DNA from: Glaciecola amylolytica
GTDB taxonomy: Bacteria; Bacteroidota; Bacteroidia; Flavobacteriales_D; Crocinitomicaceae
Assembly: GCA_003856375.1 (NCBI GenBank)
Contig: CP034120.1
Span: 3,219,501-3,283,500, forward strand
DNA length: 64,000 nucleotides
Reading direction: 5' to 3'
Below, in pieces: positions 1 through 64,000 of the stretch. A program made the translations under genes and the position numbers. The notes below the pieces were generated by a model. It was not told where the DNA came from and ran no database searches. It saw only the letters and a list, made by a program, of their open reading frames with translations. The first letter of the stretch is position 1; each line of letters begins with the position of its first letter.

Positions 1-1092
1 ACAATCCCCAACCGTAAACCGAATCGTTACGCACGACCCGATATAAGGAGTTAAATCCAGCATAACGGATGTCCAATCTTTCCAAAAGATTCCGGAATTA
101 CCTATTTGCGTAAATCCGGGTATTCCCGGCCCTCCGGTTACCAATAAATTTCCGCACGCAATGGGGTTTCCTGCACAATCCAGCGCATCAATCTGAAAAT
201 AAGGTTGCTCCTGCGGAAGATGCAAAACCGTATCGCCCGTCGTTGTATTGATCGTATATGCATTTTGGAGAACCGCAGCATAATAATAAGTAAACAAAGC
301 ATTGGACGCAGTCACGGAAATTTTCTGTTCGATTCGTGCACCACCGTATGCTCCGTTCGGACCGTCCCCCAAAAGAAGTGAATTCGTATTTCCTGGAATT
401 AAAGGGCAAACCCGTTGAATCGGTGTTTGTACGTCTGTACCCGGAGTAGTAATCGCATGATGTCCGCCGGTAGTATTGTAAAATATCGGAGTATAAATCG
501 GAGTTGGTTGCGGCGCTACTCCATTCTGCATCGAATGTGCCCAGGACCCCAACCAGCCGGAAGTAGAACCGGCATCGAAACCGATGTTCGTACAAGCAGG
601 TTGTGTCGGATTAGCGGGATGAGCCGGAACCGTATTTGAAATATTGATATTGTAACTGAATCCGGAGCCATCGTTATCAATGATGAAGTAATAGCATTGT
701 CCGGCAATTGGTGTAAACGGAATTCCATACGTTCCGGAAAGATCTCCGAAAATCTGGGTTTGTCCCACAAGAACTCCTCCTGTTGTCAGAATACTAACGG
801 AAGGCATTATCGGATTTGCCAATCCGCCGGGAGTGAAAGTCGCAGTCACCCAAATGGTCGCGCTTGATGGAGCGCAGTAGTAATAATACCAATCCGGGCC
901 ATCATCATAAGTATAGGACAAATCATCGTATTCATTCGTAGCGGAAGTCGTTGAACCTGCAGCAGTAAAAGGCAAGGTAATCGGAACGCCCGTTGCGCCT
1001 GCTTGTGTATTCGCTCCCTGAGAAAACGAATAAAAACCTAAAAAGGTGAATAGAGCTAATATCAAATAACCCCAAAAAACATGTTTTTTCAT
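1..1092 (-). CDS. Large secreted protein, partial (3' end beyond left edge)
   Basis: An open frame of 364 codons starts at the ATG at 1092-1090 and runs uninterrupted off the left edge. The start MKKHVFWGYLILALFTFLGF followed by YSFSQG looks like a signal peptide cleaved after about residue 24. The mature part is rich in G, T, Y and N, with a YYYYCAPSSATIW stretch near residue 60 and a region ending in LDLTPYIGSCVTIRFTVGDC, typical of beta-sandwich surface proteins of Bacteroidota. Such proteins often end in a T9SS or gliding-motility C-terminal domain, but that part is not visible. It lies 14 bp downstream of a small secreted gene on the same strand and may share its transcript. No enzymatic motif was recognised. 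Confidence 0.75.
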   Translation of the reverse strand, partial: MKKHVFWGYLILALFTFLGFYSFSQGANTQAGATGVPITLPFTAAGSTTSATNEYDDLSYTYDDGPDWYYYYCAPSSATIWVTATFTPGGLANPIMPSVSILTTGGVLVGQTQIFGDLSGTYGIPFTPIAGQCYYFIIDNDGSGFSYNINISNTVPAHPANPTQPACTNIGFDAGSTSGWLGSWAHSMQNGVAPQPTPIYTPIFYNTTGGHHAITTPGTDVQTPIQRVCPLIPGNTNSLLLGDGPNGAYGGARIEQKISVTASNALFTYYYAAVLQNAYTINTTTGDTVLHLPQEQPYFQIDALDCAGNPIACGNLLVTGGPGIPGFTQIGNSGIFWKDWTSVMLDLTPYIGSCVTIRFTVGDC

Positions 1093-1106
1093 ACCGGAGA
1101 GTAGTA

Positions 1107-1460
1107 TTATCTGGTTTTAGGATTTCGATAGACATATAACATTTCCATTCGCTGAATGAAAAGATAAATCATCTCGTGAGTCGTATTTTCTTTGAATTGA
1201 ATAGAAATATCCAAACCGTTTATCTGAACATCGTTGATGGCATTCATCGATTCGAGATAAATTTCTAGTTCATCTAAAATAGTAGTTCCCAAAGGAGTTG
1301 TTAAATGATAAACAACCGTTGGTGTTCCAACACCTGTCACATGTTGATTTACATAAACACTATCATGGTGTTTTTCAAACTGTTGACCATAACTATTGAA
1401 TCCGTGGAATAAAGAGAGGATAGTAGTAATGTATAAACAGTTAATGAAATCGTTTTTCAT
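1107..1460 (-). CDS. Small exported protein of unknown function
   Basis: A 117-residue protein starting MKNDFINCLYITTILSLFHG with a probable signal peptide ending around SYGQ (residues 23-26), a common Bacteroidota cleavage context. The remainder is a compact alpha/beta-looking domain without cysteines suggesting a lipobox. I recognise no family. It sits just upstream (14 bp) of the large secreted protein on the same strand and faces away from lnt, so the two minus-strand genes probably form a small export operon. Codon use looks like the neighbourhood, and the ORF is bounded by good intergenic sequence on its 5' side. Confidence 0.6.
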   Translation of the reverse strand: MKNDFINCLYITTILSLFHGFNSYGQQFEKHHDSVYVNQHVTGVGTPTVVYHLTTPLGTTILDELEIYLESMNAINDVQINGLDISIQFKENTTHEMIYLFIQRMEMLYVYRNPKTR

Positions 1461-1661
1461 TAAAGCGTATTTTAGTTCTGCACAAATGTGACGAAAAAAA
1501 CCGTTGCTAGTTGTCTTTTTTTCAGGCGAATACTCTTTTTTAACAGTTTATTTTCAATTTTTTGTGTGATAATTCACAATAAAATCGCGCTATTCGTCTT
1601 TGTTTTCAAGGGATTCGTCGAAATAGGATCAGCGTCATAAAACAAATCGTAATTTCGCATC

Positions 1662-3263
1662 ATGATAGAAAAAATCATTCAAAAAAGACTAAATCGCTGG
1701 TTACTAAGTATCTTATCCGGGATTCTTTTAATTGTTTCGTTTCCTGAAACAGGTAGTTTAACACCTCTGGCATTCGTTGCATGGATTCCGCTTTTATTAG
1801 TTGAATCCCATTTTCATACCCAAAAGAAGGCTTTCAGCCTGTTTATTCACGCATATCTCACCTTCATTATCTACAATATCGGTACAACCTGGTGGGTTTA
1901 TTATGCAAGTGCTGAAGGAGCATACATGGCTTTTCTGGCGAATAGTTTATTAATGGCTCTCGCGTTTCTTTTCTATCATTTACTGAAACGCAAATTGGGA
2001 ACAAAATGGAATGGCCCGATTCTGATCTGTATCTGGCTGAGTTTTGAGTTTCTGCATTTCCATTGGGAATTATCCTGGCCATGGCTGACGTTAGGAAACG
2101 TTTTCGCACCAAGAGCTTCGTGGGTTCAGTGGTATTCCATTACCGGAGTTTTAGGTGGCTCACTTTGGATTCTGGTTATGAACCTGCTTATTTACAAGCT
2201 TCTCATTCAACCTAAAAAAATTCTGAAAAACAGTTACTTCATTCTTTCTGTAATTATCCTGATTCTTCCCTTAAGCTTGTCTTTGATTCTTTATGTTTCA
2301 AAAAGCACTGAAGGAACTCCATACAACATAGCTATCATTCAACCCAATATGGATCCTTACGGGGAAAAATTCGTTCTCGGAAATGAAGAGCAGTTGAAAG
2401 CCTTATTGGATCAGGCAGATCAGGCTGTTTCAAAAGAAACACAGTTGGTCATCGCTCCGGAAACATCTCTTTATCCGACTTCCAGCATTTATGAAACGGG
2501 GTTGCGCAAAGAAACGTTTTTTCATGTAATCAATGAACATCGTGCGCGCTGGGCAAACGCAGGTTTGTTGATCGGAGCTTCGACCTACCAGATTTTTGAC
2601 TACAAAAATTCTCCTGCCAGTAAATTCATTCCACAAATCAATGCCTATGTGGAAGAGTACAATTCTTCCGTTCTTTTCGACAATACGGCGAATCCGAAAA
2701 TCATTCACAAATCAAAATTGGTTTTGGGAGTGGAAAAAATTCCCTTTGTCGGAATGTTTCCTTTTCTGGAAAAACTGGCAGTTGAGATGGAAGGAGGTTC
2801 CGGAAGCTTAGGAATCGAAAGTGAACCGAAGATCTTTGAAAAGAACCGCGTGAAGTTTTCCTCCGCTGTTTGCTACGAATCCGTTTACGGAGCTTTCCTG
2901 GCCAAACAAGCAAAAAAGGGTTCGCAATTTATCGCCATTATTACCAACGACGGCTGGTGGAAAGATACTCCGGGCTACAAGCAGCATTTTGAGTTTGCAC
3001 GTTTAAGAGCCATCGAAAACAACAAGTACGTGGTTCGCTCTGCGAATACCGGAAAATCAGGAGTTATTTCGAATCGCGGAGATATTTTAAAGGAAACCGG
3101 CTGGTGGGTCAAAACGCAATTCAATTATACCATTCAATTGAATTCGAAACAAACTCTTTATCAGGTTTTGGGCGATTTTATCGGATACTTTGCAATGGTT
3201 GGTTTGGGGATGTTCCTCGTTTTGAGAGTTCTGAAAATCTTTTCACGTAAAAAGGTCGCTTAA
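1662..3263 (+). CDS. lnt: Apolipoprotein N-acyltransferase Lnt
   Basis: Transfers an acyl chain from phospholipid to the N-terminal cysteine of lipoproteins in the inner membrane, the last lipoprotein maturation step. The 533-residue protein has about six to seven N-terminal membrane segments (residues 15-210), a nitrilase-fold domain (about 222-490) and a final membrane helix near 505-525. The expected catalytic residues are visible: E267 in IAPETSLYP, K350 in HKSKLVL and C404 in AVCYESVYG. TNDGWW near 445 is also typical. Length matches the family. The start MIEKIIQKRL follows a 201-bp divergent gap. Confidence 0.95.
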   Translation: MIEKIIQKRLNRWLLSILSGILLIVSFPETGSLTPLAFVAWIPLLLVESHFHTQKKAFSLFIHAYLTFIIYNIGTTWWVYYASAEGAYMAFLANSLLMALAFLFYHLLKRKLGTKWNGPILICIWLSFEFLHFHWELSWPWLTLGNVFAPRASWVQWYSITGVLGGSLWILVMNLLIYKLLIQPKKILKNSYFILSVIILILPLSLSLILYVSKSTEGTPYNIAIIQPNMDPYGEKFVLGNEEQLKALLDQADQAVSKETQLVIAPETSLYPTSSIYETGLRKETFFHVINEHRARWANAGLLIGASTYQIFDYKNSPASKFIPQINAYVEEYNSSVLFDNTANPKIIHKSKLVLGVEKIPFVGMFPFLEKLAVEMEGGSGSLGIESEPKIFEKNRVKFSSAVCYESVYGAFLAKQAKKGSQFIAIITNDGWWKDTPGYKQHFEFARLRAIENNKYVVRSANTGKSGVISNRGDILKETGWWVKTQFNYTIQLNSKQTLYQVLGDFIGYFAMVGLGMFLVLRVLKIFSRKKVA

Positions 3264-3264
3264 A

Positions 3265-4812
3265 TCACTCAAAACGCAAGACGCCGTATTTGTCCCGCTT
3301 GTTCGATGCAGCAAAAATGACCTGCCGTGATTTGTAATTGACACTCGACAATTTCAGACAGACAAAAGCCCCGATTGCATCGTAGGGAGAAAACAAATTG
3401 CGTTGTGTATCTCCGTTCGTCAGATTGAGCTGAACTCTTGCCAGACAATAATCCTTGTATCTCAGGGAATTGGAAAAAGAAATCCTGCTTCCTTTATAAG
3501 CACCGAGCATGTCGTAATTCTGCGCATTGTCGTTGAAGAAAATGACGAGATTTCCCTCGCTGACATAACTGATCAAAGACGAATATTGTCCGAAATCATT
3601 GATCGATTCCTGTTTTTTATTGATCTTTTTGAACCAGCTGAATTCTCCGGAAGCACTGATCGAATAAACGATGCAATCATTGTAATTGTAGTAATTCGTC
3701 ACCTGACTCATTCCTCTCGAATCTGTCGAATTGACTTCATAAATGTAATATTGCTCGGCCAAAACAGTAAACGAACCATCCGGAAGAAGCACGATATTCC
3801 TGAAAGCATAATTCAACAGTTCTCCGTCAATGTTCTGATAACTGTAGATATCATCGGAATTTGCATTTTCCTGTTCCAGAATTTCCTTGGGAAACTCCAT
3901 AAAATTGGGTGTAGCCAACTGTTTCAGGGAAAAAGAAAAGGAAGCGTGAAAAACTCCTTTTGCACCTTTGGATTCTTCATCGCCCCAGGTTCCGGTAATA
4001 ATGGCGGAAGAATCGTTCGAATGAATTGCAAAATTGTACACTTTCCGCTGATCCAGATCCAATTCATACATTCTCAGCGAATCTCCGGCACTCATGTGAA
4101 TCAAAACCGATTTATCCACCAATCCGAAATCCTTCCAGAAGCTGTAATACGCTTTGGAAAAGATGGAAACTCCGAGAAAGTAATCTCCTTTATTGGTCAA
4201 ATGCCTTGCTTCCACGGCTGAAAGTTTCGAATCATACGGAATTTCATATTCTCCCTCACGAACAGTCAGCAGTTTATCATCCAGAATATTGTATCCGAAG
4301 CGGTCATAGGTTTCTTTCTTAGCCGGAATCAGGTAATCCACAACCAGGTAATTGCTTTTGGGTGAAACTTTCGTGGTAACCAGTACATTTCTGCTCCAGC
4401 CTTTCGGCACAACATACGACGCAACAACCAACGCTTTTCCCAAAGGATCTGCATCGTCATCGTATTCCTGCAAATAAAGTGTCACCGAAGCACCGATTTT
4501 ATCTGAAAAAAGCCCGAAAAGCCGGTTCGAAAACATAAACATGTCTTCCAGAGTCACCATTTTCTCTTCTATTCTCGGCTCAATGCGTTTTGAAATGACT
4601 TCCTTTCCAAATTCGAAACGGGAAATCTTTGCTGCCGGCATCAACGAGGAATTCGTATAATGAAAAGTAAAAAAGACTCCGTTATCTTTGGGTAAAACAG
4701 CAATTGTATTGGGTCTGGAAAGATTCTCAGGGCCCCAATCAATTTGCGGCGGTAACTGCCCGAAAAGGAAATTACTCAGGAATAGAAAAAAAGTAATTTG
4801 AAGAAACCGCAA
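3265..4812 (-). CDS. Exported protein of unknown function
   Basis: A 515-residue protein with a clear signal peptide (MRFLQITFFLFLSNFLFG, cut before QLPPQ). The mature protein contains repeated short beta-strand-like stretches such as GSFTVLAEQYYIYE and GEFSWFKKINKKQ, and reads like a propeller-type secreted protein seen in many Flavobacteriia. I do not recognise a named domain and there is no T9SS C-terminal signal. It ends two bases from the end of lnt (convergent) and starts 32 bp after the end of purB on the same strand, so it could be read through from purB. Confidence 0.7.
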   Translation of the reverse strand: MRFLQITFFLFLSNFLFGQLPPQIDWGPENLSRPNTIAVLPKDNGVFFTFHYTNSSLMPAAKISRFEFGKEVISKRIEPRIEEKMVTLEDMFMFSNRLFGLFSDKIGASVTLYLQEYDDDADPLGKALVVASYVVPKGWSRNVLVTTKVSPKSNYLVVDYLIPAKKETYDRFGYNILDDKLLTVREGEYEIPYDSKLSAVEARHLTNKGDYFLGVSIFSKAYYSFWKDFGLVDKSVLIHMSAGDSLRMYELDLDQRKVYNFAIHSNDSSAIITGTWGDEESKGAKGVFHASFSFSLKQLATPNFMEFPKEILEQENANSDDIYSYQNIDGELLNYAFRNIVLLPDGSFTVLAEQYYIYEVNSTDSRGMSQVTNYYNYNDCIVYSISASGEFSWFKKINKKQESINDFGQYSSLISYVSEGNLVIFFNDNAQNYDMLGAYKGSRISFSNSLRYKDYCLARVQLNLTNGDTQRNLFSPYDAIGAFVCLKLSSVNYKSRQVIFAASNKRDKYGVLRFE

Positions 4813-4844
4813 AGCTTTTTTTCTGTAATATACTAAAAGATTTC

Positions 4845-6209
4845 TTACACCAACTTCACTCCCGTATAATTTGCAGGAGTAATTTCTTTCATGCGATTCT
4901 TCAACGAAACCTCGATATCTAAGGTATCGATAAAATCGTGAACCGTCTGTTGTGTAACCTTCTCATTTTTACGCGTCAAGCCTTTCAAAGCTTCATATGG
5001 TTTAGGGAAACCGATGCTGCGAAGAATGGTTTGAATTGCCTCTGCGACAACCGCCCAGTTTGCTTCTAAATCGTCCTGAATCGCCTGTTCGTTCAACAAC
5101 AATTTGTTCAATCCCACAATCGTTGCTTTAAAAGCAATCAATGAATGAGCCAAAGGCATTCCAACTGCTCTTAAAACAGTTGAATCCGTTAAATCGCGCT
5201 GCAATCTGGAAACCGGCAATTTCGCTGCAAGATGCTCATACAAGGCATTTGCAATTCCGATATTTCCTTCCGAGTTTTCGAAATCAATCGGATTTACTTT
5301 ATGTGGCATTGCCGAAGAACCAACTTCTCCTTCTTTCAGTTTTTGCTTGAAATAATCCATGGAAATATACGTCCACATATCGCGGTCCAAATCCAGAATG
5401 ATTGTATTGATTCGTTTCAGGCAGTCAAAAAGATTTGCCAGTTGGTCGTAATTTTCAATTTGTGTTGTCAGCTGACTTCTTGTAAGTCCCAATTGCTCGT
5501 TTACGAACTTGTTAGAAAAAGCAACCCAATCCGTTTCAGGAAAAGCAACAAAATGTGCATTGAAATTTCCGGTTGCGCCACCGAATTTTGCAGCGTAAGG
5601 AATGGTTTTCAAAATTTCAAGCTGTGTTTCCAAACGATATACAAAAACGGCAACTTCTTTCCCCAAAACTGTTGGAGAAGCCGGCTGACCATGCGTTCTT
5701 GCAAGCAAAGAAATTCCTGACCAATCGTTTGAATAACCTTTCAAAACGCGGATCAATTCTTCCAAAGCAGGAATGTATACTTCCACAACTGCTTCTTTCA
5801 AACTCAAGGGAATAGCCGTGTTATTGATATCCTGAGAAGTCAATCCGAAATGAATGAACTCGAGGTAATTTTCCAGATCCAGATTCTGCATCTTTTCTTT
5901 CAGGAAATATTCCACAGCCTTCACATCGTGATTGGTTGTTTTTTCAATGTGTTTGATCGCCAGGGCGTCTTCTTCCGAAAAAGCGGTTACGATTGCTCTC
6001 AATGCAGGGAAAACCGAAACAGGAACTGACTTCAATGGCCCGATTCCAGCTTCAACCAAAGCGATAAAGTACTCAACCTCTACATGAACTCTGTATTTGA
6101 TCAATCCGAATTCGGAAAAATAAGGAGCCAGTTCGCTAACTTTTGAGCGGTAACGTCCGTCAACCGGACTAATTGCAGTTAGAGATGTAAGAGACATTGA
6201 ATTACTCAT
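4845..6209 (-). CDS. purB: Adenylosuccinate lyase PurB
   Basis: Cleaves SAICAR and adenylosuccinate, releasing fumarate, in purine synthesis. The 454 residues resemble the E. coli-type PurB: SPVDGRY near residue 14, TTNHDVKAVE at 91-100, TSQDINNTA near 124, RTHGQPASPT at 171-180, and the signature loop SSAMPHKVNPIDFENSEGN starting at 298, whose first Ser-Ser pair carries the catalytic serine. Nothing is missing. The ATG at 6209 is supported by a TATCTTTG -7 element about 20 bases upstream. A second Met (residue 5) is an alternative start. Confidence 0.96.
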   Translation of the reverse strand: MSNSMSLTSLTAISPVDGRYRSKVSELAPYFSEFGLIKYRVHVEVEYFIALVEAGIGPLKSVPVSVFPALRAIVTAFSEEDALAIKHIEKTTNHDVKAVEYFLKEKMQNLDLENYLEFIHFGLTSQDINNTAIPLSLKEAVVEVYIPALEELIRVLKGYSNDWSGISLLARTHGQPASPTVLGKEVAVFVYRLETQLEILKTIPYAAKFGGATGNFNAHFVAFPETDWVAFSNKFVNEQLGLTRSQLTTQIENYDQLANLFDCLKRINTIILDLDRDMWTYISMDYFKQKLKEGEVGSSAMPHKVNPIDFENSEGNIGIANALYEHLAAKLPVSRLQRDLTDSTVLRAVGMPLAHSLIAFKATIVGLNKLLLNEQAIQDDLEANWAVVAEAIQTILRSIGFPKPYEALKGLTRKNEKVTQQTVHDFIDTLDIEVSLKNRMKEITPANYTGVKLV

Positions 6210-6228
6210 AGTTCATTTTTTGAAGATG

Positions 6229-6236
6229 CAAAGATA
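6229..6236 (-). promoter_or_regulatory. Probable purB promoter -7 element
   Basis: On the minus strand this reads TATCTTTG, an exact match to the Bacteroidota TAnnTTTG -7 box. It lies about 20 bases before the purB start. No good -33 TTG is seen at the usual distance. Confidence 0.5.
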
Positions 6237-6705
6237 GTTCTTAATTAATTACGAATTACGAATGCTGAATGTCGAATTGTTGGTTCCCGGCCGTCCGGAT
6301 AGATTTCACGGGAAGAATTCCAATTCCAGTCAATTTAAGTGCGAAGCGTATCGGGAACATTAAAAGACTTCATAATCCGACTTTCAAATAATCCAATTCC
6401 CATCTTTGAGAACCATCCTCTATAAAAAAGCTTATCCGGACTTCATGTGTAGATCACATATGGATACTCCCACCTTCAAGTATAGATACCGTATGAAAAT
6501 GGCATATACTTAACATGTAATCGCAGGTATTCGTATGACATATAATATAAGCATTTTTTTTGACACCACCCTTCCAGGGTTATAAACCCTGGAACAGATT
6601 TTAAGCTCTGAAAAATCCAAAGAATTGAAGTTTGGAACTCATAATTCTCAATCCGAAAATTCGGATTTCGTAATCCGGCATTCGTAATTATATTAAATTT
6701 GGAAT
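6237..6705. other. Intergenic region with inverted repeat ends and a hairpin
   Basis: Nearly 470 bp without a plausible gene. The left edge contains ATTACGAATGCTGAAT (6255-6270) and the right edge the inverted near-copy (6673-6688), 14 of 16 bases matching. Between them are AT-rich sequence and a perfect 10-bp hairpin at 6572-6594. The ATTACGAAT motif is short and low in complexity and recurs near 21694, so this may be decayed repeat DNA rather than a regulatory region. No transposase remnant is seen. Confidence 0.4.
6572..6594. repeat. Perfect stem-loop (10-bp arms, 3-nt loop)
   Basis: TTCCAGGGTT at 6572-6581 pairs with AACCCTGGAA at 6585-6594 across an ATA loop. There is no U-tract in either direction, so it is not a standard terminator. 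It sits about 110 bp upstream of the EI24-type gene. Confidence 0.5.
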
Positions 6706-7557
6706 ATGCGATTCATCAAAAACCTTTTTATTGGTTATCGAGCATATATCAAAGCATTCCGGCTGATTATAGATTACAAACTGTATTTCTACATTATTTT
6801 CCCGGCCATTTTAATGTTGGGAATTTATCAGGTCGGATTTATGATTCATCTTCATGAGCCCAAGGCAACAGCCACCAGCATGAACGGAATCATTTGGTAT
6901 ATGATCAAATTGATGGCTGAAATTCTGATTGCGACTACTTTGATGCGTTTTGCAAAATACCTCGTTGTGATATTGCTGTCTCCCATGTTTTCAAAAATCT
7001 CGGAAAAGGTCGAGTTCATTCTCACCGGAAACCGGTACCGTTTCAGCTTCAGTCAATTAGTCAGCGATGTCAAGCGCGGATTCCGGATCGGGATCAGAAA
7101 CATGATGTGGGAAGTTTTCTTCTTCACCATCGTATTTTTAATCGGTGTAATCGGCTGGGGAGATTTTGCCCTTAGTCCGGTGCGGCATATTTTGTTTTTT
7201 ATCAGTTTCTACTACTACGGTTTTTCATTCATGGATTACATTCACGAGCGCCGGAAAATGGGTCTTCAGGAAAGTATTCAGCTGGCAAGAGAAAACCGTG
7301 GAATTGCCCTTTCTATCGGATCGATCTATTCTGTGCTGATTTGGAATTTCATTGATCTGAGTACACTTTTCGACTGGTCTTCATTTGGTGCCGATCCATG
7401 GCAGTTTATGCTCACTTTCCTCACCAATCTGGGACTTTGGATCTGTGCTTCTTTCGCCCCGATCTGGGCCATCGTTGCAGCAACCATCGCCATGCATGAC
7501 CTTCTGGATCTAAAATCCCTTGCAAAAGACGAGTTCGCCGAAAATGTCATGAACTAA
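6706..7557 (+). CDS. EI24/CysZ-like integral membrane protein
   Basis: A 283-residue membrane protein with hydrophobic segments near 22-45, 65-88, 140-158, 162-180, 205-225 and 235-265. The overall pattern, including FRLIIDYKLYFYIIFPAIL at the N-terminus and RENRGIALSIGSIYSVLIW later, matches the EI24 domain family that includes the sulfate permease CysZ. No sulfur-assimilation gene is nearby, so a sulfate role is not supported here. It stands alone, between a long non-coding stretch and a secreted TPR protein. Confidence 0.75.
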   Translation: MRFIKNLFIGYRAYIKAFRLIIDYKLYFYIIFPAILMLGIYQVGFMIHLHEPKATATSMNGIIWYMIKLMAEILIATTLMRFAKYLVVILLSPMFSKISEKVEFILTGNRYRFSFSQLVSDVKRGFRIGIRNMMWEVFFFTIVFLIGVIGWGDFALSPVRHILFFISFYYYGFSFMDYIHERRKMGLQESIQLARENRGIALSIGSIYSVLIWNFIDLSTLFDWSSFGADPWQFMLTFLTNLGLWICASFAPIWAIVAATIAMHDLLDLKSLAKDEFAENVMN

Positions 7558-7699
7558 TAAAAACCAATTCGCAATTCTCCAGCCAAAACTTTTCAATTTT
7601 CCCCTGATAAATACCAAATCAATAACATCAGTTATCATTGGCTGAACGAATTTTGATTTTTTTATATTACTTTGTCTGCAAATTATAGAACGACTTCAT

Positions 7700-9061
7700 A
7701 TGAAAATCCTATTCGGAACCTTGTTATTACTACTTTGCACTGCTAAATCCTTTGCTTTTACTACAGCATCGAAGGATAGTGTCACAGGAATCATTGACAA
7801 ATCTGCAGCCTTGATTAAAATAGATCAGGGAAAACAATTAGTAGGAGAAAATAAAATTCGTGAAGCATTATTGGTCTTCCGTGAAGCTGCGATTAAAGAT
7901 CCGAATACCTGGAAAGCATCTTTCTGGATTTCTTTCTGTCACTACCGTTTGAAAAACTTCGGTTATGCAAAACAATACGGTTTGGAAGCAATCAGAAAAG
8001 GGCCGGACGATGTAGATGCGGAAATTTACGACATTCTTGGAGTAGCTTGCCACAACTTAAACGAATTGGATTCTGCAGATCAATATTTTCAGCTTGCTTT
8101 AACGCATTTATCTAAAGCTCGTTCAAGAGAATTGAATGTGCAGGGAAAATTGGCTTCCGTTCAATATGCAAAACAAGAAGCAGCAACTCCAAACCTGCGA
8201 CTTTCCCTGATGGGAGATATCAACTCCGGATACAATGATTATTCTCCTGTTTTAACTGCAGACGGAAAACGCGTGTATTTCACTTCCAGAAGAGCGAACA
8301 CAACAGGCGGAATGATGAATCCGGATGATCAGGAATATTTTGAAGACGTTTACACAGGTGTTTGGAATCAAACGATGCGCCGCTTCGATAGTATTTCGAA
8401 CAACGTTGATCGAATCAACGGACCTGGCTTCGAATCAATGAGCTGGTTGTCGAAAGACGGATTGAAAGCAATCGTTATTTTGAACAACACGGCAACCAAT
8501 GCCAAAAAAATCACCGGAAGCTCCGATATCTGCGAAGTCGAATTCACTAAAAAAGGAAAATGGAATGTTCCGAAAGTAATCGACAATAAAACGATCAACA
8601 CCAGTTTTATGGAAGGATACGCAACCCTGACAGCAGACGGAAATACCATGTATTTTGTGTCCGACAGAAAAGGAGACAAGCGTTCAACAGATATTTACGT
8701 GGTACAGAGAAGCGGAAAAACATGGGGAGAAGCACGAATCTTAAGCGATAGTGTGAACACTACCATGCGTGAAACAACTCCTTATATTACACCGGACGGA
8801 AGATTCCTGTTCTTCAGCTCTGAAGGACATTTGGGAATGGGCGGACTGGATGTGTATGTTTCTGAAAATACCGGTTCAGGATGGACAAAAGCAAAAAACC
8901 TCGGAGCTGCCGTAAATACCGTTAACGACGATTCGCATTTTGTGATTTACAAAGATTTAGGAAAAGCTTTTGTCAGCGGTTTGACGATCAGCGACAAGAA
9001 AAGTAGTATTGATATTTTCGAAATTGATTTGAGTAAACTGGTTCTTCCGGTAAAACTTTAA
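7700..9061 (+). CDS. Secreted TPR and PD40 (WD40-like) repeat protein
   Basis: A 453-residue protein with a signal peptide (MKILFGTLLLLLCTAKSFAF). Residues about 40-150 look like tetratricopeptide repeats (EALLVFREAAIKDPNTWKA, then AKQYGLEAIRKGPDD). From about 170 on there are PD40-type propeller blades: SPVLTADGKRVYFTSRR, ATLTADGNTMYFVSDRKG and PYITPDGRFLFFSSEG. The same arrangement occurs in OmpA/PorE-like envelope proteins of Bacteroidota, but the OmpA peptidoglycan-binding domain is absent here. Probably periplasmic or outer-membrane associated. A clear terminator follows at 9088. Confidence 0.8.
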   Translation: MKILFGTLLLLLCTAKSFAFTTASKDSVTGIIDKSAALIKIDQGKQLVGENKIREALLVFREAAIKDPNTWKASFWISFCHYRLKNFGYAKQYGLEAIRKGPDDVDAEIYDILGVACHNLNELDSADQYFQLALTHLSKARSRELNVQGKLASVQYAKQEAATPNLRLSLMGDINSGYNDYSPVLTADGKRVYFTSRRANTTGGMMNPDDQEYFEDVYTGVWNQTMRRFDSISNNVDRINGPGFESMSWLSKDGLKAIVILNNTATNAKKITGSSDICEVEFTKKGKWNVPKVIDNKTINTSFMEGYATLTADGNTMYFVSDRKGDKRSTDIYVVQRSGKTWGEARILSDSVNTTMRETTPYITPDGRFLFFSSEGHLGMGGLDVYVSENTGSGWTKAKNLGAAVNTVNDDSHFVIYKDLGKAFVSGLTISDKKSSIDIFEIDLSKLVLPVKL

Positions 9062-9087
9062 CTTTCTTTTGAACGAAATGAACAGAT

Positions 9088-9118
9088 AAACGTACCTAAC
9101 CGGGTACGTTTTTTTTTT
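9088..9118 (+). terminator. Intrinsic terminator
   Basis: AAACGTACC (9088-9096) pairs with GGTACGTTT (9103-9111) and is followed by a run of T to 9118. It ends the TPR/PD40 gene 30 bp after its stop and just before the next gene. Confidence 0.85.
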
Positions 9119-9129
9119 AGATAGAGAAC

Positions 9130-11121
9130 ATGAAAAAAGTAACATTTATTTTATTCCTTCTTCCACTATTCGGCTGGAGCCAAAAGGAAACAAAATCGGA
9201 AGCTTCCATCAAGAAAGTCACCGTTTTTAAACAGGGTGCTCAGATAGAGCATTCCAAAGATTTGAACCTAAGCCCCGGAAAACAAATCATCATTTTTCAA
9301 AAACTGACTGATTTCCTGGATCCGAGTTCGATTCAGTTAAAGTGCTCGGATCAGGCAACGATTCTGAGCGTTCGCACCCGAAAGAATTTTGACGATAAAT
9401 CAATTGCGGAAGCAGAACTGACTGAAAAAAATGACCGGAAAAAAGTGCTTGAAAAACAAGAACGTAGCTTGCGTGACGAATACAAAGTATTGCTTCTGGA
9501 CGAGCAGCTTCTGTTAAAGAACAACAGTTTGAGCAGTCAGCAGCAGGCCATGAAAATTTCGGAACTGAAAGAAGCATCGACCTTCTTCCACGCAAAACTT
9601 TCAGAAATCAACACACGCAAATCCCAACTGGATTCAGAAATTGAAGGCGTTGTTCGAAAAATCAATACGATAGAACAGGAAATCAACACCCGAAAAGGTT
9701 TGCCGGTTGTAAACTACACGGAAATCGAAGTGGAACTCAATGTGGAAAAAGCAGGAAATGTGGATTTCACTTTTACATACATTACGCATAAAGCTTCCTG
9801 GAAACCTTATTACGACATGAGAAGCAACGGAGTGGGCGCGCCTGTTTTACTGGAAGCAAAAGGCCTGGTAACTCAAAGCACCGGAATCGAATGGAAAAAT
9901 GTGCAGCTGATTCTGTCAACAAATGATCCATACGACAATACACAGGAACCGATTATTTACCCTTGGGAAGTCAACTATTACACACCGGCTCCTAGAAAAC
10001 AAGTAGTGGCACGTTCTGTTCCGGAATACAACTTCGACGGAGAAATGATTCACGGAGAAATTACGGATGCAGCTTCAGGTGAACCGCTTGCATTTGCAAA
10101 AATTACCATGGTCAACAATCCTTTAAATGTTTTCACAACCGATGCAACGGGTCATTTTTCATTTTTAGTACCGCGCGGAGAACGCAGTTACACCGTTTCT
10201 TACTTAGGATATCATGCTCAATATGTAACGATCAACGCACCTTATGTTAAAACACAGCTTTATCCGGAAGCTATTGCCATGGAAAGACTGGATAATTCGT
10301 ACACCGCTGCAGGAAACTCAGCAGGTTTCGCCACAGTGGATGATGTCACAGTAAGCGACTCTTATTATAGTGCAGACCAGTTGGAAAGTGTCGTTATTCA
10401 ACAAAAAAACACACGTAACAAATCAAAAAGAGAAGAGAAATCATATGCTTTTGCTGATACGGAAATTACAGCCGGAACATACAGTGTTTCAATTGCCAGT
10501 CAGGTTGAAAAAGATCTTCGCATGGAATTCCAGATCGAAACACCGTTTACCGTTCCTTCGGATGACGCCGATCATCGCGTAGCAATTGCAACATATCAAA
10601 TGAAAGCCGACTACGAATACCACACAGTTCCGAAATTGGATGAATCGGTTTACCTGGTTGCACAAATTTCAGGCTGGGAAAAATTAAATCTGCTTAACGG
10701 TGAATCCAATCTATACTTTGACGGAACGTATATCGGGAAAAGCTTCATTGATGTGAATTCTGCAAAAGATACCTTGAGTTTCTCTTTAGGAAAAGACAAA
10801 AAGATTGTTGTAGAAAGAAAACGCAGCGAGGAAATGAGTAAGACACGTTTGCTTGGAAGTCGTTACAAATACGAAGTAACCTGGGATTTCACAATCCGAA
10901 ACAACGGAGGTGCTTCCATTCCGATCATCATCAAAGACCACTTCCCTATTTCCGTAAACGACGATATCAAGGTAAAACGCGGAACATTTACAGGAGCAAT
11001 TTTAGATGAAAAAACCGGAATTCTGACCTGGAGATTTACAACGGTCAAAGGAGAAACAAAACAATTCAAGTTTGATTATCAGGTAGACTACGGAAAAAGT
11101 CAACCGGTTTATCTGGAGTGA
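9130..11121 (+). CDS. MuiA-type protein (DUF4140/DUF4139) with inserted carboxypeptidase-regulatory-like domain
   Basis: A 663-residue exported protein (signal peptide MKKVTFILFLLPLFGWSQ). An N-terminal beta domain (about 25-100, KKVTVFKQGAQIEHS) is followed by a long helical, coiled-coil-like segment (100-190) and the start of the DUF4139 region (ISTNDPYDN, YYTPAP). A CarboxypepD_reg-like beta domain is inserted at about 310-380 (GEITDAASGEPLAFAKI and FTTDATGHFSFLVPRG). DUF4139 resumes near 440 and ends with a beta-rich domain. Family relatives are linked by name to mucoidy inhibition, but no biochemical role is established. Single-gene unit with its own terminator. Confidence 0.82.
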   Translation: MKKVTFILFLLPLFGWSQKETKSEASIKKVTVFKQGAQIEHSKDLNLSPGKQIIIFQKLTDFLDPSSIQLKCSDQATILSVRTRKNFDDKSIAEAELTEKNDRKKVLEKQERSLRDEYKVLLLDEQLLLKNNSLSSQQQAMKISELKEASTFFHAKLSEINTRKSQLDSEIEGVVRKINTIEQEINTRKGLPVVNYTEIEVELNVEKAGNVDFTFTYITHKASWKPYYDMRSNGVGAPVLLEAKGLVTQSTGIEWKNVQLILSTNDPYDNTQEPIIYPWEVNYYTPAPRKQVVARSVPEYNFDGEMIHGEITDAASGEPLAFAKITMVNNPLNVFTTDATGHFSFLVPRGERSYTVSYLGYHAQYVTINAPYVKTQLYPEAIAMERLDNSYTAAGNSAGFATVDDVTVSDSYYSADQLESVVIQQKNTRNKSKREEKSYAFADTEITAGTYSVSIASQVEKDLRMEFQIETPFTVPSDDADHRVAIATYQMKADYEYHTVPKLDESVYLVAQISGWEKLNLLNGESNLYFDGTYIGKSFIDVNSAKDTLSFSLGKDKKIVVERKRSEEMSKTRLLGSRYKYEVTWDFTIRNNGGASIPIIIKDHFPISVNDDIKVKRGTFTGAILDEKTGILTWRFTTVKGETKQFKFDYQVDYGKSQPVYLE

Positions 11122-11136
11122 TCTTTATAAAACTTC

Positions 11137-11165
11137 AAAAGCATCCGTCAGTGACGGATGCTTTT
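11137..11165 (+). terminator. Intrinsic terminator
   Basis: A 13-bp perfect stem: AAAAGCATCCGTC (11137-11149), loop AGT, GACGGATGCTTTT (11153-11165). The A/U arms allow function on both strands, but it follows the MuiA-type gene by 15 bp. Confidence 0.85.
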
Positions 11166-11454
11166 ACCTGATTATGAAGAAAAATTACTATTGCTTCACT
11201 AACTGTATCTTCTCAACCTTCATCAATAGAAACCAAAAAAAGATTTGGTAATCTGAGCTATTGTCAAAATACAGAAAAGTGGCAATAAAAAACTATTGCT
11301 GTAACGTAAATAAACTCTTTGAACTTATTAGTAGTAAGTGTGTCTCATAGTTTCAGCTTGACGAAAATAAAAAACAAAATTTTAAAATTCAAACTTAGTC
11401 TACTATATAAATGGAATAAATGACAAGTGGTTAATATTCAGTCTGAACGGCTAA
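11166..11454. other. AT-rich intergenic region, nothing recognised
   Basis: About 290 bp between the MuiA terminator and the 3' end of aroA (convergent). I see no ORF, repeat, tRNA or strong hairpin here. Confidence 0.5.
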
Positions 11455-12702
11455 TTATTCATTCAAAACACGTAAATGTTCCCAGAAATCAGGATAGCTC
11501 TTCGCCACCGCTTCCGCATTTTCAACCATTGTTTCCCCATTTGCAAAGCTTCCGGCAATTGCCAAAGACATTGCAATCCTGTGGTCGTGATGCGAAGACA
11601 CAAGCGCTCCTTGCAGGCTTCCCGTTCCATGAATCCGCATTTCATCGTCATCCAGATCAATCTTCAATCCCATTTTTCCGAATTCGGATTGAAGCGTTAA
11701 CCCCCGATTGCTTTCTTTATGTTCTAACCTTCGCACTCCTTTGATGGTCGAGATTCCCCGGCATTTTGAAGCTAAAACTACCAAAGCAGGAAACAAATCC
11801 GGACAATTTTCCGCGTCGAACTCAAAAGGTTGTATGTTTTCGCCATCAATCAAAATGGACTGATTTTCAATCTGAATTTTGCATCCTGCATGCATCAAAG
11901 CATTCAACATCGCCTTGTCGGCCTGCAAACTTCCCATATTTAAACCTGAAACAGAAACCGCATGACCAACCGCCGACGCAGCCAGCCAATAACTGGCCGA
12001 ACTCCAATCTCCTTCAATAGCATAATCCGTGGCTTGATAAGACTGATTTCCCGCAATGCGAAACACATTTTCCCGGCTTTCAATTTCGATCCCAAACTTG
12101 TGAAGTGTTTTGAGCGTCATTTGAATATACGGGCCCGATTTCATGTTTGAAACCGTTAACGAACTCGCCTGTTCACTTCTCGGAAGCGCCATGAGCAAAC
12201 CGGAAATAAACTGAGAACTCAAAGCTCCGTCCACCGTCAGATTGCGTCCCTGAAGAGGTCCGCAAACTTCAATAGGTAAAAATCCGTTTGTTGTACTTAC
12301 TTCACATCCGAATTCAGGAAGTACCTCATCGAAAAAATCCATGGGACGTTTCAACAAACTACCGCTGCCGTTCAAAACCACTTTCTGATCAAAACCTGCA
12401 CTCACACAAGTCAGCAAACGCAATCCCAAACCGGATTCTCCGGTGGAAAGATTCAACGGCTGTGAAATGTTTTTTATTCCCGTAATTTCAGCAACAGCAG
12501 GTGAAATAAAATTCACTTTCGCGCCTAAAGTACCAACAGAATGGAGCATTGCCTTTTCATCATCACTGCTTCCCAAACCGCTCAAACGCGATTTTCCATC
12601 AGCCAGAGCCGCACACAAAATTGCACGCTGCGAATCGCTTTTTGATGCCGGAATCTGAATGTTTCCGGAAAGAACTCCCGGTTGAATATGTTGCTTCATC
12701 AC
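11455..12702 (-). CDS. aroA: 3-phosphoshikimate 1-carboxyvinyltransferase (EPSP synthase) AroA
   Basis: Condenses phosphoenolpyruvate with shikimate 3-phosphate, the sixth shikimate-pathway step. The 415 residues have the family layout: PASKSDSQRAILCAALADGKS at the N-terminus (the substrate-binding Lys-Ser motif), TGESGLGLRLLTCV (replacing the usual GNAGT-type loop), NGSGSLLKRPMD, and RRLEHKESNR plus SSHHDHRIAMSLAIAG near the C-terminus. The GESG in place of GNAG is a divergence seen in Bacteroidota-type enzymes. The start overlaps the stop of the upstream DAHP synthase gene by 4 bp (ATGA), so the two are translationally coupled. Confidence 0.94.
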   Translation of the reverse strand: MMKQHIQPGVLSGNIQIPASKSDSQRAILCAALADGKSRLSGLGSSDDEKAMLHSVGTLGAKVNFISPAVAEITGIKNISQPLNLSTGESGLGLRLLTCVSAGFDQKVVLNGSGSLLKRPMDFFDEVLPEFGCEVSTTNGFLPIEVCGPLQGRNLTVDGALSSQFISGLLMALPRSEQASSLTVSNMKSGPYIQMTLKTLHKFGIEIESRENVFRIAGNQSYQATDYAIEGDWSSASYWLAASAVGHAVSVSGLNMGSLQADKAMLNALMHAGCKIQIENQSILIDGENIQPFEFDAENCPDLFPALVVLASKCRGISTIKGVRRLEHKESNRGLTLQSEFGKMGLKIDLDDDEMRIHGTGSLQGALVSSHHDHRIAMSLAIAGSFANGETMVENAEAVAKSYPDFWEHLRVLNE

Positions 12703-13778
12703 TCCCCTTTTTCTGAAGAATTGTTCATCACCCGAACCTGATGACGAATCGATTCCTGATGAATGGCATCCATTACCTGGCGTACGAAACGGTCACTTAA
12801 ATTGTATTCGAAAGCCCTTCCCAAACGCGCAGAGATCAATTTTCTCCAATGTTCAGGCTGTAGAATTGTAATATTGTGTTCTTTTTTAAACTTTCCCAAA
12901 TCTTCACTCAGCTGCATCCGTGCGGTCAGAATATCAAACAAACGATCATCCAGATCACCGATTTTTTCGCGGATAATGGAAATGTGCTCTGTGTTCAGTT
13001 TTTCGGAATGCTGTGACCTCAAAACCAAACTATCCAGTAAAATCCCCAGATTCTTTGGTGTTAATTGCTGCGCCGCGTCAGACCATGCCAAATCAGGATT
13101 CCGGTGCGTTTCGATGATCAATCCATCAAAATTCAAATCCATTGCTTTTTGTGAAACTTCCAGCAACAAATCCCGGTTTCCGGTAATATGACTCGGATCG
13201 TTGATAATCGGCAAATCCGGCAAGCGTTCATGCAATGCGATCGGAATTTCCCAATTCGGTACGTTTCTGTATTTCGCATGTTTGTACACCGAAAAACCAC
13301 GATGAATTGCTCCCAATTCCGTGATTCCCGATTTTTCAAGCCGTTCAAAAGCACCAATCCACAATTCCAGATCCGGATTGACAGGATTTTTCACCAAAAC
13401 AGGAATTTTCACTCCTTTCAAAGCATCCGCAATTTCCTGCACCGCAAAAGGATTCACCGTTGTGCGCGCACCGATCCACAACACGTCCACTCCGGCTTTC
13501 AAAGCCTGCTCCACATGTTTGGTATTGGCTACTTCAGTGGTTGTGGGAACTCCCAATTCTTTCCCGGCATTGATCAGCCAGCTCAAACCGATTTCCCCAA
13601 CTCCTTCAAAAGAATCCGGGCGCGTACGCGGCTTCCAGATTCCTGCCCGCAACATATCGATATGACACGATTCTTTGATTTGAAGAGCAGTCTCCATGAC
13701 TTGTTCTTCCGTTTCCGCACTGCAAGGTCCCGCTATGATAATCGGTCTTTTTCCGCCTTTTTGGATGATGCTATTCAT
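12699..13778 (-). CDS. Bifunctional DAHP synthase / chorismate mutase (type II)
   Basis: A 359-residue fusion. Residues 1-260 are a class I beta-type 3-deoxy-7-phosphoheptulonate synthase (GPCSAE at 17-22, AGIWKPRTRPDSFEGVG, WIGARTTVNPFAVQ, KNPVNPDL, DPSHITGNRDL). Residues about 265-350 are an AroQ-type chorismate mutase helix bundle (REKIGDLDDRLFDILTARM through AFEYNLSDRFVRQVM). It makes the first compound of the aromatic pathway and rearranges chorismate toward Phe and Tyr; in this fusion family the mutase domain is known to take part in feedback control. It leads the two-gene unit with aroA and is preceded by a leader peptide and terminator at 13820-13928, suggesting attenuation. Confidence 0.94.
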   Translation of the reverse strand: MNSIIQKGGKRPIIIAGPCSAETEEQVMETALQIKESCHIDMLRAGIWKPRTRPDSFEGVGEIGLSWLINAGKELGVPTTTEVANTKHVEQALKAGVDVLWIGARTTVNPFAVQEIADALKGVKIPVLVKNPVNPDLELWIGAFERLEKSGITELGAIHRGFSVYKHAKYRNVPNWEIPIALHERLPDLPIINDPSHITGNRDLLLEVSQKAMDLNFDGLIIETHRNPDLAWSDAAQQLTPKNLGILLDSLVLRSQHSEKLNTEHISIIREKIGDLDDRLFDILTARMQLSEDLGKFKKEHNITILQPEHWRKLISARLGRAFEYNLSDRFVRQVMDAIHQESIRHQVRVMNNSSEKGE

Positions 13779-13814
13779 GATAGAACCAAATTACTTTTTT
13801 TAATTCATATTAAA

Positions 13815-13846
13815 CAAAAAATCCCGCTCCAAAACGAAGCGGGATT
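13815..13846 (-). terminator. Attenuator terminator before DAHP synthase/chorismate mutase
   Basis: On the minus strand AATCCCGCT (13846-13838), a 9-nt loop and AGCGGGATT (13828-13820) form a 9-bp stem followed by six U (13821-13816 region). It lies 40 bp upstream of the DAHP synthase start and 29 bp after the leader-peptide stop. No other minus-strand gene lies upstream, so this terminator can only stop the transcript that leads into the biosynthetic genes, as in attenuation. A competing pairing, CGAAGC (13871-13866) with GCTTCG (13840-13835), would take part of its 5' arm. Confidence 0.75.
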
Positions 13847-13874
13847 GACAACTATTAACAGTTGAGCTTCGAAA

Positions 13875-13928
13875 TTAGCTTATTCCGATGCACCAAATAA
13901 AATTCAAAATCTGTGTTGTATTTTTCAT
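13875..13928 (-). CDS. Putative aromatic leader peptide (17 aa)
   Basis: A small ORF encoding MKNTTQILNFIWCIGIS lies between a TACTTTTG promoter element and the terminator before the DAHP synthase gene. It carries Phe10 and Trp12. The TGG codon (13895-13893) is 22 nt before the CGAAGC segment of the proposed antiterminator, and the stop codon lies only 3 nt before it. A ribosome stalled at Phe/Trp would leave CGAAGC free, while one reaching the stop would cover it and let the terminator form. The aromatic content is modest, so the call rests mainly on the RNA geometry. Confidence 0.6.
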   Translation of the reverse strand: MKNTTQILNFIWCIGIS

Positions 13929-13938
13929 GTTCTACGCT

Positions 13939-13946
13939 CAAAAGTA
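13939..13946 (-). promoter_or_regulatory. Promoter -7 element for the leader/DAHP synthase/aroA unit
   Basis: Reads TACTTTTG on the minus strand, an exact TAnnTTTG match, 11 nt before the leader-peptide ATG. The -33 position has no TTG (ATT instead), so the promoter may be weak or regulated. Confidence 0.55.
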
Positions 13947-14000
13947 GTGTTATTTATTTAACTAAAATAGAAATTAAAAATAATTATTTCACAATTTTTC

Positions 14001-14030
14001 TTGGAAGTATCATTTGTACTCGTATCTTTG
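14001..14030 (+). promoter_or_regulatory. trp operon promoter
   Basis: TTG at 14001-14003 and TATCTTTG at 14023-14030 are separated by 19 bp, matching the Bacteroidota consensus in sequence and spacing. Transcription should start near 14035-14037, 16-18 nt before the trp leader ATG. Confidence 0.8.
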
Positions 14031-14052
14031 CTGTATGATTTTTCAACAAACA

Positions 14053-14100
14053 ATGAAATTTTGGTGGTGTCTGTATCCTAAAAAGGTGGCGGACGCATAA
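14053..14100 (+). CDS. trpL: trp leader peptide (15 aa, two adjacent Trp codons)
   Basis: A 15-codon ORF encodes MKFWWCLYPKKVADA with TGG TGG at codons 4-5. It lies 23 nt downstream of a consensus promoter and ends 21 nt before an intrinsic terminator that precedes trpE. This is the classic layout of ribosome-mediated attenuation, where scarcity of charged tRNA-Trp stalls the ribosome on the Trp codons and prevents termination. An in-frame ATG at 14035 would extend it by six residues but coincides with the expected transcription start, so 14053 is preferred. There is no Shine-Dalgarno sequence, which is usual in this phylum. Confidence 0.85.
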   Translation: MKFWWCLYPKKVADA

Positions 14101-14121
14101 TTCATTATATCTATTTTTTTG

Positions 14122-14154
14122 AACGGCTTGTCACTTTTGGCAAGCCGTTTTTTT
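14122..14154 (+). terminator. trp attenuator terminator
   Basis: AACGGCTTG (14122-14130), a 10-nt loop and CAAGCCGTT (14141-14149) form a perfect 9-bp stem followed by a U run to 14154. It lies between the trp leader peptide and trpE (start 14175). A candidate antiterminator pairs AAAAGGTGGCGG upstream (around 14080-14092) with TTGTCACTTTT at 14128-14138, overlapping the base of the 5' arm and the loop. That pairing has a bulge and several G-U pairs and is only a proposal. Confidence 0.85.
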
Positions 14155-14174
14155 ATTCCCAAAAATCTCATTTT

Positions 14175-15554
14175 ATGCATCTTTACACACAACAATACTC
14201 TTTTAACGCTGACAATTACACTTCTGTCGGGCTTTATTTATCCTTCAAAAACCGTTTTCGATCGCCTTGTTTATTGGAGAGCAACGATTACAACGACCGA
14301 ACTTCCAGCAAGTCTTTCATCGGTTTGAATCCACTGATCGATATTCAGGTTTTTCAATCAGAGATTCGCATTCAGGAAGCTGATTCGGTTCGTTTGATTC
14401 CGATTGAAAATCCTTCGGAAATCACCCAAGAGATTCAGTCTTTACTCAACACCTATTCATTCGAAAATGATTTTGAGAACAACGGATTTCTGAGTTATTT
14501 CAGTTTTGAGTTTGCTCATTTCGAAGAAAATATTCCCACTCCCAAGTCTCAGCTACAACTTCCTTTAGCCCGGTTCACCCTTTTTCAATACCTCATCGTT
14601 TTAGATCATTTTCACGATCAGGGAAGTATTTTGTTCAACGCCTTTGAGCCAAGCTTGAAAAACGAATCGGAATTTCAGGAATTGCTTCGTTTCAATAAAG
14701 CTTCCGATTTGCCTTTTGAACTTGTGAATGAGGAAAAAACAGATGTTTCAGAAGCTGATTTCCTGCAATTGGTTCAACACGCCAAAGCGCACATTTATCG
14801 GGGTGATGTATTTCAACTTGTTGTTTCAAGACCTTTTGAGCAGGCATTTTTTGGAGATGATTTCCAGGTTTACAGACATTTAAGACGACTCAATCCTTCT
14901 CCTTATCTTTTCTATCTCGACATGGAATCTTACCGTTTGTTCGGCTCTTCTCCGGAAACACAAATTCAACTGAAGAACGGAATTGCGGAGATTCATCCCA
15001 TTGCCGGAACGGTTCGAAAAACAGGAGATTCCGATCTGGACAAACAGTTGGTTCAGCAATTGATCGGAGACGAAAAGGAGAATGCGGAACACACCATGTT
15101 GGTGGATTTGGCACGAAACGATTTGAGTAAATTCTGCAGCTCGGTTAAAATCGGGTCGTACAAAGAAGTTCAGCATTTCTCGCATGTGATTCATCTGGTT
15201 TCGAAAGTCACTGCCCAAACGGAAGAAGCTGCACTTTCCTTGTTTAACGGAACCTTTCCCGCCGGAACACTTTCCGGAACGCCCAAACCAAAAGCCCTGG
15301 AATTGCTCAATCACTATGAAAAAACCGAACGCGGGTTTTATGGCGGAGCACTGGGATTCATTCATACCAATGGAAACATGAACCTGGCCATCATTATCCG
15401 CAGCGCTTTGAGCAGTAACAATACACTGAGATACCAGGCCGGAGCAGGAATTGTATTGGATTCCGTTCCTGAAAATGAACTGGAAGAAGTAACCAACAAA
15501 CTCGGCGCAATCCGGAAAGCCATTCACTGCGCCTCAAAACCAAATTCATTATGA
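14175..15554 (+). CDS. trpE: Anthranilate synthase component I TrpE
   Basis: Makes anthranilate from chorismate with ammonia supplied by TrpG; committed step of Trp synthesis. The 459 residues include the LLES motif at 33-36 that in TrpE binds feedback-inhibiting tryptophan. The catalytic domain shows FQLVVSRPFEQ near 210, LFGSSPET, PIAGTVRKTG, DEKENAEHTMLVDLARNDLS and FPAGTLSGTPKPKALELL. Start ATG at 14175 follows the attenuator terminator by 20 bp. It is the first of seven trp genes and its stop overlaps the trpG start by 4 bp. Confidence 0.96.
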   Translation: MHLYTQQYSFNADNYTSVGLYLSFKNRFRSPCLLESNDYNDRTSSKSFIGLNPLIDIQVFQSEIRIQEADSVRLIPIENPSEITQEIQSLLNTYSFENDFENNGFLSYFSFEFAHFEENIPTPKSQLQLPLARFTLFQYLIVLDHFHDQGSILFNAFEPSLKNESEFQELLRFNKASDLPFELVNEEKTDVSEADFLQLVQHAKAHIYRGDVFQLVVSRPFEQAFFGDDFQVYRHLRRLNPSPYLFYLDMESYRLFGSSPETQIQLKNGIAEIHPIAGTVRKTGDSDLDKQLVQQLIGDEKENAEHTMLVDLARNDLSKFCSSVKIGSYKEVQHFSHVIHLVSKVTAQTEEAALSLFNGTFPAGTLSGTPKPKALELLNHYEKTERGFYGGALGFIHTNGNMNLAIIIRSALSSNNTLRYQAGAGIVLDSVPENELEEVTNKLGAIRKAIHCASKPNSL

Positions 15555-16117
15555 AAATTGCAGTCATCGACAACTTCGATTCCTTTGTTTTTAACCTGAT
15601 TCGCTATATCAGGGAAGAACAGCACGAGGTTTTTGTTCAGCGAAACAATCAACTGGATTTCGAAATACTGGAATCCGCCGACGCCATTTTACTTTCTCCC
15701 GGTCCGGGAATTCCCGAAGAAGCGGGTGGTTTGTTGGAAGTCATCGAACGGTTTCACGGAAAAAAACCGATTCTGGGGGTTTGTTTGGGTCATCAGGCAA
15801 TTGCGGTACATTTCGGAGATTCGCTGATTCCTTGTCCGGAACCCATTCACGGAAAATCTTCTCTGATAAGTATTACAACTGCATCCGGGATTTTCGAAAA
15901 TCTTCCGCCAAAAATAGAAGCAGGAAGGTACCACAGCTGGCAAACTCAAATCTCATCTTCCAGCGAATTGGAAGTTACAGCCCGGACGGAAGATTCGGTT
16001 GTGATGGCGCTTCAGCATAAAACAGCTCCCACGGTAGGAGTACAATTTCACCCGGAATCAATTCTGACTCCATTGGGACGAAAAATAATTCAAAACTGGT
16101 TAAACACATACATATGA
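15551..16117 (+). CDS. trpG: Anthranilate synthase component II (glutamine amidotransferase) TrpG
   Basis: Class I glutamine amidotransferase subunit that feeds ammonia to TrpE. 188 residues with the catalytic Cys78 in GVCLGHQ and the His-Glu dyad in VQFHPES near residue 169, plus the oxyanion loop SPGPGIP at 49-55. The length fits the stand-alone TrpG (not fused to TrpD). ATGA overlaps on both sides couple its translation to trpE and trpD. Confidence 0.95.
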   Translation: MKIAVIDNFDSFVFNLIRYIREEQHEVFVQRNNQLDFEILESADAILLSPGPGIPEEAGGLLEVIERFHGKKPILGVCLGHQAIAVHFGDSLIPCPEPIHGKSSLISITTASGIFENLPPKIEAGRYHSWQTQISSSSELEVTARTEDSVVMALQHKTAPTVGVQFHPESILTPLGRKIIQNWLNTYI

Positions 16118-17094
16118 ATTACCTTAAAAAATTAATCGATAACGGAACTCTAAGCCGCGAAGAAGCATATTCATGCATGATTCAAATCGGGAGAAACGAA
16201 ATTTCCGACGCACAAGTTGTTGCCATTACAACCACAATCCAAATGCGCGGTTTGCAACTCCCGGAACTGGAAGGATTTCAGGAAGCTTTACTCGAATTGG
16301 CTAAACCGCTGCATCTCGAAACAGAACAAAGTATTGATTGCTGCGGAACCGGCGGTGATGGAAAAAACACGTTCAATATTTCCACGTTAACGTCTTTTAT
16401 TCTCGCATCCATGGGACACAAAGTTGTGAAACATGGAAATTACGGTGTCAGTTCCTTATGCGGTTCTTCTACCGTTTTGGAATACCTGGGTTATGAATTT
16501 TCGGCAGATCCCAAAGAATTACAGCGTCAGCTTGATCAAAACAACATCTGTTTTCTGCATGCTCCCTTGTTTCATCCGGCCTTGCTCAGAGTAGCTCCTT
16601 TGCGGCAATCCATGGGAATTGCAACTTTGTTCAACGGGCTCGGGCCTTTGGTGAATCCGCATCCTTCCACGCATCAATTAACCGGAACGTATTCCCTCGA
16701 ACTCGCAAAGCAATACCAACATGTTCTGAAATCAAAACGCACAAACTTCACGGTTCTCCACGGGCTTTCCGGATACGATGAACTTACATTTATCGGAGGA
16801 ACACGCGTTTTCAAGGCCAACAGCGACCAGTTGATTCAAAACTCCCCGAATCAATTCGAAATCAAACAGGAAGAAATTTCTGGCGGAGATTCCGTTTCTG
16901 AATCTGCCAGAATCTTCACTGCCATTCTGCGGGGAGAAGGAACAGAAAGTCAGAATACCGTGCTTGCAGGGAATGTAGCTCTTGCCCTGCAAACTTTTGA
17001 TCCGGAACTGGATTTTGAACAAGCTTTTAGCAAAGGATACGAACAAATCCGAAGCGGAAAGTCATTTTACACTTTTAAAAACGTCTGTTTATGA
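16114..17094 (+). CDS. trpD: Anthranilate phosphoribosyltransferase TrpD
   Basis: Joins anthranilate to PRPP. 326 residues with the PRPP-binding glycine-rich loop CGTGGDG (77-83), NIST just after, KHGNYGVSS near 109 (anthranilate site) and FNGLGPLVNP near 173. Length and motifs are standard. It overlaps trpG and trpC by 4 bp each within the trp operon. Confidence 0.95.
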   Translation: MNYLKKLIDNGTLSREEAYSCMIQIGRNEISDAQVVAITTTIQMRGLQLPELEGFQEALLELAKPLHLETEQSIDCCGTGGDGKNTFNISTLTSFILASMGHKVVKHGNYGVSSLCGSSTVLEYLGYEFSADPKELQRQLDQNNICFLHAPLFHPALLRVAPLRQSMGIATLFNGLGPLVNPHPSTHQLTGTYSLELAKQYQHVLKSKRTNFTVLHGLSGYDELTFIGGTRVFKANSDQLIQNSPNQFEIKQEEISGGDSVSESARIFTAILRGEGTESQNTVLAGNVALALQTFDPELDFEQAFSKGYEQIRSGKSFYTFKNVCL

Positions 17095-17864
17095 CACACA
17101 TTTTAGACCAGATCGTTGCGAACAAACGGAATGAAATTCAGCAATTGAAGCAATCGATCACTTGTTCAGATTACGTTCAAAGTCCGCTTTTTAACCGAAC
17201 AGTGATCTCGCTTAGAAAAAAGATCCTGGATCAATTCGGGATTGTTGCGGAGATCAAACGGAAATCTCCCGGTGCAGGTGAAATTCGTCCGGATTTGAAT
17301 CTCGTTTCGCAGCTTGAAATTTACGAACAGCAAGGCGCTTCCGGCATTTCTGTTTTAACCGACCACCGCTATTTTGGCGGTTCAATTGAGGATTTAAAGC
17401 AAATTCGCACCAGGACAAATCTGCCCATTTTGAGAAAAGAATTCATCGTGGATGAATACCAGCTTTTCGAGAGTAAAGCCTCCGGTGCCGATTCTGTTCT
17501 GCTGATTGCTTCGATTCTGGAGAAAGAGCAAGCGCATCAATTGACCATCGTTGCCAAAAGTTTGGGACTCGAGGTATTGTTTGAAATTCATTCGTTTGAA
17601 GAATTGAACAAGCTCAACGACGAAATTGATATTCTGCTCATCAACAATCGAAATCTGAAGACGCAGGAAACACAGGTGGAACATTCATTCGAACTGGCTT
17701 CTTATTTACCGGAACACCTGGTGAAGATTTCTGCCTCCGGAATCACCAGTTCAGATCAGTTAGACCAATTGCAAAACCTCGGATTCAACGGAGCATTGAT
17801 CGGTGAAAGCCTGTTGAAAGGAAACTTCAGATTCGGGTTAACTTCCAACTCATTTGTTTTATGA
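17091..17864 (+). CDS. trpC: Indole-3-glycerol phosphate synthase TrpC
   Basis: Closes the indole ring of CdRP by decarboxylation. 257-residue TIM barrel with EIKRKSPGAGEI at 54-65 (catalytic lysine region), SVLTDHRYFGGS, PILRKEFIVDEYQ with its conserved lysine, and NNRNL followed by SASGI. Monofunctional here, with trpF as a separate gene right after it. Overlaps both neighbours by 4 bp. Confidence 0.95.
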   Translation: MTHILDQIVANKRNEIQQLKQSITCSDYVQSPLFNRTVISLRKKILDQFGIVAEIKRKSPGAGEIRPDLNLVSQLEIYEQQGASGISVLTDHRYFGGSIEDLKQIRTRTNLPILRKEFIVDEYQLFESKASGADSVLLIASILEKEQAHQLTIVAKSLGLEVLFEIHSFEELNKLNDEIDILLINNRNLKTQETQVEHSFELASYLPEHLVKISASGITSSDQLDQLQNLGFNGALIGESLLKGNFRFGLTSNSFVL

Positions 17865-18469
17865 AACTGAAAATTTGCGGCTGCAGCTCTGAACAGTTTT
17901 ACCCCGGTTTGTTCGACCTGAATGAAGTCGATTACTTCGGATTTATTTTTTACTCCGGATCTCCCAGATATGTTGTTCACACTCCTGAAGTTTCCGGAGA
18001 AAAAGTCGGTGTTTTTGTCAATTCTGATTCAGAATTCATCCATCAGAAAATACAAGAAGAAGCGCTGAATGTGATTCAATTTCACGGAAACGAATCTGCG
18101 AAGGAAATCCGGAAAATCAACACTGATGTAACGAAATGGAAAGCTTTAGGCATACAAAACGTGAGTGACTTTGAGGCCTGCAAAGCATATGCAGGAATTG
18201 TAGATGCATTCCTGTTTGACACGAAAAGTCCTCAATTTGGCGGAAGCGGAAAATCTTTTGATTGGGAAATTCTGGATGAATACACAGGAGAAACACCTTT
18301 CTTTTTAAGCGGCGGCATTTCCATCGGACATGTGGAACGCATAAAGAAAATACAACATCCCAAATTGATCGGCATTGATCTGAACAGCCGTTTTGAAATT
18401 GCTCCGAAACAAAAGAACGTTCCCTTAATCGAATCATTCATTAAACAATTGAAACATGAAAACATCTGA
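17861..18469 (+). CDS. trpF: Phosphoribosylanthranilate isomerase TrpF
   Basis: Isomerises phosphoribosylanthranilate to CdRP. 202-residue TIM barrel with the N-terminal KLKICG (catalytic Cys6), [24 protein letters not shown] near 69, the catalytic aspartate in [15 protein letters not shown] and a phosphate-binding FFLSGGI. Overlaps trpC by 4 bp and trpB by 14 bp, the only trp junction that is not the 4-bp ATGA type. Confidence 0.94.
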
Positions 18470-19646
18470 ATTTATTCTTCCGGACGAACTCGGATTCTAC
18501 GGCGAATTCGGAGGTGCTTACATTCCTGAATTGCTCCGTCCTGCCGTTGAAGAATTAAACACTTCCTTCCGGAATTACTGTTTTACAGAAGCATTCAGAA
18601 CGGATTATCTTGACTTACTGAAAAATTATGTCGGAAGGCCGACTCCGTTGTATTTCGCCAGAAATTATTCTGAAAAGTACGGAGCGAAAATTTATTTCAA
18701 ACGGGAAGATTTGTGTCACACCGGAGCTCATAAAATCAACAATACGATCGGTCAGATTTTGCTTGCCAAACACATGGGTAAAACGGAAATTATTGCAGAA
18801 ACCGGAGCCGGACAGCACGGTGTAGCAACTGCAACCGTTTGCGCGCTGATGGGTCTGAATTGCATTGTCTACATGGGCGAAAAAGACATGGAGCGCCAGG
18901 CTCCGAATGTGCAGCGAATGCTTATGCTGGGAGCTGAAGTCCGGCCTGCAACTTGCGGCAGCAAAACCTTGAAAGACGCTACCAATGAAGCCATTCGCCA
19001 TTGGATCAACTTTCCCGATTCCTATTATTTGATCGGCTCTGTGGTTGGTCCTCATCCCTACCCGGAAATGGTAGCTTACTTTCAATCGATCATTTCAGAA
19101 GAAATCCGGAATCAACTGCAGGAAACCGGAGCAGCATCTCCCCAAAAAGTCATTGCATGTGTGGGTGGAGGAAGCAATGCAGCCGGGGCTTTTTATCATT
19201 TTTATTCCGATCGGGAAGTCGAATTAATAGCTGTGGAAGCTGCCGGAGAAGGAATTCATTCCGGGAAAAGTGCGGCAACTTCCGTTCTTGGTTCTCCGGG
19301 CGTACTGCATGGAAGTTTGACCTTATTGATGCAAGATTCCTTTGGTCAGGTTACGGAACCTCACAGCATTTCAGCCGGTTTGGATTATCCCGGAATCGGT
19401 CCTTTGCACGCACATTCCATTGCTACAGGAAGAACCAGATCTTTTTCCATCACAGACGCAGAAGCTCTGGAAGCAGCTTTGGAATGCAGCAGATTGGAAG
19501 GAATTATTCCCGCGCTTGAAAGTGCTCATGCACTGGCAGTTCTTAAAAAACTATCCTTCAAACCAGAAGAAATCATTGTTGTAAACCTTTCCGGAAGAGG
19601 CGACAAAGACATTAACACGTATCAAAACGCATTTCAAAACTTATGA
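18456..19646 (+). CDS. trpB: Tryptophan synthase beta subunit TrpB
   Basis: PLP enzyme that condenses indole with serine. 396 residues with the PLP lysine K93 in [21 protein letters not shown], the phosphate-binding [10 protein letters not shown] near 233 and [11 protein letters not shown] near 295. Classic TrpB1 type and length. Start lies inside the 3' end of trpF, stop overlaps the trpA start by 4 bp, consistent with coupled production of the alpha-beta complex. Confidence 0.97.
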
Positions 19647-20386
19647 ATCCATTCAAAAAAACAGGGAAATCAGTCAGTATTTTTATCACAGCCGGTTATC
19701 CCGAAAAAGAGAGTTTGACCGGTCAAATTTTATTCTTACAGAAACAGGGAATCGACTTTCTGGAAATCGGCATTCCTTTTTCCGACCCCATGGCCGACGG
19801 GCCGGTTATTCAGGAAACGAGTGCTGTTGCGCTGAAAAACGGTATGAACTTAGACCGCGTGTTTGAACAGCTTTCGGAGATAAAAGAACACATCACAATC
19901 CCATTGGTAATTATGAGCTACCTGAATCCGATTCTTCAATTCGGGGTAGATCTTTTTCTCGAAAAGTGCGAATCGGCGGGAATTTCCGGACTGATCATCC
20001 CGGATCTTTCATTTGAATTGGTTCAGAAAAAATACCGGCATTCTTTTGGCTCAGGCAAAATTCCCCTGATCTATTTGATTACTCCTTCTACTTCGGATAC
20101 GAGAATTACTCAAATTGTGGAGGCAAGTTCCAATTCATTTGTTTACCTGGTCGGACAAAATAAAATCACGGGTTCTTCCTATTCCTTATCAGAACATGCG
20201 AATCGTTATTCGGAACTCAAAGAGCTCTGCGATGAAGTTCCTTTGTTTTTAGGCTTTGGGATCTCAAGTTCCGAACAAAAGAAAGCAGCTTTCGGATTTG
20301 CAGACGGAGTTATTGTCGGAACAGCCTATCTACGAGCAATTTCAGAAGAAAACGACAAAGAGTTCATCGAAAAACTCCTGAGTTAA
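19643..20386 (+). CDS. trpA: Tryptophan synthase alpha subunit TrpA
   Basis: Cleaves indole-3-glycerol phosphate to indole, passed to TrpB. 247-residue TIM barrel with the catalytic pair E41 ([11 protein letters not shown]) and D52 (MADGP), the expected 11 residues apart, and GFGISSSEQ for phosphate binding. Last gene of the trp operon. No terminator is obvious between it and the exporter gene 36 bp later, which has its own -7 box. Confidence 0.96.
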
Positions 20387-20409
20387 CAACTCCTTAACGA
20401 TTGAAGCGT

Positions 20410-20417
20410 TAATTTTG
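20410..20417 (+). promoter_or_regulatory. Promoter -7 element before the MFS gene
   Basis: TAATTTTG, an exact TAnnTTTG match, only 5 nt before the ATG at 20423. If used, the mRNA would be nearly leaderless. No TTG is seen at -33, so read-through from trp is also possible. Confidence 0.45.
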
Positions 20418-20422
20418 CGGGT

Positions 20423-21622
20423 ATGAAAGCGGATACAAAATCGTACGACTCAACCAAAACCGCCTATCCGATTCTTTTTGCAATTGCTTTCGGGCATTTA
20501 CTGAACGATTTGATCCAGGGAGTTTTGCAACCCTTGTTCCCCATGATCAAGGAAACTCAGAATCTGGATTACGGACAAATTGGTTTCATCATGTTCGCAT
20601 TTCAAATTACTTCTTCGCTTTTTCAACCGATTGTAGGTTCCATTACAGACAAATATCCGCAACCTTATTCCTTTAGCTTCGGAATGCTCTTTGCCATCGT
20701 CGGGATTATTGTTTTATCGTATTCTGAGAATTTCACCATGACGCTGACCGCAGCTTGCTGCATCGGTTTGGCATCATCGGTGTTTCATCCGGAAGCTTCC
20801 CGTGTAGCTTATTCAGCTTCAGGAGGAAGAAGAAGTCTTGCTCAGGCTATTTTTCAATTAGGCGGAAACGGTGGGACAGCTCTCGGACCGGTTTTGGTAG
20901 CTTTGTGTGTGATTCCCTTCGGGCAAAAATACACCTTGCTGTTTGTCATTGCCGGAGTAGCCGGATTTGCGATTCTGTTGTTCGTCAGCCGCTGGTACAA
21001 AGGATATTTGCAGGAACACCTGAAAAACACCAAAGCCCGGGTTGTAAGCCATCAGCTTTCCAAGCAGCGAATCTACATGTCGGTTGTTATTCTCCTGGTA
21101 TTGCTTTTTTCCAAATACTTCTATACTGCCAGCATTTCAAGTTACCTGATTTTTTATGCTGAAGAGCGTTTTAATCTGGCAGGAACCCAAGGACAGCTGT
21201 TATTGGCAGTTTATCTTTTTGCAATCACACTTGGTACCGTCATCGGAGGATTGGCAGGTGACAAGTATGGCCGCAGAAACATCATTTGGTTTTCAATTCT
21301 TGGCGCAGCTCCGTTTACTTTACTTCTTCCCTACATGAACCTCACAGGAACCATTGTTTGTCTGGCTTTTGCAGGTTTTATACTCGCTTCCGCGTTTCCT
21401 TCCATTCTCGTGTATGCGCAGGAATTACTTCCGGGAAGAATCGGAATGATTTCGGGAATGTTTTATGGTTTCGCTTTCGGAATGGGTGGAATCGGTGCTG
21501 CTTTCCTGGGAGATTTGATTGATAAACGCGGGATTATTGAAGTCTATCACATTTGTTCCTTCTTACCGTTGATCGGTATTATTGCAGTATTTCTGCCTTC
21601 ATTCCGCGTGAAGAAAACGTGA
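20423..21622 (+). CDS. MFS exporter, fosmidomycin-resistance (Fsr) like
   Basis: A 399-residue 12-helix major facilitator with the Fsr-type opening HLLNDLIQGVLQPLFPMIKE and the loop motif GSITDKYPQP. The second half contains GGLAGDKYGRRN, the usual MFS cytoplasmic motif. Relatives export fosmidomycin or related small molecules, but the natural substrate is unknown. Whether it belongs functionally with the trp operon just upstream (36 bp) is unclear; it could be a passenger on the same transcript. Confidence 0.85.
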   Translation: MKADTKSYDSTKTAYPILFAIAFGHLLNDLIQGVLQPLFPMIKETQNLDYGQIGFIMFAFQITSSLFQPIVGSITDKYPQPYSFSFGMLFAIVGIIVLSYSENFTMTLTAACCIGLASSVFHPEASRVAYSASGGRRSLAQAIFQLGGNGGTALGPVLVALCVIPFGQKYTLLFVIAGVAGFAILLFVSRWYKGYLQEHLKNTKARVVSHQLSKQRIYMSVVILLVLLFSKYFYTASISSYLIFYAEERFNLAGTQGQLLLAVYLFAITLGTVIGGLAGDKYGRRNIIWFSILGAAPFTLLLPYMNLTGTIVCLAFAGFILASAFPSILVYAQELLPGRIGMISGMFYGFAFGMGGIGAAFLGDLIDKRGIIEVYHICSFLPLIGIIAVFLPSFRVKKT

Positions 21623-21675
21623 TTTTCAGGGAATCTTTATTTTAAAAATTGCATCATTGCCGATTTGCCTAATCG

Positions 21676-21693
21676 TCCCGATAGCTATCGGGA
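21676..21693. repeat. Perfect 18-bp palindrome
   Basis: TCCCGATAGCTATCGGGA, followed by TTACGAATT, in the convergent gap between the MFS gene and tsaB. There is no U-tract in either direction. Its isolated position in a convergent gap and its perfect symmetry suggest a dispersed palindromic repeat rather than an operator. Confidence 0.6.
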
Positions 21694-21743
21694 TTACGAA
21701 TTGACATATTGGAAAAATGGCAAAATGAAAAAAGGAAGAGTAA

Positions 21744-22418
21744 TCAATTCTTTTTGGAAGCAGGAGCCTGATAAAACTCTTTCAAATAATCTGGTTCAAA
21801 ATAGGCCACATCTTCAAATTCCTGTTTCAAAAACTTCTGGTAAGCGAGTGAAACCTGACCGGATGCAGACGGTTCCAGATCCAGATCAAACGTAATCTGA
21901 CGGTTTACCCACAATTCCTGCATCTTCGCAGCTCCGTCGCCAAAACAAACAAGGGGTTCAAAATCAGCGTAGGAATTTTCGTCCAGTACATCAGCACTAA
22001 CCGGTTTCAAGATTTCCGCTTGCGCATTGGTGATGAATGAAAACACTTCCATTCTCCGCGCGTCGATCATCGGGCAAAGATTGTGAGCCGGATAGTTCAT
22101 TTTTCCGATCGCAGCCATGGATTCCAACGTATTTATCGCGATTAATGGAATTCCCAATGCATAGCAAAGTCCTTTTGCAGTCGACACTCCGATTCGCAAA
22201 CCGGTATAAGAACCCGGGCCGGCAGAAACAGAAACAGCCGACAACATTCCGGAAGTAATTCCCTGCAAATCAAAAACCTTTTGAATGAGAATAGTCAGCT
22301 GTTCGCCATGAGCATATCCGTCGTCCTTTAATTCCTGAAGCTGCTTCAGCTCTCCGTCAACCGACAAAGCTACCGAACACACTTTTGTCGCAGTTTCTAT
22401 GTGTAAAATTGTTGTCAT
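21744..22418 (-). CDS. tsaB: tRNA t6A biosynthesis protein TsaB
   Basis: Non-catalytic partner of TsaD in making N6-threonylcarbamoyladenosine at tRNA position 37. 224 residues of the ASKHA fold with ILHIETATKVCSVALS at the N-terminus and the family signature AGPGSYTGLRIGVSTAKGL near 67-85. Length is typical. It is 61 bp downstream of the RprY-like regulator on the same strand. Confidence 0.92.
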   Translation of the reverse strand: MTTILHIETATKVCSVALSVDGELKQLQELKDDGYAHGEQLTILIQKVFDLQGITSGMLSAVSVSAGPGSYTGLRIGVSTAKGLCYALGIPLIAINTLESMAAIGKMNYPAHNLCPMIDARRMEVFSFITNAQAEILKPVSADVLDENSYADFEPLVCFGDGAAKMQELWVNRQITFDLDLEPSASGQVSLAYQKFLKQEFEDVAYFEPDYLKEFYQAPASKKN

Positions 22419-22479
22419 TTTTTCTTTGAAAAATCCTTCTGGTTTTCAGCAGCAGATCAGTTTGATTGAACCGTGTGAA

Positions 22480-23172
22480 TTATTGCAGCACTTCCAGTTT
22501 AAATCCGATTCCGTGAATATTTGCAATGGAAATCTTGTCGTCCATTGAGAAGTATTTCCGAAGTTTTGTAATAAAAACATCCATACTTCTTCCTGCAAAA
22601 TAATCGTCTTGTCCCCAAACGGCAGTTAGAATATTCTCTCTGGGAACAACCGCATTTTTAAACTTGCACAGAATTTTCAAGACCATGGCCTCCTTTTTTG
22701 TAAGTGTCTTTTCAAATTCAGGATGTTTCAGCGTGAAGTTTTCGGTGTCAAACACATAACTTCCGATCTCTACGACTTTTTGTTCCGGCTCATCCTGAAT
22801 GTTGACACGTTTCAGAAGTGCTTTTACGCGAACTGAAAGCTCGTCAAACGAAAAAGGTTTGGTCAGATAATCATCTCCTCCGGCATTGAATCCTGCAATC
22901 TTGTCCTCCGTCATTGCCTTTGCCGTCAGGAAGAGAATCGGAATATGCTGATTCATTGTTCTGATTTCCCTTGCCAGCGTAAATCCGTCTTTCTTAGGCA
23001 TCATGACATCAAAGATACAGAGATGAAATTCACCTTCGGAAAAGCGCATATGCCCGTCCATTCCATTCGTACATAAAACAACTTGATATCCTTCTGATTT
23101 TAATTGGTCGGAAATGACAAATCCCAGGTTTGCGTCGTCTTCAACCAATAATATTTTAGCCTTTGGTTTCAT
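22480..23172 (-). CDS. OmpR-family response regulator, RprY-like
   Basis: A 230-residue two-component regulator: receiver domain (1-120) with acidic pair E11-D12-D13, phosphoacceptor D55 in IFDVMMP, Thr near 83 (FLTAKA) and K105 region (LTKPFS), then a winged-helix DNA-binding domain (135-230, VWGQDDYFAGRSMDVFITKLRKYF). It resembles Bacteroides RprY. No histidine kinase is adjacent, so its sensor is elsewhere. A short transcribed hairpin element lies upstream at 23253-23334. Confidence 0.88.
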   Translation of the reverse strand: MKPKAKILLVEDDANLGFVISDQLKSEGYQVVLCTNGMDGHMRFSEGEFHLCIFDVMMPKKDGFTLAREIRTMNQHIPILFLTAKAMTEDKIAGFNAGGDDYLTKPFSFDELSVRVKALLKRVNIQDEPEQKVVEIGSYVFDTENFTLKHPEFEKTLTKKEAMVLKILCKFKNAVVPRENILTAVWGQDDYFAGRSMDVFITKLRKYFSMDDKISIANIHGIGFKLEVLQ

Positions 23173-23252
23173 TCTGAAATGATTGTTTCCGTGAAGATAA
23201 TAAAGAAATGGTTTGGTGCATTCCGGACCGGGAAATAGATTGGAAATAGCCT

Positions 23253-23294
23253 AAAAAAGATAAGAGCTCAAGACGGGCGTCTCAAGCTCTTATC
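23253..23294 (-). terminator. Strong intrinsic terminator upstream of the RprY-like gene
   Basis: As minus-strand RNA, 23294-23279 pairs with 23274-23259 over 16 bp including two G-U pairs, with a GCCC loop, followed by six U (23258-23253). On the plus strand the same two positions would be A-C mismatches and there is no U run, so the transcribed strand is the minus one. No minus-strand gene lies upstream, so it must end a short RNA or attenuate the RprY-like gene 80 bp downstream. Confidence 0.8.
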
Positions 23295-23322
23295 ACACTA
23301 ATCAACCTAACCTACTACTACT
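23259..23322 (-). ncRNA. Candidate short RNA or leader ending at the terminator
   Basis: A TATCTTTG -7 box at 23334-23327 predicts a start near 23322, giving an RNA of about 65-70 nt that ends at the U run after the 16-bp hairpin. Its 5' part is the repetitive GUAGUAGUAGGUUAGGUUGA type sequence. No ORF of note is seen inside. It could be an independent small RNA or a leader of the RprY-like gene. The ends are estimates. Confidence 0.45.
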
Positions 23323-23326
23323 TCAG

Positions 23327-23334
23327 CAAAGATA
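23327..23334 (-). promoter_or_regulatory. Promoter -7 element for the short RNA / RprY-like gene
   Basis: Minus strand TATCTTTG, an exact match to TAnnTTTG. The -33 region lacks TTG at the usual spacing. Confidence 0.5.
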
Positions 23335-23725
23335 AGTCATAATAGCATTGCTTTTGCAGTTTTCAGACAAAGAAACACAAAAGGACAAATAAAGGATTTA
23401 AAGAATGGATTAAACGAATGTATTAGGTGAACGTTAAATAATTCACTGACGAGTCAATTATATCTAAAATTGAACAGATTAATCGGCAAACACACCCGAT
23501 TAAATATTTCCATGGTAAATACTTTGGCAATTTAAGATTCCAAGAAAGGAGGTTTTTTTGTTTGAAAAAAAATGCATTTTTTGATGTTGAATGGATGAAA
23601 TGATAGATGAACGGAATTTTGAATGAAATTATTCGAAAGATCCGTTACAAGCCTCGTTTTCAACTACCTCGTTTTAGTTTCAGGAATATATTATCAGATT
23701 CTAAAGCCTACTCGAAATACTTTCT
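23335..23725. other. Non-coding region between two divergent regulators
   Basis: About 390 bp of AT-rich sequence. An extended frame for the plus-strand regulator reaches 23607, but the -7 box at 23726 lies within it, so this part is probably untranslated. Nothing else was recognised. Confidence 0.4.
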
Positions 23726-23733
23726 TAACTTTG
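23726..23733 (+). promoter_or_regulatory. Promoter -7 element of the PhoB-like gene
   Basis: TAACTTTG matches TAnnTTTG, 24 nt upstream of the ATG at 23757. This supports the internal start over the longer frame. Confidence 0.5.
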
Positions 23734-23756
23734 AAAGTATCTCAGAACTAATAAGA

Positions 23757-24422
23757 ATGGATAAAATTTTAATAGTTGATGATGAAGAAGATATTCGCGA
23801 AATTCTCGGATATAATCTAAAGAAAGAAGGGTTTCAGGTTTTTTTGGCTGAAAACGGACAAACAGGAATTAGTCTTTGCAAAGAAGAAAAACCGGATTTG
23901 GTGATTCTGGATGTGATGATGCCCGGAATGGACGGAATTGAAGTATGCGAACAAATCAGAAATACGGCCGGGTTGGAAAATGTTTTAATCTGCTTTCTTA
24001 CAGCGCGTAATGAAGATTACAGTCAGATTGCAGGCTTGGATGCCGGTGCCGACGACTATATTTCAAAACCAATCAAACCACGTGTGCTTGTGAGCAGGGT
24101 TCATGCCCTTCTTCGCAGAAAAGAAATGGCGCAGGCTAAACCTTCCGGAACTGCAGATTTGGTCATTAACCGCGAAAAGTATCTGGTGATCAAAAACGGC
24201 GAAACCTTGCATTTACCCAAAAAGGAATTCGAATTGTTGGCTTTACTCGCTTCACGACCTGAAGTTGTTTTTGAACGTGATGTGATTCTGGAACGGGTTT
24301 GGGGAACCGATATCGTGGTTGGAGACCGGACGATTGACGTTCATGTGAGAAAACTGAGAGAAAAAATCGGTGATGATTACATCCAAACCGTTAAAGGAAT
24401 AGGATATAAATTTAAAGGATAA
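23757..24422 (+). CDS. OmpR/PhoB-family response regulator
   Basis: 221 residues from the ATG at 23757 (MDKILIVDDEED). The frame stays open back to 23607, but that extension lacks family similarity and contains the -7 box. Receiver domain with D8-D9, phosphoacceptor D52 (LDVMMPG), CFLTARNEDYSQ and YISKPIKP; winged-helix domain with LPKKEFELLALLASRP and TIDVHVRKLREKIG. It is close to the PhoB-like regulator at 47655 in this window. No kinase gene is adjacent. Its neighbours, an OprP-like porin, DUF47 protein and PiT transporter, suggest phosphate control, an inference from context. Confidence 0.88.
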   Translation: MDKILIVDDEEDIREILGYNLKKEGFQVFLAENGQTGISLCKEEKPDLVILDVMMPGMDGIEVCEQIRNTAGLENVLICFLTARNEDYSQIAGLDAGADDYISKPIKPRVLVSRVHALLRRKEMAQAKPSGTADLVINREKYLVIKNGETLHLPKKEFELLALLASRPEVVFERDVILERVWGTDIVVGDRTIDVHVRKLREKIGDDYIQTVKGIGYKFKG

Positions 24423-24458
24423 AAAGTAAGGGCGAAGAATTCTTCGCCCTTACTTTTT
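24421..24458. terminator. Bidirectional terminator, perfect 38-bp palindrome
   Basis: Two 19-base arms with no spacer, centred on GAATTC, containing AGTAAGGGCGAAG and A/T tails at both ends. It lies exactly between the convergent PhoB-like and porin genes and can terminate both. Confidence 0.9.
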
Positions 24459-25671
24459 ATATACCAAATTCGATCTGGAAAATTGCACCGAATCTGCCCG
24501 TAGTCAATTTATCTCTCAGATCAGACGTCAGCTGATAAAGTAGATTTCCCTGCACTTTCACACGATGTCCGTAAATGTATTTCGTAACACCCAATTGAAA
24601 TTCCTGGTTCTTTTTTAAGTTCACACCTGAAAATGTCGGGTTGTTATACACAGAAGAAAAAGGGGTAATCTCCGCGTATCGGATCGCTATTTCCCAATTG
24701 GATTTGAAGAGGTAGCTGAATTGCTGCATGAAACCATTTCCTGCAAAAACGGCCTGAACTCCTGTCGAATCGCTTGTAAACGTAATTGGATTGGTACAGT
24801 TTCGCTGCATAAATTCAGTATACATCGCAAAACCTTTGTACTTGAACAACAAATCCAGTGAAAGGGTCGACATGTCGGTTTTTTTGAACAGATCACGTCC
24901 CAACTGACCGCCGGCACGAACTGCGTCATCGTTAAAATTATAAGATGCTCCCAAAGACAATTTCGGTTTTTGCTCGCATTCCAAATCACCTTCCTGATAA
25001 TCATTCTTATTGGTAAAAGCTCCAAAAGGCAAAACCTCTACTCTTCCCGTATAACACAATCCGCTGTTGGAACTCACACTGTTTCTTCCTTCTCCGGAAG
25101 TTAATGCTCCCTGAACTGCAAAATAATCATGCTTGTAGGAAGCAAAAAAACCGAAATCACGATCAAAATTAAACGTTGCGTTGACAATAGACCGGTCTGC
25201 AAACTGCTGATCTCCTGATGAAATCACACGCTGTCTGTTTCCAGGAAGCTTTGTTTGTCCGAAACTGAATTTCAAATGCTTGGTCGGTTCATAATTAACT
25301 ACCGCATCCCGCACAATATTCACACTGGTATTCACTTGCGACATTTGTGTCATATCCCAATCCATATCACCTCTTGAGAAAGCCAATTGAAGCTTATAAG
25401 TCAACTTGGGACTAAACACAAATCCTTCCATTTTCAAACGAACACGGCGAACACGAAATTCATAGCTTTCTGCAGACAAATCTTTTTCACTTCGCGTGAG
25501 CATGGCAGCTCTGTTCTGCATCCGGAACTGAAAACGCATGGAAAACAAGGAGTCCTTGCCGATAAACTCGATTCCTCTTTGAGGTTTTGTCAGAATAGAC
25601 AAATCAATTTTCTTTTGAGAGAAAATGCTGTTGCTAACCAATAAAACGCTTAAAAGTAAAATTTGCTTCAT
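24457..25671 (-). CDS. Phosphate-selective porin (OprP/OprO family)
   Basis: A 404-residue outer-membrane protein with signal peptide MKQILLLSVLLVSNSIFSQ. The mature part shows the OprO/P pattern: YEFRVRRVRLKMEGFVFSPKLTYKLQLAF, then VVNYEPTKHLKFSFGQTKLPGNRQR, FADRSIVNATFNFDRDFG, and a terminal beta strand ending FGAIFQIEFGI with aromatic-type outer-membrane C-terminus. Likely a 16-strand beta barrel for anion or phosphate uptake. Neighbouring PiT and DUF47 genes fit. It lies 22 bp downstream of a truncated gene on the same strand. Confidence 0.85.
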   Translation of the reverse strand: MKQILLLSVLLVSNSIFSQKKIDLSILTKPQRGIEFIGKDSLFSMRFQFRMQNRAAMLTRSEKDLSAESYEFRVRRVRLKMEGFVFSPKLTYKLQLAFSRGDMDWDMTQMSQVNTSVNIVRDAVVNYEPTKHLKFSFGQTKLPGNRQRVISSGDQQFADRSIVNATFNFDRDFGFFASYKHDYFAVQGALTSGEGRNSVSSNSGLCYTGRVEVLPFGAFTNKNDYQEGDLECEQKPKLSLGASYNFNDDAVRAGGQLGRDLFKKTDMSTLSLDLLFKYKGFAMYTEFMQRNCTNPITFTSDSTGVQAVFAGNGFMQQFSYLFKSNWEIAIRYAEITPFSSVYNNPTFSGVNLKKNQEFQLGVTKYIYGHRVKVQGNLLYQLTSDLRDKLTTGRFGAIFQIEFGI

Positions 25672-25693
25672 GTTGGATTTTTTTGATTTAGAC

Positions 25694-26032
25694 CTATTTC
25701 TTTTGAAAAAAATGTTTCATCACTTTACCAAAAGTAACCTGTGTATAATCTTTTCTTCTGTCGGGAGCATTCATATAAAGGAATTGATGCATTACTCCCA
25801 TTTGAATCGAAGCTGTTCTGAATTTACATCCAGGTCCTGCAAAGAAACGATTTTGATTGAAGAACGGAGCTTTACGTGTGTACATTGCTTCATCCGAAAT
25901 AGTTGCAAGGAATGTGTTTTTCGGTATCCTTGTATTCCATAGCTCTATTCCGAAACGCGCATCACCTGCCTGTTTCTGAACCTTTGAAAGGAATTGAAAT
26001 ATCGGAAACCTCAAAACAACAATTTGCTTCAT
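25694..26032 (-). pseudogene. Truncated DUF2490-like outer membrane protein
   Basis: A 112-residue frame whose C-terminal two thirds resemble the end of DUF2490 beta-barrel proteins (RFGIELWNT, ISDEAMY, FFNQNRFFAGPGCKF, MGVMHQFLYMN). That family is about 220 residues with a signal peptide, while here the N-terminal half and a proper signal are missing and MKQIVVLRFPIFQ leads straight into the barrel end. The non-coding control region begins just upstream, so there is no room for the missing part. I therefore call it a remnant. The start resembles that of the porin (MKQI). It may still be translated. Confidence 0.55.
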
Positions 26033-26112
26033 TTATTTTTTTTCGGCAAAACTATATGCTTCACACCAATTTAATACACCACAAACAATAGTTTAATTGT
26101 TTGATAATATTT

Positions 26113-26131
26113 TTAATATTCTGTTAACATT
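26113..26131 (+). promoter_or_regulatory. Pho-like box 1
   Basis: TTAATATT, three bases, TTAACATT: two octamers starting 11 bp apart (one mismatch in the first). Equivalent to TTAATA-N5-TTAACA, the pattern of B. subtilis PhoP sites and the 11-bp phasing of PhoB boxes. Nearest to the minus-strand porin unit. Confidence 0.5.
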
Positions 26132-26207
26132 GGAGCTGTTTCTTGCCGTTTTCAGGATCTCATTAAAGGTCATATTTGATGCAAATTTGCCGCCAAAAGA
26201 GGTTTAC

Positions 26208-26226
26208 TTAACATTGAGTTAACATT
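26208..26226 (+). promoter_or_regulatory. Pho-like box 2 (perfect)
   Basis: TTAACATTGAGTTAACATT, an exact direct repeat with 11-bp period, followed by GG. It contains TTAACA-N5-TTAACA, an exact match to the established PhoP box consensus of B. subtilis. It starts 95 bp after box 1. Confidence 0.65.
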
Positions 26227-26301
26227 GGAAAAACTCTAAACACCTCAAACACTGTTATTTTGATTGAAATCCACCGATATTGATCGTTCCGGCCGTCAAC
26301 T

Positions 26302-26320
26302 TTACCATTTCGTTAACATT
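26302..26320 (+). promoter_or_regulatory. Pho-like box 3
   Basis: TTACCATTTCGTTAACATT, 11-bp period with one mismatch in the first half. It starts 94 bp after box 2 and lies 35 bp upstream of the TACATTTG -7 element of the DUF47-pit operon, where an activator could act. Confidence 0.55.
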
Positions 26321-26354
26321 TACATTCAGCGAATCATCCTCTGCAAACTCAAAG

Positions 26355-26362
26355 TACATTTG
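26355..26362 (+). promoter_or_regulatory. -7 element of the DUF47-pit operon
   Basis: TACATTTG, an exact TAnnTTTG match, 27 nt before the ATG at 26390. No -33 TTG at the right distance, as expected for an activator-dependent promoter. Confidence 0.6.
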
Positions 26363-26389
26363 CACCATCAAATATTAAGATTAATAAAA

Positions 26390-27031
26390 ATGGGAATTTT
26401 AAAGTTTTTCTTACCTAAAGACAAAGTATTTTACTCTTTATTTGAAGAAGCATCTCAAAATTTAGAAGCAATTGCTGGAAAATTGGTTCTTTGTGTAAAT
26501 GAATCAGATTACAACAAGAGAGCGACTATCATCAAGGAGATGGAAGATTTAGAGCATCAGAATGATGATTTAACGCACAAGATTTTTGTTGAATTAGGAA
26601 GAAATTTCATTACTCCTTTTGATCGTGAAGATATTCACTCGTTAGCTACATCTTTGGATGATATTGCAGATCATATTTATGCATCTGCAAAGAAGATCAA
26701 CTTCTACAAAGTTATTCCGAATGATGATCAGGGAATTTTGAAAATGGCCGATGCCATTCACGACGCTGTTTTAGCTGTAAATGCTGCCGTAAAAGAGCTT
26801 CGTAATTTGAAAAACACGCAAAAAATCGTTGAGTGTGTCATCAAAATCAATTACGTTGAAAATCAAGCGGATGATATTTTCGATTTAAGTATTGAAAAAT
26901 TGTTTGATTCGGATGTAGATGCTAAAAGTCTGATCAAAAAACGTGAAATCTACCAAATCATGGAGGTTGCAACAGATAAGTGTGAAGATGCAGGAAATGT
27001 AATCGAATCCATTGTTGTAAAATACGCTTAA
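26390..27031 (+). CDS. DUF47 (PhoU-like) accessory protein of the Pi transporter
   Basis: 213 residues from MGILKFFLPKDKVFY. All-helical PhoU-like protein of the DUF47 family, with the conserved metal-binding type segments MEDLEHQNDDLTHKIF (about 48-63) and NYVENQADDIFDLSIEKLF (about 155-173). DUF47 genes commonly precede pit genes and are thought to modulate the transporter. The pit gene starts 25 bp downstream, so they form an operon. The start is chosen because of family length and the -7 box at 26355; the frame is open back to 26264. Confidence 0.9.
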   Translation: MGILKFFLPKDKVFYSLFEEASQNLEAIAGKLVLCVNESDYNKRATIIKEMEDLEHQNDDLTHKIFVELGRNFITPFDREDIHSLATSLDDIADHIYASAKKINFYKVIPNDDQGILKMADAIHDAVLAVNAAVKELRNLKNTQKIVECVIKINYVENQADDIFDLSIEKLFDSDVDAKSLIKKREIYQIMEVATDKCEDAGNVIESIVVKYA

Positions 27032-27056
27032 TACTAATTGGAAAACCAATAAAGAT

Positions 27057-28532
27057 ATGTTTTCATTATTAATCGCCATCATCATTCTTGCGTTATTGTT
27101 TGATTTGGTGAATGGTTTCCATGATGCGGCAAACTCCATCGCTACAGTTGTTTCCACCAAAGTACTGACCCCGTTTCAAGCCGTAGTTTGGGCTGCCTTA
27201 TTCAACGTTGTTGCCTTCTGGGTATTCGATATGAGTGTTGGAAATACGGTAGCAAAAACGGTAGATAACAGCGCCATTGATTTGTACGTAATCCTTTCAG
27301 GTCTTATTGCAGCAATGATTTGGAACTTACTGACCTGGTGGTTGGGAATTCCTTCTTCCTCTTCTCACACCCTGATCGGTGGTTTTGCAGGAGCAGCAGT
27401 AGCCCACGCCGGATTTGATGTAATCGCCTCAGCTGAGATCATTAAAGTAACTTGTTTCATCTTTTTAGCTCCTTTCATCGGTGGTATCATTGCCTTTGTA
27501 ATTGCGCTGATCACGGTGAGCAGGAATTTTGCCAAAAAGATGATTTCCATCCTGATCCTTTCTACCATCACTTATTTCATTATGCACTACATGGTGGAAT
27601 ACCTGGATGTAAAACCGGTGATGATGTGGATCGTTATGGGAATGATCATCTGTTTCATCCTGACTTATACCTGGTATCAGCTCGTTCACGGAAAACGTCA
27701 AACGGCGTTGAAGGAATCCAATATGTACAAAAAATTGCAGTTGCTTTCTTCTGCGGCCTTCTCTTTAGGTCACGGTGGTGCGGATTCGCAAAAAGTAATG
27801 GGAATTATTTGTGCGGCATTGATGGTATTTGCTAATTCACAACGTAACGATCAGGGACAGATTACAGGAGATATTCCTAAAATGTTCCAGATTTCGGAAG
27901 TATTCCAAATTGAGTTTAACGATAAATATGGTCGAAAAGAAAAATTCAAACCGGAATACACCCACAATATCGATTCACTAAAGATTGAAAAAGAAGATCA
28001 TATTTTGATCTACACGAAAGGTGACGATATCTACGATGCGAAAACCCATGAGGTTATTTTCAAAGGGAAACAGTTAAACAAAGACTACCTGGAAGCAGCT
28101 ATTTTTGATAAATATGTCAAGAAAAATGGTGAAATCCGTAAAGGACATAAAATCAAAGCAAAGGTAAACTCCGAAACAATGCCGGGTTGGATTGCTTTCT
28201 CATGTTACCTGATGATTGGTTTGGGAACCATGATGGGAGGATGGAAAATTGTGAAGACAATGGGTACAAAAATCACGAAAGTGACTCCTTTGGAAGGTGT
28301 TTGTGCTGAAACCGCAGGAGCTTTAACCTTGTTTACCGTTTCTAACTTAGGAATTCCGGTTTCTACCACTCATACCATTACAGGTTCCATTATCGGAGTT
28401 GGAGCTACCAAACGACTAAGTGCTGTTCGCTGGGGAGTTACCATCAACTTGTTATGGGCATGGATTTTGACTATTCCGGTTTCAGGATTGTTAGCTGCAG
28501 GAATTTACTATCTTTCATTGCTATTCCATTAA
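27057..28532 (+). CDS. pit: Low-affinity inorganic phosphate transporter, PiT family
   Basis: A 491-residue proton- or cation-coupled phosphate symporter. The two inverted PiT signature halves are visible: LVNGFHDAANSIATVVSTKVL (about 14-34) and ETAGALTLFTVSNLGIPVSTTHT (about 420-442), the latter followed by GVGATKRLSAVRWG. About ten membrane helices flank a hydrophilic cytoplasmic domain at roughly 270-370. Downstream of the DUF47 gene in one operon. A terminator follows at 28553. Confidence 0.95.
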   Translation: MFSLLIAIIILALLFDLVNGFHDAANSIATVVSTKVLTPFQAVVWAALFNVVAFWVFDMSVGNTVAKTVDNSAIDLYVILSGLIAAMIWNLLTWWLGIPSSSSHTLIGGFAGAAVAHAGFDVIASAEIIKVTCFIFLAPFIGGIIAFVIALITVSRNFAKKMISILILSTITYFIMHYMVEYLDVKPVMMWIVMGMIICFILTYTWYQLVHGKRQTALKESNMYKKLQLLSSAAFSLGHGGADSQKVMGIICAALMVFANSQRNDQGQITGDIPKMFQISEVFQIEFNDKYGRKEKFKPEYTHNIDSLKIEKEDHILIYTKGDDIYDAKTHEVIFKGKQLNKDYLEAAIFDKYVKKNGEIRKGHKIKAKVNSETMPGWIAFSCYLMIGLGTMMGGWKIVKTMGTKITKVTPLEGVCAETAGALTLFTVSNLGIPVSTTHTITGSIIGVGATKRLSAVRWGVTINLLWAWILTIPVSGLLAAGIYYLSLLFH

Positions 28533-28552
28533 ACTAATTAATTTACGAAATG

Positions 28553-28586
28553 AAACTCTCATCGGATGCGGTGAGAGTTTTTTTTT
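28553..28586 (+). terminator. Intrinsic terminator after pit
   Basis: AAACTCTCA (28553-28561) pairs with TGAGAGTTT (28572-28580) across a 10-nt loop, followed by a T run to 28586. Confidence 0.88.
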
Positions 28587-28632
28587 GTAACCAATTAATT
28601 GAAAGCTCATTAATAGACCCAAACTTATCCTT

Positions 28633-29571
28633 ATGAGAATAGCTATCCTATCTGTTTTTCTAATTGCAATCAGCATCTTTTTTTCATTCTCCAAACCGAA
28701 ATACTCCATTCCGAATTTAGGACGAATGAAAAAAACACTCAAACAGGTTTGCGTTTACGTTCCTCCCGGAAAAACAGTAGTCGATAGTAACACCGTTGTT
28801 TGTGCCGGGTTCTTCATGTCAAAAACCGAAATTTGCAATTCTCAATACACCGAATACCTCCTGTACTTGAAAAAGAGAGGAAAAATGAATGAATACAACG
28901 CAGCACTTCCTGATACAGCGAAGTGGCACAATTGGGGAGGATACAACTTTAAAAACACAAAATACACCGATTATTATTTCAATCATCCGGCATACAGGGA
29001 TTATCCGGTAGTGAATATTACACGTGAACAAGCAGAACATTTCTGTGAATGGCTGACTGAGCGATGGAGAAACTACAGTGGAAATGAAACAGTCCTTTTT
29101 CGTCTGCCGACAAGAGCAGAATTTCTTCGCGCTGCGAATGGAAGCAGTTTGGACAGACCTTACGCCTGGAGCTCTCCTTATTTAAGAAACGAGAAAGGAG
29201 AATTTCAAGGCAACTTCTTAACCATTGGAGCCGGCGTTATTTCAAGAGATACACTATCAGGAAAACTGATTGTGATGAGTACTCCATATGATCTTTTAGG
29301 GAATGGCGGAAGTTATGCAGACATTACTGCACCCGTTCAGTCCTACTGGCCAAACGAATTCGGGATTTATCATTTAAACGGAAATGTTGCAGAAATGGTA
29401 GAAGAAAAGGACTTAGCTGTTGGCGGAGACTGGACTTCACCCGGGTATGATATCCGGAACCAAAGCACCAAAAAGTTTACGGAAGCAAATCCAACAGTTG
29501 GTTTCAGAATGGTGATGACCTTTGTTGAAAGTGAAAATGTAACTGGAAAAATGAAAAGAAAACTGCGCTGA
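28633..29571 (+). CDS. Exported FGE/SUMF1-domain protein
   Basis: A 312-residue protein with an N-terminal hydrophobic segment (MRIAILSVFLIAISIFFSFS) and a formylglycine-generating-enzyme-like domain: FFMSKTEICNSQYTEYL, YPVVNITREQAEHFCEWL, FRLPTRAEFLRAANG, LNGNVAEMVEE, AVGGDWTSPGYD and GFRMVM. GldJ and GldK of the gliding/T9SS machine share this fold, but they are longer lipoproteins and no lipobox cysteine is seen here. The catalytic cysteine pair of true FGE enzymes is not evident, so it is probably structural or binding. Confidence 0.8.
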   Translation: MRIAILSVFLIAISIFFSFSKPKYSIPNLGRMKKTLKQVCVYVPPGKTVVDSNTVVCAGFFMSKTEICNSQYTEYLLYLKKRGKMNEYNAALPDTAKWHNWGGYNFKNTKYTDYYFNHPAYRDYPVVNITREQAEHFCEWLTERWRNYSGNETVLFRLPTRAEFLRAANGSSLDRPYAWSSPYLRNEKGEFQGNFLTIGAGVISRDTLSGKLIVMSTPYDLLGNGGSYADITAPVQSYWPNEFGIYHLNGNVAEMVEEKDLAVGGDWTSPGYDIRNQSTKKFTEANPTVGFRMVMTFVESENVTGKMKRKLR

Positions 29572-29619
29572 CACTTATTTCTATCGAAAGCTTTGCTTTC
29601 TCTTGTTTTCAATTTGAGC

Positions 29620-29627
29620 TATATTTG
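29620..29627 (+). promoter_or_regulatory. -7 element before the pyrophosphohydrolase gene
   Basis: TATATTTG, an exact TAnnTTTG match, 16 nt before ATG 29644. It lies inside a longer open frame and so argues for the internal start. Confidence 0.5.
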
Positions 29628-29643
29628 TGAAAACACCATAAAA

Positions 29644-30036
29644 ATGACACTCAAAGAAACCATTTCAGCAGTTGAAACGTTCCATAATGCTTTCAACATT
29701 CCGAATAATTACGAACCGACAGCTCAGTTATCAGAAGCAGATATTACACTTCGCTATAACCTGATGAAGGAGGAAAACGAAGAATACCTGGAAGCTGCAA
29801 AAAATGGTGATCTGGTAGAAATTGCGGATGCTTTGGGTGATCAATTGTACATTTTATGCGGAACAATCTTAAAACACGGACTTCAGGATAAAATTGCAGA
29901 GGTATTTGCCGAGATTCAGCGCTCAAACATGAGTAAACTCGACGCAGACGGAAATCCGATTTACAGAGAAGACGGAAAAGTTCTGAAATCAGAATTGTAT
30001 TTCAAACCAAATATCCAATCGGTTCTTGAGAAATAA
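29644..30036 (+). CDS. MazG-like nucleoside triphosphate pyrophosphohydrolase
   Basis: 130 residues from MTLKETISAVETFHNAF. All-alpha NTP pyrophosphatase pattern with the metal-binding EEENEEYLEA-type motif (MKEENEEYLEAAKNGD, about 43-58) and EIADALGDQLYILCGT (about 60-75). The substrate is not predictable; relatives clear non-canonical or damaged nucleotides. The frame is open further upstream, but the family match and the -7 box favour this start. The NUDIX gene begins immediately after its stop. Confidence 0.85.
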   Translation: MTLKETISAVETFHNAFNIPNNYEPTAQLSEADITLRYNLMKEENEEYLEAAKNGDLVEIADALGDQLYILCGTILKHGLQDKIAEVFAEIQRSNMSKLDADGNPIYREDGKVLKSELYFKPNIQSVLEK

Positions 30037-30037
30037 C

Positions 30038-30466
30038 ATGCGCCGTTTCAATATCCGGATCTATGGCGTTTGCATCAACGAACGAAATGAAGTATTGCTT
30101 TCAGATGAATCCTACCGGGGTTTAAATTTTACAAAATTTCCCGGTGGAGGACTGGAATTCGGAGAAGGAACCATTGATTGCCTGAAACGTGAATTTCAGG
30201 AAGAATTCGGTTTGGAAATCGAAGTGGACAGCTTGTTTTATCTCACCGACTTTTTTCAGGTTTCTGCATTTTCTGAAAACGATCAGGTGATTTCGATTTA
30301 TTATTTGATCCGGGCAGATTTGCATTCATTAGATCAATTAACTAAAAATCAGACAAGCGTCGAAAAACTTCATTGGGTCAATCTTTCTGAACTCAACAAA
30401 GAATCCGTGACTTTACCAATTGATCAAATTGTAGCGCAGAAATTAATTGACAATGGAGGACGCTAA
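30038..30466 (+). CDS. NUDIX hydrolase
   Basis: 142 residues from the ATG at 30038. A perfect NUDIX box spans residues 37-59 (G37, E43, R51-E52-F53, E55-E56, G58). The substrate is a nucleoside diphosphate linked to another moiety, identity unknown. A TTG start at 30026 in the same frame is possible but would overlap the preceding gene and adds no conserved sequence. It follows the MazG-like gene directly, a pairing that suggests nucleotide-pool cleaning. Confidence 0.88.
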   Translation: MRRFNIRIYGVCINERNEVLLSDESYRGLNFTKFPGGGLEFGEGTIDCLKREFQEEFGLEIEVDSLFYLTDFFQVSAFSENDQVISIYYLIRADLHSLDQLTKNQTSVEKLHWVNLSELNKESVTLPIDQIVAQKLIDNGGR

Positions 30467-30481
30467 AATTGAAACGACTTT

Positions 30482-31681
30482 TCAATCGTTATCCTTCGGA
30501 AGCACAAAATATTTCTCCTTCAATCGATCGTAATCAACGGCATAATAAACCTTCAATAAAGCTGTGTAATAATTGTAAGGTTTATGCTGAAGCAAGGTTT
30601 TCTGTGGTTTGTAAACGCTTTTATTTTCAAAAACTCCGTTTGCATCCCGTTTGTAGGTTCGCATCAGGGAATCATTTTTCAAAATACTGGAATCTTTCAG
30701 CTCAAGCGGATAAGCCGTCGGCGGAATTAAGATCGGAACAGATGTGTGCATAAAATTGGATTCATCCCGGTAGCGCGGCATTCGGAAATCACCGATCAGT
30801 TTAGCCAGTTCTCCCTGCACATTGTTCGAAAAGGAATGATTGAATTTAATGATTCTTCCGCCCATCATACTTAAAACTCCTTCCTTCACACTTTCTTTGA
30901 AACTGAAATTTTCCCTGTCGAACAACAAGGTCTGCGCGTTACTTTTCCAAAAAGTTGAATCGTTGTATGAAACAGGCATTTTCGGAACCATATCTTCGGG
31001 ATTGTGAATCAAAAAGCTGAAACCGGGATCTACAAATCGTCTTTGATATTCCTGTGCAAAGGCTTTGTTTCCAATCATCGGATTGGCAAAAGCATACACT
31101 TTGAAGGTGTTTTTCGGATTCAATTTATTTTTTGGCAAAAACTGCAGATATGCTCTCGTCATTTGGGCCAAAGCGCCACCCTGTGAATGTCCGGTGATGT
31201 AAATAGTGTAAATTCCCTTTTTATTCAGGTTTTGAATTTGCTGCAATACATCTTCCGCATAATAGGACAAAGCCAGAATGTATCCGGCATGAATCGCTGC
31301 ATCGGCATTTTCAGCACAGGTATAAAGAAAAGCCGTTTCACCTTTGTAAATAGTATCTTTTGCCGGAACCAAAGAGGAATACACATTCTCCAGCCAGCTC
31401 GATTTCTTGTCGGTAGAGCCTCTGAAATGAATCACTGCTTTTGTTCCGGATTGGTGAACATACACCTGAAATTTATTGTCCATTCCAACTTCCGGAGATG
31501 TGTAAATTCTGGAATAATCGGGTGGAATGATCGCCTCATCGGATTCATACAAATCCAAATAGGTAAAAGAATTGCAAATTTGAATCAAATCGCGGGCTTC
31601 TTTTGCATCAAATCCAGCTGTGTGCTGAGCCGATACATTCATAGAAACGCTTGTTAAAAGCAACAGCAGCAGTCTGTTCAT
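30482..31681 (-). CDS. Secreted class 3 lipase-like alpha/beta hydrolase
   Basis: 399 residues with signal peptide MNRLLLLLLTSVSMNVSAQ. Fungal-type (class 3) lipase fold: VIHFRGSTDKKSSWLEN near 83-99 and the nucleophile elbow GHSQGGALAQ at 164-173 with Ser166. A downstream aspartate (NPEDMVPKMP) and a later His (FNHSFSNN) could complete the triad. The C-terminal 100 residues are of unknown function. Substrate is unknown. Convergent with the NUDIX gene, 15 bp apart. Confidence 0.82.
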   Translation of the reverse strand: MNRLLLLLLTSVSMNVSAQHTAGFDAKEARDLIQICNSFTYLDLYESDEAIIPPDYSRIYTSPEVGMDNKFQVYVHQSGTKAVIHFRGSTDKKSSWLENVYSSLVPAKDTIYKGETAFLYTCAENADAAIHAGYILALSYYAEDVLQQIQNLNKKGIYTIYITGHSQGGALAQMTRAYLQFLPKNKLNPKNTFKVYAFANPMIGNKAFAQEYQRRFVDPGFSFLIHNPEDMVPKMPVSYNDSTFWKSNAQTLLFDRENFSFKESVKEGVLSMMGGRIIKFNHSFSNNVQGELAKLIGDFRMPRYRDESNFMHTSVPILIPPTAYPLELKDSSILKNDSLMRTYKRDANGVFENKSVYKPQKTLLQHKPYNYYTALLKVYYAVDYDRLKEKYFVLPKDND

Positions 31682-31766
31682 ACTTATCTTGATTGGAGAT
31701 TCTACTCTGATAAAGCAAAAATCGTTCCCCGGTTACATCTTCAATCGCAATCCGACATCAACCGGA

Positions 31767-32096
31767 TTAATCGAGCAGCTTTTTATTCTCTTTATGCCGG
31801 GTCGCATCTCTTCCCGTTTTCTTAGCCATATTTTTCTCCAAAGCTTCCTCCAGATCAACTCCTGTTTGGTTCGCAAGACAGATCAATACAAACAAAACAT
31901 CTGCCAGTTCATCTCCCAAATCTTTGCCTTTGTCGCTTTCCTTTTCGCTTTGCTCGCCGTATCTGCGCGCAATGATCCGTGCAACTTCGCCCACTTCTTC
32001 CGTCAGCATGGCCATGTTTGTCAACTCATTGAAATAACGAACTCCCACTTCTTTGATCCACTGATCTACTTTTTTCTGTGCTTCTGAAATTTCCAT
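31767..32096 (-). CDS. MazG-like nucleotide pyrophosphohydrolase
   Basis: 109 residues with the MazG core: MLTEEVGEVARIIARRYGEQ (EExxE motif) and KDLGDELADVLFVLICLANQ (ExxD-like motif), ending in KKTGRDATRHKENKKLLD. Hydrolyses nucleoside triphosphates to monophosphates. Its ATG shares one base with the stop of dtd (32096), so the two are co-transcribed downstream of rsgA. Confidence 0.88.
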   Translation of the reverse strand: MEISEAQKKVDQWIKEVGVRYFNELTNMAMLTEEVGEVARIIARRYGEQSEKESDKGKDLGDELADVLFVLICLANQTGVDLEEALEKNMAKKTGRDATRHKENKKLLD

Positions 32097-32548
32097 TATT
32101 CTCTGTTTTTTGAATCTATTGTAATCGTAACCGGACCGTCGTTAATCAAAGCCACTTTCATGTCGGCTCCGAAAATCCCTGCTTCCACTTTCTTCCCCAA
32201 CTGCACAGCAGCTTTTTGAATAAACGATTCGTACAAAGGAATGGCTTGCTCGGGGCGTGCTGCTGCAATAAAACTTGGTCTGTTTCCTTTTTTTGTTGAG
32301 GCGTGAAGAGTAAACTGACTTACGACCAGTAATCCGCCGTCGATATCCTGAAGGGAACAATTCATTTTTCCGTCTTCATCTGAAAAAATTCGCATTTGGA
32401 TCAGCTTCTGAACCAGCCAATCACTGTCTTCTTCCGAATCAGCTTGTTCAATTCCCAGCAGGACGAGAAGTCCCTGATTAATTGCTCCGGTGATTTTATT
32501 TTCCACAGTGACACTTGCCTGGGAAACCCGTTGTATGACTAGTCGCAT
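32096..32548 (-). CDS. dtd: D-aminoacyl-tRNA deacylase Dtd
   Basis: Removes D-amino acids (and glycine from tRNA-Ala) mischarged on tRNA. 150 residues with the N-terminal [25 protein letters not shown] near 78 and the cross-subunit motif NDGPVTI near 137-143. Length is standard. The invariant Gly-Pro is present. Confidence 0.94.
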
Positions 32549-32624
32549 GGCTTAAAGATACGGATTATGTCAATTTTACTGACCCAATATTGGGAAATTG
32601 GGAAATTTCTTTTTTGAAAGCTCA

Positions 32625-33584
32625 TTATTCCAGCCCCCGCTTATTCCTGCGGTGAACGTCTTCATCATCACCGGTCATCAGCTGCAAATAAGTGAAATAC
32701 CGGCTTTCATAAATTTCTCCGCTTTTCACCGCTTCTTTCACTGCACAAGCGGGTTCGTTCAGATGCTGGCAATTGTGAAACCTGCATGCGCCAATCAGTT
32801 CACGCATTTCAGGGAAGTAGTGCGAAATCACCTCTTTTTCCAGATCCACAATTCCAAAAGCTCTGATTCCGGGTGTATCGATGATGAAACCTCCGGATTG
32901 CAACGGATGCATTTCCGCAAAAGTAGTGGTGTGCTGACCTTGATGGTGAGCCGATGATATTTCTCCGACACGCAAATCCAATTCCGGGTCCAATGCGTTT
33001 ACCAAGGTACTTTTCCCCGTTCCGGAATGTCCGGCAATCATCACTTGCTTGTCTTTGATTTCTTCTCTCAAAAATTGCACATCCGAATCATTCGTTGCCG
33101 AAATAGCATGACAAGGATAACCAATCGATTCGTACATGAACATAATTGCTTTCAGATCCATCAAGGCTTCGTCATCCAGTAAATCGACCTTGTTAAAAAT
33201 AAGGCTTGTCGGAATCCGAAACGATTCTGCTGCAACCAGAAAGCGGTCGATGAAAACGAAATGTGTTTCCGGAAATTTCAGCGTCACCATTAAATAAGCC
33301 CGATCGATATTTGCCGCCAGAATGTGCATTTGCTTGCTGAGATTCGTACTCTTCCGGACGATGTAATTTTCCCGGATTTCGTAATCCACGATCACGCGTT
33401 TTCCTTCCTCGTCAATTTTCGGATCCAGAATCACGATGTCGCCAACAGCAATCGGATTGGTTGTTTTCAATCCTTCCAGACGCAATCTTCCACGAATCCG
33501 GCATTCCACAACTTCTCCATTCGGCATCAAAACCTGATACCATTTCCCCGTTGATTTCAAAACTCTTCCGCGAAGATCACTCAT
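32625..33584 (-). CDS. rsgA: Ribosome small subunit-dependent GTPase RsgA
   Basis: Late 30S maturation GTPase. 319 residues from MSDLRGRVLKSTG. Circularly permuted G motifs: NKVD (131-134) before the P-loop GHSGTGKST (185-193) and DTPGI (236-240). Zinc site: C267, C272, H274 and C280 near the C-terminus. N-terminal OB-fold. The frame is open to 33617, but the ATG at 33584 matches family starts. Start of a minus-strand cluster with dtd and the MazG-like gene (gap 76 bp). Confidence 0.94.
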   Translation of the reverse strand: MSDLRGRVLKSTGKWYQVLMPNGEVVECRIRGRLRLEGLKTTNPIAVGDIVILDPKIDEEGKRVIVDYEIRENYIVRKSTNLSKQMHILAANIDRAYLMVTLKFPETHFVFIDRFLVAAESFRIPTSLIFNKVDLLDDEALMDLKAIMFMYESIGYPCHAISATNDSDVQFLREEIKDKQVMIAGHSGTGKSTLVNALDPELDLRVGEISSAHHQGQHTTTFAEMHPLQSGGFIIDTPGIRAFGIVDLEKEVISHYFPEMRELIGACRFHNCQHLNEPACAVKEAVKSGEIYESRYFTYLQLMTGDDEDVHRRNKRGLE

Positions 33585-33715
33585 GAGTGTAAAATTACGG
33601 AAAGCAATCAAAAACAATCGTCAAACCATCATTTATATCTCATTTTGATCTGTGCTTTCCCAAAACCAACGTTATTCCGATCTCATTCGTTATCTTCGTA
33701 GCCAAAGTTTTTAGT

Positions 33716-34618
33716 ATGTCGATTGAAGTAAAGAACCTTTCCAAATATTACGGTGAACAAGCAGCTGTGAACGATATTACTTTTTCCGTCGGAAAAGGTG
33801 AAATCATCGGTTTCTTAGGACCAAATGGTGCGGGAAAATCGACGACGATGAAAATGATTACCGGATTTATTCCTGCTACGGAAGGAAGCATCAGCGTGTG
33901 CGGCATTCCCGTTTCCGTTGATTCAACCGAAACCAGAAAACGAATCGGTTATCTTCCCGAAAACAATCCTTTGTATCTGGACATGTATGTGAAAGAATAC
34001 CTGGAATTTGTAGGGAAGATTTACAAGGTGAAAAACATCAGGGAACGGGTAAAAGAAATGATCCAGTTGGTTGGTCTGGAAGTTGAGCAGAACAAAAAAA
34101 TCGGGATGCTTTCCAAAGGTTATCGTCAACGTGTTGGTTTGGCTCAGGCCATCATTCACAATCCGGACGTATTGATTCTGGATGAACCGACTTCGGGTCT
34201 GGATCCGAACCAATTGGTTGAAATCCGCGAATTGATCAGACGAATCGGGAAAGAAAAAACGGTGATGCTGTCTACTCACATCTTACCGGAAGTAGAAGCA
34301 ATTTGCGACCGCGTAATTATCATCCGTAAAGGAAAACTGGTTGCCGACAATTTAGCTTCGAACCTGCAAATGGCTACGGATACACAAGTTGTTTACGCCG
34401 AATTTGATGGAACGATTGCCAAAAACTTACTTCAAAAAATTCCAGGAGTTTCGAAAATCGAACGTGTTTCCGATTCCAAATACCTCATCGAAAGTCAATC
34501 TGTGGATGATTTGCGTAAAACAGTTGCACAATTTGCTCAACAGCACAATTTGCTTGTCCTGACTTTACGTACGGAAGAAAAATCATTGGAAGAAGTCTTC
34601 AAAACGCTTACAAAATAA
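33716..34618 (+). CDS. gldA: Gliding-associated ABC transporter ATP-binding subunit GldA
   Basis: 300-residue ABC ATPase with Walker A GPNGAGKST (35-43), signature LSKGYRQRVGLAQA, Walker B VLILDEP and a C-terminal extension with TEEKSLEEVFKTLTK. Length and opening MSIEVKNLSKYYGEQAAVNDI fit GldA of Flavobacteriia, which works with GldF and GldG. Neither gldF nor gldG is next to it here, as is common for gldA. A terminator follows at 34636. Confidence 0.85.
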   Translation: MSIEVKNLSKYYGEQAAVNDITFSVGKGEIIGFLGPNGAGKSTTMKMITGFIPATEGSISVCGIPVSVDSTETRKRIGYLPENNPLYLDMYVKEYLEFVGKIYKVKNIRERVKEMIQLVGLEVEQNKKIGMLSKGYRQRVGLAQAIIHNPDVLILDEPTSGLDPNQLVEIRELIRRIGKEKTVMLSTHILPEVEAICDRVIIIRKGKLVADNLASNLQMATDTQVVYAEFDGTIAKNLLQKIPGVSKIERVSDSKYLIESQSVDDLRKTVAQFAQQHNLLVLTLRTEEKSLEEVFKTLTK

Positions 34619-34635
34619 GTGTTCATACCATACTG

Positions 34636-34664
34636 AAAAGGCTCAACAAAACGTTGAGCCTTTT
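34636..34664. terminator. Bidirectional intrinsic terminator
   Basis: AAAAGGCTCAAC (34636-34647), loop AAAAC, GTTGAGCCTTTT (34653-34664). It lies between the convergent gldA and aquaporin genes. Confidence 0.9.
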
Positions 34665-34680
34665 TCATATTCTGTCGTTT

Positions 34681-35370
34681 CTATGATTCTTTATTCGGAG
34701 CCAGATAGCTGTAGACCGCGCCGGCAATAATTGCTCCGGCAATCGGTGCCACCCAAAACAACCAGAGTTGTTCAAATGCCCATCCTTGTACGAAAATCGC
34801 CTGACTGGTACTTCTTGCCGGATTCACGGAAGTGTTTGTCACCGGAATACTGATTAAATGAATCAGGGTTAATCCCAAACCGATAGCAATACCTGCAAAA
34901 CCCGGAGAAGCATTTTTATGCGTTACTCCAAGAATAATGATCAGGAACATAAAGGTCATGACTACTTCTGTGATCAAAGCCGATTGCATACTGAAGCCTC
35001 CGGGAGAATGATCTCCATATCCGTTGGCAGCAAAACCGCCCAGTTCAAATCCCGGCTTTCCGCTTGCAATCAGATACAAAATTCCTGCCCCGGCAATTCC
35101 CCCCAAAACCTGCGAGATAATATACGGAAGCACATCTTTCGCTTCAAATCTTCCGCCAACCCATAAACCGATCGTAACAGCCGGATTCAGGTGACATCCG
35201 GAAATATGTCCGATTGCGTAAGCCATCGTTAAAACAGTCAATCCGAAAGCGATGGAAACACCAACAAATCCGATTCCTAATTCGGGAAATCCTGCAGCAA
35301 GAACAGCGCTTCCGCAACCTCCCAGTACCAACCAAAAGGTTCCGATAAATTCAGCCAATAGCTTCTTCAT
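34681..35370 (-). CDS. aqpZ: Aquaporin Z-like MIP channel
   Basis: 229 residues with six membrane helices and both NPA motifs: NPA62-64 ([14 protein letters not shown]) and NPA183-185 (SVNPARST). The ar/R arginine follows the second NPA (R186). [26 protein letters not shown] is the classic AqpZ N-terminus, and histidine H171 precedes the second pore half as in water-selective channels. Water channel of the inner membrane. Confidence 0.93.
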
Positions 35371-35452
35371 AAATAGTGAGTTTATAAGTTAAAAACATCT
35401 CGCTCTCTGCGATAAGTCAGATTAAATATAAACTTTTTGTTGAAAAAACCAA

Positions 35453-36115
35453 CTAATCGGGTTGTGTAACGGGCTTATCTCCAAGTATTTTTTTGGCAAG
35501 AGAATGCATCACATAAATCAGCGGCGTCAGACCCACAGCGATAACCAGCTTGGTTGCATATCCCGTAATTCCGAAAAACAAAAAATCCTGAAAGGAGATT
35601 TTTCCCGGAATCAGAAATCCGATCATCAAAACGGTATACGAATCGACCAACTGTGAAACAACCGTTGACCCGGTACTTCTCAGCCAAATCATTTTTCCTT
35701 TGGTCAGCTTGTTAAACAGCGCAAACAGTTGAACATCCAGAAGCTGTGATAAGATAAATGCTGTAATACTTCCGGCCATAATGGGCAAAGAGCCGGAGAA
35801 TATTTTCCGGAATTCAGGATCCGAAACAGGAGAATTGGATGCTGTCGGTAATTCAACAGCTACAAAAACGATCAAAAAGCAAAATGCGATCAGAATCACC
35901 GTAATCCAGCTCAATCTTCTGACGGCCTGCTTTCCGAAATATTCATTCATCACATCCGTCAGCAAGAAAACAACCGGCCAGGGAACAATTCCGGCAATAA
36001 TCGGGTACAATCCGATATCGACGATTTTGCAGGAAATCAATTCCGCCACAATAGCGCTGGTGATGAAGATTCCGGCCATCACCATGAAGGCAATTTCTTT
36101 TCGGGTTTGAAGCAT
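35453..36115 (-). CDS. Queuosine precursor transporter (VUT/YhhQ family)
   Basis: 220-residue inner-membrane protein with about six helices. The family pattern is visible: LISCKIVDIG (near 28), VPWPVVFLLTDVMNEYFGKQAVRR (about 43-66), RSTGSTVVSQLVDSYTVLMIGF (about 146-167), and a cytoplasmic C-terminus. YhhQ imports 7-cyano- or 7-aminomethyl-7-deazaguanine for tRNA queuosine. No other queuosine gene is near. Confidence 0.88.
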   Translation of the reverse strand: MLQTRKEIAFMVMAGIFITSAIVAELISCKIVDIGLYPIIAGIVPWPVVFLLTDVMNEYFGKQAVRRLSWITVILIAFCFLIVFVAVELPTASNSPVSDPEFRKIFSGSLPIMAGSITAFILSQLLDVQLFALFNKLTKGKMIWLRSTGSTVVSQLVDSYTVLMIGFLIPGKISFQDFLFFGITGYATKLVIAVGLTPLIYVMHSLAKKILGDKPVTQPD

Positions 36116-36164
36116 GCCCTAAATTAAGGAAAACTTTTTCAAAGAAATCCTCATCGGGCAGAAA

Positions 36165-36244
36165 ACAAAAAGCGTTTGCCACAAACTTTCATGTCAGGAC
36201 TCAATTGCTTGAATCGGTAACAAAGGTCTTTGTGACAAACGCTT
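36165..36244 (-). terminator. Long-loop terminator after the GEVED/T9SS gene
   Basis: As minus-strand RNA, 16 bases (36244-36229) pair fully with 36185-36170, including one G-U pair that is an A-C mismatch on the plus strand. A short U run (UUUUUGUUUU) follows. The loop is unusually long (43 nt) and contains its own small stem. It lies 14 bp after the end of the T9SS cargo gene. Confidence 0.6.
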
Positions 36245-36258
36245 CTCTACGCTCCGAT

Positions 36259-37065
36259 TTACTTCAGCAATTTCACTTGTTTGAATACTCCTTCAGTTGT
36301 TTGGATCCGGATCAGGTAGATTCCGTCCGAACAGGTGCTCAAATCAATTGTTTTACCGGAAGTGCTTGATAAAACCTGTCCGTTCATATTGATCAGGCTC
36401 ATGGTAGCTGCTTCTTCCGACAACAAGGTAAATTCCTGATTTTTGAAAAGGTATTCATCAGGATTCAGGTTTTCCTGTACTCCTGCGGTGCTTCCACCTG
36501 CAATCGTGATGGTGTAATCTTCCGTTTCTCCCCAATCTGCATCCGTTCCGTTAAACTGGCAAGGCATTACAGGATGAGTATTTCCTGACATGGTGTAATC
36601 ATCGTCTTCGTAAACTTTGATTCGCATACGGGTAGCTCCACTTACTGCATTGGCAGGAATGGTAACCGAATAGGTTGTATTTCCTGTAGGAGCGGGAACA
36701 TCATTAGGCCAGGGTGTGTCTCCGAGTTTTTCTCCGGCATCGTCAAAATCATGATCACCATTGAAATCAATCCAGGCAGCCAGTCCATGAAGAGATACAC
36801 TCAGATCGTGTGTAATCTTCAGAGTCAATGTTTGTCCTTTGTTCACAGTCACAACAGGCAAATTGTTGTAAAACACATAATGTGGAGCTGCATACTGAGT
36901 TGAACCTGAATTATTGTCCAGCGTTCCGAATTGAACACGCTCCACAGCATGCTCTACAGTCATAAAATCATCTGAGAACTGCGCCGCACAATACGGAGAC
37001 GGATTAGTTGTTTGTGCTTGTGCAAATCCTGCAACAAACAAGGAGAGATACATGTAGTTTTTCAT
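36259..37065 (-). CDS. Secreted GEVED-domain protein with T9SS type A sorting signal
   Basis: 268 residues. Signal peptide MKNYMYLSLFVAGFAQAQ, then a beta-sandwich GEVED domain (about 60-190, WIDFNGDHDFDDAGE and WGETEDYTITIAGG), and a T9SS type A C-terminal domain (about 205-268) with MSLINMNGQVL and GIYLIRIQTTEGVFKQVKLLK. The cargo is exported through the type IX system whose GldM/GldN components are encoded at the right end of this window. No enzymatic domain is seen, so adhesion or surface role is likely. Confidence 0.88.
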   Translation of the reverse strand: MKNYMYLSLFVAGFAQAQTTNPSPYCAAQFSDDFMTVEHAVERVQFGTLDNNSGSTQYAAPHYVFYNNLPVVTVNKGQTLTLKITHDLSVSLHGLAAWIDFNGDHDFDDAGEKLGDTPWPNDVPAPTGNTTYSVTIPANAVSGATRMRIKVYEDDDYTMSGNTHPVMPCQFNGTDADWGETEDYTITIAGGSTAGVQENLNPDEYLFKNQEFTLLSEEAATMSLINMNGQVLSSTSGKTIDLSTCSDGIYLIRIQTTEGVFKQVKLLK

Positions 37066-37263
37066 TATAATTTGTTTTCCTGGTAAACTGCGGCCGTTCT
37101 GGCTCCGTTGCCTTCCCGATCATCTACAAAGCCCGTCATAATTGCAGTCCTACATCAATTGGTAGCTTTTCAAGTCTTTCGATCATTTTAGAGGCAACCC
37201 TCCAAATTTGATGATAATTACCAATTCCTTTTTTGAAGCGCTTTGATTCAAAAGCAAAAGCCC

Positions 37264-37271
37264 TATTTTTG
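37264..37271 (+). promoter_or_regulatory. tyrS promoter -7 element
   Basis: TATTTTTG, exact TAnnTTTG match, with TTTG at 37242-37245 (18-bp spacing) as -33 element. It lies 21 nt before the tyrS start. Confidence 0.65.
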
Positions 37272-37292
37272 CACCAACAATAAAATAAGTAC

Positions 37293-38573
37293 ATGAAAAA
37301 GAATGTCATTGAAGAATTAAGATGGAGAGGAATGATACAAGATATCATGCCCGGTTTGGAAGAACAACTGCTTAAGGAAATGACTTCTGGTTATGTGGGT
37401 TTCGACCCAACAGCAGATTCTCTTCACGTTGGAAACCTTTTACCGATCATGTTATTGAAACACTTCCAGTTAGCCGGCCACAAGCCTTATGCTTTGGTTG
37501 GAGGAGCAACAGGAATGGTTGGGGATCCTACCGGTAAATCTGCAGAGCGAAATTTGTTGGATGAAAAGACATTAAACCACAATATTGCCTGTGTTCAGAA
37601 GCAACTCCGCCAGTTTTTGGAGTTTGAAGAAGGAGAAAACAAGGCTGAATTGGTCAATAATTTTGACTGGATGAGGCATTTTTCGTTCCTTGAATTCATC
37701 CGCGATGTAGGAAAACACATTACCGTGAACTACATGAGCGCGAAAGATTCCGTGAAAAAACGTGTGGAAACAGGAATTTCGTTTACAGAATTCTCATACC
37801 AGCTGATTCAGGGTTACGATTTCCTGCATTTGTACAAAAACAATCAGGTGAAAGTTCAGTTCGGAGGTTCTGACCAATGGGGAAATATCACAACCGGAAC
37901 AGAATTGGTTCGGAAAATTGCCGGTGGAGAAGCCTATGCTTTTACTTGTCCTTTGCTTACAAAAGCTGACGGAGGTAAATTCGGAAAAACGGAATCAGGA
38001 ACGGTTTGGCTGGATTCTGAAAAAACAAGTCCTTATGCTTTCTACCAATTTTGGTTAAATGCTTCGGATGAAGATGCTGCAAAATTGATTCGTTTCTATA
38101 CCTTGAAATCAAAAGAGGAAATTGAAGCAATCGAAAAAGAACACAACGAAGCTCCTCATTTACGGACCTTGCAAAAAGCAATTGCTGAAGAAGTAACCGA
38201 ACGTGTACACGGAAAAGATGCTTTGGAGATGGCTGTCGCTGCATCGAATATTTTGTTTGGAAAATCTACTTCGGAAGATTTGAAAAAACTGTCGAATGAT
38301 ACCTTTTTGAGCATCTTTGATGGTGTGCCGATGGCAACGGTGAAACGTGCTGAGTTGAACGAAGGAATTAGTATTGTTGACCTATTAGCTGCTAAAACAG
38401 GGTTCTTACCATCAAATGGTGAAGCAAAACGCGAATTAAAAGCAAATGCTATTTCCCTGAACAAAGACAAAGTAGCAGAAGGAACATTGGTTGGTCCGGG
38501 TGATCTGATCAACGACAAATTCATCCTTTTAGGAAAAGGAAAGAAGAACAATTACATTGTAATTATAGAATAA
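37293..38573 (+). CDS. tyrS: Tyrosine--tRNA ligase TyrS
   Basis: Class I synthetase of 426 residues. The HIGH-like HVGN (45-48), the tyrosine-binding and fold motifs GSDQWGN near 192-198, and the KMSKS-equivalent KFGKT (229-233) are present. A C-terminal S4-type RNA-binding domain occupies about 355-426. No T-box or leader peptide was seen in the short 5' region. Followed by a palindromic terminator. Confidence 0.95.
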
Positions 38574-38577
38574 CGAT

Positions 38578-38617
38578 AAACAAATAGGGGCGGAAAATTT
38601 TCCACCCCTATTTGTTT
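38578..38617. terminator. Bidirectional terminator, near-perfect 40-bp palindrome
   Basis: 20-base arms with one mismatch, core GGGGCGGAAAATTTTCC, A/T ends. The mismatch becomes a G-U pair in minus-strand RNA. It lies between convergent tyrS and the transglutaminase gene and shares its core with those at 24421 and 53135. Confidence 0.88.
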
Positions 38618-38618
38618 T

Positions 38619-40661
38619 TTATCTTGGTCTGCTCCCCAAAGTCTTTTGAAAGAACTCTTCTGTTTTTTCCGAGCTTTTTAAAATCCGGTCAAACATTGCA
38701 TCGGTCCTTTCTCTATTCTTTTCAAGGATTTCAAAATTGTGTTCTGCATTTTTTGCCTTGAATTCTTTTTCATCTTCCAGATTACTCTGAATCGTCTCGT
38801 AATGCTTTTCATAGTATTTCTCCAAACGCAACAACTCATTCCGATCCGTATAGAACGTTCGCAAATCTGTTGAGATCAGCGACAAAATCTGAACGTTCAA
38901 TGAATTCAAGTATTTGTTCATATCCGTGTACTTGTAGTTCGGATTTTTCTTCGAGTAACTCTTCAATCCCGTAAGACCTCTTTTGATCACTTTTTCAAGG
39001 ACTTTATACTCTTTCAGTATCTCGGCCGGATACAGCAATGAATCATACGTTTCTTTGTGAAAACGGAACAATTCTTTCAGATCACCAGCAATTTTGGAAT
39101 CGTATGCAATAACCGTATCGCTGTAATAAACAGGTGCTGAATTGAGGATATATAAGTTTCTGAAACTTGTTTCGTAAGCCCCTTTCAGTGATTGGAAACG
39201 CTTTTCATATGTTTTATCGTCGTGTGCCAAACGATCCCATCCCTGACGCAGGGAATCGATTTTCAGCAGTGAATGAAACAAACTATCCTTCCATTTTGCA
39301 TAACCCGCCGGAACCAAAGTAGAATCAAAGTTGCTTTGAGTGGCGTATGCTGTTGACTCCAGCAGCAGTTTCTGCTTTTTCTCTTCGATCATGGTTACAT
39401 TCTTCGAGATCTTCGCTTTTTCTTTCTCCAGCAGAGTCACATTTTTCTTTTGCTCAGACAATACTTTCTTCACCATCGAATTTGCTTCTTTATCCGTTGT
39501 TTTGAAGATCTTTGTTTCGCTCGATATGATCCGTTTGCTGATTGCATAAGACGTTTTATTGATCTTCTTCGCTGCTTTGCTGTAAACCGCAACACTGTCG
39601 TTGATGTCTCTCAGATCCGGAAATTGCTCGTGCAAATCTCCTTTTTCAATAATCTCAAAAGAGCTTCTGAATTTATCGTTCAAATGCAAACCGAGGTAGT
39701 TGAAATGGTGAACTGTCATGGAACTGTAATTTGCAGGATTGAACTTTAATCCGTCCTTCGCTACTTTAATCCATTTGTCATTCAACTTCAAAGAGCTGTA
39801 TTCCGAAACATATTCTTCGAAAGCTACAGAATGTCCTTTTTTACGCTCCAGAATCGTATCCCAGTTTTTGGTTTTCCGCGTAAAATCTTCCATCGAAACA
39901 GGGTACGACCGAAGCTGAAATTCGGGCTGAGAAGGTAAATGTGACTGCACAAATTCATCCGGATCCATCATGAAGTTTTCCAATGACGGGTAGCGCACAA
40001 ACCCGATGTCCGATTTGTAATCACCGCGTTGTTCTTCCGCTTTTTCTGCCTTCTTTTTGTCTTTCTTATCCCACTTGAATTGCTTGACTTTTTTCCGCTT
40101 CTCTTTTTTGATTTTAGCCAGTTTTCCGGCTCTTTTGAGCATCAGTTTTTCCTTCTTGACCAGATCTTCCTTATACTTTGGGATTCTGCCGATGTATCCT
40201 GCATCCCAGGTCGGGTCGCACAAATACCATTTCCGGTTTACTTTGAAAGCCACCCATTCGTGATCCGAACTGGCAATCAGGGGAATGGAATCCGACAGAA
40301 ACTGAGCCGTGTAACCTTCTACGGTAGTTGCTTCAATTCCTGCGTTTTTCAGTAATTCAACCGTCAAAGCGCTGTATCCCTGACAAACCGTGCTTTTGGC
40401 TTTTAAAACTGCTCCTGCAGATTTGTATTCCAAAGGTTTTCCGCTTTCTATTGCTTTGTAATTGTAGGAAATATTGTGCGTAACCCATTGATAGATGTGA
40501 GCCGCTTTGGTGCTGTCATCTGTTAGGCCCTTCGTAAGAAAAGCACTCAATGTTTTAAGATCTTTCTGAGCTTCTTTAGGCGTTTTCAGAAATTCAATTT
40601 TTTCCTGAGCCAACAGGATTTTTCCCCCGAGAAGGAAAAAGATAAGGCAGTAAGGTTTCAT
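38619..40661 (-). CDS. Exported transglutaminase-like protein with long helical region
   Basis: 680 residues from MKPYCLIFFLLGGKILLAQ, a signal peptide. The transglutaminase-like domain (about 25-170) has an intact cysteine-protease-like triad: C93 (STVCQGYSAL), H134 (SDHEWVAF) and D149 (CDPTWDAG). Basic and low-complexity sequence follows (about 175-215, rich in K and E), then a long mostly helical, coiled-coil-prone region. A TTG codon six bases upstream could also start the frame. Function is unknown; such proteins are often periplasmic. -7 box TAACTTTG lies 29 nt upstream. Confidence 0.85.
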   Translation of the reverse strand: MKPYCLIFFLLGGKILLAQEKIEFLKTPKEAQKDLKTLSAFLTKGLTDDSTKAAHIYQWVTHNISYNYKAIESGKPLEYKSAGAVLKAKSTVCQGYSALTVELLKNAGIEATTVEGYTAQFLSDSIPLIASSDHEWVAFKVNRKWYLCDPTWDAGYIGRIPKYKEDLVKKEKLMLKRAGKLAKIKKEKRKKVKQFKWDKKDKKKAEKAEEQRGDYKSDIGFVRYPSLENFMMDPDEFVQSHLPSQPEFQLRSYPVSMEDFTRKTKNWDTILERKKGHSVAFEEYVSEYSSLKLNDKWIKVAKDGLKFNPANYSSMTVHHFNYLGLHLNDKFRSSFEIIEKGDLHEQFPDLRDINDSVAVYSKAAKKINKTSYAISKRIISSETKIFKTTDKEANSMVKKVLSEQKKNVTLLEKEKAKISKNVTMIEEKKQKLLLESTAYATQSNFDSTLVPAGYAKWKDSLFHSLLKIDSLRQGWDRLAHDDKTYEKRFQSLKGAYETSFRNLYILNSAPVYYSDTVIAYDSKIAGDLKELFRFHKETYDSLLYPAEILKEYKVLEKVIKRGLTGLKSYSKKNPNYKYTDMNKYLNSLNVQILSLISTDLRTFYTDRNELLRLEKYYEKHYETIQSNLEDEKEFKAKNAEHNFEILEKNRERTDAMFDRILKSSEKTEEFFQKTLGSRPR

Positions 40662-40689
40662 TTTCAAAGATTTGAATTTTTCTTCGGTG

Positions 40690-40697
40690 CAAAGTTA
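40690..40697 (-). promoter_or_regulatory. -7 element of the transglutaminase gene
   Basis: Minus strand TAACTTTG, exact TAnnTTTG match, 29 nt before ATG 40661, within the gap after the histidine kinase stop. Confidence 0.5.
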
Positions 40698-40717
40698 TGC
40701 TTTTATTAGAACAATTC

Positions 40718-43645
40718 TCACTTTGATTTTTTTCTAAGGATCGGAATCGAAACATTCACCTTCGTTCCCATCGAATTTCCTTTTTCATCCAATACTGTTT
40801 CAATGGTGAAGTGAAATTCTGCCTGGTATTTTTCCCTGAACAGATTCAATCTTTCGGATATAATCTGAGTTCCGTAAGATTTATGATCCTGCACCGTCTC
40901 TTTTTTCCCTGCTCCATAGCCCAAACCATTATCGACGATTTCTACATGCAGCACGTCATTCGAAACACTTTCGAGATTTAATTTCAGTTTTCCGCCGTCA
41001 CGCAGTTCTTTAAAGCCGTGAAGAATAGCATTTTCAACAAACGGCTGAATCAGCATCGGAGGAATGGATCTTTGTTGATCTGCATGCGACAAGGAGACGT
41101 TTACTTCGAAATCAAACCTGTTTTTGAAGCGCATCTGTTCCAATTCAATGTATTTTTTGAGCACATCAATTTCCTTTTCAATACTGATTTCACTTTCCCT
41201 CGAATTAATCAGGGTCATGCGGATCAGCTGAGACAGTTTCAACAAATACCTTTCTGCCAGATCGTTTTCATTAAAAATTAAAAAGCTTTGAATGGAGTTT
41301 AATGAATTGAAGATAAAATGAGGATTCATTTGCGCCAAAAGGGCTTTCTGCTCCAGCAATTTAATTTCCGCCTGCATGGCATTCCGATGCTGAATAACTT
41401 TGATCCGGTTTCTGAAGAACAAAAAACTAATCGTCAAAATAACCAATACGATCAATGCCGTAAACCACCACGTAGAATAAAACGGCGGAAGAATGGAAAA
41501 ATTGGTCAGGACATACGGTTTACTCCAGCTTCCGTATTCATTCCGGTATTGTATCTCCAATCGATACGCTTCAAAAGCCGGGTTGATCATGATTAGTTCA
41601 CCATTGAATCCAACTGACCAGGGATCCGTTTTCCGGAAGCGATACCTGTATGGCTGCCTGTGCTGCGATTTGTAATTGGTTGTTTGCAGCAGAAAGCGGA
41701 TGATCCGGTGTGACGCGTTAAACTCCATTCCGTTTTTGAAATTCACAACCTGTTTCCCGTTGGCAAAAACGGATTGAATCCGGATCTGTTTTTCGTGTGA
41801 CGTTTTTGCCCACTTATATGAAGACGGAATCAGAGTTATTCCCTCTCGTGTTCCAATATAAACGCCGTCATTATTCCGAAAAACGGCACTTACTTCAGCA
41901 GAAGATAATCCGTTCAGCTCCGTCAGGTTAAAAATCTGAATTTTGTGATTTTCAAGATGAACAATTTTCGAAATTCCCTTATTCGAAGCCACATAAATAT
42001 TTCCTTTTTTGTCAATATAAATAGCATTCAACTGGTTCGACAGCAAACCGTCTTTCAGTTGGATTTTCCCGATCACGTTCCCATTTTTGAGCAAAATTAG
42101 TCCTTTCCCTCTTGTTGCTGCAATTAAACCCCAGTTTTTGTGGTACTTCAAATCGGTTATCCGAACCCGGTCAAGATCGCCCGGAAGTTTACACTTTTCA
42201 ACTCTTCCTTTGCTCATCCGGAACAGTCCTATCAGGGAACCGGCATACAATTCTCCGTCTTCATCAAAGGCCAGAGATTTAAAATGATGTGCAGAATATT
42301 TGTTCCTGTCATAGATTTGATCCATGCTCAACAACCGCTCATAAACCTTCCCTTTTTTATGAACCATATAAGGGATGATGTAAGCTGCGAAAAAATTATC
42401 GTTTTTATCAATGGCCCAGCCTTGAAACTGAGGTATTTCAAAGCCCCATTTCTTTACTGCAGCCGATTTATTGAGATAAAGCTGTTTATTCGTCGATATC
42501 ACAAGCTTGTTATCCCAAATTCCCATCACGTTTTTGGCACCAACTACACCTAATAGTTTTTCTCCGGTTTTCAGGTTGAAATATCCAAAAGCAGATGAAT
42601 AATAAACATTGTTTCCAACTCCGTTAATATCATGGATCGCGCCTTTACTTTCCTTCTCTTCCGGAGTCCAGTTAATGATATCCAGACACGGCGTATAATA
42701 AATTCCCTTGTCCAGAGTCGAGAACCAATACCCGCCTTCCGAATCTTTTGCTACGGAAGTTACTTTCTGATCTTTCTGATAAATCCCATCCGGTTTGTTA
42801 AGATCTGCCTGCTCCGGGTTCTTAAACCGGTACGCACCCGTTAAAGTGGTAACCCAAAGCTCACCATCCACATCATACATTCCGGTATAATCAGCAAATT
42901 CGGCCTTTTTGGATGGATTCCGAATATCATACACCCATTTATCCAGACATAAAAACTGATGCCCGTTTAATTCAAGAATGTCGAAGTATCCAACTATAGA
43001 GTAATAAGTAAAATAAAACGGTTTTCCGTTTTCCGGAATGAGCCGGATTCTTTGCCGTTTGAGTCCATCCGGATTCTTCACACCTCTATACAACCATTCG
43101 TCTTTGATTTCCAGTAATTCCTTAATCGCTCCCAATTTATAGCGATATAACTTTCCGTTTCGGTCTATTCGTCCAAGCTGGTAAACACCCGAGTAATAAA
43201 CGTTATCGTGCTTGTCAACCATAAAAGATTTTCGGGCGTTGAAATCTCCATGATTCAGTTTACTCAACAAATGGTTGTATTTGTACGGAAGTATTTTTCT
43301 TTTCTGCGGATCATAATATGCCAGGCTTCCATTGTACAAATAGAACCACACACGCCCGATTTCATCTTCATAGATTTTAAAAACCACTTCATCCGGCAAT
43401 CCATTCGATTTGTTGTACAAATGCGATCTGAATCCGTCATATTTGACAACTCCGTGATCCGTACAAAACCACATATAGCCCTGACGGTCCTGATGAACAA
43501 AATAGGTTTCAGAACTCGGCAAACCATCCTTCACTGAAATATTCATATAGGATGGCTCCCATTCCTTCTTCTGAGAAAAGGAAAAATGAACTGAAACAAG
43601 AAAGACTATCATTAAAATGATCTTATTCCCAAGATTCGAATGCAT
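40718..43645 (-). CDS. Propeller-type LytS-family sensor histidine kinase (copy 2)
   Basis: 975 residues: signal peptide, two-component-regulator beta propeller (about 30-610, beginning ISVKDGLPSSETYFVHQDRQG), Y_Y_Y beta-sandwich (about 640-720), one membrane helix near 728-748 (WWFTALIVLVILTISFLFF), short coiled coil, then a LytS-type His_kinase domain with H near 773 in QMNPHFIFNSLNS and HATPase motifs DNGLGYG and SYGTQI. The periplasmic half senses an unknown signal. No LytTR response regulator is adjacent. A close paralogue lies directly upstream, 87 bp away on the same strand. Confidence 0.9.
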   Translation of the reverse strand: MHSNLGNKIILMIVFLVSVHFSFSQKKEWEPSYMNISVKDGLPSSETYFVHQDRQGYMWFCTDHGVVKYDGFRSHLYNKSNGLPDEVVFKIYEDEIGRVWFYLYNGSLAYYDPQKRKILPYKYNHLLSKLNHGDFNARKSFMVDKHDNVYYSGVYQLGRIDRNGKLYRYKLGAIKELLEIKDEWLYRGVKNPDGLKRQRIRLIPENGKPFYFTYYSIVGYFDILELNGHQFLCLDKWVYDIRNPSKKAEFADYTGMYDVDGELWVTTLTGAYRFKNPEQADLNKPDGIYQKDQKVTSVAKDSEGGYWFSTLDKGIYYTPCLDIINWTPEEKESKGAIHDINGVGNNVYYSSAFGYFNLKTGEKLLGVVGAKNVMGIWDNKLVISTNKQLYLNKSAAVKKWGFEIPQFQGWAIDKNDNFFAAYIIPYMVHKKGKVYERLLSMDQIYDRNKYSAHHFKSLAFDEDGELYAGSLIGLFRMSKGRVEKCKLPGDLDRVRITDLKYHKNWGLIAATRGKGLILLKNGNVIGKIQLKDGLLSNQLNAIYIDKKGNIYVASNKGISKIVHLENHKIQIFNLTELNGLSSAEVSAVFRNNDGVYIGTREGITLIPSSYKWAKTSHEKQIRIQSVFANGKQVVNFKNGMEFNASHRIIRFLLQTTNYKSQHRQPYRYRFRKTDPWSVGFNGELIMINPAFEAYRLEIQYRNEYGSWSKPYVLTNFSILPPFYSTWWFTALIVLVILTISFLFFRNRIKVIQHRNAMQAEIKLLEQKALLAQMNPHFIFNSLNSIQSFLIFNENDLAERYLLKLSQLIRMTLINSRESEISIEKEIDVLKKYIELEQMRFKNRFDFEVNVSLSHADQQRSIPPMLIQPFVENAILHGFKELRDGGKLKLNLESVSNDVLHVEIVDNGLGYGAGKKETVQDHKSYGTQIISERLNLFREKYQAEFHFTIETVLDEKGNSMGTKVNVSIPILRKKSK

Positions 43646-43732
43646 TCTGACTATGTTAATTACGTTTCATTTTAATTTCTGACGAATATCGACATAAATA
43701 CTCTTTTTCCCGGTGGTACAAACACGTAATCT

Positions 43733-46657
43733 TTAAATCACCGGAATGATCATTTTCACAATGGTTCCTTCCGCTTCACCATTTGCACCCATGATTGTTT
43801 CAATATGATATTCAAATTCCCCTCCGTATTTCTGTTTGAACAGGTTCAATCTTTCAGAGGTGATGGTAGTTCCGTATGATTTATGTTCTTTCATGTTTTT
43901 CTCAATGGTATTGTGATATCCCAAACCATTATCTATGATTTCCACGAACAGGAATTGATCTTTAATTTTTGAGAATTGAACGGTTATGATTCCGCCTTCC
44001 TTCAAATTTTTGAAACCATGAATAATCGAATTTTCCACAAAAGGCTGAATCAGCATCGGAGGAATACATTTTCGGGTTTCTGAACCTGAAAGCAGATTTT
44101 TGAACTCAAAAACAAACCGGTTTTTGTATCTCATCTGTTCCAATTCCAGATACTTTTCAAGCACTTCGATCTCTTTCTCAATACTGGTTTCGCTTTCCCG
44201 TGAGTTGTTCAGAGTCATCCGAATGAGTTGAGACAATTTCAACAAGTAGCGTTCCGCCAGATCATTTTCACGATACATCAGGAAACTTTGAATGGAATTC
44301 AATGCATTAAAAATAAAATGCGGATTCATCTGTGCCAGCAATGCTTTCTGTTCCAGTTTCTCAATCTGACGCTTGTAATCTCTTTGGCGGTTCAATTGAA
44401 TGCTTCTTCTTCTGATCAACAGGAAAGCCCCGGAAAAGCTCATCAAAACCAGCAGCACGTAAAACCAAATGGTTTCAATAAAGCGCTTTTGTTTGTGGAT
44501 ATCCAGAATTCCATAAGGCTTCTGCCAAATTCCGTTGTCGCTCATGTAAGATAATTCCAATTGGTAATCTCCGGAAGACAGATCGTAAAAATCGATATTC
44601 CCCGAATTCCCATAAGTCCATTTGTCGTTGTCGGATAAGCGGTATTTGTACTTCTGATTCCCGAAGCTTTTGTAATTCGTGCTTTTCAATTCGATGTGGA
44701 TCATCTTCGAATTACTTTTTAATATGAGATTTCCTTGAGTTAATTTCGTGGAAACACCATCTACGCTCACGTCTTTAACAGTAACTTGTTTTTTAAGCCG
44801 GTTAATCAAAAAAGTGAGATCCAGCGGAAGTTTGGAAATTCCTTTCTTTGTTGCCAGGTAAACCTCGTCCCGGGTCAGAAACAGGTTGTTTACTTCATTT
44901 GAGTTCAATCCGTTTACACCCAATACATTTTGAATCCGGACACATTTTTCGTTCAAAAAGGTCAGTTTTGAGATTCCGTTATTAGAAGTAAGCCAGCAAA
45001 CTTTTCCGGTGCGTTGTATCCTGATTTTGTTGATCTGATCGCTTATCAATCCCTTTTCGCTGGTGATGTGGTGCGTAATCCGGTTATTCCGGAATACAAT
45101 GATTCCGTTTCCTCTCGTACCGACGATTAAACCCAATTCTTTGGAATAGCGAACATGAGAAACGCGGTTATTTCTCAAAATTTCCGGGAACATGGAATTG
45201 TCCCAATGACCATTTTTCAGACAGAACAAGCCTTTTGCATTTCCGGCAAAAATTTCTCCTTTGTCAGAAGAACAAACTGTTTCAAAATAATGGTGTAAAT
45301 TTTTATCGTATTTTTTGGCTGAAAAGTAATCGTAAAGCGTGTCGATCTTACCATTCCTGTGAATTCTCGCTACCCGGGAATAACAGATCAATGCGCTGGT
45401 ATCTGCTTCGTTAAAACAGTCATAATAATTAAAAACCAGCCAGTTTTTACCCTTCACCGTAAAGGCCCTTTTGTTCTTCGAGATCAGGAGAATATCCGAA
45501 AAAATGGAAATGGCATTCCGCGACATTCCGTTTGTTAAAAACATCGGAGTATTGCCTCTCAGTCGAAAAACACCTAAGTGATTGGAATAAATGACCTCAT
45601 TTTTCGAATCTACAACAACATGTGTTGCATCCAATTCCTCCCGGTTGTCATAGATCGAAACATTTTTCACCACCATGTTGGGAACGTAAACCACTCCTTT
45701 ATCCAGAGTTGAAAACCACATTCCCCTTTCCTGATCCTTCAACACGGAAGAAACTCTGTATCCTTTCAAATACGGTGTTCTCGGAGCTTTTGTAAAACCG
45801 TGTTTGGGAATATCTTTCAATTTGTAAACGCCGTTAATCGTTGTAATCCACAAATCATTACCAATCGGGAAATATCCTGTTGTTCCCGGAATCCGGATCA
45901 CATCATCCGGAAATCTCAGGTCAAAAAAGCAATCCTGCATTCTGGCTATTTCAACTCCTTTGACTTTTTTCAATTCCGACAACGAGTTCGGCATATAAGT
46001 CTTAAAAACGACATTGCTGACAACTTTTTTCACAAAACGGCCATCCTTTCGGATATTCATGATGTAGGAATTCGGATAAATCAGCTGTGTTTTCTGCATA
46101 TTGAACGTAGACAGATAGGTTCCGTTTACCAGATCAAATGTGCAGTAATCATTTTTGTAAAAAAACACACGGGATTTCCCTTTTGAATCGATTTTCAGGA
46201 TTCCGGTGTTTCCCGAGCCGAAATAGACATTCTCCTGTTTATCCACTGAAAAGGTCTTATACGCATACAAATTGTTTCCGATATGGTTGGAGATCACCTG
46301 ATTGTATTTGTATGCTACAATTTTATTGTTCTCAAAATAACTCAGCAAACCGCCGTAGCTAATAAACCAGATTCTCCCCTTGTAATCTTCGTAAATCCAG
46401 AAAATCACATTATCTGCAAGTCCGTTTTTTGTGGTAAACACCTGCAAATGAAACCCGTCATAGCGAACAACTCCGCGGTCGGTACAAAACCAAATATATC
46501 CCTGCCGGTCCTGATGTACAAAATACGTTTCCGAACTTGGCAGTCCTTCTTTGATGGAAAAAACTTTGCTTGAGGGTTCCCAATCAATTCCCTGAGAAAA
46601 GACTGCGGTTTCAAAAAAAATCAACACCAGCAACGAAATAATCAGCTTGCTCTTCAT
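43733..46657 (-). CDS. Propeller-type LytS-family sensor histidine kinase (copy 1)
   Basis: 974 residues with the same architecture as the downstream copy: signal peptide, propeller beginning FSIKEGLPSSETYFVHQDRQG, Y_Y_Y domain, one membrane helix (FIETIWFYVLLVLMSFSGAF), and LytS-type kinase core with H near 778 (AQMNPHFIFNALNS) plus DNGLGY and SYGTTIT. N-terminal sensor and C-terminal kinase ends are best conserved between copies, the middle of the propeller less. The ATG lies 2 bp after the truA stop, so it is probably co-transcribed with truA. No partner regulator is nearby. Confidence 0.9.
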   Translation of the reverse strand: MKSKLIISLLVLIFFETAVFSQGIDWEPSSKVFSIKEGLPSSETYFVHQDRQGYIWFCTDRGVVRYDGFHLQVFTTKNGLADNVIFWIYEDYKGRIWFISYGGLLSYFENNKIVAYKYNQVISNHIGNNLYAYKTFSVDKQENVYFGSGNTGILKIDSKGKSRVFFYKNDYCTFDLVNGTYLSTFNMQKTQLIYPNSYIMNIRKDGRFVKKVVSNVVFKTYMPNSLSELKKVKGVEIARMQDCFFDLRFPDDVIRIPGTTGYFPIGNDLWITTINGVYKLKDIPKHGFTKAPRTPYLKGYRVSSVLKDQERGMWFSTLDKGVVYVPNMVVKNVSIYDNREELDATHVVVDSKNEVIYSNHLGVFRLRGNTPMFLTNGMSRNAISIFSDILLISKNKRAFTVKGKNWLVFNYYDCFNEADTSALICYSRVARIHRNGKIDTLYDYFSAKKYDKNLHHYFETVCSSDKGEIFAGNAKGLFCLKNGHWDNSMFPEILRNNRVSHVRYSKELGLIVGTRGNGIIVFRNNRITHHITSEKGLISDQINKIRIQRTGKVCWLTSNNGISKLTFLNEKCVRIQNVLGVNGLNSNEVNNLFLTRDEVYLATKKGISKLPLDLTFLINRLKKQVTVKDVSVDGVSTKLTQGNLILKSNSKMIHIELKSTNYKSFGNQKYKYRLSDNDKWTYGNSGNIDFYDLSSGDYQLELSYMSDNGIWQKPYGILDIHKQKRFIETIWFYVLLVLMSFSGAFLLIRRRSIQLNRQRDYKRQIEKLEQKALLAQMNPHFIFNALNSIQSFLMYRENDLAERYLLKLSQLIRMTLNNSRESETSIEKEIEVLEKYLELEQMRYKNRFVFEFKNLLSGSETRKCIPPMLIQPFVENSIIHGFKNLKEGGIITVQFSKIKDQFLFVEIIDNGLGYHNTIEKNMKEHKSYGTTITSERLNLFKQKYGGEFEYHIETIMGANGEAEGTIVKMIIPVI

Positions 46658-46659
46658 CC

Positions 46660-47430
46660 TTACAAACTCCTGTTTGTTCTTAAAAACTCGTTTTCCGGAT
46701 AAGCGACATCTACTAAAAACAATCCTTTTGCCGGAACGGAAAGTTTTGCCTCTCCGCGATCCTTCATCCCGATAATTTCCTGTAGCTGATCTTCCGTTAA
46801 TTTTCCGTATCCGACTTCCAGAAGCGTTCCCACAACGGCTCTCACCATATTCCTGAGAAAGCGGTCTGCCTGAATTTCAAAAAACCAGGTTTGATCTTCT
46901 TTTTGAATCCATGCAGCTTTGGATACGGTACAAATATTCGTTTTCACATCCGTGTGAAGCTTCGAAAAAGAGGTGAAATCCTGTTTTCCGAGCAATCGTT
47001 CTGCAGCACGGTTCATGGCTGAAAAATCGCATTCCTGCGTCAAATGACAGCTGTCTAACAAAAATGGATTTTTTTCCCGATGCACAAAGTAATGATACGT
47101 TCTCGAAAGCGCAGAAAAACGGGCATGAAATGTTTCATTGACCTTTTGAGCAGAAAACACGGAAATATCTTCCGGCAGCATTTTATTCAGCTTATAAACC
47201 AACTGATTGCAATCCAATTCTTTGAACGCATCGAAATGCAATACATAATAAGATGCATGAACTCCGGTATCAGTTCTTCCACAACCGATCACCGAAACAG
47301 GGTTGTTCCCTGATAGTTGAGAAAGCCTGCGTTCCACTTCTTCCTGAACGGAAGATGCATTCGGCTGAATTTGCCAACCATGATAATCCGTTCCGCGATA
47401 AGCGAGTTCTAAAGCATATCGAAATGTCAT
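46660..47430 (-). CDS. truA: tRNA pseudouridine(38-40) synthase TruA
   Basis: Converts uridines 38-40 in tRNA to pseudouridine. 256 residues with the catalytic aspartate D54 in GCGRTDTGVHA, LAYRGTDYHGWQIQPN at the N-terminus and FLRNMVRAVVGTLLEVG near 195. The length is normal. It leads a minus-strand unit with the two histidine kinases. A TAACTTTG box lies 4 nt before the start. Confidence 0.95.
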   Translation of the reverse strand: MTFRYALELAYRGTDYHGWQIQPNASSVQEEVERRLSQLSGNNPVSVIGCGRTDTGVHASYYVLHFDAFKELDCNQLVYKLNKMLPEDISVFSAQKVNETFHARFSALSRTYHYFVHREKNPFLLDSCHLTQECDFSAMNRAAERLLGKQDFTSFSKLHTDVKTNICTVSKAAWIQKEDQTWFFEIQADRFLRNMVRAVVGTLLEVGYGKLTEDQLQEIIGMKDRGEAKLSVPAKGLFLVDVAYPENEFLRTNRSL

Positions 47431-47434
47431 AAAG

Positions 47435-47442
47435 CAAAGTTA
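47435..47442 (-). promoter_or_regulatory. -7 element of truA
   Basis: Minus strand TAACTTTG, exact TAnnTTTG match, ending 4 nt before the truA ATG. If active the mRNA would be leaderless. It would drive truA and probably the kinases. Confidence 0.5.
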
Positions 47443-47654
47443 AACAATCCTTTGGCTTAAAGGCTGAAACTTCTTCGGAAGTGAGTGCTGGAAAAGCTTT
47501 TGTTATTCAATCCCGATTCCAGTCAAAACGGGGGAATTATTCTTAACATTAAAATAATCTACCCCTTATTAATTAATTATTTCGTAACGCAGCAGTAATT
47601 ATTAAGGAAACTTACAAGGATACTTTTGCTTCAAACAATAACACAAGGAGCAAA

Positions 47655-48344
47655 ATGCAAGTAAGTAAGGGACAAACCATACTTTTAGTGGACGATGAGA
47701 AAGATATTCTGGAATTTCTACAGTATAATCTTGAGCGCGAGGGGTACAAAGTATTTGTTGCCAATGACGGGCTCGAAGGAGTCGAAATGGCACAAAAAGT
47801 TTCTCCTGATCTGATTCTGATGGATGTCATGATGCCCCGGATGGATGGAATTGAAGCTTGTCAGACTATCCGCCAGGATTTACAGTTAAATTCTCCTTTA
47901 ATCGCCTTTTTAACCTCCAGAGCAGAAGATTATTCTCAGGTTGCAGGTTTTGAGGCAGGTGCAGATGATTACATTACAAAACCGATCCGGCCGCGTTTAC
48001 TGGTTTCCAAAGTGGAAGCTTTACTCAGAAGAGCAGGCCGCATGAACGGAGGTGAATCAGAGATCAAAACTTCTTCGATTACCGTGAACCGCGAAAAGTT
48101 TCTGGTATTCATGAATGACGAGGAAATTCAACTGCCGAAAAAAGAATTCGAATTGATCGAATTACTGGCATCAAGACCCGGAAAAGTATTTACCAGAGAA
48201 CAAATCCTGACAACCGTTTGGGGTGACGAAACAATCGTCGGAGAGCGAACGATTGATGTTCATATCAGAAAACTAAGAGAGAAACTAGGAGAATCGTATA
48301 TTCGTACCATTAAAGGTGTTGGTTATACATTTTCTGAAAAGTGA
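47655..48344 (+). CDS. PhoB-like response regulator
   Basis: 229 residues, OmpR/PhoB type: receiver with D13-D14, phosphoacceptor D57 (LMDVMMPRMDG), FLTSRAEDYSQ and YITKPIRP; winged-helix DNA-binding domain with LPKKEFELIELLASRPG and TIDVHIRKLREKLG. Its stop overlaps the GTG start of a histidine kinase by 4 bp, so it has a dedicated sensor, unlike the related regulator at 23757. A PhoB-type role is suggested by family likeness, not shown. Confidence 0.9.
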   Translation: MQVSKGQTILLVDDEKDILEFLQYNLEREGYKVFVANDGLEGVEMAQKVSPDLILMDVMMPRMDGIEACQTIRQDLQLNSPLIAFLTSRAEDYSQVAGFEAGADDYITKPIRPRLLVSKVEALLRRAGRMNGGESEIKTSSITVNREKFLVFMNDEEIQLPKKEFELIELLASRPGKVFTREQILTTVWGDETIVGERTIDVHIRKLREKLGESYIRTIKGVGYTFSEK

Positions 48345-49426
48345 AAAAATTAAATCCGTTTACCATTGTTCTTGTAGGAAGTGCAATTGTTGCAGCTTGC
48401 TTGACAGCGATTCTGTTCATTGTCAATTTCGTTTCCCCTATTTCGGTCGGAGCATTTATTTCAATCGTCCTTTTCGGATCGATCGTTACATTCACCACTT
48501 TCTTCTTCCTATTCCGGGAATTCATTTACGATCGTTTGCGCATTCTCTACCGTTCGATCAGAAAAGGGAAACTTGCTCCGCATGAGAAGTTCTACATCAA
48601 TATGTCGAAAGATATTATTGGCCATGCGGAATCCGATTCAAAAAAGTGGACAGAGCAGCGAAACTCAGAAATTACCCAGCTTCAGGAACAGGATAAGTTT
48701 CGACGTGAATTTATCGGAAATCTGGCGCACGAATTAAAAACTCCGGTGTTCTCTATTCAGGGCTATGTACTGACTTTGCTTGAAGGAGGTTTGGAAGACG
48801 AAAAAGTCAACCGCATGTTTTTGGAAAGAGCTTCCAAAGCCATTGATCGCATGACCAATATCCTGAATGATCTGGATGAATTGACCAAACTGGAAGTGAA
48901 CGATCTGAAAATGGATTTGCGTCCGTTTGACTTGAAGGAAATTGCCAAAGAGGTTTTAGACAGCCTCGAATTGAAAGCCCAGGAAAAACACATCAAGCTT
49001 CGATTTGCCAAAGATTATCACAAAGAAATCATGGTTCTGGCCGACAGAGGTAAAATTGCGCAGGTTTTAACCAATCTGGTTAGCAATTCAATTTCATATG
49101 GAAATGAAAACGGAGAAACTCAGATTCGTTTTTTCGAAGTAGACGACCTTGTTTCGGTAGAAATTTCAGATAACGGACCGGGAATAGAACCACATGAATT
49201 GCCGCGCTTGTTTGAACGTTTTTACCGGGTTGAAAAAAGCAGAAACCGCAACGAAGGCGGCTCCGGACTTGGTTTATCCATCGTGAAACACATTCTGGAC
49301 TCTCACAACCAAACCATTTCGGTTCGAAGTACAATTGGTGTTGGAAGTACCTTTACGTTCTCACTCGACAAATTTGACGGAACTTCTTCCACGTTGGTTA
49401 CTTCCAGAGGAATTACGATTAAGTAA
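48341..49426 (+). CDS. PhoR-like sensor histidine kinase
   Basis: 361 residues starting at GTG 48341, which overlaps the regulator stop. Two N-terminal membrane helices (about 7-30 and 35-57) with hardly any periplasmic loop, then a coiled linker (to about 120), HisKA with H130 in NLAHELKTPVFS, and HATPase boxes NLVSNSISYG (N box), DNGPGIEP and GGSGLGLSIVKH. No PAS or HAMP domain is apparent. The lack of a sensing loop suggests input through membrane partners, as with PhoR-PhoU-Pst, which is inference. Confidence 0.9.
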   Translation: MKKLNPFTIVLVGSAIVAACLTAILFIVNFVSPISVGAFISIVLFGSIVTFTTFFFLFREFIYDRLRILYRSIRKGKLAPHEKFYINMSKDIIGHAESDSKKWTEQRNSEITQLQEQDKFRREFIGNLAHELKTPVFSIQGYVLTLLEGGLEDEKVNRMFLERASKAIDRMTNILNDLDELTKLEVNDLKMDLRPFDLKEIAKEVLDSLELKAQEKHIKLRFAKDYHKEIMVLADRGKIAQVLTNLVSNSISYGNENGETQIRFFEVDDLVSVEISDNGPGIEPHELPRLFERFYRVEKSRNRNEGGSGLGLSIVKHILDSHNQTISVRSTIGVGSTFTFSLDKFDGTSSTLVTSRGITIK

Positions 49427-49482
49427 TTGAAAAGTAAATCAGCCCCATTAATCGCTTACAAAGAGTTTTCTCCTTGTCAATT

Positions 49483-50391
49483 TTACATTTTCAATTCATG
49501 AATTTCTGCCAGATATTCCTGTTCCAATTGTCCGGGAGTCGGGATCAGAACAGCTTTTTTATTGAGAAACTGTAAATCCATCAAGGTCGAATACCCGTTT
49601 CGGGAAACGATGATCTCTGCGGAAGCAATTTCCTGATCGGCAAGTAGCCAGTCATTGATCAATCGAACATTTTCAGGGATTTCCGCATATGCTTTCGAAG
49701 CAATCAGTATGAGATTTTCATTTCCATATTTCTCAATGATCCAGTGAAACAATTGTTCAGAATATGGCTCAGGGCCACTTACAATCCCCACGATTTTATT
49801 CGGAACAACAGAAATCTCCTGTTCCTCAAAACGCGAGTAAAACCCGATATAAACCGATTTCTCATTCGATTCACTCAGGATTCCACCCAATCGTTTGTCC
49901 GGATCGTCCATGATCCACACTCCGTCGAATTGATTCATCCATTTGCGGTGAATCCGCTGGGCAAACCAACCGGCCTTCGGAGGTAATGAAACCTGATGTG
50001 TGATGAAGAAAGAAGCAGCTTTACCCGATCGAAAACCGTAACAATGATCTGATAGAACAATTGAAATGCGGTATTCTTCCACCAGTTTTTCCGCTTGAAT
50101 CCGTTCTTGTCTGATATGCGTAAAAAAACGAAACGCATTTCGCCGCATTTCAGAAGTGAAGTTTCCATCTCCCGTAAAACGAAAGCGGAATCCTTCCGTA
50201 AGGATATAATCCGCAGCGATCTCATACGACTCAAAAAGAGCTTTTTGAACAGGCGTACAGTAAACAAATAACTGATTTCCCTGTCGAAGTAATTGCTGTA
50301 ATAATGAAATAGATCTGGCCACATGTCCGCTTCCCCAATCGAGGCATGCAAATAGAATGCGTTCTTGAGACAATTCAGCCGGAACCTTCAT
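49483..50391 (-). CDS. Glycosyltransferase-like protein (MurG/GT28-type fold)
   Basis: 302 residues with an N-terminal Rossmann-like half (RILFACLDWGSGHVARSISLLQQLL, the G-S-G-H-V motif typical of MurG-like GT-B enzymes) and a C-terminal half with KIVGIVSGPEPYSEQLF and SRNGYSTLMDL, which corresponds to the family nucleotide-sugar binding SxxGxxT region, then AVLIPTPGQLEQEYLA. Donor and acceptor are unknown. It ends 2 bp after the kup start on the same strand, likely co-transcribed with kup. Confidence 0.82.
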   Translation of the reverse strand: MKVPAELSQERILFACLDWGSGHVARSISLLQQLLRQGNQLFVYCTPVQKALFESYEIAADYILTEGFRFRFTGDGNFTSEMRRNAFRFFTHIRQERIQAEKLVEEYRISIVLSDHCYGFRSGKAASFFITHQVSLPPKAGWFAQRIHRKWMNQFDGVWIMDDPDKRLGGILSESNEKSVYIGFYSRFEEQEISVVPNKIVGIVSGPEPYSEQLFHWIIEKYGNENLILIASKAYAEIPENVRLINDWLLADQEIASAEIIVSRNGYSTLMDLQFLNKKAVLIPTPGQLEQEYLAEIHELKM

Positions 50392-50393
50392 TT

Positions 50394-52343
50394 TTACTCC
50401 TTTCGTTTCATATTAATCGGTGCCGCTTTTGAAAGCACATACGGGAATGTTTCTTCCACAAAAGAACTTGGATCGAGACCAAACTCATTCTTCTCAGACA
50501 AACTTCTTCCTTTAATGAAGAAATACGAATTCATGATCACTTTATGGAACCATGGAAGTTCGTTATCATTCGACAAAAACTTGCGGATTACGATGAATTT
50601 AAAATCTCCGATATGATCACTGTGATGGTATTCACAAGCATATCTTGAACGGATTTCAATTTCGTTGTTCTGTACCAGTTCTTCTACGACCTGCTTAAAC
50701 ATCGTATCCAGTTTCGGTTGAATTCTGAAACCAAGTCTGAAATCAATCCGGATCAGATCGTTTTCATCGTGTTTCGTCACCTTGTATTCCTTTGTATAAG
50801 GCTCATCGGTTGTTTCCACATGCACAAACCAATAACGTTCAGCTCGTTTTGGCTGCTGTTCCAAAATGGAATAAAACACTTTTGATTCCACTTCATCTAC
50901 GCGTTCAGCACTTGTCAGATATACAAGGTGCGTTGCATACGTCGGAATCTGATCATCGATGGAAAGTTTCTGCAAAATAGGCAAGTAGCTTTTAACCTTG
51001 ACAAAATCCACAATGCTGTTCCGAATAATCTTGCTTTTGAAAATGATATACATTAACGAAATGATCGCAAATGCAATGATAATGGTGATATAACCACCGT
51101 GCGGGAATTTATCTATTTGTGCGATCAGGAAACAGCCTTCGATAATGAAGAACAGTCCGGTTAACGTAAAGCGGACTACCGGATTCCAATGGCGTTTGAT
51201 CATATAGAACATCAGCAAAATAGACGTCGAAATCATCGCCAACACGATCGAAAGTCCGTAGGCGGCTTCCATGTTTTCCGACTCCTTGAATCCATAAACA
51301 ACCGCAATACATCCGATCATCAGGAACCAGTTAATCGAAGGAATATACAACTGTCCTTTGATCTCAGAAGGGAAATTCACCTTCACACGTGGCCAGAGAT
51401 TCAATCGGATTGCTTCATTAATCAAAGTAAACGATCCGGAGATCAAAGCCTGAGAAGCAACAACAGCTGCAACGGTCGCAATAATAATCGCCGGGATTAA
51501 GAACCAATCCGGCACAACCATGTAGAAAGGATTGCTGCCTTTCGGAAGCGCTGCTCCGTCTCTTGATAACAACATCGCTCCCTGACCAAGGTAGTTCACC
51601 AAAAGCATTGTTTTCACGAAAATCCAGCTCACACGGATGTTTTCACGTCCGCAATGTCCCAAATCGGAATACAAAGCCTCAGCTCCTGTTGTACATAAGA
51701 ATACCGCTCCCAACAACCAGAAACCTTCACCATCTGTGTAATTGAAAAGCAGGTCAATCGCATAATACGGATTTAATGCTTTTATGACCGTCCAGTCATA
51801 TTTGAATATCGCGTACATTCCTAAAGAACCCAACATCAGGAACCAAAGCACCATGACCGGACCAAAGGCCCTTCCGATAAACTTTGTTCCGAATTGCTGA
51901 ATGACAAAAATCCCTACGATGATCGCAATAATGATCGGAATCGTATCCAGCTTCGGATTAAATATTTTCAATCCTTCTATGGCAGACGAAACCGAAATGG
52001 GCGGTGTAATAATCCCGTCAGCCAACAAAGCAGCTCCACCGATCATTGCCGGAATGACCAGCCAGCGCCTTTGCCGCCTTACTAAAGTATAGAGTGAGAA
52101 AATTCCACCCTCGCCCTTGTTATCTGCGCGCAGGGTAATAATTACATACTTGATGGTCGTTTGCAGTGTCAATGTCCAAAAAACGCACGATAATCCACCC
52201 AGGATGAGTTGCGGCGTTAGTTCTCTGTTTCCAGCAATTGCTTTTAGTACATAGAGTGGTGAGGTCCCGATATCTCCGAAAATAATTCCGACCGTAATAA
52301 TCAATCCCGCGAAAGAGAGCGCGTGATGATGGCTTTTTGACAT
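50394..52343 (-). CDS. kup: Potassium uptake protein Kup (KUP/HAK/KT family)
   Basis: 649-residue transporter with about twelve membrane helices in the first 440 residues and a cytoplasmic C-terminal domain. Diagnostic sequences include GIIFGDIGTSPLYVLKAI (about 19-36), RADNKGEGGIFSLYTLV, and TGAEALYSDLGHCG (about 215-230). High-affinity K+ uptake, proton coupled in relatives. Start follows a divergent gap with trmB. The C-terminal cytoplasmic domain is shorter than in E. coli TrkD-type relatives by little. Confidence 0.94.
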   Translation of the reverse strand: MSKSHHHALSFAGLIITVGIIFGDIGTSPLYVLKAIAGNRELTPQLILGGLSCVFWTLTLQTTIKYVIITLRADNKGEGGIFSLYTLVRRQRRWLVIPAMIGGAALLADGIITPPISVSSAIEGLKIFNPKLDTIPIIIAIIVGIFVIQQFGTKFIGRAFGPVMVLWFLMLGSLGMYAIFKYDWTVIKALNPYYAIDLLFNYTDGEGFWLLGAVFLCTTGAEALYSDLGHCGRENIRVSWIFVKTMLLVNYLGQGAMLLSRDGAALPKGSNPFYMVVPDWFLIPAIIIATVAAVVASQALISGSFTLINEAIRLNLWPRVKVNFPSEIKGQLYIPSINWFLMIGCIAVVYGFKESENMEAAYGLSIVLAMISTSILLMFYMIKRHWNPVVRFTLTGLFFIIEGCFLIAQIDKFPHGGYITIIIAFAIISLMYIIFKSKIIRNSIVDFVKVKSYLPILQKLSIDDQIPTYATHLVYLTSAERVDEVESKVFYSILEQQPKRAERYWFVHVETTDEPYTKEYKVTKHDENDLIRIDFRLGFRIQPKLDTMFKQVVEELVQNNEIEIRSRYACEYHHSDHIGDFKFIVIRKFLSNDNELPWFHKVIMNSYFFIKGRSLSEKNEFGLDPSSFVEETFPYVLSKAAPINMKRKE

Positions 52344-52437
52344 AACACGTATAAATTAAAGTGTAAATGTACATATTGCCCTGATTACTTGTTACGATTT
52401 GACAAAATTTCAACAAAATACTTTGGAACGGAATCGT

Positions 52438-52445
52438 TACTTTTG
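52438..52445 (+). promoter_or_regulatory. -7 element of trmB
   Basis: TACTTTTG, exact TAnnTTTG match, 9 nt before ATG 52455. No good -33 TTG at 19-21 bp. Confidence 0.5.
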
Positions 52446-52454
52446 CAGCGATTT

Positions 52455-53135
52455 ATGGGAAAGAATAAACTAAGACGCTTTGCTGAGATGAAATTGTGGG
52501 ACAATGTATTTGAGCCTACTTTGGAATTGAACCCGCAAGAAGCGTTTCCTTTGAAAGGAAAATGGCATCAGGATTATTTTAAGAACTCCAACCCGATCGT
52601 ACTGGAACTCGGTTGCGGGAAAGGAGAATATGCAGTCGGACTGGCAAAACATTATCCGAATAAAAATTTCATCGGAGTGGACATTAAAGGTTCCCGCATG
52701 TTTATCGGAGCGAAAGAAGCTCTTGACGGAGACTTGCACAATGTGGCTTTTCTCAGAACCAAAATCGATTTCATTGATGCTTATTTTGAAGCAAATGAAG
52801 TGGACGAAATCTGGCTGACCTTTTCTGATCCGCAACCCATCAAACCGAGAAAACGACTGACTTCAGAGCAATTTATTGCGCGCTACAGACGCATCTTGAA
52901 ACCCGGAGGATTGATTCACCTGAAAACAGATTCGGATGTTTTGTTCGAATCAACGGAAGAGCAGATCAAGGAACACCAATACGAAGTGGTTGAATTGACC
53001 TGGGATTTGTATCAGTCGCTTCCGGAAGATCTCGATCCGACAATCCGTGATATTCTACACATCAAAACGCATTACGAACAGCTTTTCACAGCCAAAGGAT
53101 CAGTGATTAAGTATTGTTCTTTCAAGATTAGTTAA
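52455..53135 (+). CDS. trmB: tRNA (guanosine(46)-N7)-methyltransferase TrmB
   Basis: 226 residues from MGKNKLRRFAEMK. SAM-binding motif VLELGCGKGEYAVGLA (about 50-65), IGVDIKGSRM, and the TrmB signature loop TFSDPQPIKPRKRLT (about 122-136), the Bacteroidota version of the FPDPWPKKRH motif. The frame is open upstream to 52389, but the promoter -7 box at 52438 lies in that extension. Its stop overlaps the following palindromic terminator. Confidence 0.94.
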   Translation: MGKNKLRRFAEMKLWDNVFEPTLELNPQEAFPLKGKWHQDYFKNSNPIVLELGCGKGEYAVGLAKHYPNKNFIGVDIKGSRMFIGAKEALDGDLHNVAFLRTKIDFIDAYFEANEVDEIWLTFSDPQPIKPRKRLTSEQFIARYRRILKPGGLIHLKTDSDVLFESTEEQIKEHQYEVVELTWDLYQSLPEDLDPTIRDILHIKTHYEQLFTAKGSVIKYCSFKIS

Positions 53136-53174
53136 AACAAGTCGGGGCGAAAAATTTTTCGCCCCGACTTGTTT
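53135..53174. terminator. Bidirectional terminator, perfect 40-bp palindrome
   Basis: Two 20-base perfect arms with no spacer, core GGGGCGAAAAATTTTTCGCC, T/A ends. Its first base is the last base of the trmB stop codon. It separates convergent trmB and clpX. Confidence 0.9.
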
Positions 53175-53195
53175 ATTATTCTATTTATAATTCTT

Positions 53196-54416
53196 CTAAG
53201 CGACTTTCAATCTCGCAACTTTGCTTTTAGAGAATTGTGCTTTTGCATATTCGAGATCCACTCGGAACTCTTTTTCATCTTTTGAGGGAAGCTCATACAT
53301 CGCATCAATCAGAATTGCTTCACAGATCGAACGCAATCCGCGGGCACCCAATTTGAATTCAATGGCCTTCTCTACGATAAAGTCCAGAACTTCCGCATCA
53401 AACTTCAAACGAATTCCATCAATTTCGAATAATCGAATATATTGCTTGATAATTGCGTTTTTAGGCTCTGTAATGATTCTTTTCAGGCTTTTCGCATCCA
53501 ATGGCTCCAGGTAAGTCAATACCGGGAAACGACCGATTAATTCCGGAATCAATCCGTAAGATTTTACGTCAGTCGGTGTGATGTATTTCAGGAAATTATC
53601 TTCGTCTACTTTTTCAGTAACCTGAGAACCGAACCCGATTGTTTGTCTGTTCACACGATTTGCAATGATGCGTTCGATTCCGTCAAAAGCACCTCCACAA
53701 ACGAAGAGAATATTTTTCGTATCGATCGAAATCATTTTTTGCTCCGGATGTTTTCTTCCTCCCTGCGGCGGAACATTCACCGTTGAACCTTCCAACAATT
53801 TCAACAAAGCCTGCTGTACTCCTTCTCCGGAAACGTCACGCGTAATGGATGGATTATCGCTTTTTCTCGCAATTTTATCGATCTCATCAATGAATACGAT
53901 TCCGTGCTGAGCAGCCTGAACATTGTAATCTGCAGCTTGTAATAAGCGTGAAAGAATGCTTTCCACATCTTCCCCGACATAACCTGCTTCGGTCAAAACC
54001 GTTGCATCAGCAATACAGAAGGGAACATTCAGCATTTTAGCAATTGTTTTTGCCAGTAAGGTTTTTCCCGTTCCGGTTCTTCCAACCAAAATCACATTTG
54101 ATTTTTCAATCTCAACGTCTTCAATTTTGGTTTGGTGCAATCGTTTATAGTGGTTGTAAACAGCTACTGACAAGGTTTTTTTCGCATCGTCCTGACCAAT
54201 CACATATTCATCCAAACGCTCTTTGATATCTGCTGGTTTCAGCACATTCACAGGAGCCGTTTCAGAAGAAATTTTCGTGGTTTGATCTTCTTCAATGATT
54301 GCTTTCGCCTGTGTGATACAATGATCACATATATGACCGGACAATCCGGCAATTAATAAACCAACTTGGCTTCGCGGTCTTCCGCAAAACGAGCAAGAAG
54401 TTTCTTTTTTTGACAT
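53196..54416 (-). CDS. clpX: ATP-dependent Clp protease ATP-binding subunit ClpX
   Basis: Unfoldase that feeds substrates to ClpP. 406 residues: N-terminal zinc-binding domain with C8, C11, C30 and C33; Walker A GRTGTGKT at 112-119; Walker [10 protein letters not shown]; sensor and arginine-finger regions IELIGRF-type ([15 protein letters not shown]) and a ClpP-docking IGF loop (QTIGFGSQV, around 271-279). All expected parts are present. ClpP lies directly upstream, but a terminator-like hairpin lies between them. Confidence 0.97.
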
Positions 54417-54434
54417 ATTCTACTTTTTATCGAC

Positions 54435-54470
54435 AAAAAAGTCATCCCAATTATGTAATCGAGATGACTT
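54435..54470 (-). terminator. Intrinsic terminator between clpP and clpX
   Basis: Minus strand AAGTCATC (54470-54463), 16-nt loop, GATGACTT (54446-54439), then six U to 54435. It would end clpP transcripts and reduce read-through into clpX, or act as an attenuator for clpX. Confidence 0.7.
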
Positions 54471-54483
54471 AGATAATATTGTG

Positions 54484-54491
54484 CAAAGTTA
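54484..54491 (-). promoter_or_regulatory. -7 element in the clpP-clpX gap
   Basis: Minus strand TAACTTTG, exact TAnnTTTG match just after the clpP stop. A transcript from it would pass through the hairpin at 54470-54439 before reaching the clpX ATG (54416). Confidence 0.4.
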
Positions 54492-54493
54492 GA

Positions 54494-55162
54494 CTATTTT
54501 GGGTTGCGAAGCAATACCTCGTCTACCATTCCGTATTCCTTAGCTTCAGCAGCTGTCATCCAGTAATCACGATCTGAATCTGCCCATACTTTTTCATACG
54601 ATTGCTTTGAATGTGTTGCGATAATATCGTAAAGCTCTTTTTTCAATTTTTGAATTTCACGAGCAGTGATTTCGATATCGGATGCTTGTCCCTGAGCTCC
54701 TCCAAGCGGTTGGTGAATCATTACACGCGCATGCTTCAATGCGGAACGTTTTCCTTCTGCTCCTGCACACATCAAAACAGCTCCCATAGAAGCAGCCATT
54801 CCCGTACAGATCGTTGCTACATCAGGCTTGATGTATTGCATCGTATCATAAATTCCCAAACCTGCATAAACAGATCCTCCCGGAGAATTCAAATAAATTT
54901 GAATATCCTTTTTCGCGTCAGCTGATTCCAAAAACAGCAATTGAGCATTGATAATGTTTGCAACCTGATCATTAATTCCTGTTCCAAGGAAAATGATGCG
55001 GTCCATCATCAAACGCGAAAACACGTCCATTTGTGTCATATTTAAATGACGTTCTTCAATAATATATGGTGTTAATGAAGATTCGATGTAGCTTTCCAGG
55101 TGCATGCTTGAAATTCCTACATGCTTCGTTGCGTACTTATTAAATTCGTTTTTATCGAACAT
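54494..55162 (-). CDS. clpP: ATP-dependent Clp protease proteolytic subunit ClpP
   Basis: Serine peptidase of the ClpXP complex. 222 residues with catalytic S125 (GMAASMGAVL), H150 (MIHQPLGG) and D199 in DRDYW. The N-terminal extension before MTQMDVFSRLMMDRIIFLG is typical of Bacteroidota and may be processed. The usual tig gene is not upstream; DUF2797 is instead. Confidence 0.96.
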   Translation of the reverse strand: MFDKNEFNKYATKHVGISSMHLESYIESSLTPYIIEERHLNMTQMDVFSRLMMDRIIFLGTGINDQVANIINAQLLFLESADAKKDIQIYLNSPGGSVYAGLGIYDTMQYIKPDVATICTGMAASMGAVLMCAGAEGKRSALKHARVMIHQPLGGAQGQASDIEITAREIQKLKKELYDIIATHSKQSYEKVWADSDRDYWMTAAEAKEYGMVDEVLLRNPK

Positions 55163-55269
55163 GATTGATAGATTTTTTACAAGTATTAAAATTAATAGGA
55201 TTCAGAAGAACTGATTCTTTTTTTGACAGAAATTAACGAGAATAATTACAACATCCAAAAGTTCAAAAC

Positions 55270-56067
55270 TTATTGATGTTTAAACTCGATTTCATAGCTT
55301 GTGTGTTTCCGGAGGTTGATCACGCTTTCGTCATCAAAAATCAGGTACTGACCTTTGATTCCGGCTAATTTTCCGCGCACAACCGGAGTTTTGTCGAAGC
55401 CTGCACTTTTCACCTTCAGGGGATATTTTTCCACCGGATAGTTCAATTCGATAATCGTATCGTCCATGCTGACGAAATCACGCAAATCAAACGGAAGCAT
55501 ATCTTCCACACGACCTTTTTCATCCAACAAATCGATGTCTTCCCTGATCTCGTTTTTAAGCATTCGCTGCCAGTTGGTTTTGTCCGTCATCACCGTTTTC
55601 AAAGCAACTTCAATTAGTCCGGCTTGATAGCGATTCGCGGTTTCGGCTAAAACAATTGCCTGTGCTGCTCCCTGATCAATCCATCTGGTCACTTTTTGTT
55701 CCAGGCGCGTCACTCCTACTTTCACAGAATCTGAAGCCGCCAAATAAACAACATGTGGTTGATTGTGGTGTTTTTCTTCCCATTCCACATCTCTTCCTTC
55801 TCCCAAATGCGCTCTGCACAATTCCGGGTTGATGATACATGGAGCTGCTTGCGGTGCAGACTGAAAACATTTGAAACAAAATCCCTGTCCAAATGAGTTT
55901 TTGGTTTGCTTTCCACAGTTCGAACAAATAATTCTTCCCGTCCAGCTCAATTCGATTTCATGTCCGATCAGGTCATTCATCAAAATCTGAGCTTCGCGAT
56001 CCAAAACCAATTGATATTGAACCGGATTATCAAATGAAACCCGCATTTTATCTAATAATCCTTTCAT
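55270..56067 (-). CDS. DUF2797 protein
   Basis: 265 residues of the uncharacterised DUF2797 family. An N-terminal zinc-ribbon-like part (CSNCGKQTKNSFGQGFCFKC, about 48-67) is followed by a segment resembling the GIY-YIG fold (HVVYLAASDSVKVGVTRLEQ, RWIDQGA, and a conserved EVALK around 154), which suggests a relation to GIY-YIG nucleases but is unproven. Its start overlaps the stop of the upstream ABC-F gene by 4 bp (ATGA), so it may act with that protein in translation-related work. This is inferred from context only. Confidence 0.78.
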   Translation of the reverse strand: MKGLLDKMRVSFDNPVQYQLVLDREAQILMNDLIGHEIELSWTGRIICSNCGKQTKNSFGQGFCFKCFQSAPQAAPCIINPELCRAHLGEGRDVEWEEKHHNQPHVVYLAASDSVKVGVTRLEQKVTRWIDQGAAQAIVLAETANRYQAGLIEVALKTVMTDKTNWQRMLKNEIREDIDLLDEKGRVEDMLPFDLRDFVSMDDTIIELNYPVEKYPLKVKSAGFDKTPVVRGKLAGIKGQYLIFDDESVINLRKHTSYEIEFKHQ

Positions 56068-58016
56068 ACGTTATCGTGTATACTTTCTAATTCTTCTGTT
56101 GCCTCCAGCCACAATTCCGAGTAATAATCCAATTTGGATTTTGCCTCTTCGAAAGCTTTCAAAACCGGAGTTGTTTTCGTTGAATCCGAAAAATCCATTG
56201 TTGCCAGTTCGTCTTCCAGCTTTTTCACTTCATTTTCCAGTTCCTGAATGCGCTCTTCGTGCTGTCTGACTTTATTCTGAAGCTGATTTTTCTTTCGTTT
56301 CAGTTCTTTTCGCTCTTCATTGGATTGAGATTTTGCGCTTGTCTCCGGGATTTCCACAGCAACCACAGCTTTACTTTCAGCTGCTTTTCCTGATGCCGGT
56401 GCGGCTTCTGTTTTCAATTTCCTCTGAAGGTATTCATACACTCCAAAATGGTGAATTTTCAATGTCTGGTTCTCGATATCCCAAATTCGGTTCGTCAATC
56501 CATCCAAAAATTCCCTGTCGTGAGATACGATCAAAAATGTTCCTTCGTATTGCAGCAAGGCTTTTTTAAGTACCTGTTTGCTCTGAATATCCAAATGGTT
56601 GGTCGGCTCATCGAGGATCAACACATTCGACGGACTCAACAACAATTGACACAAAGCCAACCGGGTTCTTTCTCCTCCCGACAAAACACCTACTTTCTTG
56701 TCGATATCTTCTCCGGAAAACAAAAATGCTCCCAAAATGGATCTCAAGTCTTTGCGCACATCACCGGATGCCACTAAATCAACCGTTTCGTATACCGACA
56801 GGTTTTTATTCAAGCGCTCAGCCTGATCCTGCGCAAAATAGGTAATCTTTACATTGTGACCGTATTCTACTCTTCCTTCGAAATCAATTTCTTTCGTCAG
56901 GCATTTGAACAAGGTCGATTTCCCGACACCGTTTGGTCCCAAAAGTGCAATTTTCTCGCCTCTTCCAACAGTGATCGAAATATCTTTGAATAAGGTTTTG
57001 TTTCCATAACTCTTACCCAAGTGTTCCATTTCCAAAACCCATTTCCCAGGCTGAACATTCAAGGGAAAGAAAATATTCATTTTCGCCACCATATCGCTTT
57101 CTACTTCGATACGTTCGGTTCGATCCAGTTTTTTGATCAATGACTGCGCAAAAGCAGCTTTATTTTTCTTAGCCCTGAATTTATCAATGAGCTCCTGAGT
57201 TTGTTTGATTTCCTTATCCTGTTGTTTTTTCGCATCAACCAAACGATCCAGTTCTTCGGCTCTTAATTCCTTATACTTTGAATACGGATATGGGAAATCC
57301 AGAATTTTTCCGAAAGAAATTTCCCAGGTTCTGTTGGTCACGTTATCCAGAAAAAGACGGTCGTGGGAAATAACAATCACAGCTCCGTCAAACTTGGTCA
57401 GATAATTTTCCAGCCATTGAATCGAAACGATATCCAAATGGTTGGTCGGCTCATCCAGCAACAACAAATTCGGGCGGTTAACCAATATTTTAGCTAATTC
57501 GGCCCTCATTTTCCATCCTCCGGAAAAAGATTCCAACGGTTTCTCAAAATCATCTTTGTGGAAACCCAATCCATCCAGAACGGAAGCTATTTTCTCTTCC
57601 CATTGAAATCCTTCGTGGATATTGAACAGGTCATTTGCAGCGTTCAGCTCGTTCAGCAATTCGAGATAAGATTCGGAGTCGTAATCTTCCCGCGTCGTGA
57701 TTTGTTGATTGACATCCTCAATTTTCGTTCTCAAATCGTTCAATTGTCCGTTTGAGAAAAATAGATATTCAAATACCGTTTGTTTGGTATCGATAACAAT
57801 ATCCTGCGTTAAAAATCCGACTTCCAGACCTCTCTGACGGTGAATTTGTCCGTCTGTCGCCTTCTCTGTTTGTGCAATCAAGCGCAGCAAGGTGGATTTC
57901 CCTGCCCCGTTTTTACCAACCAAACCAATTCTATCTCCCTGATTGACCTGAGCGGAACAATCTTCAAATAAATACCCTTGTGGGAAATGCACTCCCAACT
58001 TTTCCAAAACAAGCAT
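56064..58016 (-). CDS. ABC-F family ATPase
   Basis: 650 residues from MLVLEKLGVHFPQGYLFEDC. Two ABC domains: first Walker A GKNGAGKST (about 36-44) and signature SGGWKMRAELA, second Walker A GPNGVGKST (about 362) and signature SGGERTRLALCQ, with a linker helix pair between and an acidic C-terminal coiled coil (about 575-650). No membrane segments, as expected for ABC-F proteins that act on ribosomes. Close to Uup/EttA-type. The frame is open to 58085 but family starts match 58016. Confidence 0.92.
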   Translation of the reverse strand: MLVLEKLGVHFPQGYLFEDCSAQVNQGDRIGLVGKNGAGKSTLLRLIAQTEKATDGQIHRQRGLEVGFLTQDIVIDTKQTVFEYLFFSNGQLNDLRTKIEDVNQQITTREDYDSESYLELLNELNAANDLFNIHEGFQWEEKIASVLDGLGFHKDDFEKPLESFSGGWKMRAELAKILVNRPNLLLLDEPTNHLDIVSIQWLENYLTKFDGAVIVISHDRLFLDNVTNRTWEISFGKILDFPYPYSKYKELRAEELDRLVDAKKQQDKEIKQTQELIDKFRAKKNKAAFAQSLIKKLDRTERIEVESDMVAKMNIFFPLNVQPGKWVLEMEHLGKSYGNKTLFKDISITVGRGEKIALLGPNGVGKSTLFKCLTKEIDFEGRVEYGHNVKITYFAQDQAERLNKNLSVYETVDLVASGDVRKDLRSILGAFLFSGEDIDKKVGVLSGGERTRLALCQLLLSPSNVLILDEPTNHLDIQSKQVLKKALLQYEGTFLIVSHDREFLDGLTNRIWDIENQTLKIHHFGVYEYLQRKLKTEAAPASGKAAESKAVVAVEIPETSAKSQSNEERKELKRKKNQLQNKVRQHEERIQELENEVKKLEDELATMDFSDSTKTTPVLKAFEEAKSKLDYYSELWLEATEELESIHDNV

Positions 58017-58141
58017 GTGCAAAGGTAGTGTTTGAAAAGTGAAATTGTGATTAGTAGCGCCTCCAAATTCCTTGATTTTTAACAATTCTATTATTGCATG
58101 AAATCATGTTTTAAACTAACTTAAGTAAGAAACAACAGAAA

Positions 58142-58462
58142 ATGGGCTTAATTAAACCAAACAACTATTCCAAAAGTGAAATGAAATTTGATGCTGTCAG
58201 CAAGGCAGTCAGTCACCCGGCTCGCTCAAGAATAATAGACTTATTGGTAGATTACGCTTTTGTTCGAAACATCGATTTATCGGAATACCTCAATTTAAGT
58301 CCGGCAATGGTTACTAAACATCTTGATTATCTGAAACGTGCAGAAGTTATTTATTGTGAGTATCAAATCCATTATGACATCTTAAGGCTAAATCAAGAAA
58401 CCTTGGATTATTATTTCACTGAGGTTGAGAAATGGAAGGAAGGGAGAAGACGATTGAAATAG
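58142..58462 (+). CDS. Small winged-helix (ArsR-like) regulator
   Basis: 106 residues with an ArsR-like helix-turn-helix: AVSHPARSRIIDLLVD (about 22-37) and LNLSPAMVTKHLDYLKRAEVI (about 51-71), ending in a basic tail (EGRRRLK). No metal-binding cysteine motif is visible, so a metal sensor role is unlikely. Target genes are unknown; it faces away from the ABC-F gene with a 125-bp gap. Confidence 0.78.
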   Translation: MGLIKPNNYSKSEMKFDAVSKAVSHPARSRIIDLLVDYAFVRNIDLSEYLNLSPAMVTKHLDYLKRAEVIYCEYQIHYDILRLNQETLDYYFTEVEKWKEGRRRLK

Positions 58463-58563
58463 CCAATTTCCCACAGATTCAACTATTTTAACAATATTAC
58501 CATATTGTAAAAAAGGGACAGAGAATATTGGAATCTTAAATTTAGAAAATCAGCAAAATCTTG

Positions 58564-58604
58564 AAAAATTAAAACGAACCAGATAATCCTACCTGACTCG
58601 TTTT
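58564..58604 (-). terminator. Intrinsic terminator after gldM copy 2
   Basis: As minus-strand RNA a 12-bp stem (58604-58593 with 58582-58571) is complete because two pairs are G-U; on the plus strand these are A-C mismatches. A U run follows (58568-58564). Confidence 0.75.
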
Positions 58605-58616
58605 ATTTAAAAATAA

Positions 58617-60353
58617 TTACACTACAAATGAAATCATCTCTTTTCGAATGATCTTATCCGGCCCGAAATACTCCAATCTAAAGGTTACGATTGTGCCGGA
58701 TTTGGATTGTTTCAAAAGTCTTTTCGCTTCTTCTGAGATCTGACTTCCTTTTCCTTTTTCAGGTCTTGGTGCAGCATTGGTGCTGAGTTCCCAATTCATG
58801 ATGGTAAAAGTTGCATCTAAAGGACTGTTCTTGTATCGCGCAAACAATCTCGATTCTCCTGGAGGAATTTTTCCTCCCGCTTCCACTGCTCCGAAAAAGA
58901 ATTCAGGATCGGGAAGAATCATTACACGGAATGGAAAAGTTCCTAATTTTACCCGCTTCTTCGTCACGGAATTCACTCCATAGATATCGATAGAAGCAGT
59001 CTTTCCACTGGTTGTAACTCTGGCAATTTGCTGATTTCCGGATTTTGTGAGATTCACACCATTTCCGATTAAAACAGTCTGATCATAACCGGAAGCCACT
59101 CCTTCGATCTTGTTTTCATAGCCTTTATACAATACATTCAATTGCGGAAGCGAGACAGTTCCCTGCGGTCGCATAATTTTAACGGTATGCATCCATTTTT
59201 CTGTTTTCATCATACCAACTTTATTTTTAATCGAAACTGTTCCGCTCAGAACCATTTCATTTCCGGATCCGGCTTTCGCTTTGATAACTCCTTTTCCTCC
59301 GGTTCCTAAAAAGGAAGATCCATCATAAGTAATTGTGGGCTGGTTATCTGAATCAAATGCGGCCATCATCACATTCAATTCCACATCATCGCCCGTATTT
59401 GCAACTGCAGGTCCGTAAGCCAAGCCAACAATGCTGTTGAAGGAAAATTCTCCCACCGTCACTTTGGTTTTCAAATGTGCCAGGGCTAAAGCACGCGCCG
59501 AAAGAACATCCTGCTGCAAGGAGGAAAGAGAAGCCAATGCAGCAACCAGTGGAGCGTGATCAAAGGTTTGACCGATCCAATGCACTCCTTCTATATCATT
59601 CTGATTCACACGTTCAGGCTTGGTCAAATCCATGTAAAGAGTTGAAAGAATTGCCTCATCATCCCGCAAATTTGCTTTCGAGGACTTCAGCATTTGGTTT
59701 ACTTTCTTTTTCAGGTCAGAATTATCCTTAAAATCATTGATTGCTTTCGGGTTGATTGAAAACGATTTATTGCCGTCTTTATACGTTCCAACTACCTGAA
59801 CCAGTTTTGAACGAAATTCATTGTAATCATTCCAGATTTTCTTTCCCTTTCCGGTTGGTTCTTTGATATCATCTCCAACAATTACATACATCGGAACATC
59901 ATACTGATCTTTCGCATCCACAGCCATCAGATTCATCCGGATCGGTGTGCAGCGTTTTCCTTTTTCCCACAGAATTGTTTTTTTATCATCAGGTTTGTAT
60001 TCATCCACATTTTCTCCCGACTCTCTCAGAATTTGCAGTTTTACCTGATCTATTTCCTGGATCAGTTTTGCTGTCATAACATCTACCTTCTTCATTTGAG
60101 ACAGGATTCTTTTCAATTTCAGAAGTTTTTCCTTGTTCTCCTTTGCATTCGTAATTGCAATTTCACCGGAAATATCTGAGATCAATTCATTTCCCCTGTC
60201 TACCTGAGTGATATTCGATTTTTGAGTGTTTTCCTCAATTGCCACAAATGCATCCAGAATTGTTTTCGATACATTTAATGCCAGAAGCGCGGTCAGTACT
60301 AAATACATCATCCCAATCATCTTCTGTCTCGGAGTTTCTTTTCCGCCTGCCAT
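58617..60353 (-). CDS. gldM: Type IX secretion/gliding protein GldM, copy 2
   Basis: 578 residues. The N-terminal region MAGGKETPRQKMIGMMYLVLTALLALNVS holds the single membrane helix (about 12-33) that in GldM couples to GldL. A large periplasmic part follows with DKTLKR-type helical region and beta domains; the C-terminal domain includes PRPEKGKGSQIS and the ending RKEMISFVV. Second gldM in the window: the other is at 62790-64000. It is separated from the gldN genes by its own upstream region and a terminator. Possible roles: redundant or specialised T9SS motor subunit. Confidence 0.93.
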   Translation of the reverse strand: MAGGKETPRQKMIGMMYLVLTALLALNVSKTILDAFVAIEENTQKSNITQVDRGNELISDISGEIAITNAKENKEKLLKLKRILSQMKKVDVMTAKLIQEIDQVKLQILRESGENVDEYKPDDKKTILWEKGKRCTPIRMNLMAVDAKDQYDVPMYVIVGDDIKEPTGKGKKIWNDYNEFRSKLVQVVGTYKDGNKSFSINPKAINDFKDNSDLKKKVNQMLKSSKANLRDDEAILSTLYMDLTKPERVNQNDIEGVHWIGQTFDHAPLVAALASLSSLQQDVLSARALALAHLKTKVTVGEFSFNSIVGLAYGPAVANTGDDVELNVMMAAFDSDNQPTITYDGSSFLGTGGKGVIKAKAGSGNEMVLSGTVSIKNKVGMMKTEKWMHTVKIMRPQGTVSLPQLNVLYKGYENKIEGVASGYDQTVLIGNGVNLTKSGNQQIARVTTSGKTASIDIYGVNSVTKKRVKLGTFPFRVMILPDPEFFFGAVEAGGKIPPGESRLFARYKNSPLDATFTIMNWELSTNAAPRPEKGKGSQISEEAKRLLKQSKSGTIVTFRLEYFGPDKIIRKEMISFVV

Positions 60354-60579
60354 GATTTAAATTTTTAAGGTTATACCTATCGAATGTCATTCTTTCAAAT
60401 AGTAACAGATCGCCCCAATAAAATTCAACAACAGAATCGTAATCGTCAGAGATTTATTTTTAATGAGTCATTACCTATCATTGTATCCTAAACGTTATTT
60501 TGCCATATTGCAATATTGCAACCAATTACCCGGGTACACATATTTTTACTCATGTTTTAACTGAACCCCAAACGACATA
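60354..60579. promoter_or_regulatory. Upstream region of gldM copy 2 with palindromes
   Basis: Contains the perfect palindrome TTGCAATATTGCAA (60508-60521) and TACCCGGGTA (60527-60536). No clear -7 box on the minus strand was found. It lies between the gldN copy 2 terminator and gldM copy 2 and may host an operator. Confidence 0.35.
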
Positions 60580-60613
60580 AAAAACAAAAACCCAGGAGCT
60601 AAATCCCGGGTTT
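60580..60613 (-). terminator. Intrinsic terminator after gldN copy 2
   Basis: As minus-strand RNA, AAACCCGGG (60613-60605) pairs with CCTGGGTTT (60596-60588), one G-U pair, loop of 8, followed by a U-rich run to about 60580. On the plus strand the pair is an A-C mismatch. Confidence 0.8.
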
Positions 60614-60632
60614 CTTAAAAGTCCATACGTAA

Positions 60633-61631
60633 TCAAAAATTCCACACATCCTGCTCAAAGGTTCGAATCCCTTCAATGATATCGGCTGATTCCAACAAAG
60701 CATCTACTCCTGTTCTATAGCTGTCGATGGAGCGGTCAAAAACATTGCTTTCCTTGTAAACAGTGCTGGAGAATCTTCGTTTCCAGAATAAGTCGTCAAA
60801 ACTCATCCATTGTGCATCGTTTTTGTCGTTATACACGTAATAATTTGTCAGCAGATAGCGGAAATGTGGGAAATAGATCCAGAATTTCGTTTCCAGTCCG
60901 GAAATCATTGTTTTTCCGTCGGGAGATGTTTCTTCTTTATAAACAACCGGAGCAATTCCCATAATTCTCACATCCATTACGGATCGCTCCTTATCGAAAA
61001 ACCAGTCTTCTTTCAATAAATACTTCACAATGTGCTCCGAATCGATCCAGGTTGTATCGCGCGGCGGATAAACAAATTGTGACACTCCATTAATAACAGC
61101 AATCGAGTCATCACCATAAATCGTTGAATATGGTCCTTCTGGTTCTGGTCCCAATTTCCCCAGATAATAGAAAACATCATTTCTGAACAAGGAATCGTTG
61201 CAATAATTTCCTCCCGGTTTCGGAGCAATCGGATATTTGAATTGATCACCATCGAGTACTGTGTACTGATATGGATTGTAAGGTGAGAAAATTTTCAATT
61301 CACCGTTCATGATGTGATGGCGCATAATCGTCCAAAGCGACCAGCAATTCGTGTTTCTGACGTATTGTCCCGATGGTGTGTGATAATCGAACGGGTAATA
61401 CAAGGAATGATTGATCTTTTCTCTCAGATCAATTTCCCGCCAGACGCGTTTGCTCCAAACAACATCGGCCTCCCTCACATTTTCGTAGGGAATTGTTTTT
61501 TTTGTGAGGATGTTTTCCTTCACGTAGGGATAATCCAAAACAGGAGTTAAGGAAAGAAAATCGTTTGACTCACATTGAGCCAAAAGGGCATCAGTACCGC
61601 CCAGAATCAAGATTAAGGATAAAAGTTTCAT
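60633..61631 (-). CDS. gldN: Type IX secretion/gliding protein GldN, copy 2 (GldO-like)
   Basis: 332 residues with an N-terminal signal peptide (MKLLSLILILGGTDALLAQ). GldN family pattern: IPYENVREADVVWSKRVWREIDLREKINHSLYYPF, NPYQYTVLDGDQFKYP, KEDWFFDKERSVMDVRIMGIAPV and WMSFDDLFWKRRF. Highly similar to the upstream copy at 61752. In F. johnsoniae a second gldN-like gene, gldO, lies next to gldN; this arrangement is comparable. It lies between two terminators. Confidence 0.93.
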   Translation of the reverse strand: MKLLSLILILGGTDALLAQCESNDFLSLTPVLDYPYVKENILTKKTIPYENVREADVVWSKRVWREIDLREKINHSLYYPFDYHTPSGQYVRNTNCWSLWTIMRHHIMNGELKIFSPYNPYQYTVLDGDQFKYPIAPKPGGNYCNDSLFRNDVFYYLGKLGPEPEGPYSTIYGDDSIAVINGVSQFVYPPRDTTWIDSEHIVKYLLKEDWFFDKERSVMDVRIMGIAPVVYKEETSPDGKTMISGLETKFWIYFPHFRYLLTNYYVYNDKNDAQWMSFDDLFWKRRFSSTVYKESNVFDRSIDSYRTGVDALLESADIIEGIRTFEQDVWNF

Positions 61632-61665
61632 GGCTTGGGTTTTTCAAATAGCGCAAAACCCGCTT

Positions 61666-61688
61666 GTTGGTTACAATTGTAAACCAAC
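61666..61688. repeat. Palindrome upstream of gldN copy 2
   Basis: GTTGGTTACAA / TTGTAA(A)CCAAC, palindromic with one extra base, 35 bp upstream of the gldN copy 2 ATG. No U-tract. It may be an operator or a chance palindrome. Confidence 0.35.
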
Positions 61689-61700
61689 CAGTTATAAACA

Positions 61701-61733
61701 AGAATCCCGTCTCAGCTAAGCCAAGACGGGATT
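61701..61733 (-). terminator. Terminator-like stem after gldN copy 1
   Basis: Perfect 11-bp stem GAATCCCGTCT / AGACGGGATTC with an 11-nt loop, just 19 bp after gldN copy 1. On the minus strand it is followed by a weak U-rich stretch (UUGUUUAUAA). Confidence 0.65.
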
Positions 61734-61751
61734 CCATATTTTATGATTCAA

Positions 61752-62771
61752 TTAGAAGTTCCAAACATCGTGTTCGAAGGTTCTGATTTCTTCAGTAATC
61801 TTCTCAGATTCCATCAGTGCGTCTACACCTGTTTTGTAACTATCAATCTCACGATCGAATACGTTACTCTCACGGTAGATCGTACTTGTAAAGCGACGTT
61901 GCCAGAACAAGTCATCAAAACTTTGCCATTGTGCATCATTCTTTTCGTTATATACAAAGTAATTAGCTAAGATATAACGGCAATGAGGGAAGTACAACCA
62001 AAATTTCTCTTCCATTCCGGTAATCGTTTTTCCTCCTGTCGGAGAAGTTTCCTCCTTATAAACAACCGGAGCGATTCCTAAAATACGCACATCCAATACA
62101 GATCTTTCTTTGTCGAAGAACCAGTCTTCTTTCAAACGATACTGTACGATTTGTTCTGAATCAATCCACATAGTATCCGCTGGCGGGTACTTAAATGTAA
62201 TTGTTCCATCAGGAAGTGTAATTTCAATCGGATCACCGTACTCGTTTGTCAACGGAACGTCACTTTGTGGACCAAGTTTGCCTAAATAATAGAATACTTT
62301 GTCACGGAATAAAGAATCTGTATAATAATTCTTACCCGCTTCCGGTACAACAGGATACTTGAACTGGTCACCATCTAACATATCATACTGATATGGGTTG
62401 TATGGCGAGAACACTTTCAAATCTCCATTAACGACATGGTGACGTAAGATTGTCCATAGAGACCAACGGCTTGTATTTCTTACATACTGTCCGGATGGCG
62501 TGTGGTAATCAAACGGTAAATAAATCGGATGATTCATTTTCTCACGCATGTCAATCATTCGCCAAACACGATGACTCCAGACTACATCAGCTTCACGAAC
62601 AAACTCATACGGAATCATTCGTTTTGTAGGAATGTGCTCTGTGATATACACCCCGTCAACGACATCCGCCTGAGGGACATTCACTGGCCCACCATTGATT
62701 TCCTGTGCATTCGTTAAAAACGAACCAGCAAACAAGGTACTTAATAGAACTAAACGTTTCATGATTGACAC
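61752..62771 (-). CDS. gldN: Type IX secretion/gliding protein GldN, copy 1
   Basis: 339 residues with signal peptide MSIMKRLVLLSTLFAGSFLTNAQ. Same family pattern as copy 2: IPYEFVREADVVWSHRVWR, NPYQYDMLDGDQFKYPV, KEDWFFDKERSVLDVRILGIAPVVYKEETSP and WQSFDDLFWQRRF, ending in RTFEHDVWNF. Its start lies 18 bp after the end of the gldM copy at the right edge, so this is the canonical gldM-gldN pair. Periplasmic partner of GldM/GldK in the T9SS. Confidence 0.94.
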   Translation of the reverse strand: MSIMKRLVLLSTLFAGSFLTNAQEINGGPVNVPQADVVDGVYITEHIPTKRMIPYEFVREADVVWSHRVWRMIDMREKMNHPIYLPFDYHTPSGQYVRNTSRWSLWTILRHHVVNGDLKVFSPYNPYQYDMLDGDQFKYPVVPEAGKNYYTDSLFRDKVFYYLGKLGPQSDVPLTNEYGDPIEITLPDGTITFKYPPADTMWIDSEQIVQYRLKEDWFFDKERSVLDVRILGIAPVVYKEETSPTGGKTITGMEEKFWLYFPHCRYILANYFVYNEKNDAQWQSFDDLFWQRRFTSTIYRESNVFDREIDSYKTGVDALMESEKITEEIRTFEHDVWNF

Positions 62772-62789
62772 TCTATTACTTATTATTCA

Positions 62790-64000
62790 TTAAATGGTGA
62801 ATACACCACTTTTCTTACGTAGGATTCCATCCGGCCCTTTAACTTGCGTCATAAAGCTGATTGTAGATCCTGGTTTTGATTGTTTCAGCAAGCTGATTCC
62901 ATCCGCATTCAAGGTATTACCAGATCCTTTAGCAGGACGAGGTGCACCAGCAACATTCAATTCCCAGGTTTGAACTGAGAATTCAGCTTTAAGCGGGCTA
63001 TCAGAGTAACGTGCGAACAAACGAGTTTCTGCTTTAGAAGCTTTACCACCATCTTCAGTAGCTCCGAAGAACAATGATGGAGGAGGAAGGTTCATTACTC
63101 GGAAAGTAAATGTTCCTAAAGAAACTGTTTTGTTTGTTACAGAGTTTTTACCAGAGATTGAAATCGTAGCTGTTCTTCCGGCACCGCTTACACGACCGAT
63201 ATAACCATTACCAGATTTCGTTAAAGATACTCCGTTACCGTTAAGGATTGTCTGATCGTAACCAGAAGCAACACCTTCTACGATATTGTTATATCCTTTG
63301 TAAAGTACATTCAATTCAGGAAGAGAAACTGTTCCTTGTGGCTTCATAATTTTGATTGTATGAGTCCAGTTTTCAGTTTTCTTAACTCCGGATTTGTTTT
63401 TGATCGATACAGTACCGTTCAATACCATTTCCGCTCCACCTGAAACTTTCGCTTTCAACGTTCCCTGACCACCTTCAACAGTAATTGCTCCAGGACCAGT
63501 TACTTCTGGTTGATTGTCAGAGTCAAATGCAGCCATCATCACTTTCAACTCAACTTCATCACCTGTGTTAGCAATGGATGGACCATAAGCTAAACCAACG
63601 ATTTTGTTGAATGAGTATTCTCCTGTTGAAACTTTAGACTTCAAGTGAGCCAAAGCCAATGCTCTTGCAGACAAGATGTCTTGTTGCATGGATGACAAAG
63701 ATGCCAACGCTGCTACCAACGGAGAGTGATCAAATGTAGCACCTATCCAGTGTACTCCGTCCACATCGTGAACTTTCATACGCTCTGGTTTTGTCAGGTT
63801 TACATAGATATCTTGCAATACCTGATCATCATCACGGTGATTCACATTGCTTTTTTGGATCATCTGTTGAACAGCTTTTACCAAATCAGCATTTGTTTTA
63901 AACGTATTAACAGCTGTTGGGTTAATTACGAAGTTCTTTCCTCCGTCATTGTAAGTACCAACTGTTTTTACAAGGTCAGCACGGTATTGGTTGAAATCTG
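62790..64000 (-). CDS. gldM: Type IX secretion/gliding protein GldM, copy 1 (5' end beyond right edge)
   Basis: The frame stays open from the stop at 62790 through the right edge (about 403 codons visible). It aligns throughout with gldM copy 2: DFNQYRADLVKTVGTYNDGG near the edge, HDVDGVHWIGATFDHSPLVAALASLSSMQQDILSARALALAHLK, PQGTVSLPELNVLYKGYNN and the ending RKKSGVFTI. The N-terminal membrane helix is outside the window. Leads into gldN copy 1. Confidence 0.93.
   Translation of the reverse strand, partial: DFNQYRADLVKTVGTYNDGGKNFVINPTAVNTFKTNADLVKAVQQMIQKSNVNHRDDDQVLQDIYVNLTKPERMKVHDVDGVHWIGATFDHSPLVAALASLSSMQQDILSARALALAHLKSKVSTGEYSFNKIVGLAYGPSIANTGDEVELKVMMAAFDSDNQPEVTGPGAITVEGGQGTLKAKVSGGAEMVLNGTVSIKNKSGVKKTENWTHTIKIMKPQGTVSLPELNVLYKGYNNIVEGVASGYDQTILNGNGVSLTKSGNGYIGRVSGAGRTATISISGKNSVTNKTVSLGTFTFRVMNLPPPSLFFGATEDGGKASKAETRLFARYSDSPLKAEFSVQTWELNVAGAPRPAKGSGNTLNADGISLLKQSKPGSTISFMTQVKGPDGILRKKSGVFTI

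Follow-up and report, generated by a model that had tools for sequence, protein, structure and literature searches.

Does the tryptophan operon of this genome sense its supply of charged tRNA through a translated leader peptide? The window under study (the whole stretch of DNA analysed, 64,000 nucleotides from a single-contig genome of 4.6 Mb) carries a trpE-trpG-trpD-trpC-trpF-trpB-trpA operon at 14175–20386 on the plus strand, and a first-pass annotation had placed a leader with adjacent Trp codons and an intrinsic terminator ahead of trpE. Judging from sequence comparison and modelling, we put the probability that the operon is preceded by a ribosome-mediated transcription attenuator at about 0.9.

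Organization of the trp leader

The genes of the operon were assigned with NCBIfam models, and their adjoining open reading frames (ORFs) overlap. TrpD, TrpB, TrpA and the TrpG subfamily model passed their cut-offs. For TrpE, TrpC and TrpF the best models are those of the same-named families, with scores under cut-off, and the seven top models for TrpE, all under their curated cut-offs, all describe anthranilate synthase component I. An MFS transporter gene (20423–21622, plus strand) begins 36 nt past trpA.

Direct reading of the plus strand confirms the proposed order of promoter, leader ORF with adjacent Trp codons, terminator and trpE. A −33 element (TTG, 14001–14003) lies 19 nt 5′ of a −7 element of the form TAnnTTTG (TATCTTTG, 14023–14030), and the leader ORF that follows contains the conserved codons TGG TGG (14062–14067), the presumed stall site, and closes with TAA (14098–14100). 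The peptide itself had been given as 15 residues, MKFWWCLYPKKVADA, from the ATG at 14053; it is probably 21 residues long, since an in-frame ATG at 14035, 4 nt past the −7 box, yields MIFQQTMKFWWCLYPKKVADA (14035–14100), with a start predicted to fall at RNA +1 and 14053 as an internal alternative. The intrinsic terminator is present (14121–14154, plus strand; arms 14121–14133 and 14138–14150, then a U tract), with a stem of 13 bp, not 9 bp, and a loop of 4.

Conservation of the leader upstream of trpE

The leader ORF and its Trp codons, whose loss in relatives would have spoken against the proposal, are kept: an ORF containing TGG TGG precedes trpE in 37 of 38 loci of the window's family, the window counted, where order-1 random sequence would give 0.84, and in 72 of 79 loci among the 80 best-matching of a contig scan, where the expectation is 2.52. 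For the family set, 150 nt or more of upstream sequence was required; it comprises 38 of 42 loci, leaving out L020, L027 and L043 as too short and L026 as its match begins inside trpE; some genomes contribute two loci, and the counts treat loci as independent of relatedness. The wider set, in which 79 of the 80 loci were long enough, is an uneven sample that contains L046, from the same contig as L008, and L108, which is titled Proteobacteria. The sole family locus lacking the Trp pair, L022, has Trp-Gln-Trp in place of it. What relatives share is an ORF with two or three consecutive Trp codons (WW or WWW); most other codons vary. ORFs with a Trp pair also occur on the opposite strand of 10 of the 38 family regions and of four in the wider set, and in L006 and L008, at least, these are the divergent aro leader described below. 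When all 121 loci were pooled, short ones included, a simple scan without a control found the ORF together with a terminator in 106; among the remaining 15 are short loci as well as L006, in which the terminator is interrupted.

Two loci, L034 and L040, carry two such leader ORFs in tandem before trpE, about 125 nt apart, and possibly represent tandem attenuators. Among 14 genomes of the window's genus, of which two are less than 85% complete, only 7 gave a strong trpE match; by trpE alone, the genomes without a strong match look like tryptophan auxotrophs.

Covariance model and comparison with Rfam

A covariance model was built from 28 family leaders, excluding the window, its nearest relatives (L004 and L005), rows L026, L030, L034 and L040, and L013, truncated by a contig end; the same-genus leaders L007, L008 and L044 were kept. 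The model matches the window at 14020–14156 with 58 bits (E = 7.2e-11), the next best match scoring 17.9 bits. Among loci from the best 80, it matches upstream of trpE on the same strand at E ≤ 0.01 in 74 of 78, missing L103, L108, L110 and L121; in L055, L115 and L120 the match lies more than 1 kb upstream of trpE. It also matches L006 and L022, and six extra matches are either second copies (L093, L112, L022) or lie on the opposite strand (L065, L082, L111). Because it contains no base pairs other than the terminator's, the model leaves the 1:2 and 2:3 pairings unaddressed.

At the gathering threshold no Rfam family matched anywhere in the window, and at E ≤ 10 over 13700–14300 there were 26 sub-threshold matches, most of them probably due to chance. 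The first-pass annotation had implied that a Trp leader would be new to the Bacteroidota; this does not hold, as Rfam has since 2010 contained RF01692 (Bacteroid-trp), described as 'Bacteroidete tryptophan peptide leader RNA'. The RF01692 model scores 21.3 bits on the window (E = 10), under its gathering cut-off of 49 bits, and for this reason we do not assign the window to that family, though the two are linked via relatives. Of 20 hand-picked relatives with WW leaders, 5 pass the cut-off and 15 fall below it, and one that passes, L009 (50.5 bits), is from the window's own family; on these 20 loci, the model seems to under-cover the phylum. RF00513, the E. coli trp leader family (cut-off 41 bits), gave no window match at its gathering threshold and none on the plus strand at E ≤ 10 over 13700–14300. 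A match on the opposite strand at 13814–13901, below cut-off (21.4 bits, E = 0.077), lies over the divergent element.

Alternative pairings of the leader RNA

RNA folding, one of the checks suggested for this locus, indicates that 14036–14160 folds far better than shuffled sequence (z = −4.39; 0 of 200 shuffles as good). With no ribosome in the model, a 1:2 hairpin (14067–14096, plus strand; arms 14067–14074 and 14089–14096) forms together with the terminator, and its stem begins on the last base of the second TGG. When a ribosome occupies either Trp codon and arm 4 is absent, the antiterminator proposed around 14080–14092 and 14128–14138 appears as an 11-bp 2:3 helix (14082–14138, plus strand; arms 14082–14092 and 14128–14138; −11.2 kcal/mol), in which four of the 11 base pairs are G-U. 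Placed on the stop codon, a ribosome would mask approximately 14080–14110, and with it arm 2, and the terminator stays (−19.3). Under the ribosome footprint sizes assumed in these models, the leader geometry fits ribosome-mediated attenuation. Once arm 4 is present, the minimum-energy fold behind a stalled ribosome consists of the terminator and one further helix (−22.1), which beats the antiterminator (−11.2); antitermination would therefore have to be kinetic, depending on the order of folding.

Conserved complementarity was assessed by a swap test, in which each species' arms are paired with the arms of other species and compared with the native combination, relatedness being ignored. This was used instead of column-wise counts of 2:3 pairs because the pairing register shifts between clades, as judged by eye from the alignments. 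For 33 distinct family leaders, the native 2:3 pairing gave −11.41 kcal/mol versus −8.64 kcal/mol when swapped (z = −8.0; 0/2000), with z values of −1.6 and −2.2 in reversed-strand controls; the 1:2 pairing gave z = −8.8 (reversed control −2.9) and the 3:4 pairing z = −13.6, each again with 33 distinct leaders. For the 70 distinct leaders of the wider set, from the best 80 loci, the corresponding values were −6.8 for 2:3 (controls −4.0 and −4.6), a weak −2.9 for 1:2 (control +2.1) and −19.0 for 3:4. Set against its controls, the 2:3 pairing thus stands out clearly within the family, and in the wider set it exceeds what composition explains only moderately. Taken as three mutually exclusive pairings, 1:2, 2:3 and 3:4 show clear conserved complementarity among the family leaders; in the wider set, the part of it that goes beyond composition is weak.

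Other readings of the leader

Of the computed folds the terminator is the most stable, and trp attenuation here is predicted from sequence, so that one might see in this region a constitutive promoter-proximal terminator accompanied by a short ORF, with no sensing of tryptophan. That reading leaves unexplained why relatives keep the Trp codons and why family 1:2 and 2:3 arms fit each other better in native than in swapped combinations, and we consider it very unlikely. Less likely still is a protein-bound (TRAP-like) or riboswitch-type Trp attenuator in which the short ORF is incidental: a terminator with alternative hairpins would, taken alone, suit other attenuators of this kind, whereas the relatives share the WW or WWW ORF while most other codons differ, and no Rfam family reaches its cut-off in the window. 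Trp operons are common targets of T-boxes in Firmicutes, which brings a T-box or another directly tRNA-sensing leader into consideration; yet the window has no T-box match that reaches the gathering threshold, none of the 26 matches at E ≤ 10 over 13700–14300 is a T-box, and we give this reading almost no credence.

Ribosome-mediated attenuation, the reading that we prefer, would proceed as follows. RNA polymerase would start near 14035, and a ribosome would begin the leader at once. With ample charged Trp-tRNA, the ribosome would reach the stop codon at 14098 and cover arm 2, whereupon the terminator (14121–14150) would halt transcription before trpE. With charged Trp-tRNA in short supply, it would stall at TGG TGG (14062–14067) and cover arm 1; arm 2, thus freed, would pair with arm 3 before arm 4 exists, and transcription would go on. 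The start site, the stalling, the termination and the kinetics in this scheme are all predicted steps.

Position of the leader start

The available text of PMC9723704 places TAnnTTTG at −12 to −5 from the start site; by this rule an ATG that follows the box after 4 nt would lie at RNA +1. The portions available of two reports give leaderless mRNAs as 5.5% in F. psychrophilum (PMC9723704) and 5′ UTRs shorter than 10 nt as ~3.7% in B. thetaiotaomicron (PMC7366714). A perfect box with TTG 17–23 nt before it accompanies 48 of 106 WW leaders, and the first in-frame ATG lies 4–8 nt past the box in 34 of these 48 (exactly 4 nt in 10), compared with 660 of 8,274 random upstream points (8%); near-identical loci were left unmerged in these counts. 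Dropping the TTG condition gave 40 of 59 leaders, and all 12 strict-box leaders of the family, six of them from the window's genus, have an in-frame ATG at 4–8 nt. Against a general rule count the gaps of 12–24 nt in 14 of the 48, many of them in Flavobacteriaceae, and the 58 of 106 leaders without a strict box. A looser promoter scan, which accepted at least 5 of 6 box positions and drew in 100 of 106 leaders, was set aside as it had no control and chance matches would be frequent. Strict boxes precede 2 of the window's 48 long ORFs, neither within 8 nt, too few for a baseline.

Within the genus, all seven readable trpE copies (L006 by inspection) have an in-frame ATG exactly 4 nt past the box; in L043, an eighth and more distant copy, the available sequence ends 81 nt upstream of trpE. 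The stretch from this ATG to the Trp codons is always in frame, at 27 or 30 nt, and is identical in L001, L004 and L005 and different elsewhere. Because the 4-nt spacing and the in-frame stretch are common to the genus copies, the start at 14035 (21 residues) is preferred, and the leader probably begins there, at or beside the first RNA base. Such a near-leaderless start would give a concrete, predicted form to the link with Shine-Dalgarno (SD)-poor translation that had been proposed for this locus. No report of leaderless attenuation in Bacteroidota was found in the literature searched, as judged by titles and the openings of abstracts, and a near-leaderless leader start goes beyond the published descriptions that we found.

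A divergent leader upstream of DAHP synthase

On the minus strand, divergent to the trp operon, a second set of leader elements was read. A −7 element (TACTTTTG, 13939–13946) precedes a leader ORF containing Trp and Phe (MKNTTQILNFIWCIGIS, 13875–13928) and a terminator (13820–13846). The genes downstream, also on the minus strand, encode a DAHP synthase fused to chorismate mutase (12699–13778; Pfam PF00793 and PF01817) and AroA, the EPSP synthase (11455–12702; TIGR01356 above cut-off). Counterparts of the leader in relatives include MKNTEFCLNFYWCSCAH, MTIKNTRFFWWWNNLN, MNFSKQNFWWWFKTR, MKNYNTRFFWFWNSLS and similar peptides.

The distribution of this element was followed in DAHP synthase upstream regions, one per genome for 109 of the 113 family genomes that gave a match (G021, G031, G055 and G111 were left out, three of them partial matches, and second copies in some genomes were excluded). 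A region was scored as positive when a terminator lay behind a short ORF in which Trp and a second aromatic residue fell within six residues; this criterion was chosen after examples had been seen and itself requires Trp. By this criterion the divergent Trp leader occurs in 24 of 36 genomes with a trpE match (a partial match only for G069) versus 3 of 73 without (Fisher 2.8e-12, relatedness ignored), and in 0 of 109 reversed-sequence controls; within the genus, five of the six genomes that have trpE carry it and none of the six that lack trpE. An earlier criterion without the Trp requirement (17 of 36 with trpE, 2 of 73 without) was dropped, as some of the ORFs it selected were false and it failed to recover the window; 17 of the 19 ORFs that it picked held Trp. 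In the swap test (25 distinct leaders, relatedness again ignored), z was −5.8 for 2:3 (control −0.8) and −7.8 for 1:2 (control −2.5).

One of the three exceptions without trpE, G081 (L236, G081:C34:1-3700), contains, at approximately 2400–2800 and towards the end of the locus, what by eye is a trpB fragment together with a WWW trp leader that still lies divergent to its DAHP synthase; this genome seems to hold the remnant of a decayed trp operon.

Beyond these genomes, 17 DAHP synthase loci from the 16 matching genomes of 60 across the phylum (16 loci of other families and one, L251, of the same family) were scanned for three aromatics in six residues, with no terminator required; 3 of the 17 gave ORFs, none convincing, and the divergent Trp element may therefore be limited to the window's family. 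No paper linking a leader peptide to DAHP synthase in Bacteroidetes came up in a literature search, and the divergent Trp-containing leader, with what appear to be its own antiterminator and terminator, goes beyond the published descriptions found.

Discussion

The E. coli trp attenuator (trpL, RF00513) has adjacent Trp codons and the 1:2, 2:3 and 3:4 logic also seen in the window. The two differ in promoter type, in the near-leaderless start predicted for the window and in the want of a plus-strand RF00513 match; the E. coli attenuator depends on Trp-tRNA, according to the available text of PMC11802643. Closer in its 5′ end is the trpL attenuator of Sinorhizobium meliloti, whose leaderless RNA begins with the trpL ATG in the account available of PMC7298713, although it belongs to another phylum and its 5′ end is reported there, whereas ours is predicted from promoter spacing.

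Within the Bacteroidota, Weinberg et al. (2010; PMC2864571) include Bacteroid-trp as a table entry, and the available main text does not contain the words leader peptide or tryptophan. The accessible part of PMC6414381 describes Bacteroid-trp before the F. psychrophilum trp operon and likens it to the E. coli leader, and that of PMC9723704 mentions clues to leader-peptide attenuation ahead of operons for amino acids, as well as an unnamed 5′ element upstream of pheA. The window shares with RF01692 its phylum, its downstream trp genes and its Trp leader peptide; it differs in that the window and 15 of the 20 hand-picked relatives score under the 49-bit cut-off. The window would work like Bacteroid-trp and is tied to it through relatives. 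To judge by its sequence, the trp attenuator is real, functional-looking and of the ordinary kind.

For the divergent element, the nearest likeness is the aroR-aroF leader of Corynebacterium glutamicum (PMC11802643, PMC4046766), in the available texts a leader-peptide attenuator before a DAHP synthase gene. That leader contains Phe-Tyr-Phe and answers Phe limitation, whereas the leaders of the window's family contain Trp, mostly with Phe or Tyr nearby.

The window adds evidence for a textbook attenuator before trpE in most of the Bacteroidota loci sampled. A broader proposal, to which we give slightly better than even odds, is that in most of the sampled lineages of this phylum, which otherwise has few leaderless mRNAs, translation of the trp leader starts at the RNA 5′ end or no more than about 4 bases from it, so that the first ribosome would load without a Shine-Dalgarno step and near the polymerase; and that the window's family often has two Trp gauges back to back, one for trpEGDCFBA and one for DAHP synthase-aroA, the second kept or lost with the trp genes. 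What deserves following up is the predicted near-leaderless start, together with the DAHP synthase leader linked to Trp. Promoter spacing, with the start at about the first RNA base, suggests how a tightly timed leader may work in an SD-poor phylum, and the divergent Trp leader suggests that, in genomes that make tryptophan, entry into the aromatic pathway may be tied to Trp supply.
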